Below are positions 1 to 64,000 of a stretch of 64,000 bases of DNA, piece by piece. Source of the stretch: an uncultured Flavobacteriaceae bacterium (lineage in GTDB: Bacteria > Bacteroidota > Bacteroidia > Flavobacteriales > Flavobacteriaceae). The stretch covers positions 186,001 to 250,000 of the forward strand of contig CANNAN010000003.1 of the NCBI GenBank assembly GCA_947502635.1. Direction: 5' to 3'. The position numbers and the translations under genes are program-made. Position 1 is the first letter of the stretch, and each line of letters opens with the position of its first letter. The notes beneath the pieces are model-generated. The model worked only from the letters and a program-made list of their open reading frames with translations, did no database searches and was not told the origin of the DNA.

Positions 1-1
1 G

Positions 2-340
2 TTTCATATAGAATTAAATTATGGTTCTCCAACTAAACCAAGTGAGGCACAATATCAAACACTTGCCGACTTATATATTGAGGCTAGTGAAATTGAAGGT
101 TGTTGGCCAATAATAGCACCTCACATTGAGATAGATAGAGGTATTGCGGATGGTCATCAAGATCCTACTGATTTTGATTACAATCATTTCTACTCTATTC
201 TAAAAATAAAAGGTGTACCAATTGATGAAATACCTAAATTTGAACACGATAGGTATTGGGGTCATAAATCATATAAAGTTCCTTGGAGCACGGATAAAAC
301 TAATTGGCCTCCAATTTTAAAAGGTAATCCTCATAAATAA
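2..340 (+). CDS. C-terminal part of a probable N-acetylmuramoyl-L-alanine amidase (amidase_2-like), cut by window edge
   Basis: The reading frame is open from the first bases and ends at TAA 338-340, leaving about 112 residues without a start. The segment IADGHQDPTDFDYNHFYSIL resembles the C-terminal zinc-site region of amidase_2/T7-lysozyme-like amidases, where a His is followed by a DP-x-FD-x-x-x-FY stretch. Such enzymes cut the amide bond between the sugar and the stem peptide of peptidoglycan. The upstream half, with the first zinc ligand, lies outside the window, so this rests on one motif. A six-base gap separates it from the lipoprotein gene that follows, so the two are probably cotranscribed. 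Confidence 0.45.
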   Translation, partial: FHIELNYGSPTKPSEAQYQTLADLYIEASEIEGCWPIIAPHIEIDRGIADGHQDPTDFDYNHFYSILKIKGVPIDEIPKFEHDRYWGHKSYKVPWSTDKTNWPPILKGNPHK

Positions 341-346
341 TTTAAA

Positions 347-883
347 ATGAAAATACAATTCTTAATTTTATTTTGCTTAACATTCCAACTTAGTAGTTGT
401 CAAGAAAAATTTAATCACAAATCTATTTTTTTAGGCGAATATACAAAAGACTCTATAAAAACATATACCAACAGTTCTATAAAATATATAACTAAAGATT
501 CTTTAAAGCAAACAAATCAATTCACTACAAAAGAGTTTATTAAAGTTTTGGATTCCTTAAATTTATTTTTTATCGCAGAAGGAGATGAACCTTTTTGGCA
601 ATTAAAACTAAACTCGTCTGAATTGATTTTTATGAAATATGACTTTGAGAAAGAAGTTAGTTTTAAGCCTATAATTTCTATTGATGAACAATCAGGTTTT
701 AACATAATGTTTAAATCCAAAAACAATAAAATTTTTGGTTTAATATCTAGAGTTGATAATAAATTAGAAACTGAAAATTCTTGTACTTTATCGCTTACAG
801 ATAATTATTTAGTTTATGAAGTTTTTGTGACTATAGATGGAAAAGTTTTCAAAGGATGTTGTTCTATTGATGAAAAACAATAA
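347..883 (+). CDS. Small lipoprotein with a G-D-E-P-F-W motif
   Basis: A 178-residue protein starting with a short hydrophobic signal and a lipobox (LSSC, Cys18), so it is predicted to be a lipoprotein. After a polar linker the core contains FIAEGDEPFWQLKL, which recalls the GNEPFW motif I associate with COG3650-type periplasmic proteins of unknown function; this is from memory. It follows the amidase-like gene by six bases and overlaps the start of the next small gene by 14 bases. It might modulate or protect against the neighbouring peptidoglycan enzyme, but nothing in the sequence proves that. Confidence 0.6.
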   Translation: MKIQFLILFCLTFQLSSCQEKFNHKSIFLGEYTKDSIKTYTNSSIKYITKDSLKQTNQFTTKEFIKVLDSLNLFFIAEGDEPFWQLKLNSSELIFMKYDFEKEVSFKPIISIDEQSGFNIMFKSKNNKIFGLISRVDNKLETENSCTLSLTDNYLVYEVFVTIDGKVFKGCCSIDEKQ

Positions 884-1118
884 ATTAAGTCCAGTTACCA
901 TACAAAAAAAAGAACAATACAAATGGATAGACAGTATCTATAAAACCATGGATGCTAAAAATTTAAAAACTTTAGAACGTATAGCGAAAGGGAACTTTTT
1001 ATATAGTGTATTTGTGCCCAAGGCTATCCGATTTAAAGGAGATCTTTCAAAAGCAGAAATGCGCTATAATTATGCTATTGAAGTACTTAAACCATATTGC
1101 GAAAACAGATATAAATAA
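870..1118 (+). CDS. Small hypothetical protein
   Basis: An 82-residue basic protein when started at ATG 870, inside the last codons of the preceding lipoprotein gene (14-base overlap). An upstream in-frame ATG at 837 would lie deep in that gene and is less likely. There is no signal peptide or membrane segment. The C-terminal half (AEMRYNYAIEVLKPYC) looks helical. I do not recognise a family. The tight overlap suggests translational coupling; it could also be the remnant of a longer gene. Confidence 0.4.
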   Translation: MKNNKLSPVTIQKKEQYKWIDSIYKTMDAKNLKTLERIAKGNFLYSVFVPKAIRFKGDLSKAEMRYNYAIEVLKPYCENRYK

Positions 1119-1143
1119 TACGTATAATCTTAGAATTTAGTTG

Positions 1144-1151
1144 TATATTTG
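1144..1151 (+). promoter_or_regulatory. Bacteroidota -7 box upstream of guaB
   Basis: TATATTTG matches the flavobacterial TAnnTTTG -7 consensus and sits 25 bases before the guaB ATG. I see no TTG -33 element at the usual 17-23 base spacing, so the assignment rests on the -7 box and position. Confidence 0.5.
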
Positions 1152-1176
1152 CACGCAATTATAACGTAATTGCATC

Positions 1177-2649
1177 ATGACCGCACATCAAAACAAAATA
1201 GTAGGAGAGGGATTAACCTACGATGACGTCCTTTTAGTTCCAGCTTTCTCTGAAGTTCTTCCACGAGAAGTTAATATTCAAACAAAATTTACACGAAACA
1301 TTACTATTAATGTGCCTATTATTTCGGCTGCGATGGATACGGTTACAGAGAGTAAAATGGCTATAGCCATGGCTCAAGAGGGGGGTATTGGTGTGTTACA
1401 TAAAAACATGACTATTGAAGCTCAGGCTCTAAAAGTTAGAAAGGTAAAACGTGCAGAAAGCGGTATGATTATAGATCCTGTTACTTTACCTCTAACTGCG
1501 AATGTTAAAGATGCCAAGCAAAACATGGCAGAACATGGTATTGGAGGTATTCCTATCGTAGATGAAAATGGTACTTTAAAAGGGATAGTGACCAATCGTG
1601 ATTTGCGTTTTGAGCATGAAAATTCAAGACCTATTGTAGAGGTGATGACTGGTGAAAATTTAGTCACTGCCGCCGTTGGTACTTCTTTACAAGATGCTGA
1701 AGAAATTCTTCAAAAACATAAAATTGAAAAATTACTTATTGTTGATGATAATTATAAATTATCTGGGTTAATTACTTTTAGAGATATCACAAAACTTAGT
1801 CAGAAACCAATAGCGAATAAAGATCAATATGGACGTTTACGTGTTGCTGCAGCTTTAGGTGTTACAGCAGATGCAGTTGATAGAGCAGAAGCTTTGGTAA
1901 ACGCAGGTGTTGATGCTGTTGTAATTGACACCGCGCATGGTCATACTAAAGGCGTTATAGCTGTGTTAAAAGAAATTAAATCTAAATTTTCAGATTTAGA
2001 AGTTGTAGTAGGTAATATAGCAACGGGTGCAGCAGCTAAATATTTAGTTGAGGCAGGAGCAGATGCTGTAAAAGTAGGTATAGGACCAGGATCTATTTGT
2101 ACAACACGTGTCGTTGCTGGAGTCGGATTTCCACAATTCTCAGCTGTTTTAGAAGTTGCTGCTGCTATTAAAGGGACGGGCGTACCAGTAATTGCAGATG
2201 GTGGTATTCGTTATACAGGCGACATCCCTAAAGCTATTGCAGCTGGTGCAGATACTGTTATGTTAGGATCGTTATTAGCAGGAACAAAAGAATCTCCAGG
2301 GGAAACGATTATTTACGAAGGCAGGAAATTTAAATCGTATCGTGGAATGGGATCTGTAGAAGCCATGAAACAAGGTAGTAAAGATCGCTATTTTCAAGAT
2401 GTTGAAGACGATATTAAAAAATTAGTGCCAGAAGGTATTGTAGGTCGTGTGCCTTATAAAGGTGATTTATATGAAAGTATTCACCAGTTTATTGGTGGTT
2501 TACGTGCAGGAATGGGATACTGTGGTGCTAAAGATATTGAAACGTTAAAAGAAACTGGACAGTTTGTGAAAATTACAGCAAGTGGTATTAATGAAAGTCA
2601 TCCACATGATGTAACCATTACCAAAGAGTCACCTAATTATTCTAGGTAG
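1177..2649 (+). CDS. guaB: IMP dehydrogenase
   Basis: Cytosolic enzyme that oxidises IMP to XMP with NAD, the committed step of guanine nucleotide synthesis. The 490 residues match the bacterial family length. The start [20 protein letters not shown] is typical. A pair of CBS domains is inserted at about residues 95-215. The active-site loop [11 protein letters not shown] carries the catalytic Cys, and the flap region with YRGMGS follows. The C-terminus overlaps the convergent MFS gene by 8 bases, with no terminator hairpin between them. Confidence 0.97.
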
Positions 2650-3817
2650 TTTTTGTTTTTCTACTTAATGCTATTAACCCAAATATAGGACCTATAGCAA
2701 GTACGATATAAATACTATTCGAATCCGTGAAATTTCTGATACTATTTATTATTTGAATGCTGATTATAGTTATCGCAAATCCAATACAATTAACTATAGT
2801 TAGTGCGGTTCCTTTTATTTCAGGAGGCGCATTTTGTGCTATTAATGTAGAAAAAAGAGGCGAGTCAGCAATCACTACCATGCCCCAGAAGACAAGAAAA
2901 ATAATAAATAAACTTTCAGATTCAGTTGTAAATATTAACGGTGAGATTAGGCAACATCCACAAGACAATAATAATGATATAAAAGCTGTTTTTTTAACGC
3001 CTATGTTTTGTGAAAGGTAGCCTCCCAATATGCAGGCAAGTCCGCCAATGCCTATAATTAAAAAAGATAAAATAGGAATATTAAATACGACTGTAGGATG
3101 CAAATCACTATAAATTTTTAGTATGACGGGTGTAAATGCCCAAAAAGCGTAGAGTTCCCACATATGCCCAAAATATCCAAAGGCAGCGGAACGAAATTGA
3201 TGATTTTTAAATACACTAAAAAAAGCAGATAGATTTAGTTTCTGACTGGGTTTTCTATGGGGTCCATTGGGAACCAAGATTAACATAAGAAAACCACCCA
3301 TTATTGAAAGACAGGTCGTTATAAGTATTACAGATTTCCAGGGCAGTGTATTGGTGATCCCTTTTAATAAATGAGGCAGGGCTGTGCCCAATACCAGTGC
3401 GCCAACCAAAAAACCAAGCGATTTTCCAAGTCCTTCTTTATAGTAATCGGCAGCTATTTTCATGCCTATGGGATAAATGCCTGCAAGAAAAAAACCAGTA
3501 AAAAAACGGAGTAATAATAAACTAATCAAATTATTTCCGCCCCATAAAACCCCAATATTACATAGAGCAGATAACAGGGCGCTTATAAAAAATACTCTTG
3601 ATGGTGAATAGCGATCTGCAATTGTTAAAATGGCAAAGATTAGTGTGCCTGAAATAAAACCAAATTGGACAGATGAGGTTAAGTGACCTAAGGCACTGTC
3701 TTTAAGATGAAAATCTATTACGAGATCATTAATAACACCATTACTAGCAAACCAAAGTGAAGTACATAAAAATTGAGAAATTACTATGACTTTAAGTATA
3801 ATACTTTGGTTTTTCAT
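2642..3817 (-). CDS. MFS transporter
   Basis: A 391-residue membrane protein with about twelve hydrophobic segments, typical of the major facilitator superfamily. The first helix contains [16 protein letters not shown], and the loop after helix 2 has a basic stretch (DRYSPSR) in the place of the MFS motif A. The substrate cannot be read from the sequence; the overall look is of the YbfB/CynX/NarK-like small-molecule group. It lies 7 bases downstream of the octaheme cytochrome gene on the same strand, suggesting one transcript, and converges on guaB with an 8-base overlap. Confidence 0.8.
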
Positions 3818-3824
3818 CTACGAA

Positions 3825-6056
3825 TTATTTCAAGCTTTCAAGAATTTGTTTGTAATTAGCATTATTCGGTGCTAGTTGAATAAGTTCAGAACAAGTTTTG
3901 TGTGCCTCCATATTCTGTTTTAAATTAATTTCACCGATTAATTTTACATACAACAAGTTTTCGTTTTTAGGAAAAAAAGCGAGCGCCTTATTAATAATTT
4001 CTATTGATTTTTGATTTAAATTTTCTGCTTGAAGTTTTAAGGCATAGTTATAGAAGGCACGAATATTTACAGGTTTTTTGTCGCATGCTTCGGCAAGATA
4101 TTTTAAAGCATTTTTAGTATCTCCAATTTCGTTAAATAGTAAGCCCAGCATATAATAAGAATTACTATAATCTGGTTCTATCTCAATAACTTTAAGGTAG
4201 AGATCTTTTGCATCCTGTATATGACCTTGTTTATAAAGTAATAATGCCAAATTCATTCTGGATAAATTATAACGATTGTCTATCTTTAAAGACCTTTTAT
4301 AGGCTGTAATAGCTAGGTCTGTATGGCCTTTCATTTCGTTATAAACAGCAATTTGATGTTGACCAGAAGCAAAATCTGCACTCATATCCAACATTTCTAA
4401 ATATTCTTTTTCAGCTTTATCAAAGTCACTATTACCTTTCATGTCAGTACCTAAACTAGTAAAGTACTTGACTGCTGCAATTCTTACTAATCTAATTGAA
4501 TCTTTGAGTAAAGGTTCAATATCGGCATGGTAATTTTGATCACGAATCTTTTCAAAAGAACGCACCGCTTCATTTCTTACAAGAATAGAAGAGTCTTTTA
4601 AGAACTTTCTAATATCATTAATCTCTTTATGAGATAATGAATTGTTTGTGTATTGATATAAAGCAGTTGCTCTTGCAATTTCTGGAAATTTATTTTGAGA
4701 TAATAATGTGTATAGTGCTTCATGATTACCGTTATATCCTTCTAATAGATAATTAGAAAAATGGTCTGGGCGTTTAGTGCCATATTTAGAGTCAATAAAT
4801 TTACTGGCCCATTCTGCAGTTTTGTCTTTATGGCATTCATTGCAGGCATTAGGAGTTCCGTATTTTAAAGATTGGTCTGGTCTGGGTACTCTAAAACTAT
4901 GATCACGCCTATAATCATTTCCCATATATATTTTACCAGTCATATGACAATTAATGCATTGGGCGCCTTCTGAGCCTATTTTGTGATAATGGTGTGATTC
5001 ACTATTGTATTTAGGCTCGTGACAACTTAAACACAGATTGTTTCCAGTTTGTTTGAGTTTTAATGAATGTGCATCATGGCAATCAACGCAAGTGACATCA
5101 TTTTGGTACATTTTACTTTGCATAAAAGAACCGTAAACATAGTCTTCATCTTTTATTTGACCGTCGAGTTCATAAATAGGGTCAATGAGTAAACTAGGAC
5201 TGTAATGGTCTAAAAAATGACCCTCATAATCAAATTTTTTCGTGATTTGTGACCTTCTGGAATGACACCTTGCACATTTTTCAACAAGACTTTTTGAAGC
5301 TAGAGATTTCCCCATATATAATTTCTGAGGAATAGAATCTTTAATGTCATTTTTATAAAAAGAGACATGATTACTAGCGGGCCCATGACAGGCTTCACAG
5401 CTCACATTAATTTCACTAAAGGTTGTATTGAAAGTATGTGTATTTGAGTCGAAATTTTTATCAAGATTTGTAGAGTGACAGTCTGCACAAGCTGTATTCC
5501 ATGTCATAGCGCCCCCTGTCCAGTTTATCCATTCATCGTGAGCTAATTCTAAATGAGGTTGTAAATGAAACCATTTGTTCTTTTCAGTATCCCAAGCGGT
5601 TATTAAACATTGGTAAGCCCCATCGGGAAACTTAACTATGTATTGCTGTAACGGTGTTACTCCAAAAGTATATACTATTTTATAATCCTGATAGTCCCCA
5701 TTTTTATCTGTAGTATTTACATAAAAATCATTTCCCTGTTTAAAAAAAGTGTTTTTAACACCTTGGTGCGTAAAGGTTTTATTATTAAAATCGCCTAAAA
5801 TACTTGTAGAGTCGGCTATTTTCATAGCTTGTTGGTGATGTGAATGATCCCAACTGTTATATTCTGATTTATGACAGTCTATACAAGCTTCTTTGCCTAC
5901 AAACTTTGCATGTTCAGCTTTATGAAGTAAATTACTTGTTGGCTGGTATTCATTTTTTTTACAAGAAAAAATTAGAAGACATATTATAAAGAGGCAACTG
6001 CCTTTTTCTAAATAATGACTCATTTTTTGACAATTGATAATTTTAAAAAAGCTCAT
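3825..6056 (-). CDS. Octaheme c-type cytochrome lipoprotein with C-terminal TPR repeats
   Basis: A 743-residue protein with eight CxxCH haem-binding motifs in the first ~420 residues (CIDCH, CADCH, CEACH, CARCH, CVDCH, CLSCH, CINCH, CNECH). A HEAT-like helical stretch and several TPR units (about residues 550-740) follow. The N-terminus has a hydrophobic segment ending in LLIFSC, a lipobox. An internal ATG at 6023 gives a shorter signal (MSHYLEKGS...) and may be the true start. The layout matches multihaem cytochrome c554/NrfA-like TPR proteins of Bacteroidota, which carry electrons outside the cytoplasm; the redox partner is unknown. It follows a 78-residue gene by 10 bases. Confidence 0.88.
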   Translation of the reverse strand: MSFFKIINCQKMSHYLEKGSCLFIICLLIFSCKKNEYQPTSNLLHKAEHAKFVGKEACIDCHKSEYNSWDHSHHQQAMKIADSTSILGDFNNKTFTHQGVKNTFFKQGNDFYVNTTDKNGDYQDYKIVYTFGVTPLQQYIVKFPDGAYQCLITAWDTEKNKWFHLQPHLELAHDEWINWTGGAMTWNTACADCHSTNLDKNFDSNTHTFNTTFSEINVSCEACHGPASNHVSFYKNDIKDSIPQKLYMGKSLASKSLVEKCARCHSRRSQITKKFDYEGHFLDHYSPSLLIDPIYELDGQIKDEDYVYGSFMQSKMYQNDVTCVDCHDAHSLKLKQTGNNLCLSCHEPKYNSESHHYHKIGSEGAQCINCHMTGKIYMGNDYRRDHSFRVPRPDQSLKYGTPNACNECHKDKTAEWASKFIDSKYGTKRPDHFSNYLLEGYNGNHEALYTLLSQNKFPEIARATALYQYTNNSLSHKEINDIRKFLKDSSILVRNEAVRSFEKIRDQNYHADIEPLLKDSIRLVRIAAVKYFTSLGTDMKGNSDFDKAEKEYLEMLDMSADFASGQHQIAVYNEMKGHTDLAITAYKRSLKIDNRYNLSRMNLALLLYKQGHIQDAKDLYLKVIEIEPDYSNSYYMLGLLFNEIGDTKNALKYLAEACDKKPVNIRAFYNYALKLQAENLNQKSIEIINKALAFFPKNENLLYVKLIGEINLKQNMEAHKTCSELIQLAPNNANYKQILESLK

Positions 6057-6066
6057 TAGGTGTTTT

Positions 6067-6303
6067 TTAGTTGCTATAAACTTCTCCGCGATGCGGTTTT
6101 AAAGTATCCCTTATAGGTTTCATTTTATCTTCATCAACAACTAAAAAGGCTATAGTATGTACTTCATTTAAGTTTTCAACGCCAGTAATAGAGATATTTA
6201 ATTTTTCTAATTGGATATATTCTTTTAAATGAATTTCATGATGTTCTGCTGTTTTACTAGCATTGGGTCCACGAAAATCCCATATAAGTTTTAATTTACG
6301 CAT
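6067..6303 (-). CDS. Conserved-looking small hypothetical protein
   Basis: A 78-residue soluble protein beginning MRKLKLIWDFRGPNASKTAE. It has no signal peptide or membrane helix and contains several His residues in its first half (AEHHEIHLKEY). Its alternating strands and helices suggest a small alpha/beta (ferredoxin-like) fold. I do not know its family. It is the first gene of a probable three-gene minus-strand unit with the octaheme cytochrome and the MFS transporter, and lies back-to-back with the chaperone cluster. Confidence 0.6.
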   Translation of the reverse strand: MRKLKLIWDFRGPNASKTAEHHEIHLKEYIQLEKLNISITGVENLNEVHTIAFLVVDEDKMKPIRDTLKPHRGEVYSN

Positions 6304-6383
6304 GAAAAAAAAGTAATTAATTGTAATTCAAATATAATCTAAAAAGCGTAATAATAGCCTTTTTTAATCGTTAGTAAAACAAC

Positions 6384-6413
6384 TTGTAATATAGGTTTAT
6401 ATTACTATTTTTG
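6384..6413 (+). promoter_or_regulatory. Promoter of the SurA/PpiC cluster
   Basis: TTG at 6384-6386 and TATTTTTG at 6406-6413 match the flavobacterial TTG-N17-23-TAnnTTTG promoter with 19 bases between elements. It lies 27 bases upstream of the ATG at 6441. Confidence 0.65.
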
Positions 6414-6440
6414 TAAACCATTGAATAATTTATAACTCCC

Positions 6441-8393
6441 ATGCAATTAAGATATTTATTTACTTTTTTATCGATCACATTAATATTAAACGTTAAAGCA
6501 CAATCAGCTCAAAAAGATGTTCTTTTTTTTGTTGATGATGATCCTGTTTACACATCTGAGTTTTTAAGAGTTTATAATAAAAACCTGGATTTAGTTCAAG
6601 ACGAATCACAAAAAGATGTTAATGAGTATTTAACACTGTTTACCAATTACAAATTAAAGCTTAAAGAAGCCAGAGCTTTGGGGCTTGACGATAAGCCATC
6701 ATATCAAAGAGAATTGTCTAGTTATAAGAAGCAGTTAACAAAAAGTTTTATGACAGATGCTAAGGTTACCGATGCTATGGTAGCAGAAGCTTATGAGCGT
6801 ATTTCCTATGAGGTTAAAGCAAATCATATTTTAATAAAGGTTTCAGAGAATGCAAGCCCAGAAGATTCTCTGATAGCTTATAATAAAATATTAAAGCTTC
6901 GAAATAGGACCTTAAAAGAAGGTTTTGAAGCTGTTAGAAAGGAAGTTCATAATGGACAAACTGTTTATGGTGAAGAACTAGGCTATTTTTCTGGTTTTAG
7001 AATGGTTTATAAATTTGAGACTGCAGCTTTTAATACAGAAATTGGAGACGTATCAAATCCTTTTAGAACACGTTTTGGATATCATATAGTCCATGTTTTA
7101 GATAAACGCAAATCTATGGGAGAGCGTAAGGTAGCACATATTATGGTGGTTGAAAAAAAAGGAGATTCTTTAGCCGAAAAACCAGAAGTTAGAATACAAG
7201 ATATTTATAAAAAAATTAATCAAGGAGAAGCCTTTGATGCATTAGCCAAACAATTCTCAGATGATAGAAACTCTGCTTCTAAAGGAGGAGAACTAAAATC
7301 TTTTTCTAGTGGACAATTGGGGTCACCAGAATTTGAAAATGTGGCATTTGGCTTAAAAGAGGTAAACGATATCTCTGAACCTTTTAAAACTAAATATGGG
7401 TGGCACATCGTTAAACTAATTGCTAAAAAAGCAATAGCACCGTTTGATGCAATGAGGTCAGAATTAGAAGAAAAAGTAAAACGAGATGATCGTTCTAAAT
7501 TAATAGATGAAGCTTTGTATGCATCATTAAAAGTAAAGTATAATATAGCAAAAGAACAACCGGCATTAGAATATTTTGAGTCTATACTTAATGAAAACTA
7601 TTATAAAAGAGCATGGCAATTACCGAGTGATTTTAGTGAAGATAAGCCATTAGTTAAAATTGGTGAGAAGCAGTTTCTATATAAAGATTTTGGAAACTAT
7701 TTAGTGAAAAAACAGCGAATGGGTATGCGAAAAGTGTCATATAAATCTATTGTTTTAAAAAATTACGAAGCTTTTTTGAATAGTAATTTAGTTAAATATC
7801 AGGAAGACAACTTAGAAACTGAAAATGAAGAATTTGCTCATATTGTTAATGAGTATCGAGATGGTTTGTTACTATTTGATTTAATGGAAAATACCATTTG
7901 GAATACAGCTAAAACAGATTCTGTTGGGGTTCAAGATTTTTACACTACACATAAAGATAAGTATGTATTACCGCAACGTATTGATGCCGTTGTAGCTTCT
8001 TCCGCAAAACAGAAAACTTTAAAAAAGGTTGCTAAATTATTGGATAAAGGCATGGATTTAGATCAAATTAAAAGCTTAGTAAATAGTAAAGATAAAATAG
8101 AAGTGATGTTTACATCAGGGATTATGGATGCTGGACATCAAGTGCTTCCTAAATCTTTTCCATTTAAAAAAGGTATTTCAAAGATTTATAATCATAACGG
8201 TACTTTTGTAGTTATTCAAGTAAAAGATGTATTAGAAAAAACGCAACAGACTTTAGATGAGGCTAAAGGAATTGTTATAAGTGATTATCAAACTTTTAAA
8301 GAAGAAAATTGGCTAAAAGATTTAAGTGAAAAATATAAAATAAAGATCAATCAAGAAGCTTTAAATAATATAAAAACTCAAATTAAAAAGTAG
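6441..8393 (+). CDS. Periplasmic peptidyl-prolyl isomerase with two parvulin domains (SurA/PpiC/PpiD-like)
   Basis: A 650-residue exported protein with an N-terminal signal (ends near NVKAQ). A SurA-type helical N-domain (YTSEFLRVYNKN...) is followed by two rotamase domains. One is at about residues 125-225 (ANHILIKV ... GYHIVHVLDKR), the other at about 230-330 (VAHIMVVEK ... GWHIVKLI). The C-terminal ~300 residues are helical. Such proteins assist folding of outer-membrane proteins. It starts a cluster of three related genes followed by a MoxR ATPase, and has a clear promoter upstream. Confidence 0.9.
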   Translation: MQLRYLFTFLSITLILNVKAQSAQKDVLFFVDDDPVYTSEFLRVYNKNLDLVQDESQKDVNEYLTLFTNYKLKLKEARALGLDDKPSYQRELSSYKKQLTKSFMTDAKVTDAMVAEAYERISYEVKANHILIKVSENASPEDSLIAYNKILKLRNRTLKEGFEAVRKEVHNGQTVYGEELGYFSGFRMVYKFETAAFNTEIGDVSNPFRTRFGYHIVHVLDKRKSMGERKVAHIMVVEKKGDSLAEKPEVRIQDIYKKINQGEAFDALAKQFSDDRNSASKGGELKSFSSGQLGSPEFENVAFGLKEVNDISEPFKTKYGWHIVKLIAKKAIAPFDAMRSELEEKVKRDDRSKLIDEALYASLKVKYNIAKEQPALEYFESILNENYYKRAWQLPSDFSEDKPLVKIGEKQFLYKDFGNYLVKKQRMGMRKVSYKSIVLKNYEAFLNSNLVKYQEDNLETENEEFAHIVNEYRDGLLLFDLMENTIWNTAKTDSVGVQDFYTTHKDKYVLPQRIDAVVASSAKQKTLKKVAKLLDKGMDLDQIKSLVNSKDKIEVMFTSGIMDAGHQVLPKSFPFKKGISKIYNHNGTFVVIQVKDVLEKTQQTLDEAKGIVISDYQTFKEENWLKDLSEKYKIKINQEALNNIKTQIKK

Positions 8394-8400
8394 GCGATAC

Positions 8401-9252
8401 GTGGGGGACAAAGTCATTATATTTTTTCTGTTATTAACAGTGTTGTCATGTGATTTTTTAAAAAAAACAGATGAACAAACTCCTATTGCTAGGGTAAATG
8501 AAACCTATTTATATTATGATGATATTAAAGATTTAGTGTCTGACTATACATCAAAAGAAGACAGTACTCTGGTGGTACAGAATTTTATTAATCGTTGGGC
8601 AACGCAGCAGTTATTTGTTGACGGTGCTATGTTTAATCTAAGTGAAGAAAAGCAAGAAACGTTTAACAAATTAGTGATTCAATATAAAAACGATTTATAT
8701 ACCAAAGCATACATAGAAGCTTTAATAAAAAGAAATATAGATACTATAGTCAATAGAAAAGAAGCTCAAGATTATTATAACAGTAATAAAGAAGTCTTTA
8801 AATTAAATGAAGAACTTCTTAAATTTCGTTACATACACGTTGATGAAAATATTATTGATTTTGAAAACATTAAAGAAAAGTTTAAACGTTATAATAGTAA
8901 TGATAAAAAAGAACTAGACTCTATATCTATACAGTTTAAATCCTATTCATTAAATGATTCTATTTGGATAAAATTGAATCAAATAGTTGATAAAATTCCA
9001 GGGGTTACTACCGAAAACAAAAATCAATTGTTAAAAAAATCTAATTTTGTACAACTCAAAGATTCATTAGGAGTATATTTGATGCAAATTAATGATGTTT
9101 TATTGAGAAGTGATAATGCTCCACTTGAGTATGTTAAACCTACCATAGATCAAATAGTTATTAATAATAGAAAGCTTGAGCTTATTAGAGAATTAGAAAA
9201 AGACATTACAAAAGATGCCATTAAAAATAAACAATTTGAAATTTACGATTAA
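8401..9252 (+). CDS. Lipoprotein, SurA/PpiC-like chaperone lacking a recognisable rotamase domain
   Basis: A 283-residue lipoprotein: hydrophobic start and lipobox TVLSC, followed by ARVNETYLYYDDIK, which recalls the entry of SurA N-domains. The remainder is helical and I see no second half of a parvulin domain (no GYHI-type segment). The start is GTG at 8401, seven bases after the stop of the preceding gene; no ATG serves the signal peptide. Its place between two parvulin-type genes argues for a shared role in outer-membrane protein assembly. Confidence 0.75.
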   Translation: MGDKVIIFFLLLTVLSCDFLKKTDEQTPIARVNETYLYYDDIKDLVSDYTSKEDSTLVVQNFINRWATQQLFVDGAMFNLSEEKQETFNKLVIQYKNDLYTKAYIEALIKRNIDTIVNRKEAQDYYNSNKEVFKLNEELLKFRYIHVDENIIDFENIKEKFKRYNSNDKKELDSISIQFKSYSLNDSIWIKLNQIVDKIPGVTTENKNQLLKKSNFVQLKDSLGVYLMQINDVLLRSDNAPLEYVKPTIDQIVINNRKLELIRELEKDITKDAIKNKQFEIYD

Positions 9253-10666
9253 TTTGAAACATATATCAGTCTTATGCATAGCTTTACTAGTAGTAAATGT
9301 TATGTCTGCGCAGGAAATTATTGAAGAGGAAGTAAAAGAAGAAGTCGTTAAAAAAGTAGATTCAACCTTATCTCAAAATGCTAAAAAAGTAGATGGTGTT
9401 GCTGCAGTAGTAGGTGATTATATTATTTTAGATTCTGATGTACCTAGAGAAAAAGAGCAGATAAGAGCAGCTGGAGGATCAGTAGAAGGCGTTACAGATT
9501 GCCAATTATTAGGAAAATTGCTGGAGAATAAATTATATGCACACCATGCTGTTCAGGATAGTATCCAGGTATCTGATGCAGAAATTAGACAAGAAGTTGA
9601 TTATACAATTCAACAATTTTTGCAGCAAAAGCCAGATATAGATGAACTTGTGAAGTTTTATAAGCAAGAAGATGAAAAAGGCCTGAGAGATTATATCTTT
9701 GAAATTATTAAGGGTAATAAACTTTCATCGAAGATGCAAGCTAAAATTGTTGAAGAGGTTGAGGTAACCCCTGAAGAAGTTCGTACATTTTTTGATAAAA
9801 TACCAGAAAATGAACTTCCCCTTTTTGGTACCGAACTTAAAGTTGCTCAAATTGTTGCCAAGCCAAAGGTCTCTAAAGAAGAAAAACAAAAAGTTATTGA
9901 TCGCTTAAAGCAATTTAAAGTTGACGTGGTTGAAAATGGTGCTAGTTTTCGTTCTAAGGTGGTGCTTTATGGAGAAGATCCAGGGTTGAAACAGTCAGGA
10001 TACATTTATACATTGAATAGAAAAAAGCCCAAGATGGTAAAAGAGTTTAGGCAAGTTGCTTTCTCTCTTCAAGAAGGAGAGGTTTCAGATCCTTTTGAGA
10101 CGGAGTATGGTTATCATATTATTCATTGTGAAAAAATTAGAGGACAGGAGTACGATGTAAGTCATGTTTTACTATTTCCAAAAGTTTCAAGTGAAGCTAT
10201 TAAAGAAGCTAAAGAACGTTTAGAAAAAGTAAGACAACGTATTGTTGATGGAGATATTACGTTTGCAGATGCCGCAAGAGAGACAAGTGATGAAAAAGAA
10301 ACTCGAGGAGATGGCGGTCAACTTATTAACCCACGAACTCAAGATTATAATTTTGATTTGACAAAAATGGGACCAGAACAGTACGCCCAAATTCAAAATT
10401 TAAAAGATAATGAAGTTAGTCAGGTTTTAACAGAACAAGATCGTAAAGGGAATCTTTCTTATAAGATTATGAAGGTTACAGATAGAATAGACGAGCATAA
10501 AGCGAGCTATGCAAGAGATTATTTAAAAATTAAAGAATTAGCACTTAAAGAAAAACAAATTGATGCTATTGAAAAATGGCAAGAAGAAAAAATATTAGAC
10601 ACTTATATAAAAATAAGTGGAAAATTTAGAGACTGTGATTTTTCTGGTAATTGGCTAAAAAAGTAA
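9215..10666 (+). CDS. surA: SurA-type periplasmic peptidyl-prolyl isomerase
   Basis: A 483-residue exported chaperone. A signal peptide ends near VMSAQ. A SurA N-domain (VAAVVGDYIILDSDV) leads to two parvulin domains, at about 205-305 (LKVAQIVAKP ... GYHIIHCEKIRG) and 310-410 (DVSHVLLFP ... GDGGQL). The ATG at 9215 overlaps the previous gene by 38 bases. A TTG at 9254, directly after that gene's stop, would give a more usual signal peptide (LKHISVLCIALLVV) and is a fair alternative start. Third chaperone gene in the cluster. Confidence 0.85.
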   Translation: MPLKINNLKFTINLKHISVLCIALLVVNVMSAQEIIEEEVKEEVVKKVDSTLSQNAKKVDGVAAVVGDYIILDSDVPREKEQIRAAGGSVEGVTDCQLLGKLLENKLYAHHAVQDSIQVSDAEIRQEVDYTIQQFLQQKPDIDELVKFYKQEDEKGLRDYIFEIIKGNKLSSKMQAKIVEEVEVTPEEVRTFFDKIPENELPLFGTELKVAQIVAKPKVSKEEKQKVIDRLKQFKVDVVENGASFRSKVVLYGEDPGLKQSGYIYTLNRKKPKMVKEFRQVAFSLQEGEVSDPFETEYGYHIIHCEKIRGQEYDVSHVLLFPKVSSEAIKEAKERLEKVRQRIVDGDITFADAARETSDEKETRGDGGQLINPRTQDYNFDLTKMGPEQYAQIQNLKDNEVSQVLTEQDRKGNLSYKIMKVTDRIDEHKASYARDYLKIKELALKEKQIDAIEKWQEEKILDTYIKISGKFRDCDFSGNWLKK

Positions 10667-10670
10667 ATAT

Positions 10671-11624
10671 ATGTCTGATGTAGCTGCCATCGAACAATTT
10701 GTAAAACAATACAAAGATTTAAAAACTGAAATTGCAAAGGTTATCATAGGGCAAGAAACCGTTGTAAATCAAATATTAATCTCAATTTTTTCAGGAGGCC
10801 ATTCCTTACTTATAGGGGTTCCTGGTTTAGCAAAAACATTAATGGTTAATACGATTGCGCAAGCATTAGGATTAGATTTCAAGCGTATTCAATTCACACC
10901 AGATTTAATGCCTAGTGATATATTAGGTAGTGAGATCTTAGATGAAGACCGTCATTTTAAATTTATAAAAGGGCCCATTTTTTCGAATATTATTTTAGCC
11001 GACGAGATTAATAGAACACCGCCTAAAACACAGGCTGCTCTTTTAGAAGCTATGCAAGAAAGGTCTGTAACTGTTGCTGGGCATCATTATAAGTTAAGTT
11101 TACCATACTTTGTTTTAGCGACGCAGAACCCTATTGAGCAAGAAGGAACTTATCCGTTACCTGAAGCCCAATTAGACCGTTTTATGTTTGCAATTAATTT
11201 AGATTACCCTTCTTTTAAAGAAGAAGTAGCAGTCGTTAAAGCAACTACTTCAGATACTCAAGTGAAAGTGAATTCTTTGCTTTCAGCACAACAAATAATC
11301 GATTTTCAACATCTTATACGCCGTATTCCAGTAGCAGATAATGTTATTGAATATGCGGTTACTATGGTAAGTAAAACGAGACCTAAAGGCGATGAAGCTA
11401 CAGATTTGGTAAAGACATACTTAGATTGGGGTGCCGGTCCAAGAGCCTCTCAAAACTTAATTTTAGCAGCAAAAACACATGCAGCTATTCATGGTAAATT
11501 TTCTCCAGATATTGAAAATGTTCAAGCCGTAGCAAATAGTATTTTAAGGCATAGAATCATTAAAAACTATAAGGCAGAGGCAGAAGGTATTTCAGAAGAA
11601 GATATTATCAAAAGTTTGTTTTAG
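10671..11624 (+). CDS. MoxR-family AAA+ ATPase
   Basis: A 317-residue cytosolic AAA+ ATPase of the MoxR/RavA group. Walker A is GVPGLAKT (residues 49-56), Walker B is ILADEINRT (about 108-116) and the sensor segment is LATQNPIEQEGTYPLPEAQLDRF. MoxR ATPases act as chaperones for maturation of protein complexes, often with DUF58/VWA proteins. Those partners are not next to it here: almost 500 non-coding bases and acnB follow. It begins four bases after the SurA-like gene, so it belongs to that transcript. Confidence 0.92.
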   Translation: MSDVAAIEQFVKQYKDLKTEIAKVIIGQETVVNQILISIFSGGHSLLIGVPGLAKTLMVNTIAQALGLDFKRIQFTPDLMPSDILGSEILDEDRHFKFIKGPIFSNIILADEINRTPPKTQAALLEAMQERSVTVAGHHYKLSLPYFVLATQNPIEQEGTYPLPEAQLDRFMFAINLDYPSFKEEVAVVKATTSDTQVKVNSLLSAQQIIDFQHLIRRIPVADNVIEYAVTMVSKTRPKGDEATDLVKTYLDWGAGPRASQNLILAAKTHAAIHGKFSPDIENVQAVANSILRHRIIKNYKAEAEGISEEDIIKSLF

Positions 11625-12114
11625 TGAAATTTAAACAATTAATACCTTCCTCTAGTCATTTTTCTAGTGGATTTAGTGACAACTTACATTGAATTTTGCT
11701 GAAAATTATACATCTTAAATAGGCTTTTAACGAAGAATTTACTTATCACATTAGCTCCTTTATTAAGGTTTTGGTAATAATAAATGCAATAATTAAATCG
11801 ATCATCATTTACAAAAGCAAGTAATTTGTTAAATCATTAATTTATTACAATTTTTCTATTAAAATGTTAACCATTTTATTTTTTAATACCACTATAATAA
11901 TTTCATATAATACGTTAGAGTATTCTCATTATTATTTTTAAATCTTTGCATTAAATTCGTATTTTGCGTCACTTTTGAAATAAAATTTAATATTACTTTT
12001 TTGGCATTTGACATTGATATGATTAAAGGGAAAATACACTTATAATATAAAGTGTGGGTGCTGTTTCTTCAACTAATTATTGTCGTGCCAATTTAACATT
12101 CAAATACTTCTTTT
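11625..12114 (+). other. 490-base gap between moxR and acnB with an acnA-start remnant
   Basis: Very AT-rich and without an intact gene. The one recognisable thing is a copy of the first codons of acnA at 12001-12030, described separately. Just upstream, GTATTTTGCGTC (about 11960) resembles the TTATTTTGTATC that precedes acnA, so the similarity may include the promoter region. Confidence 0.7.
12001..12045 (+). pseudogene. Duplicated 5' end of acnA, or 14-codon leader ORF
   Basis: TTGGCATTTGACATTGATATG reads (L/M)AFDIDM, followed by IKG, the same ten residues that open acnA at 15068 ([10 protein letters not shown]). After GGG the match is lost and the frame ends at TAA 12043-12045, giving a 14-codon ORF with TTG in place of ATG. 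It sits 70 bases before acnB. The simplest reading is a remnant of an older acnA copy or a rearrangement point; a translated leader peptide is possible but unsupported. Confidence 0.6.
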
Positions 12115-14889
12115 ATGAACTATAACGATTACATCAAGGAAATCGAAGAAAGAAAAGCTCAAGGATTGAGCCCTAAGCCAATTGATGGTGCCGAATTATT
12201 AAGCGAAATTATTTCGCAAATTAAAGATATTGATAATGAGCATCGAGAAGATTCCCTTAAATTCTTTATTTATAATGTCTTACCAGGTACCACTAGTGCT
12301 GCAGGAGTAAAGGCTAAATTCTTAAAGGAAATTATTCTTGGTGAATCGGTAGTAGAAGAAATTACACCTGCCTTTGCCTTTGAACAATTATCACACATGA
12401 AAGGTGGGCCTTCAATAGGGGTATTGTTAGACTTAGTATTAGGAAATGATAATTCTATTGCGCAAGAAGCTGCTAAAGTTTTAAAAACACAAGTTTTCCT
12501 CTATGAAGCAGATACAGAGCGTTTAGAGAAGGCTTATAATAATGGAAGTAAAATAGCAAAAGAGATCATAGAAAGTTACGCTAAAGCAGAATTCTTTACA
12601 AAATTACCAGAGATTGATGAAGAGATTGAGGTAGTTACATATATTGCAGGTGTAGGAGATATTTCAACAGATTTATTATCTCCAGGTGGTGATGCGCATT
12701 CTAGATCAGATCGTGAATTACATGGTCAGTGTTTATTTGAGCATAACAAAGAGATGCAAAACGAACTTTTAGCTTTAAAAGAAACACACCCAGATAAACG
12801 TGTGATGCTAATTGCAGAAAAAGGAACCATGGGCGTTGGTTCGTCAAGAATGTCAGGTGTTAACAATGTAGCACTATGGACAGGCGTTAAATCTAGTCCT
12901 TACGTGCCATTCATTAATATAGCTCCTGTAATCGCAGGAACAAATGGTATTTCTCCAATTTTCTTAACCACTGTTGGTGTAACAGGAGGTATTGGTTTAG
13001 ATTTAAAAAACTGGGTAAAACAAAAAGATGCTGAAGGAAATACAATTGTTGATGCAGATGGTGAACCTGTTTTAAAACAAGAATATTCTGTTGAAACAGG
13101 AACAGTTCTTACTATTAATACTAAAGAGAAGAAGCTTTATAAAGAAGGTAAGGAATTAAAAGATATTTCTGCTGCATTCACGCCTCAGAAAATGGAATTT
13201 ATGAAAGCAGGAGGTTCTTATGCTGTTGTTTTTGGTAAAAAATTACAAACATTTGCTGCTAAGGTGTTAGGAATAGAAGCACCTCAAGTATATGCAACGT
13301 CAAAAGAAATTTCTATTGAAGGACAAGGATTAACAGCAGTAGAAAAAATATTCAATAAAAATGCGGTAGGCATTACGCCAGGTAAAACATTGCATGCAGG
13401 TTCAGATGTACGTGTTGAAGTTAATATTGTAGGTTCTCAAGATACTACAGGGTTAATGACGTCACAGGAGTTAGAAATGATGGCGGCGACGGTAATTTCT
13501 CCAATTGTTGATGGAGCTTACCAATCAGGATGTCACACCGCTTCAGTTTGGGATAATAAGTCTAAAGCTAACATTCCAAGGTTAATGCAATTTATGAATG
13601 ACTTCGGATTAATCACTGCGCGTGACCCAAAAGGTCAATACCATGCCATGACAGATGTAATCCACAAAGTATTAAACGATATCACTGTAGGTGATTGGGA
13701 TATTATTATTGGTGGTGATTCTCACACACGTATGTCAAAAGGAGTCGCTTTTGGAGCAGATTCAGGAACAGTTGCCTTAGCGCTTGCTACAGGAGAAGCT
13801 TCAATGCCAATTCCAGAATCAGTTAAAGTAACTTTTAAAGGTGGTATGAAATCTTATATGGATTTCCGTGATGTGGTGCATGCAACACAACAACAAATGT
13901 TAAAGCAGTTTGGAGGAGAAAACGTATTTCAAGGACGTATTATTGAGGTTCACATAGGTACTCTAACCGCAGATCAAGCCTTCACATTTACTGACTGGAC
14001 TGCAGAAATGAAAGCTAAAGCATCGATCTGTATTTCAGAAGATGACACTTTAATTGAATCATTAGAAATTGCTAGAGATCGTATCCAAATCATGATTGAT
14101 AAAGGAATGGATAACGAAAAGCAAGTACTTAAAGGTTTAGTAGATAAAGCGAATGCTAGAATTACAGAGGTTAAAACAGGAATTAAACCAGCTTTAAGAC
14201 CTGATGCTAATGCCAAATACCATGCGGAGGTTGTAATTGATTTAGATGAGATTGCTGAACCAATGATTGCCGATCCAGATGTAAACAATGATGACGTTTC
14301 TAAACGTTATACACACGATACAATTAGACCATTATCTTACTATGGCGGTACTAAAAAAGTAGATTTAGGGTTCGTAGGATCTTGTATGGTTCACAAAGGA
14401 GATATGAAAATTTTAGCTCAAATGTTAAAGAACATTGAGGCACAACACGGTAAAGTTGAGTTTAAAGCGCCGTTAGTCGTTGCTCCACCAACTTACAATA
14501 TTGTTGATGAGTTAAAAGCAGAAGGAGACTGGGAAGTGTTACAAAAATACTCAGGATTTGAGTTCGATGATAATGCACCAAAAGGTTTAGCACGTACTAA
14601 ATATGGAAACATGTTGTATTTGGAACGTCCTGGATGTAACTTATGCATGGGTAATCAAGAAAAAGCTGAGCCAGGTGATACTGTAATGGCTACATCAACA
14701 CGTTTATTCCAAGGAAGGGTTGTTAAAGATTCTGGTGAGAAAAAAGGTGAGTCTTTATTATCATCAACTCCAGTAGTTGTATTATCTACAATTTTAGGTA
14801 GAACACCTAATATGGAGGAGTATGAAGCTGCAGTTGAGGGTATTGTATTAACTAAGTTTAAGCCATCTCAAAAACAATTAGTTATATAA
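12115..14889 (+). CDS. acnB: Aconitate hydratase B (bifunctional aconitase/2-methylisocitrate dehydratase type)
   Basis: Interconverts citrate and isocitrate in the TCA cycle using a [4Fe-4S] cluster. The 924 residues have the AcnB layout: an N-terminal HEAT-like helical domain (about 1-160), then the swivel domain (HSRSDRELHGQCLFEHNKEM, GVGSSRMSG), then the catalytic domains with GGDSHTRMSKG, GSCMVHKGD and the cluster-binding GCNLCMGNQ near residue 840. AcnB often also handles 2-methylisocitrate. It is followed by a strong terminator and then by a second, unrelated-architecture aconitase. Confidence 0.96.
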   Translation: MNYNDYIKEIEERKAQGLSPKPIDGAELLSEIISQIKDIDNEHREDSLKFFIYNVLPGTTSAAGVKAKFLKEIILGESVVEEITPAFAFEQLSHMKGGPSIGVLLDLVLGNDNSIAQEAAKVLKTQVFLYEADTERLEKAYNNGSKIAKEIIESYAKAEFFTKLPEIDEEIEVVTYIAGVGDISTDLLSPGGDAHSRSDRELHGQCLFEHNKEMQNELLALKETHPDKRVMLIAEKGTMGVGSSRMSGVNNVALWTGVKSSPYVPFINIAPVIAGTNGISPIFLTTVGVTGGIGLDLKNWVKQKDAEGNTIVDADGEPVLKQEYSVETGTVLTINTKEKKLYKEGKELKDISAAFTPQKMEFMKAGGSYAVVFGKKLQTFAAKVLGIEAPQVYATSKEISIEGQGLTAVEKIFNKNAVGITPGKTLHAGSDVRVEVNIVGSQDTTGLMTSQELEMMAATVISPIVDGAYQSGCHTASVWDNKSKANIPRLMQFMNDFGLITARDPKGQYHAMTDVIHKVLNDITVGDWDIIIGGDSHTRMSKGVAFGADSGTVALALATGEASMPIPESVKVTFKGGMKSYMDFRDVVHATQQQMLKQFGGENVFQGRIIEVHIGTLTADQAFTFTDWTAEMKAKASICISEDDTLIESLEIARDRIQIMIDKGMDNEKQVLKGLVDKANARITEVKTGIKPALRPDANAKYHAEVVIDLDEIAEPMIADPDVNNDDVSKRYTHDTIRPLSYYGGTKKVDLGFVGSCMVHKGDMKILAQMLKNIEAQHGKVEFKAPLVVAPPTYNIVDELKAEGDWEVLQKYSGFEFDDNAPKGLARTKYGNMLYLERPGCNLCMGNQEKAEPGDTVMATSTRLFQGRVVKDSGEKKGESLLSSTPVVVLSTILGRTPNMEEYEAAVEGIVLTKFKPSQKQLVI

Positions 14890-14916
14890 CCTAAATATTA
14901 AATCAATTATAAATAA

Positions 14917-14946
14917 AAGCTCAAGTTATTAACTTGGGCTTTTTTT
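14917..14946 (+). terminator. Rho-independent terminator after acnB
   Basis: AAGCTCAAGTT (14917-14927) pairs with AACTTGGGCTT (14931-14941, one G-T pair) around a three-base loop and runs into a T tract to 14946. Confidence 0.85.
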
Positions 14947-15067
14947 ATGGCTTTATTGAAGTGTTTTTTACTTTCACAGGGGAGTGATTTTTCTATTTTT
15001 CAATGGTGTACTTATTTTGTATCTTGGTAGGCACTTAAGCAAGAAACAAAAACTTAAAACATTTTTT

Positions 15068-17335
15068 ATGGCATTTGACATCGATATGATCAAAGGTGTA
15101 TACACCAAAATGGCTGAACGCGTTGATAAAGCACGTGAAATAGTTGGGAAACCATTAACGCTTTCTGAAAAGATTTTATATTCTCATCTTTGGGAAGGCA
15201 ACCCTACAAAGACGTTCGAAAGAGGAAAGGATTATGTGGATTTTGCACCCGATAGAATAGCATGCCAAGATGCCACAGCGCAAATGGCATTATTACAGTT
15301 TATGCAAGCTGGAAAAGCTAAAGTAGCTGTACCAACTACAGTGCATTGTGATCATTTAATCCAAGCGAAAGAAGGCGCTAAAACAGATTTAAAACATGCA
15401 AATACTGTAAGCAGTGAGGTATTTGATTTCTTAGCATCTGTTTCTAACAAATATGGTATTGGTTTTTGGAAACCAGGTGCAGGAATTATTCATCAGGTAG
15501 TTTTAGAAAATTATGCATTCCCAGGGGGTATGATGATTGGTACCGATTCACATACAGTTAATGCTGGTGGGTTAGGAATGGTAGCTATTGGTGTTGGAGG
15601 TGCAGATGCTGTTGATGTTATGGCAGGTATGGCTTGGGAATTAAAGTTTCCTAAACTAATAGGCGTGAGATTAACTGGTAAATTATCTGGTTGGACAGCG
15701 CCAAAAGATGTTATTTTAAAAGTAGCAGAAATTCTTACTGTAAAAGGAGGAACAGGAGCTATTGTTGAATATTTTGGCCCAGGAGCAACGTCCATGTCTT
15801 GTACAGGAAAAGGTACTATTTGTAACATGGGGGCTGAAATTGGAGCTACAACATCAACATTTGGCTATGATGATTCTATGGAACGTTATTTACGCGCTAC
15901 AGATAGATCTGATGTTGCAGATGCTGCAAATAACATAAAAGAACATTTAACTGCAGATGCTGAGGTATATGCAAATCCTGAACACTATTTTGATCAGGTT
16001 ATTGATATAAATTTATCAGAATTAGGTCCGCTTTTAAACGGACCATTTACACCAGATTTATCAACAGAGGTCGGTTCAGCAATGACTGAAAAAGCAAAAG
16101 CGAATGATTGGCCAATAAAAGTAGAATGGGGATTGATAGGTTCTTGTACAAACTCTTCTTATGAAGATTTATCAAGAGCGTCCTCAATTGCTCAACAAGC
16201 TATTGATAAAGGCTTAAAAATGAAAGCCGAATTAGGAATCAACCCAGGTTCAGAGCAAGTACGTTACACAGCAGAACGTGATGGTATTCTTGGGATTTTT
16301 GAAAATCTAGACGCTAAAATATTCACCAATGCATGTGGGCCATGTATTGGACAATGGGCAAGATATAGTGATCCTAAAAATGCACCAAAGAATAGTATAG
16401 TGCATTCATTCAATAGAAACTTTGCTAAACGTGCTGATGGAAACCCTAATACACATGCATTTGTTGCTTCACCAGAATTAACAGCGGCTATAGCTGTGGC
16501 AGGTCGTTTAGACTTTAACCCATTAACAGATAAACTAATTAATGAAAATGGCCAAGAAGTTATGTTTGATGAACCAACAGGATGGGAATTACCTCCTAAA
16601 GGTTTTGATGTAGAAGATGCAGGTTATGTAGAACCAGTTGTAGATGGGAGTGGCGTAGAAGTATCTGTGAGTCCAACATCAGAGCGATTACAGTTATTAA
16701 CACCATTTACACCAATTGGAGGTGAAATAGGAGGTGCTAAATTATTAATTAAAGCCTTTGGTAAATGTACTACAGACCATATTTCTATGGCTGGGCCTTG
16801 GTTACGTTTCCGTGGACATTTGGATAATATTTCTAATAACTGTTTAATTGGAGCAGTTAATGCATTTGGGCAAAAAACAAACTTTGTTAAAAACCAATTA
16901 ACTGGTGATTTTGGTGGTGTACCTGATACCGCTAGAGCTTATAAAGTTGCAGGAGTTAAAACCATTGTTGTAGGAGATCATAACTATGGTGAAGGTTCTT
17001 CAAGAGAGCATGCAGCTATGGAACCAAGACATTTAGGAGTTGCTGCTGTTATTGTAAAATCGTTTGCGCGTATTCATGAAACAAACCTTAAGAAACAAGG
17101 TATGTTAGGATTAACATTTGCTAATGAGTCAGATTACGATTTAATCCAAGAAGATGATACTTTCAATTTTGTAGATTTAAATGAATTTGCTCCAGGTAAA
17201 CAATTAACATTAGAAGCAGTTCATGCAGATGGATCTAAAGATATTATTATGTTGAATCACACCTATAACGATGCACAAATCGCATGGTATAACGAAGGTT
17301 CTGCGCTTAACCTAATTAAGAAACAAAACGTATAA
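15068..17335 (+). CDS. acnA: Aconitate hydratase (AcnA/mitochondrial-type)
   Basis: Second aconitase of the TCA cycle, 755 residues when started at ATG 15068 ([15 protein letters not shown]). The longer open frame from 14984 adds a hydrophobic stretch that is really promoter and leader DNA. Visible motifs are [14 protein letters not shown], the cluster Cys in [11 protein letters not shown] and in [10 protein letters not shown], and the substrate-binding [17 protein letters not shown] near the C-terminus. The length fits the mitochondrial-type enzyme rather than the longer IRP-like bacterial AcnA. It has its own terminator-like palindrome downstream. Confidence 0.95.
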
Positions 17336-17342
17336 TAGACTT

Positions 17343-17375
17343 AAATCTGCAAGGTTTTGAAAACCTTGCAGATTT
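17343..17375 (+). terminator. Perfect palindrome/terminator after acnA
   Basis: AAATCTGCAAGGTTT (17343-17357) and AAACCTTGCAGATTT (17361-17375) are perfect inverted copies around TGA, seven bases after the acnA stop. The T run is weak, so it may be a repeat-type palindrome that doubles as a terminator. The remaining bases to 17673 hold no gene, only two copies of ACCCTAAAAA at 17444 and 17606. Confidence 0.7.
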
Positions 17376-17673
17376 ATTTATAACATCAAAACCCTGTTTT
17401 TAACTGGATTTTTAGTTTCAATTCGTATTATTTTGGACTACTTACCCTAAAAAGGAGGGCTTTCACTATTTAATCTTTTTTAAAACAGCATTGCAAAGGA
17501 AGAACGATTGATAGAATCCACTAAATCCCGTTTCTGCCTATATAGTTTATTAGTCTATGTTTTTTAATGAAAGTTTTTGAATTTTCAGATGGATACTAAA
17601 TGACTACCCTAAAAATAGTTTAAACTTCATATACAATTAGCATATTGTTAGCAAATTGGTTTTTAAATTAATC

Positions 17674-19821
17674 TTAATGTTCTATCACAAGCTTCTTAAT
17701 ACCAATTACCGTATTGTTTTTCATTATTTTAACTATATAGATACCTGAAGAGAGGTTTTGAGTATTAATAACACCTTTGTTTTTAATATTAGATGATTGA
17801 ATAACCACTTTTCCATAAATATTTATAACACTAACCTCATTATCAATACCATTTAAACCAGACAACGTTACAAACTCATCTGAAGGGTTAGGATACATAG
17901 TGATTTTTTGCGAAACTAAGTTCGTCTCATTGATTGATAAAGATCCACTATGGCTTAGTTCAATCATTCCCCAGCAAGAGTCAAAAGTTCCTATATTTAG
18001 TATTGTCATACCAGAATTGGTTTCGAGTGATAAATCTATAGAGGGCTTATTAGGCATGTGTAATTTTGCTCCTGTAATGGCGTTTGGAAATGTTGCTGAA
18101 GGTATTTTTACAGAAATGCCATCATGAGTTTGAGCCTCGTCCTCACTCGCATTGTATTTACGGTTAAGTAAATGAAGTACATACGGTGCTTCAGTTTTAG
18201 AGGACATTCTTGGTAAGGCAGATATAAGGTCATTACTGACTGTATTTTCGCTTAATACATCGATTTTCCATGAAAGAAGCTGTGTTATCCCATTAGGGTT
18301 GTTAATTGAAACTGCTTTGGCTCCAGTACTACTAAAAATAGCATTCTGTTCTGCAGTTAAGTATTGTATATCACTATCATAAACAACGGCATCATATTCT
18401 TCTAATTGTTCTGTAGTAGGGGTAATTGGGCGATCAGGGTCACCAAAAATCTTCAGATCAAATGAAATGTTCTCTTCTACAAGGTATTTTAAAGTTTGAC
18501 GCGCGGTGATGCTGCCATCCATACCAGATTCTAGGAGTGATGCATAGACCGAATATGCAAGCGCTACATTTGAAACGGCCTGATAATCGTCAAGTAATTC
18601 ACTGTTATCATGAACAAACTCATACAAATCTGCATAGACCTCCCATCCTGGATCCCAGGTAGGATATCCCGAACCAAGCCATATGTTTCCTGGTATAGTA
18701 AAGACGGAACCCATAGCATAGGCCTGTGCTATCCATCCACGAGCCTGACGTGGGGCACTTCTATCATATAATGCCGCAAATGCGTCAGGGTAAGGGAAAT
18801 AGATTAAGGTTTTATTAAGTGCTTCAGCTGCTTTGTAGTGCAACATGGGCTTAAATGGAGGACTTGTAGTGACGTCATGAGCGTGAAAAAATTCACCAGC
18901 CAAATAGGTTTGTCGATCTGAAAAAACAAAGCCACGAGCTTCAATAAGATTTGTTGTGGCACCTATTGCAATACCTGGCTTCTTTGTGTCAATGTATTCG
19001 AATAACGCATCCATAACATCATTCAATGCCTGACGCTGAAAGTAGACAAAATCGTCGTATAAAGGAATATTTCCATTAATCCTAAAAGCTTGTTGTTTAT
19101 AACTGTTTAGGGTAAAGCCTTTACCGAGTAAAAAATTACGATAATTGAAATTATCAATATCATTTATTTCTAGAGCGCTTAACTCTGGCGTGGTGTATTT
19201 TTCTTTTAGATATTCTCTGAAGTTATTCATTGAATGAACAGAGAAGTCCCCTCCCAGCCAATGCAAAGTTCGTGAAGCAGAAGTTTGGGAATCGATCATC
19301 AGGTGGGTAATCGGAGCAAGATCTATTCGATCAACCTGATATTTCAGCCATTCCAAAAACTCAGGACCATGATGACTCTGCCAGCTATGGGCGTGTCCAT
19401 TGTGTACTGTACCCGTCCAAAGGATATCATTGCCATTCAGATCCTGTGCCCAGTATGATCCAGGATCATTCATGAAGTCTATCATCCATTTCCAGCCCCA
19501 GTCAAACTCAATACGACCAAAAAAATATTCGCCGTTTGATACGCGATTCTCTACATCTGCGGCCCAGTTATTCATGGCCACATCAGAGCTAATGCCATTA
19601 TATAACATATGCCCCCAGAAAACGCCGTCCGCCTTATATTTATCATAATTGAAGGCTGTTGCGCTTGATTTTTGAGTAAACAGAATAATAGATTTTTTAA
19701 TAGGGGCAATTTCTGCACTTGTATTTAAATTAGAAGAAGTATCATAAGATGCCGATAATTGCTCCTGAGCATTTATATTTATAGTACAGAAAACTATGAA
19801 TAGAATCGTTAATTTATACAT
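17674..19821 (-). CDS. Secreted glycoside-hydrolase-like protein with T9SS sorting domain
   Basis: About 715 residues from ATG 19821, whose signal MYKLTILFIVFCTININAQ fits better than the longer frame from 19860. The first ~450 residues alternate strand and helix and are rich in Trp, Tyr, Asp and Glu (EFDWGWKWMIDF, YPTWDPGWEVYADLYEF). They look like a TIM-barrel glycosidase with a following beta-galactosidase-trimerisation-like domain; no exact GH family can be assigned. The last ~75 residues (MYPNPSDEFVTLSG ... GIYIVKI) are a type A T9SS C-terminal sorting domain, so it is exported across the outer membrane. Base composition looks slightly less AT-rich than its neighbours. Confidence 0.75.
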   Translation of the reverse strand: MYKLTILFIVFCTININAQEQLSASYDTSSNLNTSAEIAPIKKSIILFTQKSSATAFNYDKYKADGVFWGHMLYNGISSDVAMNNWAADVENRVSNGEYFFGRIEFDWGWKWMIDFMNDPGSYWAQDLNGNDILWTGTVHNGHAHSWQSHHGPEFLEWLKYQVDRIDLAPITHLMIDSQTSASRTLHWLGGDFSVHSMNNFREYLKEKYTTPELSALEINDIDNFNYRNFLLGKGFTLNSYKQQAFRINGNIPLYDDFVYFQRQALNDVMDALFEYIDTKKPGIAIGATTNLIEARGFVFSDRQTYLAGEFFHAHDVTTSPPFKPMLHYKAAEALNKTLIYFPYPDAFAALYDRSAPRQARGWIAQAYAMGSVFTIPGNIWLGSGYPTWDPGWEVYADLYEFVHDNSELLDDYQAVSNVALAYSVYASLLESGMDGSITARQTLKYLVEENISFDLKIFGDPDRPITPTTEQLEEYDAVVYDSDIQYLTAEQNAIFSSTGAKAVSINNPNGITQLLSWKIDVLSENTVSNDLISALPRMSSKTEAPYVLHLLNRKYNASEDEAQTHDGISVKIPSATFPNAITGAKLHMPNKPSIDLSLETNSGMTILNIGTFDSCWGMIELSHSGSLSINETNLVSQKITMYPNPSDEFVTLSGLNGIDNEVSVINIYGKVVIQSSNIKNKGVINTQNLSSGIYIVKIMKNNTVIGIKKLVIEH

Positions 19822-20137
19822 TAAAAAGAACTTTAATTGGAAAATTAGTTTAAAGTGCAAGTTAGTTAAAAAACATGAAATGAATTGATTAACTTTTTGA
19901 AACGAATTTTTAGAAAGAAAAATTAGTTTTTTTGCTTGTTAATTTGTTTTGCATTTATTGATATTTTCTGGATGTACCTATTTGATGACTTATATTGGAA
20001 GCTAAACAAAGATTTTATTTTTTTATAACGTTAAATAATACTCTAAATTAATTAGCATACACAGTTGTAGCACATTAAAAGAATAAATTATTTTAATTCA
20101 AGATATTCAAAATTGTATTTTTACAAAAATTTCTAAA

Positions 20138-20911
20138 ATGAATTCCAGACAAGACCAATTAAAAGCCTTTGATAGATTATTAACCATTATGGATGAACTT
20201 CGTGCCCAATGTCCGTGGGATAAAAAACAAACCATGGAAACATTACGTCATTTAACCATTGAGGAAACATACGAACTTGGTGATGCTATCTTGGATAATG
20301 ATCTGGATGAAATAAAAAAAGAATTAGGAGATGTGTTGTTACACATTGTTTTTTATTCGAAAATAGGAAGTGAAACAAAGGATTTTGACATAGCCGATGT
20401 TTGTAATAGTATTTGTGAAAAATTGATTAGCAGACACCCACATATTTATGGTGATGTAGAAGTTAAAGATGAAGAAGAAGTCAAGCGAAATTGGGAAAAT
20501 TTAAAACTAAAAGAAGGTAAAAAAAGCGTTTTAGAAGGCGTGCCTAAAAGTTTACCTGCTTTAGTAAAAGCAAATAGAATACAAGAAAAAGTATCAGGTG
20601 TTGGTTTTGATTGGGAAGCTCCTAACCAAGTTTGGGAAAAAGTAGAGGAGGAGTTGGCAGAATTTAAAGCAGAAGTACAATCTGGGAATCAAGATGCCAT
20701 GGAAAGCGAATTTGGAGATGTTATATTTTCTATGGTAAATTATGCTAGATTTTTGAATATTAACCCAGAAAACGCTTTAGAACGCACTAACAAAAAGTTC
20801 TCTAAACGTTTTCAATACCTTGAAGAGAAAGCTCAAGCCATTAATAAACCTTTAAAAGATATGTCTTTAGCAGAAATGGATATTTTTTGGGAGGAAGCAA
20901 AGTCGTTATAA
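20138..20911 (+). CDS. mazG: Nucleoside triphosphate pyrophosphohydrolase MazG
   Basis: Cytosolic enzyme that hydrolyses NTPs to NMP and pyrophosphate, cleaning the nucleotide pool. The 257 residues contain two MazG helical domains. The first has CPWDKKQT, the metal-binding EETYELGDA (ExxE) and KKELGDVLLHIVF (ExxD); the second has EEELAEFKAE and EFGDVIFSMVNYARF. MNSRQDQLKAFDRLL is a normal family start. It is a single-gene unit between a T9SS gene and the DUF349 operon. Confidence 0.94.
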   Translation: MNSRQDQLKAFDRLLTIMDELRAQCPWDKKQTMETLRHLTIEETYELGDAILDNDLDEIKKELGDVLLHIVFYSKIGSETKDFDIADVCNSICEKLISRHPHIYGDVEVKDEEEVKRNWENLKLKEGKKSVLEGVPKSLPALVKANRIQEKVSGVGFDWEAPNQVWEKVEEELAEFKAEVQSGNQDAMESEFGDVIFSMVNYARFLNINPENALERTNKKFSKRFQYLEEKAQAINKPLKDMSLAEMDIFWEEAKSL

Positions 20912-20985
20912 TCTTTCTAAAAGAATCATAATTAACATTTAATCCTTCTAAAACCATTTAATATATAAAGTTGACTAATCAACTA

Positions 20986-20993
20986 TATATTTG
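20986..20993 (+). promoter_or_regulatory. TAnnTTTG box before a 35-codon ORF
   Basis: TATATTTG matches the flavobacterial -7 consensus and ends seven bases before an ATG at 21000. The only TTG upstream (20971) is at 12-base spacing, shorter than normal. Confidence 0.35.
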
Positions 20994-20999
20994 TTTAAA

Positions 21000-21107
21000 A
21001 TGCATGGTTTTAACGATTCTCAGACTATTTGGTTTACAGCGCAACTTATAGATGAACAAGCAGGCACCAAACATATTCATCGTGGTCATTTTAGCCTGAT
21101 TAATTAA
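21000..21107 (+). CDS. Possible 35-residue small protein or gene remnant
   Basis: An ATG-to-TAA frame in the mazG-DUF349 gap, starting MHGFNDSQTIWFTAQLIDEQ and ending HIHRGHFSLIN. Codon use looks coding-like, with slightly more GC than the surrounding DNA, and a -7 box lies just upstream. There is no signal peptide. I do not recognise it; it could equally be the last remnant of a decayed gene. Confidence 0.3.
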   Translation: MHGFNDSQTIWFTAQLIDEQAGTKHIHRGHFSLIN

Positions 21108-21181
21108 CAAAAAAACATATTGTTTTGCTATTGTTATTGTATTAATTAGTATGAGTAATATTAATTATTTTATGTCAGGTT

Positions 21182-21235
21182 CACACAGTCGAAAGCTGTA
21201 AAAAAATCATGTTTTCAAGGCTTTTCGACTGTGTG
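21182..21235. repeat. REP-like inverted repeat
   Basis: CACACAGTCGAAAGC (21182-21196) and GCTTTTCGACTGTGTG (21220-21235) are inverted copies with a one-base bulge around a 23-base loop. It lies 38 bases beyond the stop of the minus-strand DUF349 gene, so it could act as its terminator. The CAGTCGAAA core resembles dispersed palindromic repeats seen in flavobacterial genomes. Confidence 0.6.
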
Positions 21236-21273
21236 TTGTGTTCAAGGAGATAATTATATTGAATCTACGTTGA

Positions 21274-23538
21274 TTAATATAAATCCTTAATTTTTTGAAA
21301 CTTGCTTTGCCAAAGTTTTAGAGCTTCTTTATGTGTCTCAATGTTATGATGAACTTCTTTTACTAGAGGATTATCATCATTTACATTTGTGAAAAACTGT
21401 AAGTTGTTTTCTAATTGGTTAATTTTACTTTTTACTTCATCAATTTTTTTACGGATAAAAGAACGTTCATTATCTAGATTTCTGTGATCGTCATCTGAAG
21501 TATTAATGTTATCAAGTTTGTTTTCAAACTTAATCATTTCAATTTCATTTTTATCCATTTGCAAGCTTGAGAGTAAGCTATCAATAGTTTTTTGGAATTT
21601 ACCTTCAATGTATCGTTTATCATTTGGTACTTTTCCAAAACCCTTCCATTTTCCAATCTGTTCTTTTATAGTTGCTAGATCTTCATCTTTAGTCCCCGTT
21701 AATTTTAAATCTTTAAGGACGTTTAAGAAATCATTCTTTTTATTGAAAGCATCTATATTTTCTTGATTTGCAGCATTTCTTTCAGCATGTAACTTATCAA
21801 AATAGCTGTTACATGCAGATTTAAATTGTTTCCAAATTTTATCACTGTCTTTTCTGGGCACGTGACCGATTTTTTTCCAATCACTCTGAATCTTCTTCAT
21901 TAAAGGAGTCGTTACCTCAAAATCGTCACTATCCTTATTATCTTCAGCTATTTTAATTAAATCTAATTTTAGTTGCAGATTTTTATACTGCTCTTTTTTA
22001 AGACCTTTATAAAAAGCATTTTTTTGCCTATTAAAAATACGTACAGATTCTTTGAATTTAGACCAGGTACTTTCGTTTACTTTTATAGGTACTTTACCTG
22101 CACTAAAAAAGGCATTGCGTAACTCTTCAATGTCTTTAATTTTCTTTTGCCAAGAGTTATGAGAATTACTTTCTTGAGCATTTATAGCATCTATGTTAGC
22201 TATAATTTCAAGTTTAGTTTCAAGGTTTTTTTCATAAACCTTATCAATTTCTTGATAGTATACTTGTCGTTTGTCATTAATAATTTTTGTGGCAACTTTG
22301 AAGCGCCCCCAGATTTCTTCTCTGTGTTCTCTGGCTACAGGACCAAGTTCTTCCTTCCACATTTTATGCAATTCTTGTAACTCTCTAAAAGCACGCATAA
22401 CATTATCATCTTGAGCGAGTTCTTCAGCACGCTTGATAATCATTAGCTTTTTTTCTAAGTTATGTTTGAAATCTAAATCACGTAAATCTCTATTTAAATG
22501 GAGGAAATCATAAAATATCTCTACATGGTGATGATAACTATTCCAGGCATTATTGTACTTATCTCTTGGAATAGGACCTGTTGTTCGCCAACGTTCTTGT
22601 AATTCTTTAAAGTGCTTATAGGTTGTATTTATATTTTCTTCAAGATTAATTAAACCTTTTAACTCTTCAATTATTTCTAGCTTATTTGCTAAATTTTGTT
22701 TTAAGTTTTTTTCTAAGCTTTGATAATGTTCATTTAATCTTTTTCGATATTCTTTATAGGCTTCTTTAAATCGTTTTTGTACAGGAGACGAATAATAAAA
22801 GTCTATTTCGTTACCACCATCATTCAAAAACTCTTCCTTTTTCTCATCGATTAGAGCTTGAAATTTAGTTTTAAACTCAGCATTTATAGTATCAACAGGA
22901 GCTTTTATAGCTTGTACTTTTTCATTTTTTAAAAGTTTTTCTAATTCAATAGCAAGTGCTTCTAAAGACATGGTATCGTAGTCTTTAACTTCAATAGCGT
23001 GTCTCTCTTTGTTGCCTTCATCTTCAGCATCTTCAGCATTAGACTCTTCTATTTCATTTATAACATCATCTTCTTCTTTGTCACCTTCTACAGCTTTAGT
23101 AACTATCTCTGCATTTTCTTTTGCATTTGATTTTTCAATGTCTTCGTTAGGAGTCTCATCAACTGTTTTGTTGATATTATCTCCTTCTGCAGCTTTAGTT
23201 TCTATATCTGTCTCAACATTTTCGTTTGTATTTGGTTTTTCAATGTTTTCGTTAGGAGTCTCATCAACTGTTTCATTGGTTTTATCTCCTTCTACAGCTT
23301 TAGTTTCTATGTCTGTCTCAACATTTTCGTTTGTATTTGGTTTTTCAATGTCTTCGTTAGGAGCCTCGTCAACTGTTTCGTTGGTATCAACTGCTTCTTC
23401 AGAATCGACAGCATCTGGCTGTTGATCTTCGTTTGATTCTAATGAAGAATCATTCGCTAGGTCATCGTTAGATTGATTTACAGTGGAGTTGTCTCCATTG
23501 TTTTCTTCTATTTCTTGCAGTTTATTAATATCAGACAT
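21274..23538 (-). CDS. DUF349 protein with acidic repetitive N-terminus
   Basis: A 754-residue cytosolic protein. Residues 1-180 are low-complexity and acidic, with three ~35-residue repeats (NETVDE-APNEDIEKPNTNEN type). Residues 230-740 are helical with repeated W-x-x-x-G-P/K-V-P-R motifs (RWRTTGPIPRDKYN, MWKEELGPVAREHRE, DWKKIGHVPRKDSD, KWKGFGKVPND), typical of DUF349 units. The ending is a coiled coil. The biochemical function of DUF349 proteins is not established. It is the last gene of the run with aroE and the DUF368 pair. Confidence 0.85.
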   Translation of the reverse strand: MSDINKLQEIEENNGDNSTVNQSNDDLANDSSLESNEDQQPDAVDSEEAVDTNETVDEAPNEDIEKPNTNENVETDIETKAVEGDKTNETVDETPNENIEKPNTNENVETDIETKAAEGDNINKTVDETPNEDIEKSNAKENAEIVTKAVEGDKEEDDVINEIEESNAEDAEDEGNKERHAIEVKDYDTMSLEALAIELEKLLKNEKVQAIKAPVDTINAEFKTKFQALIDEKKEEFLNDGGNEIDFYYSSPVQKRFKEAYKEYRKRLNEHYQSLEKNLKQNLANKLEIIEELKGLINLEENINTTYKHFKELQERWRTTGPIPRDKYNNAWNSYHHHVEIFYDFLHLNRDLRDLDFKHNLEKKLMIIKRAEELAQDDNVMRAFRELQELHKMWKEELGPVAREHREEIWGRFKVATKIINDKRQVYYQEIDKVYEKNLETKLEIIANIDAINAQESNSHNSWQKKIKDIEELRNAFFSAGKVPIKVNESTWSKFKESVRIFNRQKNAFYKGLKKEQYKNLQLKLDLIKIAEDNKDSDDFEVTTPLMKKIQSDWKKIGHVPRKDSDKIWKQFKSACNSYFDKLHAERNAANQENIDAFNKKNDFLNVLKDLKLTGTKDEDLATIKEQIGKWKGFGKVPNDKRYIEGKFQKTIDSLLSSLQMDKNEIEMIKFENKLDNINTSDDDHRNLDNERSFIRKKIDEVKSKINQLENNLQFFTNVNDDNPLVKEVHHNIETHKEALKLWQSKFQKIKDLY
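23074..23382 (-). repeat. Three ~105-base tandem repeats in the DUF349 gene
   Basis: Residues about 53-87, 88-122 and 123-155 of the DUF349 protein are near copies of one 35-residue unit. The first two are almost identical at DNA level; the third is diverged and slightly shortened. The unit is rich in Glu, Asp, Asn and Thr. Copy number probably varies between strains. Confidence 0.8.
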
Positions 23539-23646
23539 TATAAAAAATGTTAAGGTTCATCAAATTTCTTTAGACTTTAAAGATACTAACAAGTCTCATT
23601 ATTTACAAAGATTAACCAGGGGTTTTAACTATTGTGAGGGTTTTTA

Positions 23647-24384
23647 CTACAAACCCCATATAGACCAAGCTTTTTCTGCTTGTAATTTTAACATATTAAG
23701 TCCGTTAATTATTGTAGCATTATTTTGCTTGCCCAATTTTAAGAATTTAGTTTCGGATGGGTTATATATTAAATCGAACAATATGTGATGGTTTGTTATA
23801 GATTGGTATGGAATATTTGGACAATCATCAATATTTGGAAACGTTCCTAATGGGGTACAATTTATGATTATTTGATGGTTTTTAATGTCGTTTTCAGTTA
23901 AAGAATCGTAAGTAAAACCAATTCCTTCTGATTGTTTTCTTGAAACATATTGATATGAAATACCTAGTTTTTTCAAACTGTAAGCTATCGCTTTACTAGC
24001 ACCTCCAGTTCCTAAAATCAAAGCATTTTGATGATGTGGTTTTAGAAAAGGTTCAATCGTTTTTTTGAAACCATAGTAATCTGTATTATAACCTATTAAT
24101 TTCCCTTTTTTAGTGATTTTTATAGTATTTACAGCACCTATTTCTTTGGCTTTTTTATTTACTTTATCAAGATATGGGATTACAACTTCTTTGTATGGGA
24201 TTGTAACATTGAGTCCTTTTAAATTTGAAGTATTCTTTATTACAGAAGGAAATATATTGATCGTTTCAATATCAAAGTTTTCATATATAGTATGGGTTAT
24301 TTTTTCATCTTCAAATTTCTTTTTAAAATATACTCTTGAGAATGAGTATGATATATTTTTACCTAAAAGTCCTAATTTATTCAT
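23647..24384 (-). CDS. aroE: Shikimate 5-dehydrogenase
   Basis: Reduces 3-dehydroshikimate to shikimate with NADPH in aromatic amino acid synthesis. About 245 residues from ATG 24384 (MNKLGLLGKNISYSFS), eight residues shorter than the longest frame. Family motifs are present: the substrate site SYSFS, LNVTIPYKE with the catalytic Lys, GAVNT, YNTDYYGF and the dinucleotide-binding LGTGGASKA. The start overlaps the stop of the upstream DUF368 gene by 8 bases (ATGAATAA), so translation is probably coupled. Confidence 0.94.
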   Translation of the reverse strand: MNKLGLLGKNISYSFSRVYFKKKFEDEKITHTIYENFDIETINIFPSVIKNTSNLKGLNVTIPYKEVVIPYLDKVNKKAKEIGAVNTIKITKKGKLIGYNTDYYGFKKTIEPFLKPHHQNALILGTGGASKAIAYSLKKLGISYQYVSRKQSEGIGFTYDSLTENDIKNHQIIINCTPLGTFPNIDDCPNIPYQSITNHHILFDLIYNPSETKFLKLGKQNNATIINGLNMLKLQAEKAWSIWGL

Positions 24385-25396
24385 GTGTTTTTCTAGTTTT
24401 TTGGCCATACCACTCTAAGGCTAATACAATAGCAATTCCAAAACAAACAAATGCTATAGCATAATATGTTTCGGTATTTAATTCTGGCATGAAGCGCCTA
24501 TAATTTTCTATTATTTTTTGGTCTGTTGAGTCTAATATATAATGCCCGTCTATATTCGTTTTATATACTGTTTCTTTCCAAGGCCATACAACGCCTAGAG
24601 ACCCGATAATAAAACCTATAATGGCAGATAGTGTTACACTTTTATAATGTTTTAGAATATAACTTAAAACATGAGAAAAAGTGACCAGTCCCGTTATAGA
24701 TCCTAATGTAAAAACAGCTAAAACTTTAAGCATTCTTAAGCGTTCTGTATTGCTTATAAAAGTAAAATTTCCTCCTAAAACTTCATAGAAAGTATCATAA
24801 AGTGCATTTACGGAATCCACTAAGAGTAAAACATAATTACCCAGTAAAATGAGTATAAAAGAACCTGAAAACCCTGGTAATGTCATCCCGGATACACTTA
24901 TAATACCACAAAAAAATACAAACCAAAGATTGTCGTTTTCTTTTGCAGGGTTAAAAAAACTAATACTTAGACCCACAATAATTCCTATGGCTAATGAAGC
25001 ATACGTTTTATAATTCCAATCTTTAAAATCTTTATTGATGTAATAAATAGAGCCTACAATCATTCCGAAGAAAACACTCCAAACATAAAGCTCATAATAT
25101 TTTATTAAATAATCTAAAACTTTAGAAATACTAAAATAGCTAATAACCATTCCTAAAAAGAGTAGACTCAAAAAACGGCCATTTATATAATTAAAAAAAC
25201 TTTTAAATCGCCCATTAATAAGTAATTTAAAAGCTTTGCCATTTACTTTTTTGAGTGAATAAATAAACTCTTCGTAAAAACCAGCTACAAAGGCAACAAC
25301 ACCACCAGATACACCAGGAACTTTATTAGCTGCTCCCATTCCTAATCCTTTTAAGATAAGAAAAATTTTATCGGTAAGTGTTCTGGTACTTTCCAT
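24377..25396 (-). CDS. DUF368 membrane protein (PopT-like), copy 2
   Basis: A 339-residue polytopic membrane protein of the DUF368 family. It opens with GLGMGAANKVPGVSGGVVAF and carries a second, similar segment TLPGFSGSFILILLGNY in the middle, the two inverted-repeat signatures of the family. DUF368 proteins have been proposed to return undecaprenyl phosphate to the inner leaflet (PopT). It starts directly after the stop of the neighbouring DUF368 gene (TAAATG) and overlaps aroE, so all three are one unit. Confidence 0.88.
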   Translation of the reverse strand: MESTRTLTDKIFLILKGLGMGAANKVPGVSGGVVAFVAGFYEEFIYSLKKVNGKAFKLLINGRFKSFFNYINGRFLSLLFLGMVISYFSISKVLDYLIKYYELYVWSVFFGMIVGSIYYINKDFKDWNYKTYASLAIGIIVGLSISFFNPAKENDNLWFVFFCGIISVSGMTLPGFSGSFILILLGNYVLLLVDSVNALYDTFYEVLGGNFTFISNTERLRMLKVLAVFTLGSITGLVTFSHVLSYILKHYKSVTLSAIIGFIIGSLGVVWPWKETVYKTNIDGHYILDSTDQKIIENYRRFMPELNTETYYAIAFVCFGIAIVLALEWYGQKTRKTHE

Positions 25397-26317
25397 TTAT
25401 TGCTTTTTTGAACCTACTCTTTCCAGAATAAAAATAGTTAAAAAACCAATAATCATTAAAATAATTGAGAGTGTAAGTTGACTTTCACCATCGAAAGAAA
25501 AAGGTGAAACACTTTCTTGTAAAACAGGTGTTTCTATACCTTTAGAATTAGTATGCCATGTTAAGGTTTTTTTCCATGGCCATACTTTGTTTAACGATCC
25601 AAAAATAAAACCAGCAAGTAATGCTAATGTAACATTATGATAATGTTTGAAAAGCCATTTTAAAACACGACTAAAACTAAGCAATCCTACAATAGCTCCA
25701 GCAACAAAAATGAAAAATCTTTTTATATCTGCATCGTGGATAGCGTTGCTAAACGTTTTGTATGCTCCTAGAATTATTAGTATAAAGGATCCTGAAATAC
25801 CAGGTAATATCATGGCACAAATAGCAATGGCACCAGCAAAGAATAAAAACAGGGAACTCTCGTTGGCCGCTAAAGCAGGAAGTCTGGTAATATAAAATGC
25901 AACACCAGCACCAATAATTAATGCTATGATAACCGTTATACTCCATTTAGATACTTGTTTACCAACAAAATAAATACTGGCGACTATGAGTCCGAAAAAG
26001 AAAGACCAAATTAAAATAGGATGGTTTTCTAATAAATACTTAGCAAGCTTCATAAATGAGATAAAACTTATTAAAATACCAGATGTTAACGCCAGTAAAA
26101 AGTTACCATTTAATTGTTCCCAAAAAGCTTTTAAACCTTTACTGAAAAGCGTTTTGAAAAGAGAAATATTTATGTTGCTTATAGATGAAATCAGTTCTTC
26201 ATAAATACCAGATATAAAAGCAATCGTACCACCAGAAACACCTGGTACTGCATCTGCAGCCCCCATGGCTAAACCCTTTAAAGAAATAACTAAATAATCG
26301 ATTAAACGTCTTTGCAT
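25397..26317 (-). CDS. DUF368 membrane protein (PopT-like), copy 1
   Basis: A 306-residue membrane protein with the same architecture as the next gene: GLAMGAADAVPGVSGGTIAF near the N-terminus, ILPGISGSFILIILGAY in the middle and a shared SHVL/SRVLKWLFKHYHNVTLALLAGF-like C-terminal helix. The pair is a tandem duplication that has diverged clearly. A role in recycling the polyprenyl carrier lipid is inferred from the family. The upstream gap of ~150 bases to the TPR gene holds nothing obvious. Confidence 0.88.
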   Translation of the reverse strand: MQRRLIDYLVISLKGLAMGAADAVPGVSGGTIAFISGIYEELISSISNINISLFKTLFSKGLKAFWEQLNGNFLLALTSGILISFISFMKLAKYLLENHPILIWSFFFGLIVASIYFVGKQVSKWSITVIIALIIGAGVAFYITRLPALAANESSLFLFFAGAIAICAMILPGISGSFILIILGAYKTFSNAIHDADIKRFFIFVAGAIVGLLSFSRVLKWLFKHYHNVTLALLAGFIFGSLNKVWPWKKTLTWHTNSKGIETPVLQESVSPFSFDGESQLTLSIILMIIGFLTIFILERVGSKKQ

Positions 26318-26464
26318 ATTCTGATTTTTAAACTAAAACCAAAGGTATACATTTTAATGAAACATCCATGATTAAAAATTCAATCAGAAATAAGAATTAA
26401 TGATATGTGTATGACATCCAGACTTCTAAAAAAGGAATAATTAAAGAGATAGAAAACTGTAGAC

Positions 26465-27853
26465 TTATAGGTTTGTTTTGAGTAATGTTTTTACTAACAT
26501 TCTGTTAGAAACTTCAGGAAAAAGTTCTTCAATTATAAAAGCATATTCTTCGTTAGAAACCATGCCGTTTTTTAAATGAAATGTACCTTTATCATTTTCG
26601 TTTAAAGAAAAGTACAAGCCTGCTAAACGATATTCCAATTCTGCATTTTCTGGATAAAATTCCAAAGCTTGTTCAAAATTATAAATAGCAGCTTGAGGTT
26701 CGCCAAGTTTAATTAACAAATCACCACGAGACAGCCATGTATTGAGCTCATAATTACCTAATTCTAAAGTTTTTTTGAATCCACGTTCTGCTTCTTCATA
26801 AAAATAGAGTCGTTGGTTAATTTGTGAGTATAATTTCCAATAGATAACATTTTCAGGGTCTATATTAATCGCTTTGTTTATATAATATAGCGCTTTTTGG
26901 TAATTTTTTTTACTATTATAATACTTTGTTATGGCGATCCATCCTTTATCTAATAACGGATCTTCATGAACTGTTTTGTAATAATATTGAACTGCTAAGT
27001 CATCATTTTTTAACTTTTCATGACAGCTACCTATACGTAATAAGGCAAAAGATGTTGGTTCGTCTAGCTTTAAAGAAATACTGTAATTTTCTATAGCATC
27101 GTCATAACGTTTTAACTCTTCAAGCACTTTCCCTTTTTCTAAATAGGCACCAACAAAGGTATCGTCAGAGATAATAGCAAAATCAAAAGCCGCTAGTGCT
27201 TTTTCGTATTTTTTTAAGGTATAATATTGTTTACCTAGTTGATGCCATGCTACTTCGCAATATGGATTTTTATCTAGAAATATGTTTAAATAAGAAATAG
27301 CTTCTTCATTTTGGCTTAGAAACTCAAAGCAATATATTACATTATAAAGTGCAGAATAATCATCTAAATCTTCATCCAAACATTTCATGAAATATATTTT
27401 AGCATTTTCAAATTGGTCTAAGAAAAGATATTCCATTCCAATTAAAGAATACAGATCGATGACATCTTCTGTGAGTTCTAATGCTTTTTTTAATACATCA
27501 ATAGCTTGCTGATGCTCATCTTTTTTAGATAATATATTGGCTTTTTGAATATAGATTTCCTCATTCATAGGATCTAAACTATAAAGCTCATTTAATAAAG
27601 TATCTGCATCAACTAGTTTGTCTTCAAAGACATATACTTCAACTTTAAAAAGTTTTAGATTAATAGAGGTCGTGTGCTGGTCTAAACCTAATTTGATAGC
27701 TTTTTTTGCTAAAGCTATTTTACCTTGGTTAAGATAGTAGTGAATGATGTTTTCAAACTCTTCAGAATCGAAGAACAAAACATGATTAGTTTTCAACATC
27801 GATTCAAATTTTGATAGAGGCAAATTGTTGTTGTCATTATGACTAAACTCCAT
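26465..27853 (-). CDS. Tetratricopeptide repeat protein
   Basis: About 462 residues if started at the second Met (MEFSHNDNNNLPLSKFE); the longer frame starts two codons earlier at 27859. Nearly the whole length is TPR helical hairpins (for example HQLGKQYYTLKKYEKALAAFDFAI and YWKLYSQINQRLYFYEEAERGF), at least eleven units. There is no signal peptide, so it is a cytosolic scaffold of unknown partner. It lies between the aminotransferase and the DUF368 pair on the same strand. Confidence 0.85.
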   Translation of the reverse strand: MEFSHNDNNNLPLSKFESMLKTNHVLFFDSEEFENIIHYYLNQGKIALAKKAIKLGLDQHTTSINLKLFKVEVYVFEDKLVDADTLLNELYSLDPMNEEIYIQKANILSKKDEHQQAIDVLKKALELTEDVIDLYSLIGMEYLFLDQFENAKIYFMKCLDEDLDDYSALYNVIYCFEFLSQNEEAISYLNIFLDKNPYCEVAWHQLGKQYYTLKKYEKALAAFDFAIISDDTFVGAYLEKGKVLEELKRYDDAIENYSISLKLDEPTSFALLRIGSCHEKLKNDDLAVQYYYKTVHEDPLLDKGWIAITKYYNSKKNYQKALYYINKAINIDPENVIYWKLYSQINQRLYFYEEAERGFKKTLELGNYELNTWLSRGDLLIKLGEPQAAIYNFEQALEFYPENAELEYRLAGLYFSLNENDKGTFHLKNGMVSNEEYAFIIEELFPEVSNRMLVKTLLKTNL

Positions 27854-28004
27854 AAGCACTTTTGTGGATTTCTACTAGAATAAATTTAAGCTTCTATTTG
27901 TGTTTATAACGATAAATTAGGTAAATGTTTTTAACAAAGTAATCAACAATATCACCTTTTTTGAGGTTTTTTAGCTCTTCTGTTTTGATTTTCAGAAAGT
28001 TGAG

Positions 28005-29195
28005 CTAGTTGGATTGCTTGTGAATTTCGTCTAAAATTTCAATGATTATAGCACATCCTTTAGTGATTTCTTCATTAGAAACGGTTAAAGGCGGTGTAAT
28101 TCTTACTGCTTTTGGTTCAAAAAGCAGCCAAAATAGTATTAAACCTTGCTCTTGGCTTTTAAAAATTAACGAATTTGTTATTTCTTCTGAAGGTGTAATA
28201 ATGGCAAGCATGAGTCCTTTTCCTCTAATTTCTTTAATGAGTGGATGGACTAAAAGTTTACGAAACAACTTTTCTTTTTCTAAAGTTTGATGTATTAAGT
28301 TACTTTCTGTAATTTCTTGTAAGGTTGCAAGGGCAGATGCTGCTATAACTGGATGGCCCCCAAAGGTTGTAATATGCCCAAGTTTAGGTTTGTCTTGTAG
28401 CAAATCCATGAGTTCTTCAGATGCTGTAAAAGCGCCTATAGGCATGCCACCACCTAAACCTTTACCTGTAACTAAGATATCTGGAGTACAATTATAATGT
28501 TCAAACCCAAAAAGTTTACCTGTTCTACCTATACCAGGTTGTATTTCGTCCAAAATTAAAAGGGCTCCAACAGCATCACAACGGCTTCTTATCTTTTCTA
28601 AATACCCATTTTGAGGTTCTATAAAACCAGCGCCGCCTTGTATAGTTTCTAAAATAACGCATGCTGTTTTAGTGGTGATGTCTTCCAGATCGGCTTCATT
28701 ATTAAATGTAATGAATTGTACATCTGGTAATAAAGGTCTGTAAGCTTGTTTTCTTTCTTCAAACCCCATAACACTCATAGACCCCATAGTATTGCCATGA
28801 TATGCTTTGTGTGCAGCAATGATTTCGCTTCTACCTGTAGCTCGTTTTGCTAATTTCAGGGCGCCTTCAATGGCTTCGGTGCCTGAATTGGTTAAATATG
28901 TTTTTTTTAAAGAATCAGGCAGATTATTAGCTAATAATTTGGCAAGTTCTACAGCGGGTTTTTGTATGTATTCTCCATATACCATAACATGTAAATACCT
29001 ATCCAATTGATCTTTAATGGCATTTACAACCTTAGGATGATTATGCCCTAAAGGGCAAGCAGATACACCTGCAACAAAATCTAGATATGCTTTATTATTG
29101 GTGTCATAAATATAAGAACCACTGGCATGAGAAATTTCCATAGCTAATGGGTGTGGGCTTGTTTGGGCTTGATATTTAAAAAAATCAGACTTCAT
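28005..29195 (-). CDS. Class III (acetylornithine/4-aminobutyrate-type) PLP aminotransferase
   Basis: A 396-residue PLP enzyme. Visible motifs: the PLP-phosphate loop TNSGTEAIEGALKLAKR, the cofactor Asp in ALLILDEIQPGIGRTGKLF and the Schiff-base Lys in ILVTGKGLGGGMPIGAF. The substrate is uncertain; acetylornithine, ornithine or 4-aminobutyrate are usual for the class. There are no arginine genes nearby. Its ATG overlaps the stop of the OstA-like gene by one base (TAATG), so the two are translationally coupled. Confidence 0.88.
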   Translation of the reverse strand: MKSDFFKYQAQTSPHPLAMEISHASGSYIYDTNNKAYLDFVAGVSACPLGHNHPKVVNAIKDQLDRYLHVMVYGEYIQKPAVELAKLLANNLPDSLKKTYLTNSGTEAIEGALKLAKRATGRSEIIAAHKAYHGNTMGSMSVMGFEERKQAYRPLLPDVQFITFNNEADLEDITTKTACVILETIQGGAGFIEPQNGYLEKIRSRCDAVGALLILDEIQPGIGRTGKLFGFEHYNCTPDILVTGKGLGGGMPIGAFTASEELMDLLQDKPKLGHITTFGGHPVIAASALATLQEITESNLIHQTLEKEKLFRKLLVHPLIKEIRGKGLMLAIITPSEEITNSLIFKSQEQGLILFWLLFEPKAVRITPPLTVSNEEITKGCAIIIEILDEIHKQSN

Positions 29196-31018
29196 TATTG
29201 CTGACGAAAAACGTTAGAGCTATTAAGTTTTTCTTTCGATTTTTTTACCATTTTCGGAGCTAAAAGCTTTTGTCCCTTTTTTACTGGCTTAGGTATATTT
29301 CTTGATGCTTTCGAAGGGTTCTTCTTATCCGTTTTTGAACGATTATCGGCATTTTCAATGCGCTTTAGCATGTCTTCATCAAAGAACTCTTCTTGGGGAA
29401 TATAATCGTCTAACCCTTTAATAACAGGTAAAACCAAAGGAGGGTCATCTTTAAATAAATCATCAACACTCATGGGGCGTTCGTCTTCACGCCAATCGAA
29501 ACCTTTTAAGATTTTTTCCTTTTCTGGATATTGAGATTCTGGATACAAGTTACCATCCACTTGATTTATTCGGTTATATTCTTCAATATCGCCATCAGCA
29601 AAAAGCATGGAAATACTTCCAGATTTTGCTTTGTCAATGCCTATGAGTTCTTGTTTATCATTACGTGTATAAAAAATAGATTCGGCATTTTTAATGATAT
29701 CAACTTGCCTTAGTTTATTTTCTTCATTAAACAGCCCTACTAATCGCATACCATAAATTTGATTATAACCATCTTCACTTATAGTATCTTTACTTATAAT
29801 AAAGGCATTATCGAAAACTCTTAGAGAGTCTATTTTTTCTGTTTCAGTATTAGAAATTAAATGAATGGTATCTCCTGTCATTTGATTTGCGATATTCCAA
29901 AGGATGGGTTTTCGTTTGCTAGAAAATTTATCATCAGATGAAAAACGAGGGATATTTATTAATTCTGTAATACCCGTTTTTTGGTTTGAATTTATAGAAT
30001 CAGCTTTTCCACTAAGATCAGACTTGAATATTTTAGCATTGTAATAAGCTTTTATAATCCGATTTTCGGGTTTACCAGTTACCATGATTTTATCTGCATG
30101 CATATAGATAGAATCGTTTTCTTGTAATGTAATGGCTAAGGCTCGTTTTGTAATAAATACGGAATCTTTTTCTTTAAAAACCTCGGCGTAATGCCCTTTT
30201 ATAATGCTATTGTTTATAGTATCTGTAACTTTTATGTTATTAGTAGCGGAAGCAAAACTAATGTTATTGTCAAAATATAAACTGTCTCCTTCTATGATAC
30301 GGTTATCATAATTTATTTTTGCCTTTTTAAGAGCATAGCCTACTTTATTTTCGGTATCATAAAACCCTTTTTCGCAATAAGTTACACTAGTTTCTGTTGT
30401 TATTGTTGAAGGCCCAAACAAAAAGGCATGACCAGTATCTGGATAGAAATCGAAAAAATTGGAGTTAATAGTCGATTCTTTACTAACGAGCACCACATCT
30501 TCAACAAATTGATATTTTGGGATATCCATATAATACCTGCCAATTTTACTGGTAATTGTTCCAGACGAATCTTTTACAACGGTTCCACCATTTTTATAAA
30601 AAGCTTGCTGTTTAATGCGGTCTAAGTATAGAGTGTCTGAAGATATGGTGGAATTTGGATCTTTTAAAATAACATCGCCACTTGCAAATGCGAGACCAGA
30701 TGCACCGCTATACTCAACGTATTTAGAAGTCATGTTAATCGTGTCACCTTGTTTCATTTGAACATTACCATAAGCTTCAATGAAGTTCTCTTTACCATAG
30801 TGTATAGCTTTATCACACCACATATCTGCTCCCTTGTGCTTTATGTGTACTTGTTGCGCATCGTCACGAGTTAGTACTTTGGCACCTGGATAATTTTTCT
30901 CATCAATAGTTAGCTTGCCAGCATATTCAATTTCAATTTTCTTTTTTTCTTGAGCATTGGTAGTTATTGAAATAAACCCAATAACTAATAAGAAATATAT
31001 AAGAAGTTTTTTGTTCAA
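29195..31018 (-). CDS. OstA/LptA-like lipopolysaccharide transport protein
   Basis: A 607-residue exported protein with signal MNKKLLIYFLLVIGFISITTNAQ. The body repeats short beta strands such as YGNVQMKQGDTINMTSKYVEYSG and ASGDVILKDPNSTISSDTLYL, the beta-jellyroll pattern of OstA/LptA/LptC domains that carry LPS across the periplasm. The C-terminal ~90 residues are charged and Lys-rich. The start codon is TTG; no ATG serves the signal. The short leader and -7 box upstream support it. Confidence 0.85.
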   Translation of the reverse strand: MNKKLLIYFLLVIGFISITTNAQEKKKIEIEYAGKLTIDEKNYPGAKVLTRDDAQQVHIKHKGADMWCDKAIHYGKENFIEAYGNVQMKQGDTINMTSKYVEYSGASGLAFASGDVILKDPNSTISSDTLYLDRIKQQAFYKNGGTVVKDSSGTITSKIGRYYMDIPKYQFVEDVVLVSKESTINSNFFDFYPDTGHAFLFGPSTITTETSVTYCEKGFYDTENKVGYALKKAKINYDNRIIEGDSLYFDNNISFASATNNIKVTDTINNSIIKGHYAEVFKEKDSVFITKRALAITLQENDSIYMHADKIMVTGKPENRIIKAYYNAKIFKSDLSGKADSINSNQKTGITELINIPRFSSDDKFSSKRKPILWNIANQMTGDTIHLISNTETEKIDSLRVFDNAFIISKDTISEDGYNQIYGMRLVGLFNEENKLRQVDIIKNAESIFYTRNDKQELIGIDKAKSGSISMLFADGDIEEYNRINQVDGNLYPESQYPEKEKILKGFDWREDERPMSVDDLFKDDPPLVLPVIKGLDDYIPQEEFFDEDMLKRIENADNRSKTDKKNPSKASRNIPKPVKKGQKLLAPKMVKKSKEKLNSSNVFRQQ

Positions 31019-31035
31019 AATGAAAAAGTTTGTCG

Positions 31036-31043
31036 CAAAAATA
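31036..31043 (-). promoter_or_regulatory. -7 box upstream of the OstA-like gene
   Basis: On the minus strand TATTTTTG matches TAnnTTTG and lies 17 bases before the TTG start at 31018. No -33 TTG at normal spacing was found. Confidence 0.45.
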
Positions 31044-31058
31044 ACGATTATAATGGTG

Positions 31059-31090
31059 TTTAATTATCTGTTAGGCTTTTTTTATGATTT
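31059..31090. repeat. Left copy of a 32-base imperfect direct repeat
   Basis: This stretch (TTTAATTATCT...TTTTTTATGATTT) agrees with 32088-32119 at 27 of 32 positions. The two copies bracket the 1-kb decayed segment between the OstA-like and M28 peptidase genes. Confidence 0.5.
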
Positions 31091-31226
31091 GTGATAAAGC
31101 AAAAACGCTTCAGGGTATTTTAGATACTTGGTTTAATAGTAATTCAATATTTTATGTTATAGCGACTTTTTTTAGTGAGGTAATGTAATGGTCTATAGTT
31201 TATTGATATGCTATATTGATTCATAG

Positions 31227-31482
31227 CTAGTTATAAGATGAAAAATACCGATACTCGCCTTGATTTAATAAAATCCTAGCAATTAATTTGTTAGATTTTT
31301 CATCAAACCATAAAGTGCCTTCAGGGTTTTCAGGTTTTTCTTTTCCATTCACATATTGAGCAAATTCTATTAGTTTCTGATATTTGATCTTTTCTTTTTC
31401 TGTCCAGTTTTCAAATTTTTTGTTTTGTCCAAAACAGAAAAAAGAAGTTGAAATAAGGATTCCAATAATTATTTTTTTTCAT
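31227..31482 (-). pseudogene. Frameshifted small secreted protein
   Basis: From ATG 31482 the frame hits a stop after 23 codons. One base shift at the A8 run (31472-31479) opens a frame of about 85 codons to TAG 31227. It encodes a good signal peptide (IIIGILISTSFFCFGQ) and a mature part with KFENWTEKEKIKYQKLIEF and GTLWFDEKSNKLIARILL. In the corrected frame there is no start codon without the shift. Either the gene is broken, or the run length varies, or the base count is a sequence error. Family unknown. Confidence 0.6.
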
Positions 31483-31732
31483 GATTTTTTAACTATTAAT
31501 AAGGTTTACTTCAAACTAAACGTCACTTCACTGATATTTTGCTTATGCCTTTAGATAGATTATACATAAAACACTTGTAACGTAAGGCGCAAGAGAAGAG
31601 AATAAGAGATGGTGCTTGAGATAGTAACAAGTACTGTTTTATATGTTTTAAAGTAGTATTTAGTTTTAAAATTTAGTTTTTACGACCAATAAATTTGTGA
31701 ACATATAAATAGAACATAGGTGAAATTAACTA

Positions 31733-31968
31733 TTACCAAGGAATGAATATATAACTTAAAAATTTATACTTGTTTGCAATTTCCGTGTCAATTAACCAAT
31801 ATTGGAGGTTGCTTAGTGATAAGAAAAGTACAGTAAGACCTAAATAAACAGTGTTATTTGTTATATGTTTTTTTTTGTCCAATAACGATTAAGCTGAAAA
31901 TAATACCATCCATGGACTACACCAGAAATAATTATTAAATTATAAATATTAAAATTTAGAGCATTCAT
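31733..31968 (-). pseudogene. Remnant of the N-terminus of a membrane-bound AraC-type regulator
   Basis: From ATG 31968 the translation MNALNFNIYNLIIISGVVHG aligns with the start of the intact regulator at 35368-36489 (MGEFNFNVYNVLILAGIIHG). After two frame changes, one just after this segment and one at an A9 run (31868-31876), the text resumes with LFLSLSNLQYWLIDTEI against SLAFSNLQYWFIDTGI. It then ends in consecutive stops. Only about 75 of 373 residues remain and the DNA-binding domain is gone. Confidence 0.75.
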
Positions 31969-32087
31969 AAAACAAATGTAAAGAAAAATACTACTTCGTA
32001 GATGATGTTTGTTTTTAACTTTTTAAGTTTTGAGTTTTCAGCAGGAAAAGCTTTCTTTTAAAATATTGTTAGATTCAAAGGATATGA

Positions 32088-32119
32088 TTTAATTATCTAC
32101 TGGGTATTTTTTATGATTT
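32088..32119. repeat. Right copy of the 32-base imperfect direct repeat
   Basis: Partner of 31059-31090, 27 of 32 bases identical, in the same orientation. The rest of 31970-32182 is AT-rich with no gene. Confidence 0.5.
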
Positions 32120-32182
32120 ATGTGTAAACAAAAAACACCCCAAAAAATTGAAGTATTTGATATATAGGATTCTGAGGTGGAA

Positions 32183-33118
32183 TTATTTTAATTGTTTTAT
32201 GGTTATATATAATTGCTCAATTACAGCACTCATTTTATTAAGGTCTAAGGATTCAATGGTGTCATTTTTTGTATGATAATTTTTATTTCTATAAAAAGAT
32301 GTATTTGTAATCATTACGGCAGGATAGTTGAAATTCCAATAATTTAAATGGTCGGAAAAATCAATACCCCTTACCAAATGGGATCCTTTAAAAGAATTGG
32401 TTTTAATAAAGTTTTGTTTTTTCATTAATAATTTAATTTGATTACCAAATTCTCCACTTTTTTCATTCTGAACTACAGTAATAAAATCTGCTGTATCACC
32501 ATACTTTAAAGCCATTTCGGGTATGGGGTAGCTTTGCGAACCTTTTTTATCGTTATAATAACCAATCATTTCTAAACAAATCATACCTTTTACAGGAATG
32601 TTGTTTAAATACAAATAATTTGCATGAATATAACTTCCCATTTGTTGTGTTCTAAAAAAAGGAGGCTCTTCTAAGGTGTAAGCCAAAAAATCGATTCTAT
32701 AATTTAATTTTTCTTGAGAAAGCAAGCGAGCTAATTCTAATAATCCACTAACTCCGCTGGCATTATCATCGGCTCCTTGTTGATTGCCGAATACATCATA
32801 ATGGGCTCCAATAATAATTCGTTTTTTGTGTTTTACACCAATAGAGCCAATAATATTTTTATAAGTGTTTCCATTCACTTGATATGGTTGGAAATTTGTA
32901 GAATCGCAAACCTTGGTTAATTCAGATTTAATATAATTAGCTACAATATTGAGAGATTTTATATTTTGATAATTCCTGCTTTTTGGGGTTTGGGTTATTT
33001 TTATCAAATCGTTTTTAATTCTATTTTGGCTAATAAACCTAAGAGAGTCTATTGGTTTTGTTTGTGAATCGGCATAGATTGATAATATCAAAAATAAGAC
33101 ATAAAATAGATTTTTCAT
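32183..33118 (-). CDS. Secreted M28-family zinc peptidase
   Basis: A 311-residue exported peptidase with signal MKNLFYVLFLILSIYADSQ. M28 zinc-ligand segments are visible in order: IIGAHYDVFG (His, Asp), GADDNASGVSG (bridging Asp), AYTLEEPPFF (catalytic Glu and ligand Glu), and KNYHTKNDTIESLD (final His). It is a likely aminopeptidase in the periplasm or outside the cell. It stands alone in the accessory island, with a long AT-rich gap on each side. Confidence 0.9.
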   Translation of the reverse strand: MKNLFYVLFLILSIYADSQTKPIDSLRFISQNRIKNDLIKITQTPKSRNYQNIKSLNIVANYIKSELTKVCDSTNFQPYQVNGNTYKNIIGSIGVKHKKRIIIGAHYDVFGNQQGADDNASGVSGLLELARLLSQEKLNYRIDFLAYTLEEPPFFRTQQMGSYIHANYLYLNNIPVKGMICLEMIGYYNDKKGSQSYPIPEMALKYGDTADFITVVQNEKSGEFGNQIKLLMKKQNFIKTNSFKGSHLVRGIDFSDHLNYWNFNYPAVMITNTSFYRNKNYHTKNDTIESLDLNKMSAVIEQLYITIKQLK

Positions 33119-33214
33119 GGTTATATTAGGTGTTTTTTATTTACAATTTATTCCTATATTATTGTATAATATATATATATTAAAAAAATAACAAGTACAA
33201 TTATTATAAGTAAT

Positions 33215-33334
33215 ATGAGACTTTATTTTTCGTTAAAAAAAGAGAATAACAAAAAGAAAATTGAAGTAAGTACTAAACTTATAACATTAAACGCTCTAAG
33301 ATATTCTGAAGCGTACTTTGTATTCGAATTTTAA
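33215..33334 (+). CDS. Possible 39-residue ORF
   Basis: ATG-to-TAA frame in the gap between the lipoprotein and the M28 peptidase, reading MRLYFSLKKENNKKKIEVST and continuing to a hydrophobic end. It opposes both neighbours. No promoter box or family is evident; it may be chance or a remnant. Confidence 0.15.
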   Translation: MRLYFSLKKENNKKKIEVSTKLITLNALRYSEAYFVFEF

Positions 33335-33338
33335 TTTG

Positions 33339-33845
33339 TTATTTAACCCAATCGGTGACGCCTTTAGTTTTTTCAACAGAAATAATTTCTTTAGCATGAA
33401 AGATGGTTTTATTAAAAATATCATCAGCATCTAATATATTGTTGGGTATTTCGATACCTTTTAGTTTTATACTAATTTTTTCTTTGTATTTATCAAAGTT
33501 ATTAAGCTCCTTAGATAACTTTTTATATTCATCTTCATTAGTATATACGTTTATTATTTTTCCTGATTCTAATTTTAATTTAAAGTGTGGTTTATTAAAT
33601 ATGTTATTTTCTATTAAGATCATAAAATAACTAACTAGTTTTTTCTCTGATCCAGAAGCATTGTCTTGATTTATATTGATAATCTTATTTTTGAATTCTT
33701 TTAATTTTTCATCAGGTAAATTATATACTAAACTGTGAAAATCGATTAACTTGAGGTAAATGTTTCCTTCTATTACATTGTTTTTATTTTCTTCTTTACA
33801 AGATAGCATAGCTAAAGTTAATAGTGCTAAAAATAATTGTTTCAT
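33339..33845 (-). CDS. Small lipoprotein next to the papain-like effector gene (candidate partner)
   Basis: A 168-residue lipoprotein: MKQLFLALLTLAMLSC gives a clear lipobox. The mature part is Lys/Asn-rich and mostly helical with no known motif. It follows the broken papain-like lipoprotein gene by 15 bases on the same strand. Small lipoproteins placed directly after a peptidoglycan- or peptide-cleaving effector are often its immunity protein, so that is a reasonable hypothesis. I do not recognise the family. Confidence 0.6.
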   Translation of the reverse strand: MKQLFLALLTLAMLSCKEENKNNVIEGNIYLKLIDFHSLVYNLPDEKLKEFKNKIININQDNASGSEKKLVSYFMILIENNIFNKPHFKLKLESGKIINVYTNEDEYKKLSKELNNFDKYKEKISIKLKGIEIPNNILDADDIFNKTIFHAKEIISVEKTKGVTDWVK

Positions 33846-33860
33846 AATTCTATATTTATT

Positions 33861-34673
33861 TTATATGCCAGATCTAGCTGGAGTATTTCCTCCTACTAAA
33901 TTTCTAGTTGCTCCAGATGGTAAAGAGAAATTTCTCATATCTTCACCTAAATCACCAGGATTTCTCCCTTCAAAAAGTACTATGCCAAATTGAGAACCTA
34001 CACCAATTGTTGAAGGTAAGTTTAGCCCCCCTAATGATGCTACTCCAATACCAAAATCTGAACAATTATAATTATTTAAATCATATTTAGTAGGATAATT
34101 TTCTATGTAATTAATAATACTACTTAATTGTCCTGATGAAATTTGTATAGTTATACTAACATGAAATGGCGACCCAGAATTATCATGTATTTCACTATTT
34201 TGATTGCTAATTAAGTTTGCACCACCACCGTTATCAGGATAAAAACCTAAGTGACGTATTATACCTTCTTGTTCAATTCCAACAAATGTATGTCCAAGTC
34301 TAGCTGTTACTTCTCTTGAATTTTCAATAGCTTGTTCAACAAAAATAGTTAGTTTGGCTGGCTTTGATTTATCAAAAGATTTTAATTCTTTCTTTATATC
34401 TTCAATTTTCGGAGTGCTTTCTACATCAATCATAATATTGGTAATAACTTTAGGGACTTCTTCAGATTCCACTTGAGCCCAATACAAAGGAGGAGTACAA
34501 GTCCCGTCGGCATAACATTCTTCCTCTCCTTCATAGATGTAAATAGGTGTATAATCTGGATTTGAGCTTTCGCCTCCGTTAGTAATCCCCCCTCCTCCAG
34601 CATTAGATACAGGAGAGGTACAGCCTAAGCAAGTACTAGGAGGGGATTCAACTACTATCGGGGGGCTACACAA
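33861..34673 (-). pseudogene. C-terminal fragment carrying the papain-like domain
   Basis: A 270-residue frame with only a TTG as apparent start, inside the end of the middle fragment. It has no signal of its own, which supports its being the tail of the longer lipoprotein. His in GHTFVGI and Cys in NYNCSDFGI are the candidate catalytic pair. Confidence 0.55.
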
Positions 34674-34993
34674 AATGTAATAGTACCACTATTATGAGAG
34701 TAATGAGTTCCAGGAGTACTAGTGCCACAAGTGCAATGGCCAGATGTATGTTGAGGGTTGCAAGAACAAGGGGTTGTAGTAGACCATAGTATTGTGGTAC
34801 AGCTACCGCTACTCTTAGATGTAGGTGATTTAGAGCTTTTATTTGACCAATCTTGATTTATTGGCTGCATGATAATATTACCACCTTGTTTGGGGTACTT
34901 AACTAAAAAAGTACTAGTACCTAATTCATTTTCTTTTATTAAAAGATTCAAATCATAGTTTTTATCTTCAATATTAGTATTTTTAATAGCCAT
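34655..34993 (-). pseudogene. Middle fragment of the split papain-like lipoprotein
   Basis: The ATG at 34993 is internal: the frame stays open upstream to 35087. It carries a Cys/Ser/Thr-rich segment (PCSCNPQHTSGHCTCGTSTP) and stops just after the C6 run. Confidence 0.55.
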
Positions 34994-35087
34994 AGTATAG
35001 ATTGTCTGTCCGTTTACATAGGCGCGTTGTACTTTATTACTTGTAAATTCGAATTTATTGTCTGAATTAGTAATCTTTGAATTTGAA

Positions 35088-35291
35088 TTATTTTTTTTTA
35101 TGACTTATTATATTTTTTTTGAATGTTTCATAAACATTAGATTTTATAAAATCATTTAGTGCTATTGGTCTTACTATGTAATTTTCATAAACATTTTGTT
35201 GCTTTATTTGATCTAAAGAATCTTTTTCACAATTAGTCAATATGATTGTAATAAAAAATAGGAGAAATACTTTAAAAAATGTTTGTTTCAT
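35088..35291 (-). pseudogene. N-terminal lipoprotein fragment of the split gene
   Basis: A 67-residue frame with signal MKQTFFKVFLLFFITIILTNC, a lipobox and a short helical region (ALNDFIKSNVYETFKKN). It ends in SHKKK at the A9 run where the frame is lost. Confidence 0.55.
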
Positions 35292-35367
35292 AATATTATA
35301 TTTTTGTTAATAGATGAAACAATATTATAGTGCTTTTGAGATATTAATATCCAGTATTTATGTAAAG

Positions 35368-36489
35368 TTACATATTTCGGACACCTTTTTTGTATTCTAT
35401 TGGGGTTTTGCCTGTTAATTTTTTAAAAGCAGTGTAAAAGCTAGATTTGGAATTAAACCCAGCTTCTAAGCCTATGGCAATAATTGTATAATTTTCATAT
35501 TCAATATTGGTTAACATAGCTTTGGCATCATTAATCCTTAATGAATTTATATAGTCGTTAAAATTTAAACTAGAGTTTTTATTTATAAGCTGAGAAATAT
35601 AGCCCTCACTCAAGCTAAGCTTTTTAGAAAGTGTTTTTAAAGATAAAGATGGATCTAAATGTAATTTGCTATCAATTATAAAAGTATTAATTTTTGAATA
35701 GGTTGCTGATTTTTCTTCTTTGGCTATTATTAGTGATTTTTCATATGATTTAAGAGATATTTTGCTTCTTATTTCTTTTCTTTCTTGATATAAATGCTTT
35801 TGTAAAATAGCAGAGTAACCTATCCAATAAATTAAAATAGACATGCCAATCCATAATGGGTATAGATAATAATATCCTTCATTAAATAAGTTTTTAAAAA
35901 TACTTAGTGAAATACCCCATAAAACACAAAGTAAAATTCCTAAAAATAAAATTCTTTTAAGCCATTGTGTTTTTATGGTGACATCATAGATGTTATATTT
36001 TGAATGGCTTTTTTGATAAACTATTAGTAATCTAAAAACGAGGACTATTATAGTCATGGAGAAAATAATAGAAATATATTCTACAACTAAATTGAAAATT
36101 TTTATAATAGCTAGGTCATCATTTAGAAAGTTTCTAACTAATAAATAGATCATACTTAGTAAAAAGGGAATAAATAATATGTATTCATGCCTTTTTATTT
36201 TTTTATCGAGATAACTTTTAACAAAAAGAAAAAAGAAGGGGAGCATTAAAAACTCGAAAGGAATAAATAATAAGTTATTATTGTCGTATTTATGTCTTGG
36301 TATTATCCCAGTATCTATAAACCAATATTGTAAGTTGCTAAAAGCTAAAGATAAAATGGTAAACGCAAGGAAATAATTAGTTTTTGAATTAAGATTTTTA
36401 TTTAAGAAAATAATCAAACTAAAAATAAAACCATGAATAATTCCTGCAAGAATAAGGACATTATATACATTAAAATTGAATTCCCCCAT
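35368..36489 (-). CDS. Membrane-anchored AraC-family regulator (7-TM sensor plus HTH)
   Basis: A 373-residue protein. About seven hydrophobic helices fill residues 8-230, including LIHGFIF-like helix 1 and FSNLQYWFIDTGI in the first loop. After a charged linker come residues 265-370, an AraC/XylS double HTH: LSLKTLSKKLSLSEGYISQLINK and YTIIAIGLEAGFNSKSSFYTAFKKLTGKTPIEYKK. It probably senses an envelope or external signal and regulates nearby genes. A decayed copy of its N-terminus lies at 31733-31968. It sits directly upstream of the split papain-like gene on the same strand. Confidence 0.92.
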   Translation of the reverse strand: MGEFNFNVYNVLILAGIIHGFIFSLIIFLNKNLNSKTNYFLAFTILSLAFSNLQYWFIDTGIIPRHKYDNNNLLFIPFEFLMLPFFFLFVKSYLDKKIKRHEYILFIPFLLSMIYLLVRNFLNDDLAIIKIFNLVVEYISIIFSMTIIVLVFRLLIVYQKSHSKYNIYDVTIKTQWLKRILFLGILLCVLWGISLSIFKNLFNEGYYYLYPLWIGMSILIYWIGYSAILQKHLYQERKEIRSKISLKSYEKSLIIAKEEKSATYSKINTFIIDSKLHLDPSLSLKTLSKKLSLSEGYISQLINKNSSLNFNDYINSLRINDAKAMLTNIEYENYTIIAIGLEAGFNSKSSFYTAFKKLTGKTPIEYKKGVRNM

Positions 36490-36507
36490 AGAGCAAATAT
36501 AAAAGAA

Positions 36508-36532
36508 AAAGACTACTTGAGTAGTAGTCTTT
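36508..36532. promoter_or_regulatory. Hairpin upstream of the AraC-type regulator
   Basis: AAAGACTACT (36508-36517) pairs with AGTAGTCTTT (36523-36532) around TGAGT, 19 bases before the regulator's ATG on the minus strand. It could be an operator or a leader hairpin; no plus-strand gene ends here that would need a terminator. The remaining bases to the BspA-like gene hold nothing else clear. Confidence 0.45.
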
Positions 36533-36764
36533 ATACTTAATTAAGTATGAGAATGTTTTTTGTTTTCCAAAAATATTGTAGACATTTTAAACCAAAATAA
36601 ATAACTTCGAGTTTCAATTAAGATGTGAAAATAAAGTTTTATTTACCCTTTATTTCTGTTTGTTCACCATGAAAACAATGCTATTGACCAAATTAAGTCT
36701 GTAACGACTTCTAAATTCTAAAAGTTGGGCGTATATACAGGTAAAACATTTAAAAACCCAAATT

Positions 36765-37943
36765 ATGATTAAATTATTTAGAATGGCTATGGTATTTATT
36801 GTTACTATCATGGTCTCATGCTCATCAGATGACTCGAAACCTACAGATGATATGCCTAATACGGAAAACGGTAGTCTTTTAAAGGGTACTAAAAAACAGT
36901 TAGAGTTAATCAATCCTTCGAATGAAAGTATCGTGTGGACTAGTGATGATCCTGCTATTGCAACGGTGGATAGTGATGGGCTTGTCTCAGGCGTTGCTGA
37001 GGGAACTGTAAATATTACTGCAAAAATAGAAGAGAATATTATACAACAGTGGGTTATTACTGTAACAGAACAAATTTCAGAAGGATCAGAATTTATAATA
37101 ACCTGGAATGCTACAGAAATTACGATACCTACGAATCCTGAATTTGATCCTAATAAACCCAATTATAACTATAATGTTGATTGGGATAATGATGGTACGC
37201 CAGATGAAACAGGAATTACAGGGGATGTAACCCATACTTTTGATACGCCTGGTGAACATACTATTAGAATTAGTGGTGTCTTTCCTTCTATATATTGTTT
37301 TAAACTTTCAACAGAAGAGAAGGCAAAACTGATTTCTGTAGATCAATGGGGTACTGGAGAATGGATAACTATGACAAGAGCGTTTTATGAATGTTCAAAC
37401 CTCGAAGTTCTTGCTACAGATACTCCTAATTTAAGAGAAGGAGCTGAAATGGATCTTATGTTTTCAAAAGCAACTAAAGCTAATCCAGATGTTAGTAACT
37501 GGGATGTTTCTAATGTAACTAACATGAGGCATATGTTTAGTGCTGCTACATCTGCAAATCCAGATGTTAGTAAATGGAATGTTTCTAATGTAACCAATAT
37601 GGATAACATTTTTAGAGAAGCTTCATCCGCAAATCCAGATGTCAGCGATTGGGATGTTTCTAATGTAGTTAATATGAGGTATATGTTTTTTCAAGCTACA
37701 TCTGCGAATCCAGATGTTAGTCAATGGAACATTGCTAATGTAACTAATATGCATAATATGTTTGTTGGTGCGACCTCATTTTCCAAGGCTAGTTATGAGA
37801 ATCTTTTGATTAATTTTGCTGGTCAATCCCATCAGAGTGATGTTATACTAGAGGTAGGAGATGTTATAGCTACTTCTGCAGAAGCACTGGCAGCAAGAAA
37901 AGTTTTAACAGATGATGGATGGACAATTTATGATGGTAGTTAA
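36765..37943 (+). CDS. BspA-type surface lipoprotein with Ig-like, PKD-like and DUF285 repeats
   Basis: A 392-residue lipoprotein with signal MIKLFRMAMVFIVTIMVSC. Residues about 35-105 are a Big_2 Ig-like domain (VWTSDDPAIATVDSDGLVSG). Residues about 110-175 read like a PKD-type segment (YNVDWDNDGTPDETGITGDV ... GEHTIRISG). Then come four 25-residue units of the form NPDVSxWDVSNVTNMxxMF, the DUF285/BspA surface repeat also seen in mycoplasmas. The protein probably sits on the outer surface and binds other cells or polymers. No T9SS tail is present. It ends in a strong bidirectional terminator. Confidence 0.88.
   Translation: MIKLFRMAMVFIVTIMVSCSSDDSKPTDDMPNTENGSLLKGTKKQLELINPSNESIVWTSDDPAIATVDSDGLVSGVAEGTVNITAKIEENIIQQWVITVTEQISEGSEFIITWNATEITIPTNPEFDPNKPNYNYNVDWDNDGTPDETGITGDVTHTFDTPGEHTIRISGVFPSIYCFKLSTEEKAKLISVDQWGTGEWITMTRAFYECSNLEVLATDTPNLREGAEMDLMFSKATKANPDVSNWDVSNVTNMRHMFSAATSANPDVSKWNVSNVTNMDNIFREASSANPDVSDWDVSNVVNMRYMFFQATSANPDVSQWNIANVTNMHNMFVGATSFSKASYENLLINFAGQSHQSDVILEVGDVIATSAEALAARKVLTDDGWTIYDGS
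37479..37778 (+). repeat. Four 75-base DUF285 repeats
   Basis: Four in-frame 25-codon units (ANPDVSNWDVSNVTNMRHMF plus five residues, and variants) in the BspA-type gene. They differ at several positions each, so they are old rather than freshly amplified. Confidence 0.85.
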
Positions 37944-37999
37944 TATTGTATATAGAATATAACTAGTTTAAGCCTTAGATGCTTATCATGCAAAAGTAA

Positions 38000-38035
38000 G
38001 AAAGCCTCGTAAATTTATTAATTTACGAGGCTTTC
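38000..38035. terminator. Bidirectional terminator between the BspA-like gene and purA
   Basis: GAAAGCCTCGTAAAT (38000-38014) and ATTTACGAGGCTTTC (38021-38035) are perfect inverted arms around six bases. The convergent genes on either side end 57 and 24 bases away. Confidence 0.85.
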
Positions 38036-38058
38036 TGTATAAATATATATGATAATAT

Positions 38059-39345
38059 TTAGTGAACTAACTGTTCTCTAAAAATAGTCTGTTTTCTATC
38101 TGGTCCTACAGAAACAATAGTAATAGGAATTTCTAATTCTTTTTCTAAGAAAGCAATATACTCGTTTAAAGCTTGTGGTAATTGAGAGGCTTCAGACATT
38201 TCTGTTAAATCCTCATCCCAACCACTAAACTCGGTATAAATTGGTTCTACATTTTCTGGTTCAATATTATAAGGGAAATGTTCAATAACATCACCTTTAT
38301 ATTTATAAGCAGTACATACTTTTAAAGTTTTAAAACCAGAAAGTACGTCGCCTTTCATCATCATTAATTGTGTAACACCATTGACTTGACATGCGTATTT
38401 AAGCGCTATTAAATCTAACCAACCACAACGTCTTGGACGTCCTGTAGTAGCACCAAACTCATTACCAATACGTGCCATATCTTCACCATCTTTATCAAAA
38501 AGTTCGGTTGGAAACGGACCAGAGCCTACTCGTGTTGTATAGGCTTTAAAAATACCAAATACATCACCAATTTGGTTTGGAGACACACCTAAACCTGTAC
38601 AAGCACCTGCAGCGGTTGTGTTACTAGATGTTACAAAAGGGTAGGTTCCAAAATCGATATCTAATAATGACCCTTGAGCACCTTCAGCCAGAATAGTTTG
38701 TCCAGATTTTTGTGCTTGATAAATATATTCTTCAGAATCTATAAACTTTAAAGATTTTAAAACTTCAATAGCTTTAAAAAATTCTACTTCAAGTTCTGCT
38801 AAATCATATTCTATGTCTACGTTATAAAAAGAAATCATAGATTCATGCTTATTAGCCAATGCTCTATAACGTTCTTTCCAGTCACTTAATTCTAAATCAC
38901 CAACACGAATACCATTTCTACCTGTTTTGTCCATATACGTTGGACCAATACCTTTAAGGGTAGAACCTATTTTGGCTTTTCCTTTAGAAGCTTCACTTGC
39001 AGCATCTAACAAACGGTGTGTTGGTAAAATGATATGTGCTTTACGAGAGATAACTAAGGATTTTCTGTAATCTACATTTTGTTCTTCTAGTTTATCTAGT
39101 TCTCCTTTAAAAATAACAGGATCTATAACAACACCATTACCTACCAAATTTGTAGCATCATCATGGAATATCCCTGAAGGAATGGTGTGTAAAACATGTT
39201 TTCTGCCATTAAAAACTAAAGTATGTCCAGCATTGGGACCTCCTTGAAAACGTGCTATAATATTATAGTTTGAGGTAAGTACGTCAACAATTTTTCCCTT
39301 GCCTTCGTCTCCCCATTGTAATCCTAGTAGTAAATCTACTGCCAT
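38059..39345 (-). CDS. purA: Adenylosuccinate synthetase
   Basis: Cytosolic GTP-dependent enzyme joining IMP and aspartate on the way to AMP. The 428 residues match the family. The P-loop region LQWGDEGKGKIVDV, GPNAGHTL, the IMP site GIGPTYMDK and SNTTAAGACTGLG, and the RPRRCGWLD segment are all present. It is the last gene of a minus-strand set with a Fur-family regulator 12 bases upstream. Confidence 0.97.
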   Translation of the reverse strand: MAVDLLLGLQWGDEGKGKIVDVLTSNYNIIARFQGGPNAGHTLVFNGRKHVLHTIPSGIFHDDATNLVGNGVVIDPVIFKGELDKLEEQNVDYRKSLVISRKAHIILPTHRLLDAASEASKGKAKIGSTLKGIGPTYMDKTGRNGIRVGDLELSDWKERYRALANKHESMISFYNVDIEYDLAELEVEFFKAIEVLKSLKFIDSEEYIYQAQKSGQTILAEGAQGSLLDIDFGTYPFVTSSNTTAAGACTGLGVSPNQIGDVFGIFKAYTTRVGSGPFPTELFDKDGEDMARIGNEFGATTGRPRRCGWLDLIALKYACQVNGVTQLMMMKGDVLSGFKTLKVCTAYKYKGDVIEHFPYNIEPENVEPIYTEFSGWDEDLTEMSEASQLPQALNEYIAFLEKELEIPITIVSVGPDRKQTIFREQLVH

Positions 39346-39357
39346 TGTAAAAATTAG

Positions 39358-39810
39358 TTAAGTGTTTGATTTTCTATTTCCGTAAAAATAGAGTGAATGG
39401 TTATTAATTTCAATATCGAAGATTTCTTCGATTGTTTTTTTTATAGATTGAATTCTGGGATCACAAAATTCTATTACTTCCCCAGTATCTGTAAGTATAA
39501 CATGATCGTGTTGTCTGTCGAAATATGATTTCTCGTAATGTGCTTGGTTTTGTCCAAACTGATGTTTTCTTACCAAACCACATTCTAGAAGTAATTCTAT
39601 AGTATTGTATAGTGTAGCACGAGACACACGATATTTCTTGTTTTTCATACTAAGATACAATGATTCTATATCGAAGTGCTCTGTATTATTATAGATTTCT
39701 TGCAGTATAGCATAGCGTTCGGGGGTTTTTCGATGCCCGTTACCTTCTAAAAAGCTAGTAAATACGCTTTTTACTATGTCTTGATTTTTTGTATCTGCCT
39801 TTGCATTCAT
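39358..39810 (-). CDS. Fur-family metal- or peroxide-responsive repressor
   Basis: A 150-residue transcription factor. The N-terminal winged helix contains [16 protein letters not shown] and [19 protein letters not shown], and the dimer/metal domain has the HDHVIL motif typical of Fur proteins. The C-terminal CxxC zinc pairs of some Fur/PerR members are missing, so the metal sites are reduced. Which metal it senses cannot be read. It lies between rsh and purA in a tight minus-strand cluster. Confidence 0.88.
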
Positions 39811-39836
39811 AATTTCGTCGCAAATTTACACTTTTT

Positions 39837-42056
39837 TTACACTCTAGTAACCTTATCTATACCATTAATTTTTTTAAGTTTCTCTAAAAGCTTTTTTATG
39901 ATGGTATTATTTTTTACAAGAACATTGATTTTTCCAGAAAATAATCCGTCATCACTTTCAAAACTTAAGCTTTTCATATTCACATGCATATTGTCTGAAA
40001 TAATAGAAGTAATATCGCTCACCAAGCCTATATGGTCAATACCTGTGACTTTAATTTGTGCTAGAAATTCTTGTTGTGTAGAATCAATCCATTTAGCCTG
40101 CATAATTCTGTAAGCATAATTAGATTGTAAACTAAGTGCATTAGGACAATTTTTTTTATGAATTTTAATTCCTTCATTAACCGTTAGAAACCCAAAAACT
40201 TCATCTCCAGGAATTGGATTACAGCAATTTGATATTTTATAGTCAAGTTTTTCTTCTTCTTTACCAAAAACTAAAGAATCATACTTAGCTGTAACTTCTT
40301 CTTTTTCTAAATCTTCTTTTTTAATGGTTGCTTTTCTTGAAATTTTATTTTTAATAAAACTCATTAAAGCATTACTTCTAGAAGCAGCGTAGCTTTTAAG
40401 CATGGTATTATCAATGGAACCAATACCAACTCGATAAAATAGATCTAGGCTTGTTTTAAGCTTAAAATGATTAACCAACTGATTAATAGAAGCTTCATTA
40501 AGTGTGATTTTTAGTTGTTTTAATTTTCTTCTAAGAATTTCTTTACCATCTTCACCTATGCGCTTTTTATCTTCTTTTAAAGCTGATTTTATTTTACCTC
40601 TGGCTCTGGCAGTGGTTGCATAATCTAGCCAGTTCGCATTAGGTTTAGAACTTTCAGAAGTTAAAATATCTACTTGATCTCCACTTTGTAATTTGTGACT
40701 TAACGGTACTAATTTGCCATTGACTTTGGCGCCTCTTGTTCGCATTCCAACTTCGGTATGGATATTAAAAGCAAAATCTAATGATGTGGCACCTTTTGGC
40801 AATGATTTTAGTTCTCCAGTAGGTGTAAATACAAATATTTCCTGAGAATACAGGTTGAGTTTAAATTGCTCAACGAAATCTACAGCGTTTGTGTCTGGGT
40901 TTTCTAAAGCTTCCTGAAGTTTATTAATCCAGTTTTCTAAATTATCTTCTTTCTCGTTGTCTTGTTTGTATTTGTAATGCGCAGCATAACCTTTCTCTGC
41001 TATTTCGTTCATACGTTCACTGCGTATTTGAACTTCAACCCAACGACCCTTAGGTCCCATAACAGTAATATGCAAGGCCTCATATCCCGTAGATTTCGGA
41101 GAAGAAATCCAATCACGGAGGCGTATTGGGTTTGGTCTAAAGTGATCTGTTACTACGGAGTATATTTTCCAGGCTAAAAATTTCTCATTAGCCTCTTCAG
41201 TTTTATAAATAATTCTTATTGCAAACTTATCGTATACTTCATCAAAAGAAACCCCTTGTTTAAGCATTTTTTTTCTAATTGAAAAAATAGACTTTGGTCT
41301 CCCTTTTATATTGTATTCAAAATTTTCCTTGTTTAATGATGTTTTTATAACCTCACTAAATTCTTCTATATATGTATCTTGCTCTTCTTTGCTTTCTTTA
41401 ATTTTATCATAAAGATCATTATAAACATCTGGTTCGGTATATTTTAAGCCTAAATCTTCAAGTTCGGTTTTAATATTATATAAACCAATTCGGTGTGCTA
41501 GAGGAGCATAGATGTATAAAGTTTCAGAGGCTATTTTTTCTTGCTTGTCTGGACGCATAGACGCCATCGTTTGCATATTATGGAGTCTGTCTGCAATTTT
41601 TATTATAATTACACGTACATCATCATTAAGTGTAAGCAGCATTTTACGAAAATTTTCTGCTTGTAAAGACACGTCCATGTCTTTCTCCTTACTTAAAGAA
41701 GATATTTTTGTGAGACCATCTACAATAGTTGCTACTGTTTTTCCAAATAGTTTTTCAATATCTTTTATAGAGTAATCTGGGCTATCCTCAACAACATCGT
41801 GGAGTAGAGCAGCAGCAATGGAAGTGCCATCCAACCCAATTTCCTGGGCCACTATTTTTGCAACGGCTAAAGGATGGAAAATATAAGCTTCTCCAGATTT
41901 TCTACGTTGATCCTTATGACCATCTATAGCAACATCAAAAGCTTTACGGATGAGTTTTTTGTCATCATCAGATAAGGTTGTATAACTAACTTTTAATAAT
42001 TCTTTGTAGGCTTTAGTAATTGCTGCATTTTCTTTTTCTATATCTTCCTCTGTCAT
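39837..42056 (-). CDS. Bifunctional (p)ppGpp synthetase/hydrolase (RelA/SpoT homologue)
   Basis: A 739-residue stringent-response enzyme. The hydrolase HD domain is intact (FHPLAVAKIVAQEIGLDGTS, LLHDVVEDS, KIADRLHNMQTM). The synthetase domain follows (GRPKSIFSIRKKML, STGYEALHITV, VEVQIRSERMNEIAEKG). Then come a TGS domain (FVFTPTGELKSLPKGATSLD), a Cys-rich segment (YKISNCCNPIPGDEVFGF) and a C-terminal ACT domain. Both activities are expected, as in Rel/SpoT. It adjusts growth to amino acid supply. Confidence 0.95.
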   Translation of the reverse strand: MTEEDIEKENAAITKAYKELLKVSYTTLSDDDKKLIRKAFDVAIDGHKDQRRKSGEAYIFHPLAVAKIVAQEIGLDGTSIAAALLHDVVEDSPDYSIKDIEKLFGKTVATIVDGLTKISSLSKEKDMDVSLQAENFRKMLLTLNDDVRVIIIKIADRLHNMQTMASMRPDKQEKIASETLYIYAPLAHRIGLYNIKTELEDLGLKYTEPDVYNDLYDKIKESKEEQDTYIEEFSEVIKTSLNKENFEYNIKGRPKSIFSIRKKMLKQGVSFDEVYDKFAIRIIYKTEEANEKFLAWKIYSVVTDHFRPNPIRLRDWISSPKSTGYEALHITVMGPKGRWVEVQIRSERMNEIAEKGYAAHYKYKQDNEKEDNLENWINKLQEALENPDTNAVDFVEQFKLNLYSQEIFVFTPTGELKSLPKGATSLDFAFNIHTEVGMRTRGAKVNGKLVPLSHKLQSGDQVDILTSESSKPNANWLDYATTARARGKIKSALKEDKKRIGEDGKEILRRKLKQLKITLNEASINQLVNHFKLKTSLDLFYRVGIGSIDNTMLKSYAASRSNALMSFIKNKISRKATIKKEDLEKEEVTAKYDSLVFGKEEEKLDYKISNCCNPIPGDEVFGFLTVNEGIKIHKKNCPNALSLQSNYAYRIMQAKWIDSTQQEFLAQIKVTGIDHIGLVSDITSIISDNMHVNMKSLSFESDDGLFSGKINVLVKNNTIIKKLLEKLKKINGIDKVTRV

Positions 42057-42128
42057 AGATTAAAAGTAACATAAAGAATATTAACTACCAACACGAAGTT
42101 TGGTTTTTTATACCTGATTTTTTAAGAG

Positions 42129-42701
42129 TTAAGAATTTAAAAAATCAACTAATTGAAGTATGGCTTTTCCTCGGTGACCAATATCATTTTTTAAGCTTAA
42201 ATCCATTTCTGCAAAAGTTTGCTGAAACCCTTTAGGTTTAAAAATAGGATCATAACCAAAACCAAGTTCACCGCTTTTAGTACTGGTTATTTCTCCTTTG
42301 CATGTCCCAGTAAAGGTGTGTTGCTTATTATTAAGCTGTAACGTAACTACGGTTTTAAATTGGGCATTTCTATTGGTTTTAGTGCTTAATTCGGTTAGTA
42401 ATTTATTCATATTATCATCAGCACTACGTTGCTCACCAGCATAACGGGCTGAATAAACCCCAGGAGCACCGTTTAAGGCTTCTACTTCTAATCCCGTATC
42501 ATCAGCAAAACAATCATACCCATAATGTGTTTTTACATATGCTGCCTTTTCAATACTATTGCCTTCAATCGTACTTTGAGTTTCTGGAATATCCTCAAAA
42601 CAACCTATCTCTTTTAAACTTAATAACTTAATATGATTCGGAATTAAAGCTTGTACTTCTTTTATTTTATTAAGATTGTTGGTTGCGAAAACAAGTTGCA
42701 T
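42129..42701 (-). CDS. rdgB: XTP/dITP diphosphatase (HAM1/RdgB)
   Basis: A 190-residue house-cleaning enzyme that removes ITP, XTP and dITP. The family start MQLVFATNNLNKIKEV is present, as are FADDTGLEVEALNGAPGVYSARYAG, KGEI, GFGYDPIFKP and the ending SLKNDIGHRGKAI. It lies 72 bases upstream of the RelA/SpoT gene on the same strand; a -7 box precedes it. Confidence 0.96.
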   Translation of the reverse strand: MQLVFATNNLNKIKEVQALIPNHIKLLSLKEIGCFEDIPETQSTIEGNSIEKAAYVKTHYGYDCFADDTGLEVEALNGAPGVYSARYAGEQRSADDNMNKLLTELSTKTNRNAQFKTVVTLQLNNKQHTFTGTCKGEITSTKSGELGFGYDPIFKPKGFQQTFAEMDLSLKNDIGHRGKAILQLVDFLNS

Positions 42702-42723
42702 ATTTTAAATGAGTTTAAGTTTC

Positions 42724-42731
42724 CAAAAATA
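42724..42731 (-). promoter_or_regulatory. -7 box upstream of rdgB
   Basis: TATTTTTG on the minus strand, 22 bases before the rdgB ATG. No -33 TTG at normal distance was seen. Confidence 0.4.
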
Positions 42732-42852
42732 CTACTATATAGATTCATAAGTGAAAATATTTTATAACTTTTTTATGATTTATGTCACTGTAAATTATTA
42801 AAAAAACGAGTATCTTAGATTGGAATTCTAAATATTAAAAATAGAAATAATT

Positions 42853-43152
42853 ATGACAGTAAATATTCAATATGTAGGTGTAGATGTAAGTGAAACACTT
42901 TCGACTTTCGCAGAAGAAAAATTAAAAAAAATATTTAACAGATACGAGTTTTTAATAAGTGCAAATGTGCATTTTAAGCAAGATGAAAATCAGCATGATA
43001 CAGGTAAAATTTGCAACATAGAATTAAGTTTACCAGGTCCTCGGATTTTTGCAACTTCAAATGAACGTAATTTTGAAGTGTCTGTGAGAGAGACTGTAAA
43101 GGATTTAGAACGTCAATTAGAAAAACGAAAAGAAGTTTATAAAACGCATTGA
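42853..43152 (+). CDS. hpf: Ribosome hibernation promoting factor (short HPF/RaiA)
   Basis: A 99-residue ribosome-binding protein of the S30AE family that pairs or silences ribosomes in stationary phase. MTVNIQYVGVDVSETLSTFA and EEKLKKIFNRYEFLISANVHF match the alpha/beta fold. The ending ETVKDLERQLEKRKEVYKTH is the usual basic helix. The length corresponds to the short form, with no dimerisation tail. Confidence 0.9.
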   Translation: MTVNIQYVGVDVSETLSTFAEEKLKKIFNRYEFLISANVHFKQDENQHDTGKICNIELSLPGPRIFATSNERNFEVSVRETVKDLERQLEKRKEVYKTH

Positions 43153-43176
43153 TTTAAGTATTAATATTTCCATGAA

Positions 43177-43536
43177 ATGAATATTGAAGCTTACAGATCG
43201 TATTGTTTATCTAAAAAAGGAGTCACTGAGTCCATTCCTTTTTCTAAGTTGCCCAATGTGCTTGTTTTTAAAGTAAAAGGTAAGATGTTTACGGCTACAG
43301 ATATAGACACATTTGCTAGTTTTAGTATCAAATGCGAGCCAGAAACTATAGAAGAACTTCGTGTGCAATATGATGCATTGGAAGAACCGTCCTATTTTAG
43401 TAAAAAACATTGGAGTCGGGTTTTGGTTGATGGTTCGATTCCAGATAAACTATTATACGAATGGCTAGATATCTCTTATCACTTAGTTGTAGCTAAGCTT
43501 ACTAAGAAAGAACGGTTAGAATTAGAGAATTTATGA
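43177..43536 (+). CDS. MmcQ/YjbR-family protein
   Basis: A 119-residue soluble protein of the YjbR (double-wing DNA-binding-like) family: YCLSKKGVTESIPF at the start, FKVKGKMFTATDID in the middle, and KKHWSRVLVDGSIPDKLLYEWLDISYHLVVAKL at the end, the family's most typical stretch. The function is not established. It follows hpf by 24 bases and converges on rlmH. Confidence 0.88.
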   Translation: MNIEAYRSYCLSKKGVTESIPFSKLPNVLVFKVKGKMFTATDIDTFASFSIKCEPETIEELRVQYDALEEPSYFSKKHWSRVLVDGSIPDKLLYEWLDISYHLVVAKLTKKERLELENL

Positions 43537-43537
43537 T

Positions 43538-44011
43538 TTATCTATGATGATAAGGCTCGTTCTTTAAAATAGTAAACCCTCTGTATAGTTGTTCAATAAT
43601 AAATAAACGGACCATTTGATGGGAAAATGTCATTTTTGATAATGATATTTTCCCATTTGATTTATTATAAACATCCTGTGAGAAACCATAAGGGCCGCCA
43701 ATAACAAAAACCAATTGTTTAATGCCAGAGTTCATGTGTTTTTGTAAGTAGCCAGAAAAATCGACAGAATTGAATTGTTTCCCCTTTTCGTCTAATAAAA
43801 TCAAAACATCGGTTGGGGTAAGTTTGTTTAAAATAAGCGTTCCTTCTTTTTGTTTTTGTTGTTCTTCGCTTAAATTCTTTACATTTTTTATATCTGGAAT
43901 AATTTCTAGCGAAAATTTAATATAAAATCCTAAACGCCGAGTGTATTCATCAATTAAAGATTGTAGTTCCTTGTTATCAGTCTTTCCAATGGCAAGAAGT
44001 TTTATAGTCAT
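43538..44011 (-). CDS. rlmH: 23S rRNA (pseudouridine1915-N3)-methyltransferase
   Basis: A 157-residue SPOUT methyltransferase modifying helix 69 of 23S rRNA. The SAM-binding knot region LVFVIGGPYGFSQDV and the ending SLSKMTFSHQMVRLFIIEQ...YHH are present, and the length matches the family. The stop of the convergent YjbR gene lies only one base away. Confidence 0.95.
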   Translation of the reverse strand: MTIKLLAIGKTDNKELQSLIDEYTRRLGFYIKFSLEIIPDIKNVKNLSEEQQKQKEGTLILNKLTPTDVLILLDEKGKQFNSVDFSGYLQKHMNSGIKQLVFVIGGPYGFSQDVYNKSNGKISLSKMTFSHQMVRLFIIEQLYRGFTILKNEPYHHR

Positions 44012-44138
44012 AATGGCAAAATTACTGTTTAGTATTTATGAAAAACATATTTAATGATGAAAAAAATAAAAATTTCACAAATGTAAAATTTAATTTAGCA
44101 AATCAATTTCTTATTTTTGTTGCAAACTGACTAAGTAT

Positions 44139-44999
44139 ATGATAACACAAGAGCAATTTGATGCAGAAATTAAAATGATAATTTCCAATGCAATAAGAGA
44201 AGATGTAGGAGATGGTGACCATAGTTCATTAGCTTGTATTCCAGAAAACGCCAAAGGGAGAGCGAAAATTTTAGTTAAAGACAAAGGTATTATTGGGGGG
44301 GTTAACTTTGCCAAAAAAGTATTAGCCTATGTTGATAAAAACCTAAAATTAGATGTTAAAATAGAAGACGGAACAGAAGTTACGTATGGTGATGTTGTGA
44401 TGTACATTGAAGGATCTTCTCAGTCTATTTTAAAGGCAGAACGTACAGTCTTAAATGCGATGCAGCGTATGAGTGCAATCGCTACTAAAACAAGAATGTT
44501 TGTCGATTTATTAAATGGAACCAATACAAAAATTCTAGATACTCGTAAAACAACACCTGGAATTCGCGTATTAGAAAAATGGGCAGTAGTTATTGGAGGC
44601 GGAGAAAATCATAGATTTGCATTGTATGATATGATCATGCTTAAAGATAATCATATCGATTTTGCTGGGGGCATTACAAAAGCCATTGAAATGACAAAAT
44701 CCTATCTAAGAGAAACTGGTAAAGATTTAAAAATTATGGTTGAGGCCCGAAACTTGGCTGAGGTTGAAGAAATATTAAGAAGTGACAGTATCTATAGAAT
44801 TTTACTTGATAACTTTGATTATGAAGATACAAGGAAAGCTGTAAAGCTGATAGATGGTAAATGTCTTACTGAATCTTCTGGTAATATAAACGAAGTCACA
44901 ATTAGACACTATGCAGAATGTGGTGTGAATTATATTTCATGTGGTGCTTTAACACATTCAGTCCATAATATGGATTTAAGTTTAAAGGCTGTGAACTAG
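44139..44999 (+). CDS. nadC: Nicotinate-nucleotide pyrophosphorylase
   Basis: A 286-residue enzyme that converts quinolinate and PRPP to nicotinate mononucleotide in NAD synthesis. Motifs are ERTVLNAMQRMSAIATKT, DTRKTTPGIRVLEKWAV, GGGENHRFALYDMIMLKDNH and VNYISCGALTHSV. A TATTTTTG box at 44112 sits 20 bases before the ATG and probably drives the nadC-yihY-priA run. Confidence 0.96.
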   Translation: MITQEQFDAEIKMIISNAIREDVGDGDHSSLACIPENAKGRAKILVKDKGIIGGVNFAKKVLAYVDKNLKLDVKIEDGTEVTYGDVVMYIEGSSQSILKAERTVLNAMQRMSAIATKTRMFVDLLNGTNTKILDTRKTTPGIRVLEKWAVVIGGGENHRFALYDMIMLKDNHIDFAGGITKAIEMTKSYLRETGKDLKIMVEARNLAEVEEILRSDSIYRILLDNFDYEDTRKAVKLIDGKCLTESSGNINEVTIRHYAECGVNYISCGALTHSVHNMDLSLKAVN

Positions 45000-45072
45000 T
45001 TTTTATTACTATTTAAATTAGTTTAGGTTTTTTGTGTTAAACGATAAACTTTTAAACTTTCAAATTAAATTA

Positions 45073-46014
45073 ATGACCAAACCCATTGAAGACAAGCTTG
45101 ATAAGATTCCAGTAATAAATGTCTTAGTACGGGTTTTTAAGCAGGTGAAATTACCAGGTCTCGAGGGACTCTCATTTTACGATTTATTAGAACTTTATAT
45201 TACAGGTATTGTAAGGGGGGCTTTAACAACACGGGCAAGTGCTATCGCCTTTAGTTTTTTTATGGCTTTGTTTCCTTTTCTGTTATTTGTGCTAATCATT
45301 ATTCCTTATGTGCCAATAGATGATTTTAAAGTTGAATTTCTAGCTTTTTTAGAGTCCTTTTTACCACCCAATACATCCGATTTTTTCTTTGAAAATATAT
45401 TTGAAAATATTGATCAAACGCAACGAGGCGGACTGTTATCGTCTGTTTTTGTATTATCAATAGGGTTAATGGCAAATGGAGTAAATGCTGTGTTCTCTGG
45501 TTTTGAAAATTCGTATCATGAGCAATTAACTCGTAACGTCTTTAAACAATATTTGTATGCCTTGAGTATTGCATTAATATTGGCTTTTTTACTTATTGTA
45601 ACCATAGCAGTTTTAGGTTATTTTCAAATATATGTAGTACAGGAATTATTAGGTGCTTTAGAAAATAAAGGATACCAAATGGAAAACCAAAATGTGTTGT
45701 GGACCGATATTGCTACTTATGCATTCTTTGTTATTATGGTGTATTTAGCAACAGCTACTTTATATTATTTTGGTACGCAAGAAGGAAAACATTCTAATTT
45801 CTTTTCAGTAGGCGCGTTATTTACAACATTGCTAATTATTTTGTCATCTTACCTGTTTGGTCTGTATATTGAAAATTTCGGACAATATAATAAGCTTTAC
45901 GGTTCTATTGGAGCCTTATTAATTTTATTGTTTTATTTGTGGCTTAATGCTAATATTTTATTGTTAGGGTATGAGTTAAATGCTTCATTGAATAAACTAC
46001 GTAAAAGCTGTTAA
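45073..46014 (+). CDS. YihY/UPF0761 (BrkB-like) inner-membrane protein
   Basis: About 313 residues from ATG 45073 (MTKPIEDKLDKIPVIN); a GTG at 45034 would add 13 residues. It has six hydrophobic helices. The family segment TTRASAIAFSFFMALFPFLLF opens the membrane part, and YGSIGALLILLFYLWLNANILLLGYELNA closes it. The role is unknown; members were once misnamed RNase BN. It precedes priA by three bases. Confidence 0.88.
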   Translation: MTKPIEDKLDKIPVINVLVRVFKQVKLPGLEGLSFYDLLELYITGIVRGALTTRASAIAFSFFMALFPFLLFVLIIIPYVPIDDFKVEFLAFLESFLPPNTSDFFFENIFENIDQTQRGGLLSSVFVLSIGLMANGVNAVFSGFENSYHEQLTRNVFKQYLYALSIALILAFLLIVTIAVLGYFQIYVVQELLGALENKGYQMENQNVLWTDIATYAFFVIMVYLATATLYYFGTQEGKHSNFFSVGALFTTLLIILSSYLFGLYIENFGQYNKLYGSIGALLILLFYLWLNANILLLGYELNASLNKLRKSC

Positions 46015-46017
46015 GTT

Positions 46018-48471
46018 ATGCAGTATTTTATAGATGTTATAATCCCCGTACCTCTTAAAAAACTATTTACTTATAGTATAAGTGCTTCTGAATATGATTT
46101 TTTAAAACCAGGCATGCGAGTAGCGGTACCTTTTGGGAAATCTAAAATATACACAGGTATTGTTTATAGAGTGCATAACGAGCCTCCAACAGCTTATGAA
46201 GCTAAAGATATTCAGCAAATTTTAGATGAGGTTCCTGTTGTAAATGAAAAACAGTTACAATTATGGCAATGGATAGCCGACTATTATATGTGTACGTTAG
46301 GTAATGTGATGCGAGCAGCTTTGCCTAGTGGTTTTATTTTAGAAAGTGAAACGGTTGTTTTAAAAAATAATATTAAAGATATTGATGAAACGGTATTAAA
46401 AGATGATGAGTTTTTGGTTTACGAAGCACTAAACCACCAATCCTCTTTAAAAATTCATGATATTTCTAATATCCTTGATAAGAAAAATGTATTACCAGTT
46501 ATTAAGCGATTAATAGAAAAGGAAGCTATTTCTGTTGAGGAAGAAGTCTATGAAAAATACAAACCTAAATTAGTTCGATATGTAAAATTGCATTCAAATT
46601 TTTCTTCAGAAACGGCGCTTCAAAAATTATTAGAAGACCTGAGCAGAGCACCTAAGCAGCGACAAGTAATTATGACCTTGTTTTCTGTTTCTGCAACCAC
46701 AAAAAAGCCCGTAAAGGTTTCAGAATTATCTACAGAAAGTGGGGCATCTAATGCTATTATAAAGTCGTTGATTGATAAAGGGGTGCTTGAAGAGTATTAT
46801 ATTCAAACCGATCGTGTTCAATATTCTGGAGATGAAAATGAAGCAACAAAACACCTTAACAAATATCAAGAAGTAGCTTTAAAGGAAATAAAGGACTCTT
46901 TTAATAAACATGCCGTTACATTGCTTCATGGAGTAACTTCTTCTGGAAAAACAGAAGTCTATGTCAAATTAATTGAAGATGCTTTAAAGAAAGGGAAGCA
47001 AGTGCTTTATTTGTTGCCAGAAATAGCGTTAACAACACAGTTAATAACGCGATTACAGAATTATTTCGGAGAGGAAGTCGCTGTTTTTCATTCTAAATAT
47101 TCATCGCATGAACGGGTTGAGGTTTGGAATCATGTTTTAAATAATTCAGGGAAAGCCAAAATAGTTTTGGGAGCGCGTTCTTCTATTTTTTTACCATTCG
47201 ATAATTTAGGGCTTATAATTGTTGATGAAGAGCATGAGCAATCTTTTAAGCAGTTTGACCCTGCGCCACGATATCATGCTCGCGATACTGCTGTTGTATT
47301 AGCATATATGCACGAAGCGAAAATACTTTTAGGATCTGCAACACCAAGTTTAGAAAGTTACTTTAATACCAAACAAGGTAAATATGGCTTAGTAGAAATT
47401 ACTAAACGTTACAATGATGTTTTGATGCCAGATATTGAATTAATTGATATTAAAGATAAGTTCAAGAAGAAGTTAATGAAAGGGCATTTTAGTGATAGAC
47501 TTATCGAAGAAATGACCGAAACTTTACGTGAAGGACATCAAATTATTTTATTTCAAAACAGACGTGGTTTTTCTCCCATAGTAGAATGTAATACATGTGG
47601 TAATTCACCACAATGTCCTAATTGTGATGTTAGTTTAACCTTTCATCAATATAGAAATCAATTGCGTTGTCATTATTGTGGTTATAACTCAGCTATGATA
47701 AAAGATTGTATGGCTTGTGGTGGTGCCGAGTTAGATACTAAAGGGTTTGGTACCGAACAAATTGAGGAAGAAGTAAAATTACTGTTTCCAGATTATAAGG
47801 TAGCAAGAATGGATTTAGATACCACAAGAGGAAAATATGGTTATGAAAAAATAATTACAGCTTTAGAGCAACAGGAAATAGATATTTTAGTGGGAACACA
47901 AATGCTAACTAAAGGTTTAGATTTTAGAAATGTCAAGTTGGTTGGTATTATGAATGCAGATAATATGCTGAATTTTCCAGATTTTAGAGCGCATGAACGT
48001 AGTTTTCAACTCATGTTGCAGGTATCGGGTAGAGCAGGGCGTACAGATGAACGGGGAAAAGTATTGATCCAAACATATAACCCATACCATAATATATTAC
48101 AGCAAGTGTCTACTAATAGCTATGTGGAGATGTATAATGAGCAAATGAACGATCGTTATAATTATAAATATCCGCCTATTTATAAACAAATAAAGATAAC
48201 TTTAAAACATAAAGACTATAATAAGGTAGATGCCGCCTCAGTCTGGTTGGCGAAATCTTTAAAGCAGGTTTTTAAAAACGATGTCTTAGGACCAGAATCA
48301 CCACCAATTTCCAGAATAAGAAATCAATTTCATAAAAATATCTTAGTCAAGATTCCCAAGCAGCAATCATTATCAAAAACAAAAAAAGCCATTATTAGAA
48401 TAAATAATAGCTTCCTTAGTATAAAAGATTTTCGGTCGGTTAAAATAATTCTAAATGTCGATAACTTTTAG
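46018..48471 (+). CDS. priA: Primosomal replication protein N' (PriA helicase)
   Basis: An 817-residue superfamily 2 helicase that restarts stalled replication forks. The order is: 3'-end-binding domain (about 1-100), Walker A GVTSSGKTEVY, the DEEH box IIVDEEHEQSFKQ, GSATPSLES, and the zinc-binding Cys cluster (CNTCG, CPNCD, CHYCG, CMACGG). Helicase motif V/VI follow (VGTQMLTKGLDF, QVSGRAGR). The length is in the usual range. It ends the nadC-yihY-priA unit. Confidence 0.96.
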   Translation: MQYFIDVIIPVPLKKLFTYSISASEYDFLKPGMRVAVPFGKSKIYTGIVYRVHNEPPTAYEAKDIQQILDEVPVVNEKQLQLWQWIADYYMCTLGNVMRAALPSGFILESETVVLKNNIKDIDETVLKDDEFLVYEALNHQSSLKIHDISNILDKKNVLPVIKRLIEKEAISVEEEVYEKYKPKLVRYVKLHSNFSSETALQKLLEDLSRAPKQRQVIMTLFSVSATTKKPVKVSELSTESGASNAIIKSLIDKGVLEEYYIQTDRVQYSGDENEATKHLNKYQEVALKEIKDSFNKHAVTLLHGVTSSGKTEVYVKLIEDALKKGKQVLYLLPEIALTTQLITRLQNYFGEEVAVFHSKYSSHERVEVWNHVLNNSGKAKIVLGARSSIFLPFDNLGLIIVDEEHEQSFKQFDPAPRYHARDTAVVLAYMHEAKILLGSATPSLESYFNTKQGKYGLVEITKRYNDVLMPDIELIDIKDKFKKKLMKGHFSDRLIEEMTETLREGHQIILFQNRRGFSPIVECNTCGNSPQCPNCDVSLTFHQYRNQLRCHYCGYNSAMIKDCMACGGAELDTKGFGTEQIEEEVKLLFPDYKVARMDLDTTRGKYGYEKIITALEQQEIDILVGTQMLTKGLDFRNVKLVGIMNADNMLNFPDFRAHERSFQLMLQVSGRAGRTDERGKVLIQTYNPYHNILQQVSTNSYVEMYNEQMNDRYNYKYPPIYKQIKITLKHKDYNKVDAASVWLAKSLKQVFKNDVLGPESPPISRIRNQFHKNILVKIPKQQSLSKTKKAIIRINNSFLSIKDFRSVKIILNVDNF

Positions 48472-48504
48472 TTTAATCCGGTTTAATTGGTTAGTTAGCT
48501 GGAT

Positions 48505-49200
48505 CTAAATATTATTTAAAGCATCAACTAATTGAGTCTTTTTGTTTCTGCTTAAAGGAATTTCATAAGCTCCAACTTCAACATTTTTGCTATTAAATCT
48601 GTCAATTTTATCAAGATTAACAATGTATGATTTATGGATTCTTAAAAATTTACCTTCAGGTAATTCTGCCTCAAAAGATTTCATTGTAGATAGTACGACT
48701 AGGCTAGTCTCTTCTGTAACTAGTTTTACATAATCACCAAGCGCTTCAATCCATTTAATGTCTTTAATGTAAACTTTACGCTTTTTTAGATTGCTCTTTA
48801 CAAAAATATGTTCACCTTCTTCTTCATTAAAGTCTAAAGTCAATCTATGTTGCTCTAAAGCTTTATCTACAGAAGTGTTAAAACGCTCTCTTGTAATTGG
48901 CTTATGTAAATAATCGGTAGCGTCGTAATTAAATGCTTTAAAAGCATATTCTGTTTTACCGGTTACAAAAATAATTTGAGGTTTGTTGTTTAATACGTCT
49001 AGAAGTTCAAATCCATTTAGCACTGGCATTTCAATGTCTAAAAAAATTAAATCTACTTGATGCGTATTTAAACCATTTTTAGTTTCTAAAGCACTACTAT
49101 ACTCTGCAATTAAATTAAGCGATGGATGATTCTCTACTAACTTAACTATTGAGAGACGTTGTATTGCCGAATCGTCTACTACTACACAGTTTAATGTCAT
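48505..49200 (-). CDS. LytTR-family response regulator, orphan
   Basis: A 231-residue response regulator. The receiver domain (1-115) has the phosphoacceptor Asp in LIFLDIEMPVLNG and the Lys in YLHKPITRE. The LytTR DNA-binding domain (about 130-231) contains KKRKVYIKDIKWIEALGDYV and LRIHKSYIVNLDKIDRF. No sensor kinase is adjacent, so its partner (often a LytS/YehU-type kinase) lies elsewhere. It is divergent from rpsF with a 200-base gap. Confidence 0.93.
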   Translation of the reverse strand: MTLNCVVVDDSAIQRLSIVKLVENHPSLNLIAEYSSALETKNGLNTHQVDLIFLDIEMPVLNGFELLDVLNNKPQIIFVTGKTEYAFKAFNYDATDYLHKPITRERFNTSVDKALEQHRLTLDFNEEEGEHIFVKSNLKKRKVYIKDIKWIEALGDYVKLVTEETSLVVLSTMKSFEAELPEGKFLRIHKSYIVNLDKIDRFNSKNVEVGAYEIPLSRNKKTQLVDALNNI

Positions 49201-49337
49201 AACATTTTATATTATTTCGGTTAAGATATCGACAATAGTACAAAAAATTCGGCTAAAAACCAAAAATCATCGTTAAAGCGTTCGTTTTAACATAATTTTA
49301 ACAATTTAAAAAAAGTAGCATTATGCTTGAATAATTA

Positions 49338-49368
49338 TTGTTTTATATGCAAATATTAACTATTTTTG
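49338..49368 (+). promoter_or_regulatory. Promoter of the rpsF operon
   Basis: TTG at 49338-49340 and TATTTTTG at 49361-49368 with 20 bases between, a full match to the flavobacterial promoter consensus, 31 bases before the rpsF ATG. Confidence 0.75.
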
Positions 49369-49399
49369 CACCCAATTTTTAACAATAAAATAGATTTTT

Positions 49400-49738
49400 A
49401 TGAATCATTATGAAACTGTTTTCATCTTAAATCCCGTTTTATCTGAAGATCAGATAAAGGAAACAGTAAAGAAATACGAAGATTTTCTTGTTTCTAACGG
49501 CGCTAAGATGATAGCTAAAGAAGATTGGGGGCTTAAAAAATTAGCTTACCCAATACAAAACAAGAAAAGTGGATTCTATCACTTATTTGAGTACACAGTA
49601 CCTGGTGAAGCAATTAATGCTTTAGAAGTAGAATTTAGACGTGATGAGCGTTTTATGCGTTACTTGACTGTAGCACTAGATAAACATGCTGTTTCTTGGG
49701 CAGAGAGAAGAAGAGAAAAACTTAAAGTAAAAGCTTAA
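49400..49738 (+). CDS. rpsF: 30S ribosomal protein S6
   Basis: A 112-residue ribosomal protein of the small-subunit platform, partner of S18. [41 protein letters not shown] and [18 protein letters not shown] are diagnostic. First gene of the S6-S18-L9 operon. The single-stranded DNA-binding protein gene found between S6 and S18 in some phyla is absent here. Confidence 0.97.
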
Positions 49739-49740
49739 TT

Positions 49741-50037
49741 ATGTCATCGATAGAACAACAATCAAAAGGAAAAAAAGACGGAGAAATTAGATATTTAACG
49801 CCGTTGAATATTGAGACAAACAAACAAAAGAAATATTGTCGTTTCAAAAAATCAGGTATTAAATATATCGATTATAAAGATCCAGATTTCTTATTAAAGT
49901 TTGTAAATGAGCAAGGTAAAATTTTACCAAGACGTTTAACAGGAACTTCATTAAAGTATCAAAGAAAAGTATCTGTAGCTGTGAAAAGAGCACGTCACTT
50001 AGCTTTAATGCCATACGTAGCAGATTTATTAAAATAA
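49741..50037 (+). CDS. rpsR: 30S ribosomal protein S18
   Basis: A 98-residue ribosomal protein. A lineage-typical N-terminal extension ([20 protein letters not shown]) precedes the conserved core [18 protein letters not shown] and [20 protein letters not shown], ending with [12 protein letters not shown]. Two bases separate it from rpsF. Confidence 0.97.
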
Positions 50038-50050
50038 AATACCGATAACA

Positions 50051-50497
50051 ATGGAACTTATATTAAAACAAGACGTTGAAAATTTAGGATTTAAAGACGA
50101 TGTTGTAACAGTTAAGAACGGTTATGGTAGAAATTTTTTAATTCCTCAAGGACAAGCCATCCTTGCTACTTCTTCTGCTAAAAAAGTATTGGCAGAAAAT
50201 TTAAAGCAAAGAGCTTTTAAAGAAAAGAAAATAGTTGATGATGCTACGAAAATTGCTGAGGCTTTAAAAGCATTAGAAATTAAAATCGCTGCAAAAGTGG
50301 GTGCTGGAGACAAGTTATTTGGTTCTGTGAATAATATTAATGTAGCTGAAGCTCTTGAAAAAGAAGGACAAACTATTGATAAAAAATTCATTACAGTAAC
50401 AACGATTAAACGTACAGGAAAATACAACGCTGTTATACGTTTACACAGAGAGGTGTCTGTTGATTTAGCTTTTGAAGTTATTGCACAAGCAAACTAG
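50051..50497 (+). CDS. rplI: 50S ribosomal protein L9
   Basis: A 148-residue ribosomal protein. The N-domain MELILKQDVENLGFKDDVV with VKNGYGRNFLIPQGQA is diagnostic; a long helix and the C-domain with GSVNNINVAEAL follow. The last gene of the operon, before a strong terminator. Confidence 0.97.
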   Translation: MELILKQDVENLGFKDDVVTVKNGYGRNFLIPQGQAILATSSAKKVLAENLKQRAFKEKKIVDDATKIAEALKALEIKIAAKVGAGDKLFGSVNNINVAEALEKEGQTIDKKFITVTTIKRTGKYNAVIRLHREVSVDLAFEVIAQAN

Positions 50498-50536
50498 AAG
50501 TATTAACAATTAGTTAATAAAACGTTTAAATATTGT

Positions 50537-50568
50537 AAAGCCATTCTTAATGAATGGCTTTTTTTTTG
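50537..50568 (+). terminator. Rho-independent terminator of the rpsF-rpsR-rplI operon
   Basis: AAAGCCATTC (50537-50546) pairs with GAATGGCTTT (50552-50561) around five bases and is followed by a T run to about 50567. Confidence 0.9.
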
Positions 50569-50570
50569 TT

Positions 50571-50578
50571 TATTTTTG
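50571..50578 (+). promoter_or_regulatory. -7 box upstream of the TonB-dependent receptor
   Basis: TATTTTTG, a TAnnTTTG match directly after the rplI terminator and 50 bases before the receptor ATG. The -33 region would fall inside the terminator and has no clear TTG. Confidence 0.4.
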
Positions 50579-50628
50579 TTGGTATTAAAAGCTATGCATG
50601 CATAGTAGACTAACTTAAATAAATTCAA

Positions 50629-53600
50629 ATGAAAAAAACAACCCTTACAATTTTTTTCTTGTTTTTTGGGATTCTTGCATTTTCGCAGGTCACAACATCA
50701 AACATAAAAGGTCTAATCTTAGATGAAAAATCGAATCCACTTCCAGGTGCAAATGTGCTTGCGATCCATACCCCAACAGGTACTAAATATGGAGCAGCAA
50801 CAAACTTTGATGGAAGATTTAACTTATTAAATTTAAGAGTAGGAGGGCCTTACACCATCACTGTTAGTTTTATAGGGTACCAAGAACAATCGTTTAACGA
50901 TATATTTTTAACCTTAGGTAAAACACAAAATCTTGATTTAAATTTAGTTGCAGATAGTGAAGAATTAGATGCTGTAGTTATACAAGGATCTGGAGGTACA
51001 GGTACATTTGGTAGTGATCGTACTGGAGCAGAAACAAGTGTAGGACGTCGGGAATTAACACGTTTACCTACTATTTCAAGATCTGCTGCGGATTTTACCA
51101 GATTGGAGCCATCAGCAAGTGGAAACTCTTTTGGAGGTAGAAACGATCAATTTAATAATTTCTCATTAGATGGGGCTATCTTTAATAACCCATTTGGGTT
51201 AGATGCAGCAACTCCTGGTGGGCAAACCGATGCACAACCAATTTCGCTAGATGCTATAGAGCAAATACAAGTTTCGCTTGCTCCCTATGATGTCACACAA
51301 TCAGGATTTACAGGAGCTTCAGTAAATGCAGTTACTAAAAGTGGGACTAACGAATTTCATGGTACGGTTTATGGTTTTTTTAGAAATGAAGATTTAACTG
51401 GTGGGAAAGTAAATGGCGAAGACGTGCCAACATCAAATCTTGAACAAAATCAATACGGAATTAGTATTGGAGGTCCCATAGTAAAAGATAAATTATTCTT
51501 TTTTACCAATTTTGAAAAAGATGATAGAACAGATTTAGGAACCAATGGATGGGTGCCTAATACGGGGTCTGGAGCAGTTAATGAATCTCGGGTTTTAGAA
51601 AGCGATTTTATTGCTGTTCAAAATGCATTAACTAATTTAGGTTATAATACTGGTAGGTTTGAAGGCTTTAACTATGGGTCTAAATCTACAAAAGGTATTT
51701 TTAAATTAGATTGGAATATTAATGATAATAACCGATTGGCTATTATTTATAATTTTTTAAATGCATCAAAAGAAAAACCAGCACATCCAACAGCTTTGAG
51801 TACTAGAGGACCTAGTTTTCAAACATTACAATTTGAAAATTCTGGCTATGAAATTAATAACAAATTGCAATCTGTTCAAGTGGAGTTAAACTCTACTTTT
51901 TCAGGCGATATGACGAATAAATTTCAATTTGGCTATACACATTTTGATGATTTTAGAAACCCTTTATCTGGACCAGCTCCAGTAATTACAATTCAAGATG
52001 GGGCAGGTTCAAATTATATCATTGCTGGTCATGAACCTTTTTCAATTAATAATGAATTAGATCAAAAAGTGATTCAATTAACCAATAATTTGAATATAGT
52101 TAAAGGGAATCATACCTATACGATAGGTTTTTCTTTTGAGAAATTTGCTTTTAAAAACTCTTTTAACCTTGTTAATTATGAGTCTTTTAATTTCGGAATA
52201 TTCCCATATTTTGGAATATTTAGTCCCTATCCAGATGTACAAACATTTTTAGATAATGCCCAGTCTGGCGGTTTAGTAGATCAATATTTAACTGCAACTC
52301 AAAATGCTTTCGATACGTCCAACACTAATGGAACTGGTAATGATGGTGGTTGGAAATTAGCAGAACTTAATGTTGGTCAATTATCTTTTTATGTTCAGGA
52401 CGACTGGAATGTAACAGATGCATTTAAAGTAACTTATGGGGTGCGTTTTGACAAGCCTTTGTATTTTAATACTGCAGATTTAATTCAGAAATATATAGAT
52501 ACAGATAATGGTGCAACAAGAGATAATTCGGTATCTTATTTCAATCCAAATAAAAATGAAGAGGTAAATTTAGATTCAACAACTTTACCTAATAATGATT
52601 GGTTAATATCACCAAGGTTAGGTTTTAATTGGGATGTAAATAATGAGAATAAAACACAAGTAAGAGGAGGAACAGGGTTGTTTACAGGACGTTTTCCATT
52701 CGTTTGGTTGGGTAACCAAGTAAGTGGTGCAGATGATGGTTTCTTCCAGTTAATTGATCCTGATTATAAATGGCCCCAAGTTTGGAGAACTAACATAGGT
52801 GCAGATCACAGACTAGAAAATGGTATTACGCTTACAACCGATCTTTCTTATACTAAAGATTTAAATGCTGCGCATGTACAGAACTGGGGGTTAAGAAACC
52901 CATCTGGTACATTAAATGCTCCAGGAGATAATAGGCCTGTTTATGTCTCTGGAGATGCTGGTAATAATGCTTATGTATTTACAAATTCTGATAAAGGACG
53001 TATTTGGAATGCAACATTAAAAGCACAGAAAACATTTGACAATGGATTTTATACAAGTTTAGCGTATAACTATCTTAACTCTAAGGATGTAAATTCTATT
53101 GAAGCAGAAATTACAGGAGATGCTTTTGATTTTAATCCTAATTTAGGGAATGCAAATAATGATGTGTTATCATATTCTAAATATGGTGATACACATCGTT
53201 TTATTGGTGTAGGAAGTAAAAAATGGGTATATGGAAGCGATAAATGGGCAACTACAATCTCTACATTTTTTGAATATGCGCAAGGTGGACGTTTTAACTA
53301 TACATACGCTGGGAACATTAATGGAGATAGTTCTTTTCAGAACAATGATTTAATTTATATACCTACAGCTTCAGAAGTACAACAAATGCAATTTTCTGGA
53401 CCAGGACAAGCTGAAGATTTTGAACGTTTTATTCAACAGGATAAATATTTGAAAGATAATAGAGGTCGTTATTTTGATCGTTATGGAGCATTAGCCCCGT
53501 GGAGAGGTCGCTGGGATATTAAAATTTTACAAGACTTCAATTTTAAAGTAAGCGGAGATAAAACAAATACGCTGCAAGTGAGTTTGGATATTCTTAACTT

Positions 53601-53790
53601 CGGAAATCTTATTAATTCAGATTGGGGTGTTGTTGAGCAACCTAATAACTTGTCTCCTCTTGGTGTTGATACTTCGGGAAGTGAGCCTGTTTATACTTTT
53701 AATGGAGGGACTGATACTAAAACATTTGGTTTTGATTCTAGTTTAGCTTCCAGATGGCAAGCTCAATTTGGTTTACGTTATATTTTCTAA
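50629..53790 (+). CDS. Oar-like TonB-dependent outer-membrane receptor
   Basis: A 1053-residue outer-membrane protein with signal MKKTTLTIFFLFFGILAFSQ. Residues about 24-110 are a carboxypeptidase-regulatory-like beta domain (SNIKGLILDEKSNPLPGANV ... VSFIGYQEQ). A plug domain (about 130-250: LPTISRSAADFTRLEPSASG, VNAVTKSGTNEFHGTVYGFF) and a large beta barrel ending in WQAQFGLRYIF follow. No SusD-like partner is next to it, so it is Oar-like rather than a SusC glycan system. The substrate is unknown; roles range from nutrient uptake to protein secretion. Confidence 0.92.
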   Translation: MKKTTLTIFFLFFGILAFSQVTTSNIKGLILDEKSNPLPGANVLAIHTPTGTKYGAATNFDGRFNLLNLRVGGPYTITVSFIGYQEQSFNDIFLTLGKTQNLDLNLVADSEELDAVVIQGSGGTGTFGSDRTGAETSVGRRELTRLPTISRSAADFTRLEPSASGNSFGGRNDQFNNFSLDGAIFNNPFGLDAATPGGQTDAQPISLDAIEQIQVSLAPYDVTQSGFTGASVNAVTKSGTNEFHGTVYGFFRNEDLTGGKVNGEDVPTSNLEQNQYGISIGGPIVKDKLFFFTNFEKDDRTDLGTNGWVPNTGSGAVNESRVLESDFIAVQNALTNLGYNTGRFEGFNYGSKSTKGIFKLDWNINDNNRLAIIYNFLNASKEKPAHPTALSTRGPSFQTLQFENSGYEINNKLQSVQVELNSTFSGDMTNKFQFGYTHFDDFRNPLSGPAPVITIQDGAGSNYIIAGHEPFSINNELDQKVIQLTNNLNIVKGNHTYTIGFSFEKFAFKNSFNLVNYESFNFGIFPYFGIFSPYPDVQTFLDNAQSGGLVDQYLTATQNAFDTSNTNGTGNDGGWKLAELNVGQLSFYVQDDWNVTDAFKVTYGVRFDKPLYFNTADLIQKYIDTDNGATRDNSVSYFNPNKNEEVNLDSTTLPNNDWLISPRLGFNWDVNNENKTQVRGGTGLFTGRFPFVWLGNQVSGADDGFFQLIDPDYKWPQVWRTNIGADHRLENGITLTTDLSYTKDLNAAHVQNWGLRNPSGTLNAPGDNRPVYVSGDAGNNAYVFTNSDKGRIWNATLKAQKTFDNGFYTSLAYNYLNSKDVNSIEAEITGDAFDFNPNLGNANNDVLSYSKYGDTHRFIGVGSKKWVYGSDKWATTISTFFEYAQGGRFNYTYAGNINGDSSFQNNDLIYIPTASEVQQMQFSGPGQAEDFERFIQQDKYLKDNRGRYFDRYGALAPWRGRWDIKILQDFNFKVSGDKTNTLQVSLDILNFGNLINSDWGVVEQPNNLSPLGVDTSGSEPVYTFNGGTDTKTFGFDSSLASRWQAQFGLRYIF

Positions 53791-53817
53791 AAATAATAAC
53801 ATATATATTCTTAAATT

Positions 53818-53847
53818 TGCGCTCCTAATTAAGGGGCGCATTTTTTT
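53818..53847 (+). terminator. Rho-independent terminator after the TonB-dependent receptor
   Basis: TGCGCTCCT (53818-53826) pairs with AGGGGCGCA (53832-53840, one T-G pair) around AATTA, followed by seven T. Confidence 0.88.
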
Positions 53848-54000
53848 GTGTCAAACCCTAAGTTATGTATGAGCATTTCAAAATGAAGGTTGAAGAAACA
53901 ATAATGCAATAGATTTTGCAGTAGTTTTTTAATACATGATGCGGGGTAAATGAATATATAACATAAAATAACGTGTGTTAAAGCGTTCAAATTTTTAAAA

Positions 54001-54468
54001 ATGAAGTACTCAAGACTGACCAAAGAACAATTTGAAGAATTACATCAAGAGTTTATTAACTTTTTGGCTACACAATCTATTACTGCAGATGAGTGGGCTA
54101 ATCTAAAAACCAATAAGCCTGAATTGGCGGAAATGGAACTAGATGTATTTAGTGATCTCATTTGGGAAGGGGTTTTAAATAAAGCAGAATATTTAGAGCA
54201 TATATCGCCGCAACATATGTATTTGTTTCGTTTAGGAAACGATAAAATGAATGCTCTGGTTGTTACTTTAAAGAATGATGTCGATATTACCACTGAAGAT
54301 GGCTATAAGTGGCTCCGTGAAAACTTAATGGATGAAAATGTTGAGTTTTTACAAGCAGATAAAGACTATACAGACGACAAAAACTTAGATAAGTTTAAAA
54401 TGATAGAACAAGGAGCTTCTATAACCAAAGGTGATTTGTATAAGTATTTTGATAAGTTGATAAATTAA
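54001..54468 (+). CDS. Conserved flavobacterial hypothetical protein (DUF6495-like)
   Basis: A 155-residue acidic soluble protein starting MKYSRLTKEQFEELHQEFIN. It is mainly helical; conserved-looking stretches are DVFSDLIWEGVLNKAEYLEHISPQHMYLFRLG and ASITKGDLYKYFDKLIN. I believe it is the family named DUF6495, from memory. The function is unknown. It precedes hisS with repeat hairpins in between. Confidence 0.7.
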   Translation: MKYSRLTKEQFEELHQEFINFLATQSITADEWANLKTNKPELAEMELDVFSDLIWEGVLNKAEYLEHISPQHMYLFRLGNDKMNALVVTLKNDVDITTEDGYKWLRENLMDENVEFLQADKDYTDDKNLDKFKMIEQGASITKGDLYKYFDKLIN

Positions 54469-54523
54469 TGTTTAGTTACAGTATTTAGTGTTAGCTAGCA
54501 GTTAATTTTTCTATTGAAAAAAC

Positions 54524-54628
54524 TCGCAATGACGATTTCATTATATATTTTTGTCATTCCGCACTTGATGCGGAATCCATTTAAAAAGAATTAATAACCA
54601 TTAAATGAGATTCCTGCCTTCGCAGGAA
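54524..54628. repeat. REP-like hairpin element directly before hisS
   Basis: A CTCGCAATGACG end (about 54523-54534) is followed by GTCATTCCGCACTTGATGCG (54553 on). Within it ATTCCGCA (54556-54563) and TGCGGAAT (54569-54576) form a hairpin, and a second hairpin TTCCTGC-CTTC-GCAGGAA lies at 54611-54628. The words match dispersed bacterial palindromes of the GTCATTCC...GGAATC type. The last hairpin ends seven bases before the hisS ATG and provides a false upstream start at 54605. Confidence 0.75.
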
Positions 54629-54634
54629 GATAAT

Positions 54635-56062
54635 ATGGCTCAAAAACCAAGCATACCAAAAGGCACGAGAGATTTTAATCCAGAACAAGTAGCCAAGCGT
54701 AATTATATATTTAATACCATTCGTGGTACTTTTGAAACATTTGGTTTTCAACCTATTGAAACGCCTAGTTTTGAAAACTCTGATACCTTAATGGGTAAAT
54801 ATGGAGAAGAAGGAGACCGTTTGATTTTTAAGATTTTAAATTCAGGAAATTTCTTTTTTGATAAAAAAAATAAAATTGACTTACCAGAGTCCATAGAAGA
54901 TTTAAAATCTCTTTCTGCTGAGGTCATTAGTAAAGAGCAAAGAATTGAATTAAATCAATTCACAAGTAGAATCTCCGAAAAAGCACTCCGCTACGATTTA
55001 ACAGTGCCATTTGCACGTTATGTAGTGCAACACCAAAACGAGATAGAGTTTCCGTTTAAACGCTACCAAATTCAGCCAGTATGGCGTGCTGATAGGCCAC
55101 AAAAAGGACGTTTTAGAGAGTTTTATCAATGTGATGCCGATGTCGTAGGTTCTAAGTCTTTATGGCAGGAGGTGGAGTTTATTCAATTGTATGACACCGT
55201 TTTTTCAGCTTTAAAACTTGAAGGTGTTACAATTAAAATAAATAATAGAAAAATACTTTCTGGAATTGCTGAAGTTATCGGCGCTTCAGATAAATTAATA
55301 GATTTTACGGTTGCGCTTGATAAATTAGATAAAATAGGAGAGGATAAGGTTAAAGAAGAAATGCTTGGGAAAGGTATTTCGGAAGCTGGTATTACTAAAC
55401 TTCAACCTTTATTTACGTTATCAGGGTCTTTTGAGTCTCAAATAGATAGTTTAAGAAGTATTCTTAGTACTTCCGAAGAAGGGCAAAAAGGTATCGAAGA
55501 GTTAGCATTTATAAATGCAGCGATTTCAGAATTGGGGTTATCGACTGCGACCTTACAGTTAGATGTAACGCTTGCACGTGGACTAAACTACTATACGGGT
55601 GCTATTTTTGAAGTATCGGCACCAAAAGACGTGAAAATGGGGTCTATCGGTGGTGGTGGACGTTACGACGACCTAACAGGTATTTTTGGAATGAAAGATG
55701 TGAGTGGTGTAGGTATTAGTTTTGGTTTGGATAGAATCTATTTAGTTCTTGAAGAATTGGGTTTATTTCCAGAAGCAGTTAATAAAAATGTTGAGGTACT
55801 TTTTATAAATTTTGGAGATAAAGAGGCCTTATTTAGTTTAAAAGCGATTAATGCATTACGATTACAAGGCATAAATTCTGAATTGTATCCAGATGCTGCT
55901 AAAATGAAAAAACAAATGAATCATGCTAATAAACGAGCGATTCCATTTGTCGTTTTAGTAGGTGAGGAAGAAATAACTTCAAACACATATACTTTAAAGA
56001 ATATGGTTTCTGGTGAGCAGCATAAAGTGTCTTTAGAGGCATTGATCAATCTTGTAAAATAA
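54635..56062 (+). CDS. hisS: Histidyl-tRNA synthetase
   Basis: A class II aminoacyl-tRNA synthetase charging tRNA-His. About 475 residues from ATG 54635 ([18 protein letters not shown]). The in-frame ATG at 54605 only adds residues encoded by a repeat hairpin. Motif 2 ([19 protein letters not shown]), the histidine A box ([13 protein letters not shown]), GGGGRYDDL and motif 3 ([11 protein letters not shown]) are present; the anticodon-binding domain fills the last ~95 residues. A terminator follows immediately. Confidence 0.97.
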
Positions 56063-56064
56063 AA

Positions 56065-56092
56065 AGAGTCCTAAAAATTAATTTAGGACTCT
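56065..56092. terminator. Terminator hairpin after hisS
   Basis: AGAGTCCTAAA (56065-56075) and TTTAGGACTCT (56082-56092) are perfect inverted arms, two bases beyond the hisS stop. A long T run is absent. It may also serve the minus-strand gene ending at 56159. Confidence 0.75.
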
Positions 56093-56158
56093 CGTATAGT
56101 TAAGTAAACTGTAGATTTATGGTTTAAGTGACTAACTCAAATAATTAACTTAACTAAT

Positions 56159-59100
56159 TTATTTTATCAATACTTTTTTAGAAATCGTTCCATATTCGGT
56201 TTTTATTTTCAAGATATAATTGCCTGTTTTAATTTGACTGGCATTATACGTTAGATAGTTTTCATTAGTGTGCGTTTGAAATTTAAACAACGATTGTCCT
56301 AATATATTAAGCATTTCGACAGACTCTATTCGTTTAGAAGCTGGATTGTTTATAACAATACTATTTTCTTCATTAGAGAAATAAGCTTCTATCAGATTGA
56401 TGTTAACATCATCAATTCCTAAGGTTTTTTGAGTTTTAGAGAATGTGATTTCAAAACGATTTAAATATTCTCCCGCAGCTAGATAGGTTTTGTAATGACC
56501 TCGTTTTAAGTTTTGGTAAATATCCAATTCTTTATCATGTAAATAAATCTCTAAATTTTCAGGAGCATTTTCTAATTGATCAATTGTTATGCTATTAAAT
56601 CCATCTTTTTTAGTATGAACTCCTAATGGAATAATAGTTTGATCATTAATAGCATCAATACCTTGAATAGTGAATTTTTCGTTATTAATTAACCAGTACA
56701 TATCATCTACTTGGGTGTCTATGTATTTTGAATCGTAACCCCAATCATAATGGCTAGATGCATTTTCATCAACAGTAATTAGTAACTGTCTATAAATTTC
56801 ATTTATAGAGTTAAAACCAATTCTTATTTTCATTCTAGTGTCTCCAGTATCGGATTTGTTACTAGAATTTGATTTACCTTTTTTGGTATTAGTTGATTTT
56901 ATAAATAATGAGTTACTACCATCTTCAGTTTGAAAAACCCGTTGCCCATTGTTAAATTTAATTGTGCCAGCAGCTTCTGCTGTTACAAAAAATCCTTGGG
57001 CTACTGGAATATACCTGCCAGGTATTTTAGTTGGGGTTCCTCCAGTGGCTACATCTGGATCATTTGTGCCTTTTGATGCCGCTGGAACACCTCCAGAAAG
57101 CGAGTAAGTAGCATAACCTCCCTGATAGTCTCTAAGGTTGTGAGAACCACCTCCCCAATGCTCCCAGAAATATAAGGTTCCTGTTGTAGAGCCTGGACCA
57201 GCAATAGTGCTCCCGTTATCTAGAATAAATTGTACGGCATCTATGGCAGATGGATATGGATTGCCAACCAGATAATCACTTCCTGAACTGATGCTGAGGT
57301 TTATATCACCATTATTAGGTTTGCCGTTTAATATATAGTTTTGTGGTGTACTAATCGTACCAGTTCCTGGACCTTTCATCGTAAAACCTTCACCAACTAA
57401 TAAGGTGCCTGTACTACGTACATGTTGCCATTTTGAGTAATTATCACTTTGCTGGTTACTAAATTTCCAAACCCAATAATCTGCAATTCCTACTGGAGAA
57501 GGTACACCATTATATCCAGAGGTTAAAAAATCAATGTTAGTAAAAATATTAGGTAATTTATAGCTGTTGTTATTGGTGGAATTATTAGATAATCCTACAG
57601 GAGAAGACCAGTAATTATAGGTGTAGGTGTCTGCCGTTCCTTGCTGATCTTTTTCGAGCGTTCCAGAACTGGCAGCATCAAGCAAACTGTCGTCAGTTTG
57701 AACTAATTGAGAGTCACCTTCTAAGTCTATGTGACCATCTAGTTTTAAATACCACGAGTTGAACAACCCAGAATCACCATTTACTTCTAAGGTACTTCCG
57801 CTATCTAAAATTAAGCCAACTGTTGAAAGATCTACATTTGTTTGTATATTTCCTTTTATTTGAACGATAGCACAATTTGGTGTTACACTGCTAATATCCC
57901 ATGCATTGCCCTGCTCCCAATTACTGGGGTTAGTCCAATCTCCATTGCATGAAACTGTGGTGGTGTAGGGTAGTGGTGCTGTTTGCTCATCAATTATTTT
58001 TGTGTTAAAAATTCTGGCTCCAGAGTCCACATCTACAGAAGCTGTAGTCAAATTGTCAATAATATCATCTTTATAAGTATCTAGTCTGTAATAGCGTTGT
58101 AATGAGGACCAATTTAAAGGAGTAATATTTGCAGTATCAACAAAATCTGTGATGTCTAATGGAATAATAGTGCCTCTAGCAATCCCTGCATTATTTTCAA
58201 TTTCCTGATGAATCATTTTATGAAGCTCGTTTTTACTTAATGCTTTGTCAAAAACACGTACTTCATCAATATATCCATGAAAATAGTTACTATTTGTATC
58301 TGGTTTTCTACCAATTGTAAAACTAGATGTATCAGAATTTAAGCTGCCAGAAGTAGATGCGTTGCTAACTTCTGCACCATTAATATAAAGTTTAAAGTCA
58401 CCACCTAAACAATCACATTTATAAGTAGCTGCAATATGGATCCATTGGTTTGTTGTTAATGGCGTACCATTGCTTATGGAGCTTCCATTTGAGTAGGCTG
58501 AAATACTTTTGTTTGAATTAAGTTGTATGTAGAAACTTTCCTGACCAACTATTATTTGATCATCTACAGATGAAGGATCTATTTTAATCCAACCCATTAT
58601 AGAGGCTTCTTGCCATCCATCTATCACAGTGCTTTCTGCTGCATAGTCATTGCGACCATCAAAAAATAACTGTAACTTTCTGTCTAAATCTCTGGGAGAT
58701 CCAAAGATTGTATTGTCTGTATCAAATAAATCAATAATACCATCGCCTTCAGCATCATTAGTACCGTCAATTATACCATCATTATTTCCATCTAAACTAG
58801 CATGCAACGTATGTGAGATATCAAAGGTAGATCCATCAGATGTTACATCCATATAATCAGGTATGTTGTCATTATCGGTATCAGTTACATAATATTCCCA
58901 GCCAGATCCCGTAGCACCCTGATTTGAATTACCATAGCCCGTAGCAAATGTATTGCCATTATAGAAGTCATATAAATCTAAAATGCCATCGGTAAAATAT
59001 TCAGAAATACCATCAGAGTTAATATCGGTTTCTCTAACTGTATCTGTATCGGTGCCATCACCTACGCCATCTCCAGTAATATCTCCATCACCGTTTTGGT

Positions 59101-61066
59101 AGGTAGCACTACCAGAATTAGTGGCTCCAGATTCATCTACATCAAAAATAGTATCGTTATCAGAATCTAAGTCTAAATAATTTGGCGTACCATCTCCATC
59201 TGAATCTAATACACTATTTCCTTCACTTAGGTCATGCATACCATTATTGTTGGTGTCTACCCAGCTACCACTATTGGTTAGTGTCGCATTACCGTCGCTA
59301 TAATTTCCTAAACCAACTTCTACAACATCAGGAATACCATCATTGTCGGAATCCAAATCAAAGATATCAGCAACACTATCAGCATCGGTATCACATAATG
59401 TTTGTGATATGACAATATCGTCTATAGCTAAGTCATTACCACCGCCACCAACTTCATTATTGATAAAGTATACGTAAAACTCACTAACATTAAAAGTTAA
59501 GTTGGCTGTAAATTGATGCCAGCTTCCAGCTGGATCGCCATTTATTGAAGGAGGAATGTCCCCTGTAGTTATGGAGGCTAAAACATTGTTGTTTACATCT
59601 CTAAATTCTACTAATATGTCTGGTCTAAGTCTGGTTGCTATATCGGGAGCAGTTGTCGTATCTAGATTTAAGACCCAAAAGCTATAGGTAATAGGGATAT
59701 TGGGTAATGATCCTATAATGGTAGCTGTATAAAAGGTTCCAGGGTCATATGAAGCATTAAACATGGCCATTCTACCGTTAGTATCTCCAGAAGTATGATC
59801 GTCTCCTGTGTACCAATAATTATCTGCCCAACTAGCGACTTCTCCATTTGGTGTATCGTTTGTCCCATCTCCGTCTCCAGCTTTATAATATACCACATAT
59901 TCGCCGTCGCTTAAATTGTTGTTACTCAAACTGGGGCATGTTATTGTACTGGTACCATTAGTGCCATCTTCATAACAATAAGTTGTTATAGCATCATAAG
60001 AAGTGTTAATGGTTGTTCTATTGCCTTCTCCAAATGTTTCATTTAAGAATTTGTAATTTGTAGTTTTAGATATTGAAGATGCACTGCAAGACAATTCTTC
60101 TTCCGAATCTGGGATACCGTCATTATCATCATCAATATCAACATTATCTAGTACACCATCGCCGTCACTATCAAAAAAATTCTGCTCAGAACGTGCTTCT
60201 ATATCAAATTGAAAAGAAGTTTCATCAGGATCATTATTGGTAATAGTGACTGTACAGGCCTTTGTTCCTAAAGTAAGTGGGGTAAATTGAATTGTAAATG
60301 TTGTAGATCCCGTAGATGGTAAGACTGGTGAGTTGTATAATGGTGCTATAATAGAAAAATCGGTGGTATTTGATAAAGCTATATTTGAAATAGTTAAATT
60401 ACTGCCTCCTTTATTATAAACAGTATAAGTTCTTGTAACTTGAGTGCCAGAATTTGAAGTACCAAAAGAAGTGGAATCTGAATTAGATGGTGTTGTATCT
60501 CCATTTGAGATGGATAGCCCATTGCCTTCAACATCTATTTCTGGTGCTGAAACTTTAATCAATATATCATCAAAATAGCTATATTCTCCATTATCACCCG
60601 ATGTACTGCTAAACCTGAATTGGGAATTAGCTGAAAGTCCGCTATTTATAGTTTGGTAAAAAGTATAAACGTAATTATTTGTTGCAAAATCTGTCCCTAA
60701 TGCATAAGTTTTAATTGTGGACCAACTTGACCCATCGTAATATTCTAAAGAGAACCCTTCGCCTATATCTATATTGCGGCCTATAAAAGAAAAAGAAAAA
60801 TCGATCGAGCTGTAGGCAAAAAGATTTAAAACAGGAGATGTCGTATAGTTTTGGGACGTGTCATCATCTTTTGAGTAAATAGACTGAGTCCCATTACTGG
60901 CATATATAGAGCTCGTATTTAAACCTGAATCTGAACCACCATCTGTCCAACTTTGTAATCCGCTTTCAAAATCATAAGAAGCAATAGTTTGCGATGTAGC
61001 ATTAAAAGGCATATACATGCTAAATATGATAACCATCAGCGTATATCTGCAGGTAATATTTTTCAT
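56159..61066 (-). CDS. Giant secreted protein: choice-of-anchor and TSP3 regions, LamG domain, T9SS sorting tail
   Basis: A 1635-residue exported protein, signal ending near NATSQ. In order: a jelly-roll-like domain (about 28-170); a choice-of-anchor-D-like domain (175-290, GSTTFTIQFTPLTLGTKACT); calcium-binding thrombospondin-3-type repeats (DSDGDGVLDNVDIDDDNDG and later copies) around a second jelly-roll; a LamG/concanavalin-like domain (about 835-990, LFFDGRNDYAAES); and a region with YNYWSSPVGLSN and SDYLVGNPYPSAID. It ends in a type A T9SS tail (AYFSNEENSIVINNPASKRI ... GNYILKIKTEYG). It is probably a cell-surface or secreted adhesin-type protein. A paralogue lies upstream. Confidence 0.9.
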   Translation of the reverse strand: MKNITCRYTLMVIIFSMYMPFNATSQTIASYDFESGLQSWTDGGSDSGLNTSSIYASNGTQSIYSKDDDTSQNYTTSPVLNLFAYSSIDFSFSFIGRNIDIGEGFSLEYYDGSSWSTIKTYALGTDFATNNYVYTFYQTINSGLSANSQFRFSSTSGDNGEYSYFDDILIKVSAPEIDVEGNGLSISNGDTTPSNSDSTSFGTSNSGTQVTRTYTVYNKGGSNLTISNIALSNTTDFSIIAPLYNSPVLPSTGSTTFTIQFTPLTLGTKACTVTITNNDPDETSFQFDIEARSEQNFFDSDGDGVLDNVDIDDDNDGIPDSEEELSCSASSISKTTNYKFLNETFGEGNRTTINTSYDAITTYCYEDGTNGTSTITCPSLSNNNLSDGEYVVYYKAGDGDGTNDTPNGEVASWADNYWYTGDDHTSGDTNGRMAMFNASYDPGTFYTATIIGSLPNIPITYSFWVLNLDTTTAPDIATRLRPDILVEFRDVNNNVLASITTGDIPPSINGDPAGSWHQFTANLTFNVSEFYVYFINNEVGGGGNDLAIDDIVISQTLCDTDADSVADIFDLDSDNDGIPDVVEVGLGNYSDGNATLTNSGSWVDTNNNGMHDLSEGNSVLDSDGDGTPNYLDLDSDNDTIFDVDESGATNSGSATYQNGDGDITGDGVGDGTDTDTVRETDINSDGISEYFTDGILDLYDFYNGNTFATGYGNSNQGATGSGWEYYVTDTDNDNIPDYMDVTSDGSTFDISHTLHASLDGNNDGIIDGTNDAEGDGIIDLFDTDNTIFGSPRDLDRKLQLFFDGRNDYAAESTVIDGWQEASIMGWIKIDPSSVDDQIIVGQESFYIQLNSNKSISAYSNGSSISNGTPLTTNQWIHIAATYKCDCLGGDFKLYINGAEVSNASTSGSLNSDTSSFTIGRKPDTNSNYFHGYIDEVRVFDKALSKNELHKMIHQEIENNAGIARGTIIPLDITDFVDTANITPLNWSSLQRYYRLDTYKDDIIDNLTTASVDVDSGARIFNTKIIDEQTAPLPYTTTVSCNGDWTNPSNWEQGNAWDISSVTPNCAIVQIKGNIQTNVDLSTVGLILDSGSTLEVNGDSGLFNSWYLKLDGHIDLEGDSQLVQTDDSLLDAASSGTLEKDQQGTADTYTYNYWSSPVGLSNNSTNNNSYKLPNIFTNIDFLTSGYNGVPSPVGIADYWVWKFSNQQSDNYSKWQHVRSTGTLLVGEGFTMKGPGTGTISTPQNYILNGKPNNGDINLSISSGSDYLVGNPYPSAIDAVQFILDNGSTIAGPGSTTGTLYFWEHWGGGSHNLRDYQGGYATYSLSGGVPAASKGTNDPDVATGGTPTKIPGRYIPVAQGFFVTAEAAGTIKFNNGQRVFQTEDGSNSLFIKSTNTKKGKSNSSNKSDTGDTRMKIRIGFNSINEIYRQLLITVDENASSHYDWGYDSKYIDTQVDDMYWLINNEKFTIQGIDAINDQTIIPLGVHTKKDGFNSITIDQLENAPENLEIYLHDKELDIYQNLKRGHYKTYLAAGEYLNRFEITFSKTQKTLGIDDVNINLIEAYFSNEENSIVINNPASKRIESVEMLNILGQSLFKFQTHTNENYLTYNASQIKTGNYILKIKTEYGTISKKVLIK

Positions 61067-61260
61067 AAATAGGTTAATTTAGTTTGGGACTAAATAGTTT
61101 TTGTTTATAAATGTTTTTATAAACTAATTATGAAGCAAATATACATTTTATTTTCCTAAAAACACGATTAAGTGTTTAAAAAATACGACAAAGTGTGATT
61201 TTTATGATTTATAATGAAATAATATAAGAATTTATGTTGTGGTGAAGTATCAGTATTGAA

Positions 61261-61334
61261 CCGTTGTGCATTTTGAGTATCCATTCTCTCTCTAACTTTT
61301 TGCTTTAGGTGTAAAATTTCAAAATGCACAACGG
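61261..61334. repeat. 16-base perfect inverted repeat between two T9SS paralogues
   Basis: CCGTTGTGCATTTTGA (61261-61276) and its exact inverse (61319-61334) enclose 42 bases. The element begins 19 bases after the stop of the upstream minus-strand gene, so it can form a long 3'-end hairpin in that transcript. The rest of the 287-base gap is AT-rich without a gene. Confidence 0.75.
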
Positions 61335-61353
61335 ATAATTAACAACTAACTAA

Positions 61354-64000
61354 CTATTTAACCAATACTTTTTTAGATATGTTTCCATCTTCAGTTTTTA
61401 TTTTTAATATATAACTACCAGCTTTAATTTGGGTTGCGTTATATTCTATATAGTCATTATTAGTTTTTGGCTCAAACTGTATTAAAGACTGACCAAGGAT
61501 ACTAATCATTTCTGCAGATTCTATATTTTTTAACGTTGGATTGTGAATAATGATACTTTCTTTTTCATTAGAAAAATATACTTGTAGCTTGGTGTCTTCA
61601 ACATTATCAACTCCTAATGCTGAAGCAGCAGAGAAAGTGATTTCAAAACGGTCTGAATAATCACCAGCAGTTAGGTATACATCATATTTATCATCTTTAA
61701 GGTTGTGATAAACGCCTAATTCTTTATCATTTAAATAAATGTCGAAGTCATTATTTATATTTTCCAGAGCATCTATTTTAATAGAAGCAATACCTTCTTT
61801 ATCAATTTTCAGACCCAATGGTAACCTTTGTTCTAAATCAAAATTGTTTACAGCTTGAATGATGAATTCGCTACCTGAGAAAATCCAGTACATATCTTCT
61901 TTATTATCTTCAATTAATGGCGCATCGTACCCAAGATCAAATCCATTTGATGTTTTTGCATCAACGCCAACTAATAATTGTCGATGATAACCATCTGGAG
62001 AATCAAACATAAGTCTAATTTTTTGTCTACTATCTGTAAAAGTTTTTTGAGCTGTGCTATTTTTATTTTTTGTATTTCCTCCTTTAAGGAAAATAGAAGA
62101 AGTGGAACCTTCGGTAATAAAAACACGCTGGCTGTTCTTAAATAACAAATCACCACCATCAATAGTTTGACTTAAGTTGGGGTCATTTGGATCACCAACT
62201 AAATCTGCATCTAAAATTGCTGAAACAAAGAAACCTTGGCCAATAGGAATATATCTGCCTGGTACTTTTGTACCAGAAGATCCATCGGCATCAATTCTTG
62301 TGTCACTGTTAACAGCAACGGCACCGCCCATTAGGGTGTAAGTAGCATAGCCTCCTTGATAAACAGCTAACTGGTGCGTGCCACTGGCAAAATGATCCCA
62401 AAAATATAGAGTTCCGTTAATAATATTTCCATTTGTATTTCTTCCATCTGTTTCAAGATCACTAATATTATCTTTTATAAACTCATCGGCATCAAGGGCA
62501 GACGGGTATGGGTTACCAACTAAATAATCATTATCATCACTAATGGTTAATGTGATATCACCATTATTAGGTTTACCATCAAAAACATAATTTTGAGTTG
62601 AAGTAAAAGACGTTCCAGAGCTTTCTACACCTTTCATGGTAAAACCTTCTCCTATTTGTAATTGGCCAGTACTTCTAACATGCTGCCAAGACGAATAATC
62701 GTTGCTTGCTCTGTTGCTAAACTTCCAAATCCAATAATCGGCAATACTGATATCAGTACCAGAAACACTACCGTCGTAACCAGAGGTTAAGAAGGTAATA
62801 TTGTTTGGTGTTGCTGGAGTTGTACCATTTTTTAGGATGTTATCAGAAAACATATAGGCATTATTGTTTGTTGTTGCATTACTTAAACCAACGGGAGAAG
62901 ACCAATAATTATAGGTATATAAATCTTTAGTTCCTTGTTGATCACGCTCTAAAGTTCCAGAGCTTGTTGGGGCTAAATCACTATCGGTGGTCTGTATTAA
63001 TTGAGATTCGCCTTCTAAATCAATCGTTCCATCAAGCTTTAAATAATGAGAAACCGTTAAACCATATCCTGTATTTGTTCCTGTATTACCATCAACTTGT
63101 AATTCCCCACTGTTAATAATTAAACCTAATACGGTTCTGTTGCCATTTCTGGAAGCGGGAATAAGTGCTGTATCCGAGTTGTCCATAGTCACATCGTGAT
63201 CTATTTGAACAATATTATAATCAATCGTTTCCAAGGCATCTAAATAGGAGTCAACGCCTGGTAAATATTGCACATCACCATTTTCCCAGGTCGTAGAATC
63301 ATCCCAATCACCATTTTGAGTCGTTTTATAAGGTAACGGTGCAGTTTGTTCATCCAGGTCGTCGTATCGTATCATAGAAGCATCATTACCGCTATTGGAT
63401 TCATCTTTTACACTACCAAACACTAAGGTGCTCATTGGGTAATAGGCTATTAAATTATTCCAGGGAATAGGAAGTATTTCATTTTTTGTAGTAGTAGTTG
63501 GTAGTACTTTACCATCAGCAAAATTAGAATTGTTCTCAATTTCCTGATTCATAATGTATCGAATCTGATCACCAGAAAGTGCAACATTCCAAACACGTAC
63601 TTCGTCTACACTTCCTCTTATTTTTTGTTGCCTTTTAATATGATGTGCCGCTCCTATTAAAAAATGTGAGTCTGACGGTGTTTCCATTCGATCTAAAGTA
63701 TCATCAGTATCTTCCAAAAAGCCATCTATGTATAAGCTTGTCATGTTGGTGGCAGAATCATAAGTTGCGGCTATATGGTGCCATTCATTTTCAGGAATGG
63801 TGGCAGAGGTTTGCATAACATTGTTGGCAGTATCATCGGGATCTCTCCAAACCATTCTAAATTGACTGGTAGAGTTTATTCTAAATGAATAACCGTGTGT
63901 ATAAGTTTCGGATGGAGGCCCAGGAGCCTCGTGGAAGTAATTTCTTTTTGAAATGATGTCGAATTTATTTTCGCCTACATCACGTTTCACCCAAGCACTG
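61354..64000 (-). CDS. LamG-containing T9SS-sorted surface protein, 5' end outside the window
   Basis: At least 880 residues. The frame stays open through the window edge (SAWVKRDVGENKF), and the GTG at 63990 is only a Val codon, so the true start lies further on. Visible: most of a LamG domain (first ~150 residues, MVWRDPDDT ... SLYIDGFLED, GSVDEVRVWNVALS); a middle region with YNYWSSPVGLSN, GEGFTMKG and NDYLVGNPYPSALDADEF; and a type A T9SS tail (VYFSNEKESIIIHNPTLKNI ... AGSYILKIKTEDG). The last ~650 residues parallel the 1635-residue neighbour, so the genes are tandem paralogues. Confidence 0.88.
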   Translation of the reverse strand, partial: SAWVKRDVGENKFDIISKRNYFHEAPGPPSETYTHGYSFRINSTSQFRMVWRDPDDTANNVMQTSATIPENEWHHIAATYDSATNMTSLYIDGFLEDTDDTLDRMETPSDSHFLIGAAHHIKRQQKIRGSVDEVRVWNVALSGDQIRYIMNQEIENNSNFADGKVLPTTTTKNEILPIPWNNLIAYYPMSTLVFGSVKDESNSGNDASMIRYDDLDEQTAPLPYKTTQNGDWDDSTTWENGDVQYLPGVDSYLDALETIDYNIVQIDHDVTMDNSDTALIPASRNGNRTVLGLIINSGELQVDGNTGTNTGYGLTVSHYLKLDGTIDLEGESQLIQTTDSDLAPTSSGTLERDQQGTKDLYTYNYWSSPVGLSNATTNNNAYMFSDNILKNGTTPATPNNITFLTSGYDGSVSGTDISIADYWIWKFSNRASNDYSSWQHVRSTGQLQIGEGFTMKGVESSGTSFTSTQNYVFDGKPNNGDITLTISDDNDYLVGNPYPSALDADEFIKDNISDLETDGRNTNGNIINGTLYFWDHFASGTHQLAVYQGGYATYTLMGGAVAVNSDTRIDADGSSGTKVPGRYIPIGQGFFVSAILDADLVGDPNDPNLSQTIDGGDLLFKNSQRVFITEGSTSSIFLKGGNTKNKNSTAQKTFTDSRQKIRLMFDSPDGYHRQLLVGVDAKTSNGFDLGYDAPLIEDNKEDMYWIFSGSEFIIQAVNNFDLEQRLPLGLKIDKEGIASIKIDALENINNDFDIYLNDKELGVYHNLKDDKYDVYLTAGDYSDRFEITFSAASALGVDNVEDTKLQVYFSNEKESIIIHNPTLKNIESAEMISILGQSLIQFEPKTNNDYIEYNATQIKAGSYILKIKTEDGNISKKVLVK

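Follow-up and report, generated by a model that had tools for sequence, protein, structure and literature searches.

A relict of an aconitase gene start as the probable left seam of an inserted or exchanged acnB unit in an uncultured Flavobacteriaceae bacterium

How do the first codons of one aconitase gene come to stand in front of another? The question is raised by a window of 64,000 nt (the whole stretch of DNA that was analysed) from an uncultured Flavobacteriaceae bacterium (GCA_947502635.1, contig CANNAN010000003.1, positions 186,001–250,000 of the forward strand), in which acnB is followed by a second aconitase gene, referred to here as acnA (Table 1). Upstream of acnB, positions 12001–12045 read TTG GCA TTT GAC ATT GAT ATG ATT AAA GGG AAA ATA CAC TTA TAA, that is, ten codons that translate as the acnA start, four further codons and a stop, with TTG as the first codon, just as a first-pass annotation of this DNA had described. 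The stop is separated by 69 bases from the ATG of acnB (12115), and the same ten residues open acnA at 15068. The best local match joins 11997–12029 to 15064–15096 with 30 of 33 bases identical (score 25.5, against a best of 17.0 in 300 shuffled pairs), and the ungapped direct repeat is 48 nt long (11982–12029 and 15049–15096, spacing 3067). When an 81-nt segment was searched against the whole 5.44 Mb genome at E ≤ 0.001, it matched itself and the acnA start, and nothing else. The upstream copy, called the relict below, is matched by an acnA-start profile over acnA nt 2–55 (16.1 bits). The earlier annotation had also noticed acnA-promoter-like words further upstream; this likeness holds for about 20 bases before the start.

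The gene upstream exceeds the cut-off of the model NF006690 (949 bits, cut-off 782) and lies below that of TIGR00117 (375 bits, cut-off 1287). The downstream aconitase scores 1072 bits with the mitochondrial-type model TIGR01340 (cut-off 825) and stays below the cut-offs of the AcnA models (247 bits with TIGR01341, cut-off 945), so the label acnA, which goes back to the first reading, is kept as a nickname only. Apart from acnB and an antisense frame within it, the stretch from moxR to acnA has no frame of at least 60 aa, and no inverted pairs with one arm at each end of the acnB-containing unit were found. A transposon or IS insertion was ruled out, there being no transposase-sized frame besides acnB and no flanking inverted repeats. 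A tRNA at the site was likewise ruled out (none in 5000–20000), as was an Rfam family (a single match, E 0.41, far under the family threshold). A scan for sigma-70-type promoters gave 15 sites where 14.3 were expected, the consensus being uninformative for this phylum. On visual inspection, the acnB–acnA spacer contains a hairpin and T run resembling a terminator (14917–14947), and some relatives have similar ones; a consensus terminator scan placed no site in 14890–15067, nor at 14917–14947.

Table 1. Features of the moxR–acnB–acnA locus, in positions of the window
Feature	Position	Strand	Basis
MoxR-like AAA ATPase gene, left neighbour	10671..11624	+	Pfam AAA_3 2e-62, bpMoxR 5e-9
Presumed promoter region now before acnB	11871..11996	+	Homology to acnA upstream of acnB-less genus members
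acnA-start relict (left repeat copy, 48 nt)	11982..12029	+	Repeat, genome search, profile match
Residual relict frame, no sign of conserved coding	12001..12045	+	Frame comparison
Post-relict tail, common to G003, G010, G011 and partly G005	12030..12084	+	Alignments
acnB-proximal leader (gtgccaatttaacattcaaatacttctttt)	12085..12114	+	By eye, from printed leaders, without motif statistics
acnB, aconitate hydratase B type, 924 aa	12115..14889	+	NF006690; Aconitase_B_N, Aconitase_2_N, Aconitase
acnB–acnA spacer: terminator-like hairpin (by eye), then acnA leader	14890..15067	+	Sub-stretch comparison
Intact acnA start, right repeat copy	15049..15096	+	Direct repeat
'acnA', mitochondrial-type aconitase, 755 aa	15068..17335	+	TIGR01340

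We consider it likely that an acnB unit was inserted at the acnA start, or exchanged across it, with the relict as its left seam, and that the relict is a scar rather than a working peptide. The unit would consist of acnB together with the region now before acnA, about 3.07 kb in all, lying between a moxR-side promoter region and the acnA start. In the acnB-less state the presumed moxR-side promoter region stands directly before acnA; acnB would have entered at the acnA start, leaving the first acnA codons behind as the relict, and would have taken over the old promoter, with acnA running downstream from a second one. Such a unit, carrying acnA-start direct repeats on both sides, could later have been exchanged among relatives by recombination, since an acnA start on either side makes a crossover possible on the left, within the relict or the upstream region, and on the right at acnA. 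The lineage of the window would then be a recombinant that combines the unit with the acnA 5′ end typical of acnB-less relatives. Gene order, upstream homology, the patchy occurrence of acnB, conflicts between trees and relicts in other genera all lend support to the earlier suggestion that the aconitase pair has been rearranged.

Among the seven members of the genus that have acnB, six carry the relict upstream of the gene (G000, G003, G005, G007, G010 and G011). It was found by DNA search in G003, G005 and G010 and recognised by reading in G007 and G011; a profile search gave 25.2 bits for G007, and G005 and G011 were not among its matches. No relict accompanies acnB at this seam in G004, a member of the genus, or in G028, from another genus. 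The first-pass annotation had held that absence from all relatives, combined with the lack of a transcript, would reduce the segment to a strain-specific scar. Inspection of the acnB upstream region rules this out, as relicts are present in genus members and in other genera. The relict-bearing genus members also have the post-relict tail in common, so the transfer of an older relict is possible.

The region before the relict resembles the acnA upstream region of relatives that have no acnB. In local alignments, 11871–11996 scores 30.5–47.5 against the acnA upstream of five acnB-less genus members and 16.0 against the acnA upstream of the window itself, where the maximum over 500 shuffled pairs is 29.5. 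For eight acnB-bearing loci, taking the 130 bases that precede the relict (acnB itself in loci that lack one), scores against the same five genomes run from 24.5 to 70.5. They exceed the shuffle maximum in all 32 comparisons with G008, G009, G006 and G002 and in six of eight with G001, and the same regions score 10.5–25.0 against their own acnA upstream. In a count of 40 comparisons with the four genomes other than G001, 35 lie above the maximum, as do most of those with G001. Against G016 and G017, which belong to other genera and lack acnB, they score 19.5–31.0, and the more distant acnB-less G012 and G022 do not have the upstream region in common (11.0–16.0). The window's own acnA upstream gives 21–31 against the acnB-less genomes, partly above the shuffles. 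With the upstream cut into three stretches and z averaged over the five acnB-less genomes, the sub-stretches before six relicts have a mean z of 2.3 to 8.8 (single values down to −1.2), and in five species those ahead of their own acnA lie between −0.9 and 1.6; the acnA upstream of the window yields 4.9 for its last 40 nt, 2.2 for the middle and −0.6 beyond 90 nt. Gapped identity over 100 nt of the window gives no clear separation (67–70 of 93–94 before the relict against 61–69 before acnA). The upstream stretches would presumably act as promoters.

The occurrence of acnB in relatives is patchy. A full-length acnB is present in 7 of 12 genus members and in 12 of the 60 genomes examined, five further genomes having weak matches only, and a wider draw from the family found it in 53 of 299 genomes and 44 of 236 genera. 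In each of the five acnB-less genus members the shared upstream region is followed by a single match, at the acnA start. In seven of nine acnB-less stretches acnA lies downstream of a moxR-like gene, directly or after other genes, and in the remaining two moxR falls outside the stretch. The order moxR, acnB, acnA is whole in 5 of 11 acnB-bearing stretches; among 80 named acnB loci it is found in 50. These 80 are the top-ranking ones among at least 591 stretches and therefore no fair sample of acnB. Several relatives (L051 (G004), L061, L062 and L068) carry unrelated frames in the spacer between moxR and the aconitase gene, of 562–566 aa on the opposite strand and of 383 aa in G004, membrane proteins by eye, and the spot thus accepts other insertions too.

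Gene trees disagree over the history of the locus. The rpoB tree has a clade of G000, G005 and G011 with full support (100/100), which is rejected by acnB (p 0.009) and by acnA (p 1.4e-6), and the presence and absence of acnB require at least five state changes on the rpoB tree of 18. In the acnB tree, rejection of the genus as one clade failed (p 0.27). Over nt 1–750 of acnA, one clade (100/98) contains five acnB-bearing members, and another (96/98) unites the window with the five acnB-less members. Uniting all seven acnB-bearing members is not rejected for this part (AU p 0.10) and is rejected for nt 751–1500 (p 9e-5), and for nt 1501–2262 it is the union of the window with the acnB-less members that is rejected (p 1.5e-6). 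The placement of the window thus conflicts along the gene, making acnA a mosaic. Its first 377 bases are 89–90% identical to those of acnB-less genus members and 77–81% identical to those of acnB-bearing ones. In most genus members the presence or absence of acnB goes with the acnA 5′ allele; the window looks like a recombinant in which acnB precedes an acnA whose 5′ end is of the acnB-less type. The segment trees exclude the acnB-less G016 because its acnA (L067) is disturbed after about 1 kb, with one in-frame stop and a drop in identity, perhaps through a frameshift or an assembly fault. We infer that acnB was gained here rather than lost elsewhere, and recombination would be what moved the unit.

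The reverse course of events is quite possible, if short of probable. With the acnB-bearing state ancestral in the genus, the 48-nt repeats, or the acnB leader and the acnA start, would recombine and delete acnB, leaving acnA on the acnB promoter. The acnB-less genus members show what such a deletion would leave, a shared upstream region leading into the acnA start. The frequent order moxR, acnB, acnA among the best named loci and the repeated state changes speak for it as well, and in the rpoB tree the early branches include the acnB-bearing G010, G004 and G003, albeit with weak support and with the acnB-less G017, of another genus, among them. Deletion alone, however, creates no relict before an intact acnB, and the acnB-less type of the window's acnA 5′ end suggests gain. 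Remnants of acnB were sought in seven acnB-less spacers and found in none, which leaves a past loss unproven. Deletion and insertion are not exclusive, and both may have happened.

Other explanations would give the relict a function or none at all. The first-pass annotation had proposed a leader peptide mimicking the AcnA N-terminus, and a conserved peptide of this kind, controlling acnB, might be read into the ten codons that the window keeps in frame with a possible TTG start and into the 28-codon frame kept in G007. The window relict is, however, one of only two in the genus still in frame: in four of six (G003, G005, G010 and G011) the frame is broken within seven codons, with MTLA, MALTSI, VAF and MAL read before the stop, and MAFNIDMIKKIYRQFTECVGTVHTQVSL followed by a stop is among the six genus frames. 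The frames of eight Flavobacterium relicts end after 5–13 codons, the start codon varies between ATG, GTG and TTG, and G004 and G028 have acnB without any relict. With the frames broken in most genus relicts there is no conserved peptide, and a conserved leader controlling acnB would be very improbable. It is also unlikely, though less so, that the relict persists because it supplies the 5′ arm of an acnB-leader hairpin, and that this hairpin, not a peptide, acts on acnB expression. Folding pairs the relict with the tail just before the acnB-proximal leader (12076–12093 being able to pair with it in RNA) in a long hairpin at 12001–12093 of the window, with a z of −3.04 that 1 of 200 shuffles equalled. 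The leaders of G003, G010, G005 and G011 reach −2.64, −2.18, −1.79 and −1.24, relict and tail pair in all five species (shuffled-arm p 0.001–0.021), and two pairs are changed on both sides. A covariance model of these five leaders, run on 84 loci, refound four training sequences strongly and four other acnB leaders weakly (G004, L083, L212 and L072, just before acnB, E 0.0007–0.004), with acnA starts among the weak rest. Each covariation measure on the five sequences was, on the other hand, matched by 103 to 264 of 500 shuffles, z is only −0.26 in G007 (+0.63 and −1.27 in the relict-free G004 and G028), Rfam matches all lie below family thresholds, and acnA leaders are more structured (mean z −1.58). 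Over 107 loci, 21 leaders with a relict, hand-picked from earlier results, were no more structured than the remaining 86 (mean z −0.51, against −0.71 for the latter; p 0.79) at a 100-nt cut that clips the hairpin of the window. A chance resemblance, finally, has nothing but the AT-rich sequence in its favour, and is made next to inconceivable by the shuffles, the genome search, the profile controls and the recurrence in relatives.

Relicts of the acnA start are also found beyond the genus. The 350 bases before acnB were compared with the acnA start of the same locus in 75 loci, comprising 10 further ones and 65 named ones from the 80 top-ranking among at least 591 stretches (15 of the 80 have no acnA start downstream in the stretch; G021, on the same contig as L091, and G054, whose stretch has no acnA, were dropped). 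A p of at most 0.005 was reached in 15 of the 75 and a score of at least 15 in 14. Five controls (the acnB start; acnA upstream against the acnB start; mid-gene codons; acnA upstream against the acnA start; and the reverse complement) gave zero or one of 75 by the former measure and none by the latter. In a further set of 40 loci, reduced to 32 by removing four duplicates and four without a usable acnA, the two thresholds were passed by three and one loci respectively, against none in 160 control tests. A profile built from 106 acnA starts reached 4 bits or more in 9 of 107 acnB upstream regions and in no member of any of the seven control sets (107 each); in the other 98 loci no relict was detected at this level. 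The longest relicts come from two Aquimarina records (219 nt at 66% and 232 nt at 61%), Tenacibaculum finnmarkense (175 nt, 61%) and Chryseobacterium (135 nt, 68%), several in Flavobacterium span 24–65 nt, and an uncultured Roseivirga record has a relict with a profile score of 9.1 bits. In acnA positions the relicts reach to about 29–55 in the window, 91 in G007, 93 in Tenacibaculum, 172 in Chryseobacterium and about 200 in Aquimarina, and scattered weaker matches inside acnA were taken as chance. These lengths fit one ancient insertion, refreshed at its left edge by exchange, as well as several insertions.

In some loci the acnA-like start has become part of acnB itself. Six Flavobacterium loci (L123, L135, L137, L145, L130 and L131) have six in-frame codons before acnB, MALANE and MAFDNE for example, with Met1 of acnB where acnA has Met7. 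L145 has ACG at the usual Met codon, so the upstream, captured ATG is probably used. In Aquimarina (L076 and L090), acnB begins with MALYNDY. Comparison of the fused codons with the acnA of the same locus supports an acnA origin in L131 (p 0.002), L145 (0.004) and L123, L135 and L137 (0.02–0.03), and the likeness to acnA of the starts in L130, L076 and L090 is only a resemblance. A wider generalisation can be offered tentatively, as a doubtful though conceivable one: across Bacteroidota, acnB may dock and be exchanged repeatedly at the acnA-type start, where the relict would serve as left homology arm for swapping acnB in or out, and acnB would be handed the acnA promoter and in some lineages, as in the Flavobacterium and Aquimarina fusions, also the translation start.

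Insertion or exchange at the acnA start has counterparts in known routes of gene gain. In homology-facilitated illegitimate recombination, DNA that has been taken up is integrated through one homologous anchor and one non-homologous joint. An anchor in acnA with a non-homologous joint, hypothetical here, would yield a seam such as the present one; several joints and one ancient joint are indistinguishable in this material. Allelic replacement exchanges gene variants through conserved flanks, and here too the state of acnB goes with the acnA 5′ allele in most genus members, the window being recombinant-like. In contrast to allelic replacement, the boundary of exchange lies at the start codon and a duplicate of the start is left behind.

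The seam pattern works like insertion with long target duplication, as described for restriction-modification genes of Helicobacter (Nobusato et al., 2000, as summarised in PMC1643837; also referenced in PMC3031569). In that system, so far as the summary goes, a variably present gene is flanked by a direct repeat of its target, and the empty site holds one copy. The 48-nt repeat, 81% identical, flanks the extra gene acnB in the same manner, and the empty site with a single copy is present in the five acnB-less genus members. Unlike the Helicobacter case as summarised there, an enzyme of central metabolism is the cargo here and the gene start of a related enzyme serves as target; the left copy has decayed, and the pattern recurs at this target in several genera. 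In the literature covered, which consisted mostly of titles and the beginnings of abstracts and lay largely outside the subscription journals, no description of an aconitase seam of this kind was found. If insertion or exchange at the acnA start is right, the locus offers a base-level view of how a second enzyme of central metabolism is slotted between a promoter and its resident gene: the newcomer gains a promoter, the resident a second one, and the short direct repeat makes the state reversible in principle. On the same premise, an apparent mimic peptide before a gene can be a scar of recombination, and scars at one site, in several genera and in differing states of decay, would form a series.

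The acnB-proximal leader deserves a separate remark. Its consensus, typed by eye, resembles the acnA start as an older relict might (0.001–0.002 against shuffles); taken individually, leaders match the acnA start with p ≤ 0.05 in 11 of 75 loci (2 and 4 of 75 in controls), some of them being fused starts. A leader of roughly the type GCCTTTAACATTGAAAAGACTTCTATT, judged by eye, stands just before acnB in the window (12085–12114) and in L105, L101, L094, L125, L133, L218 and L242. The leader may travel together with acnB, and similar ones can be seen in many of the printed loci, including Cytophagales records.
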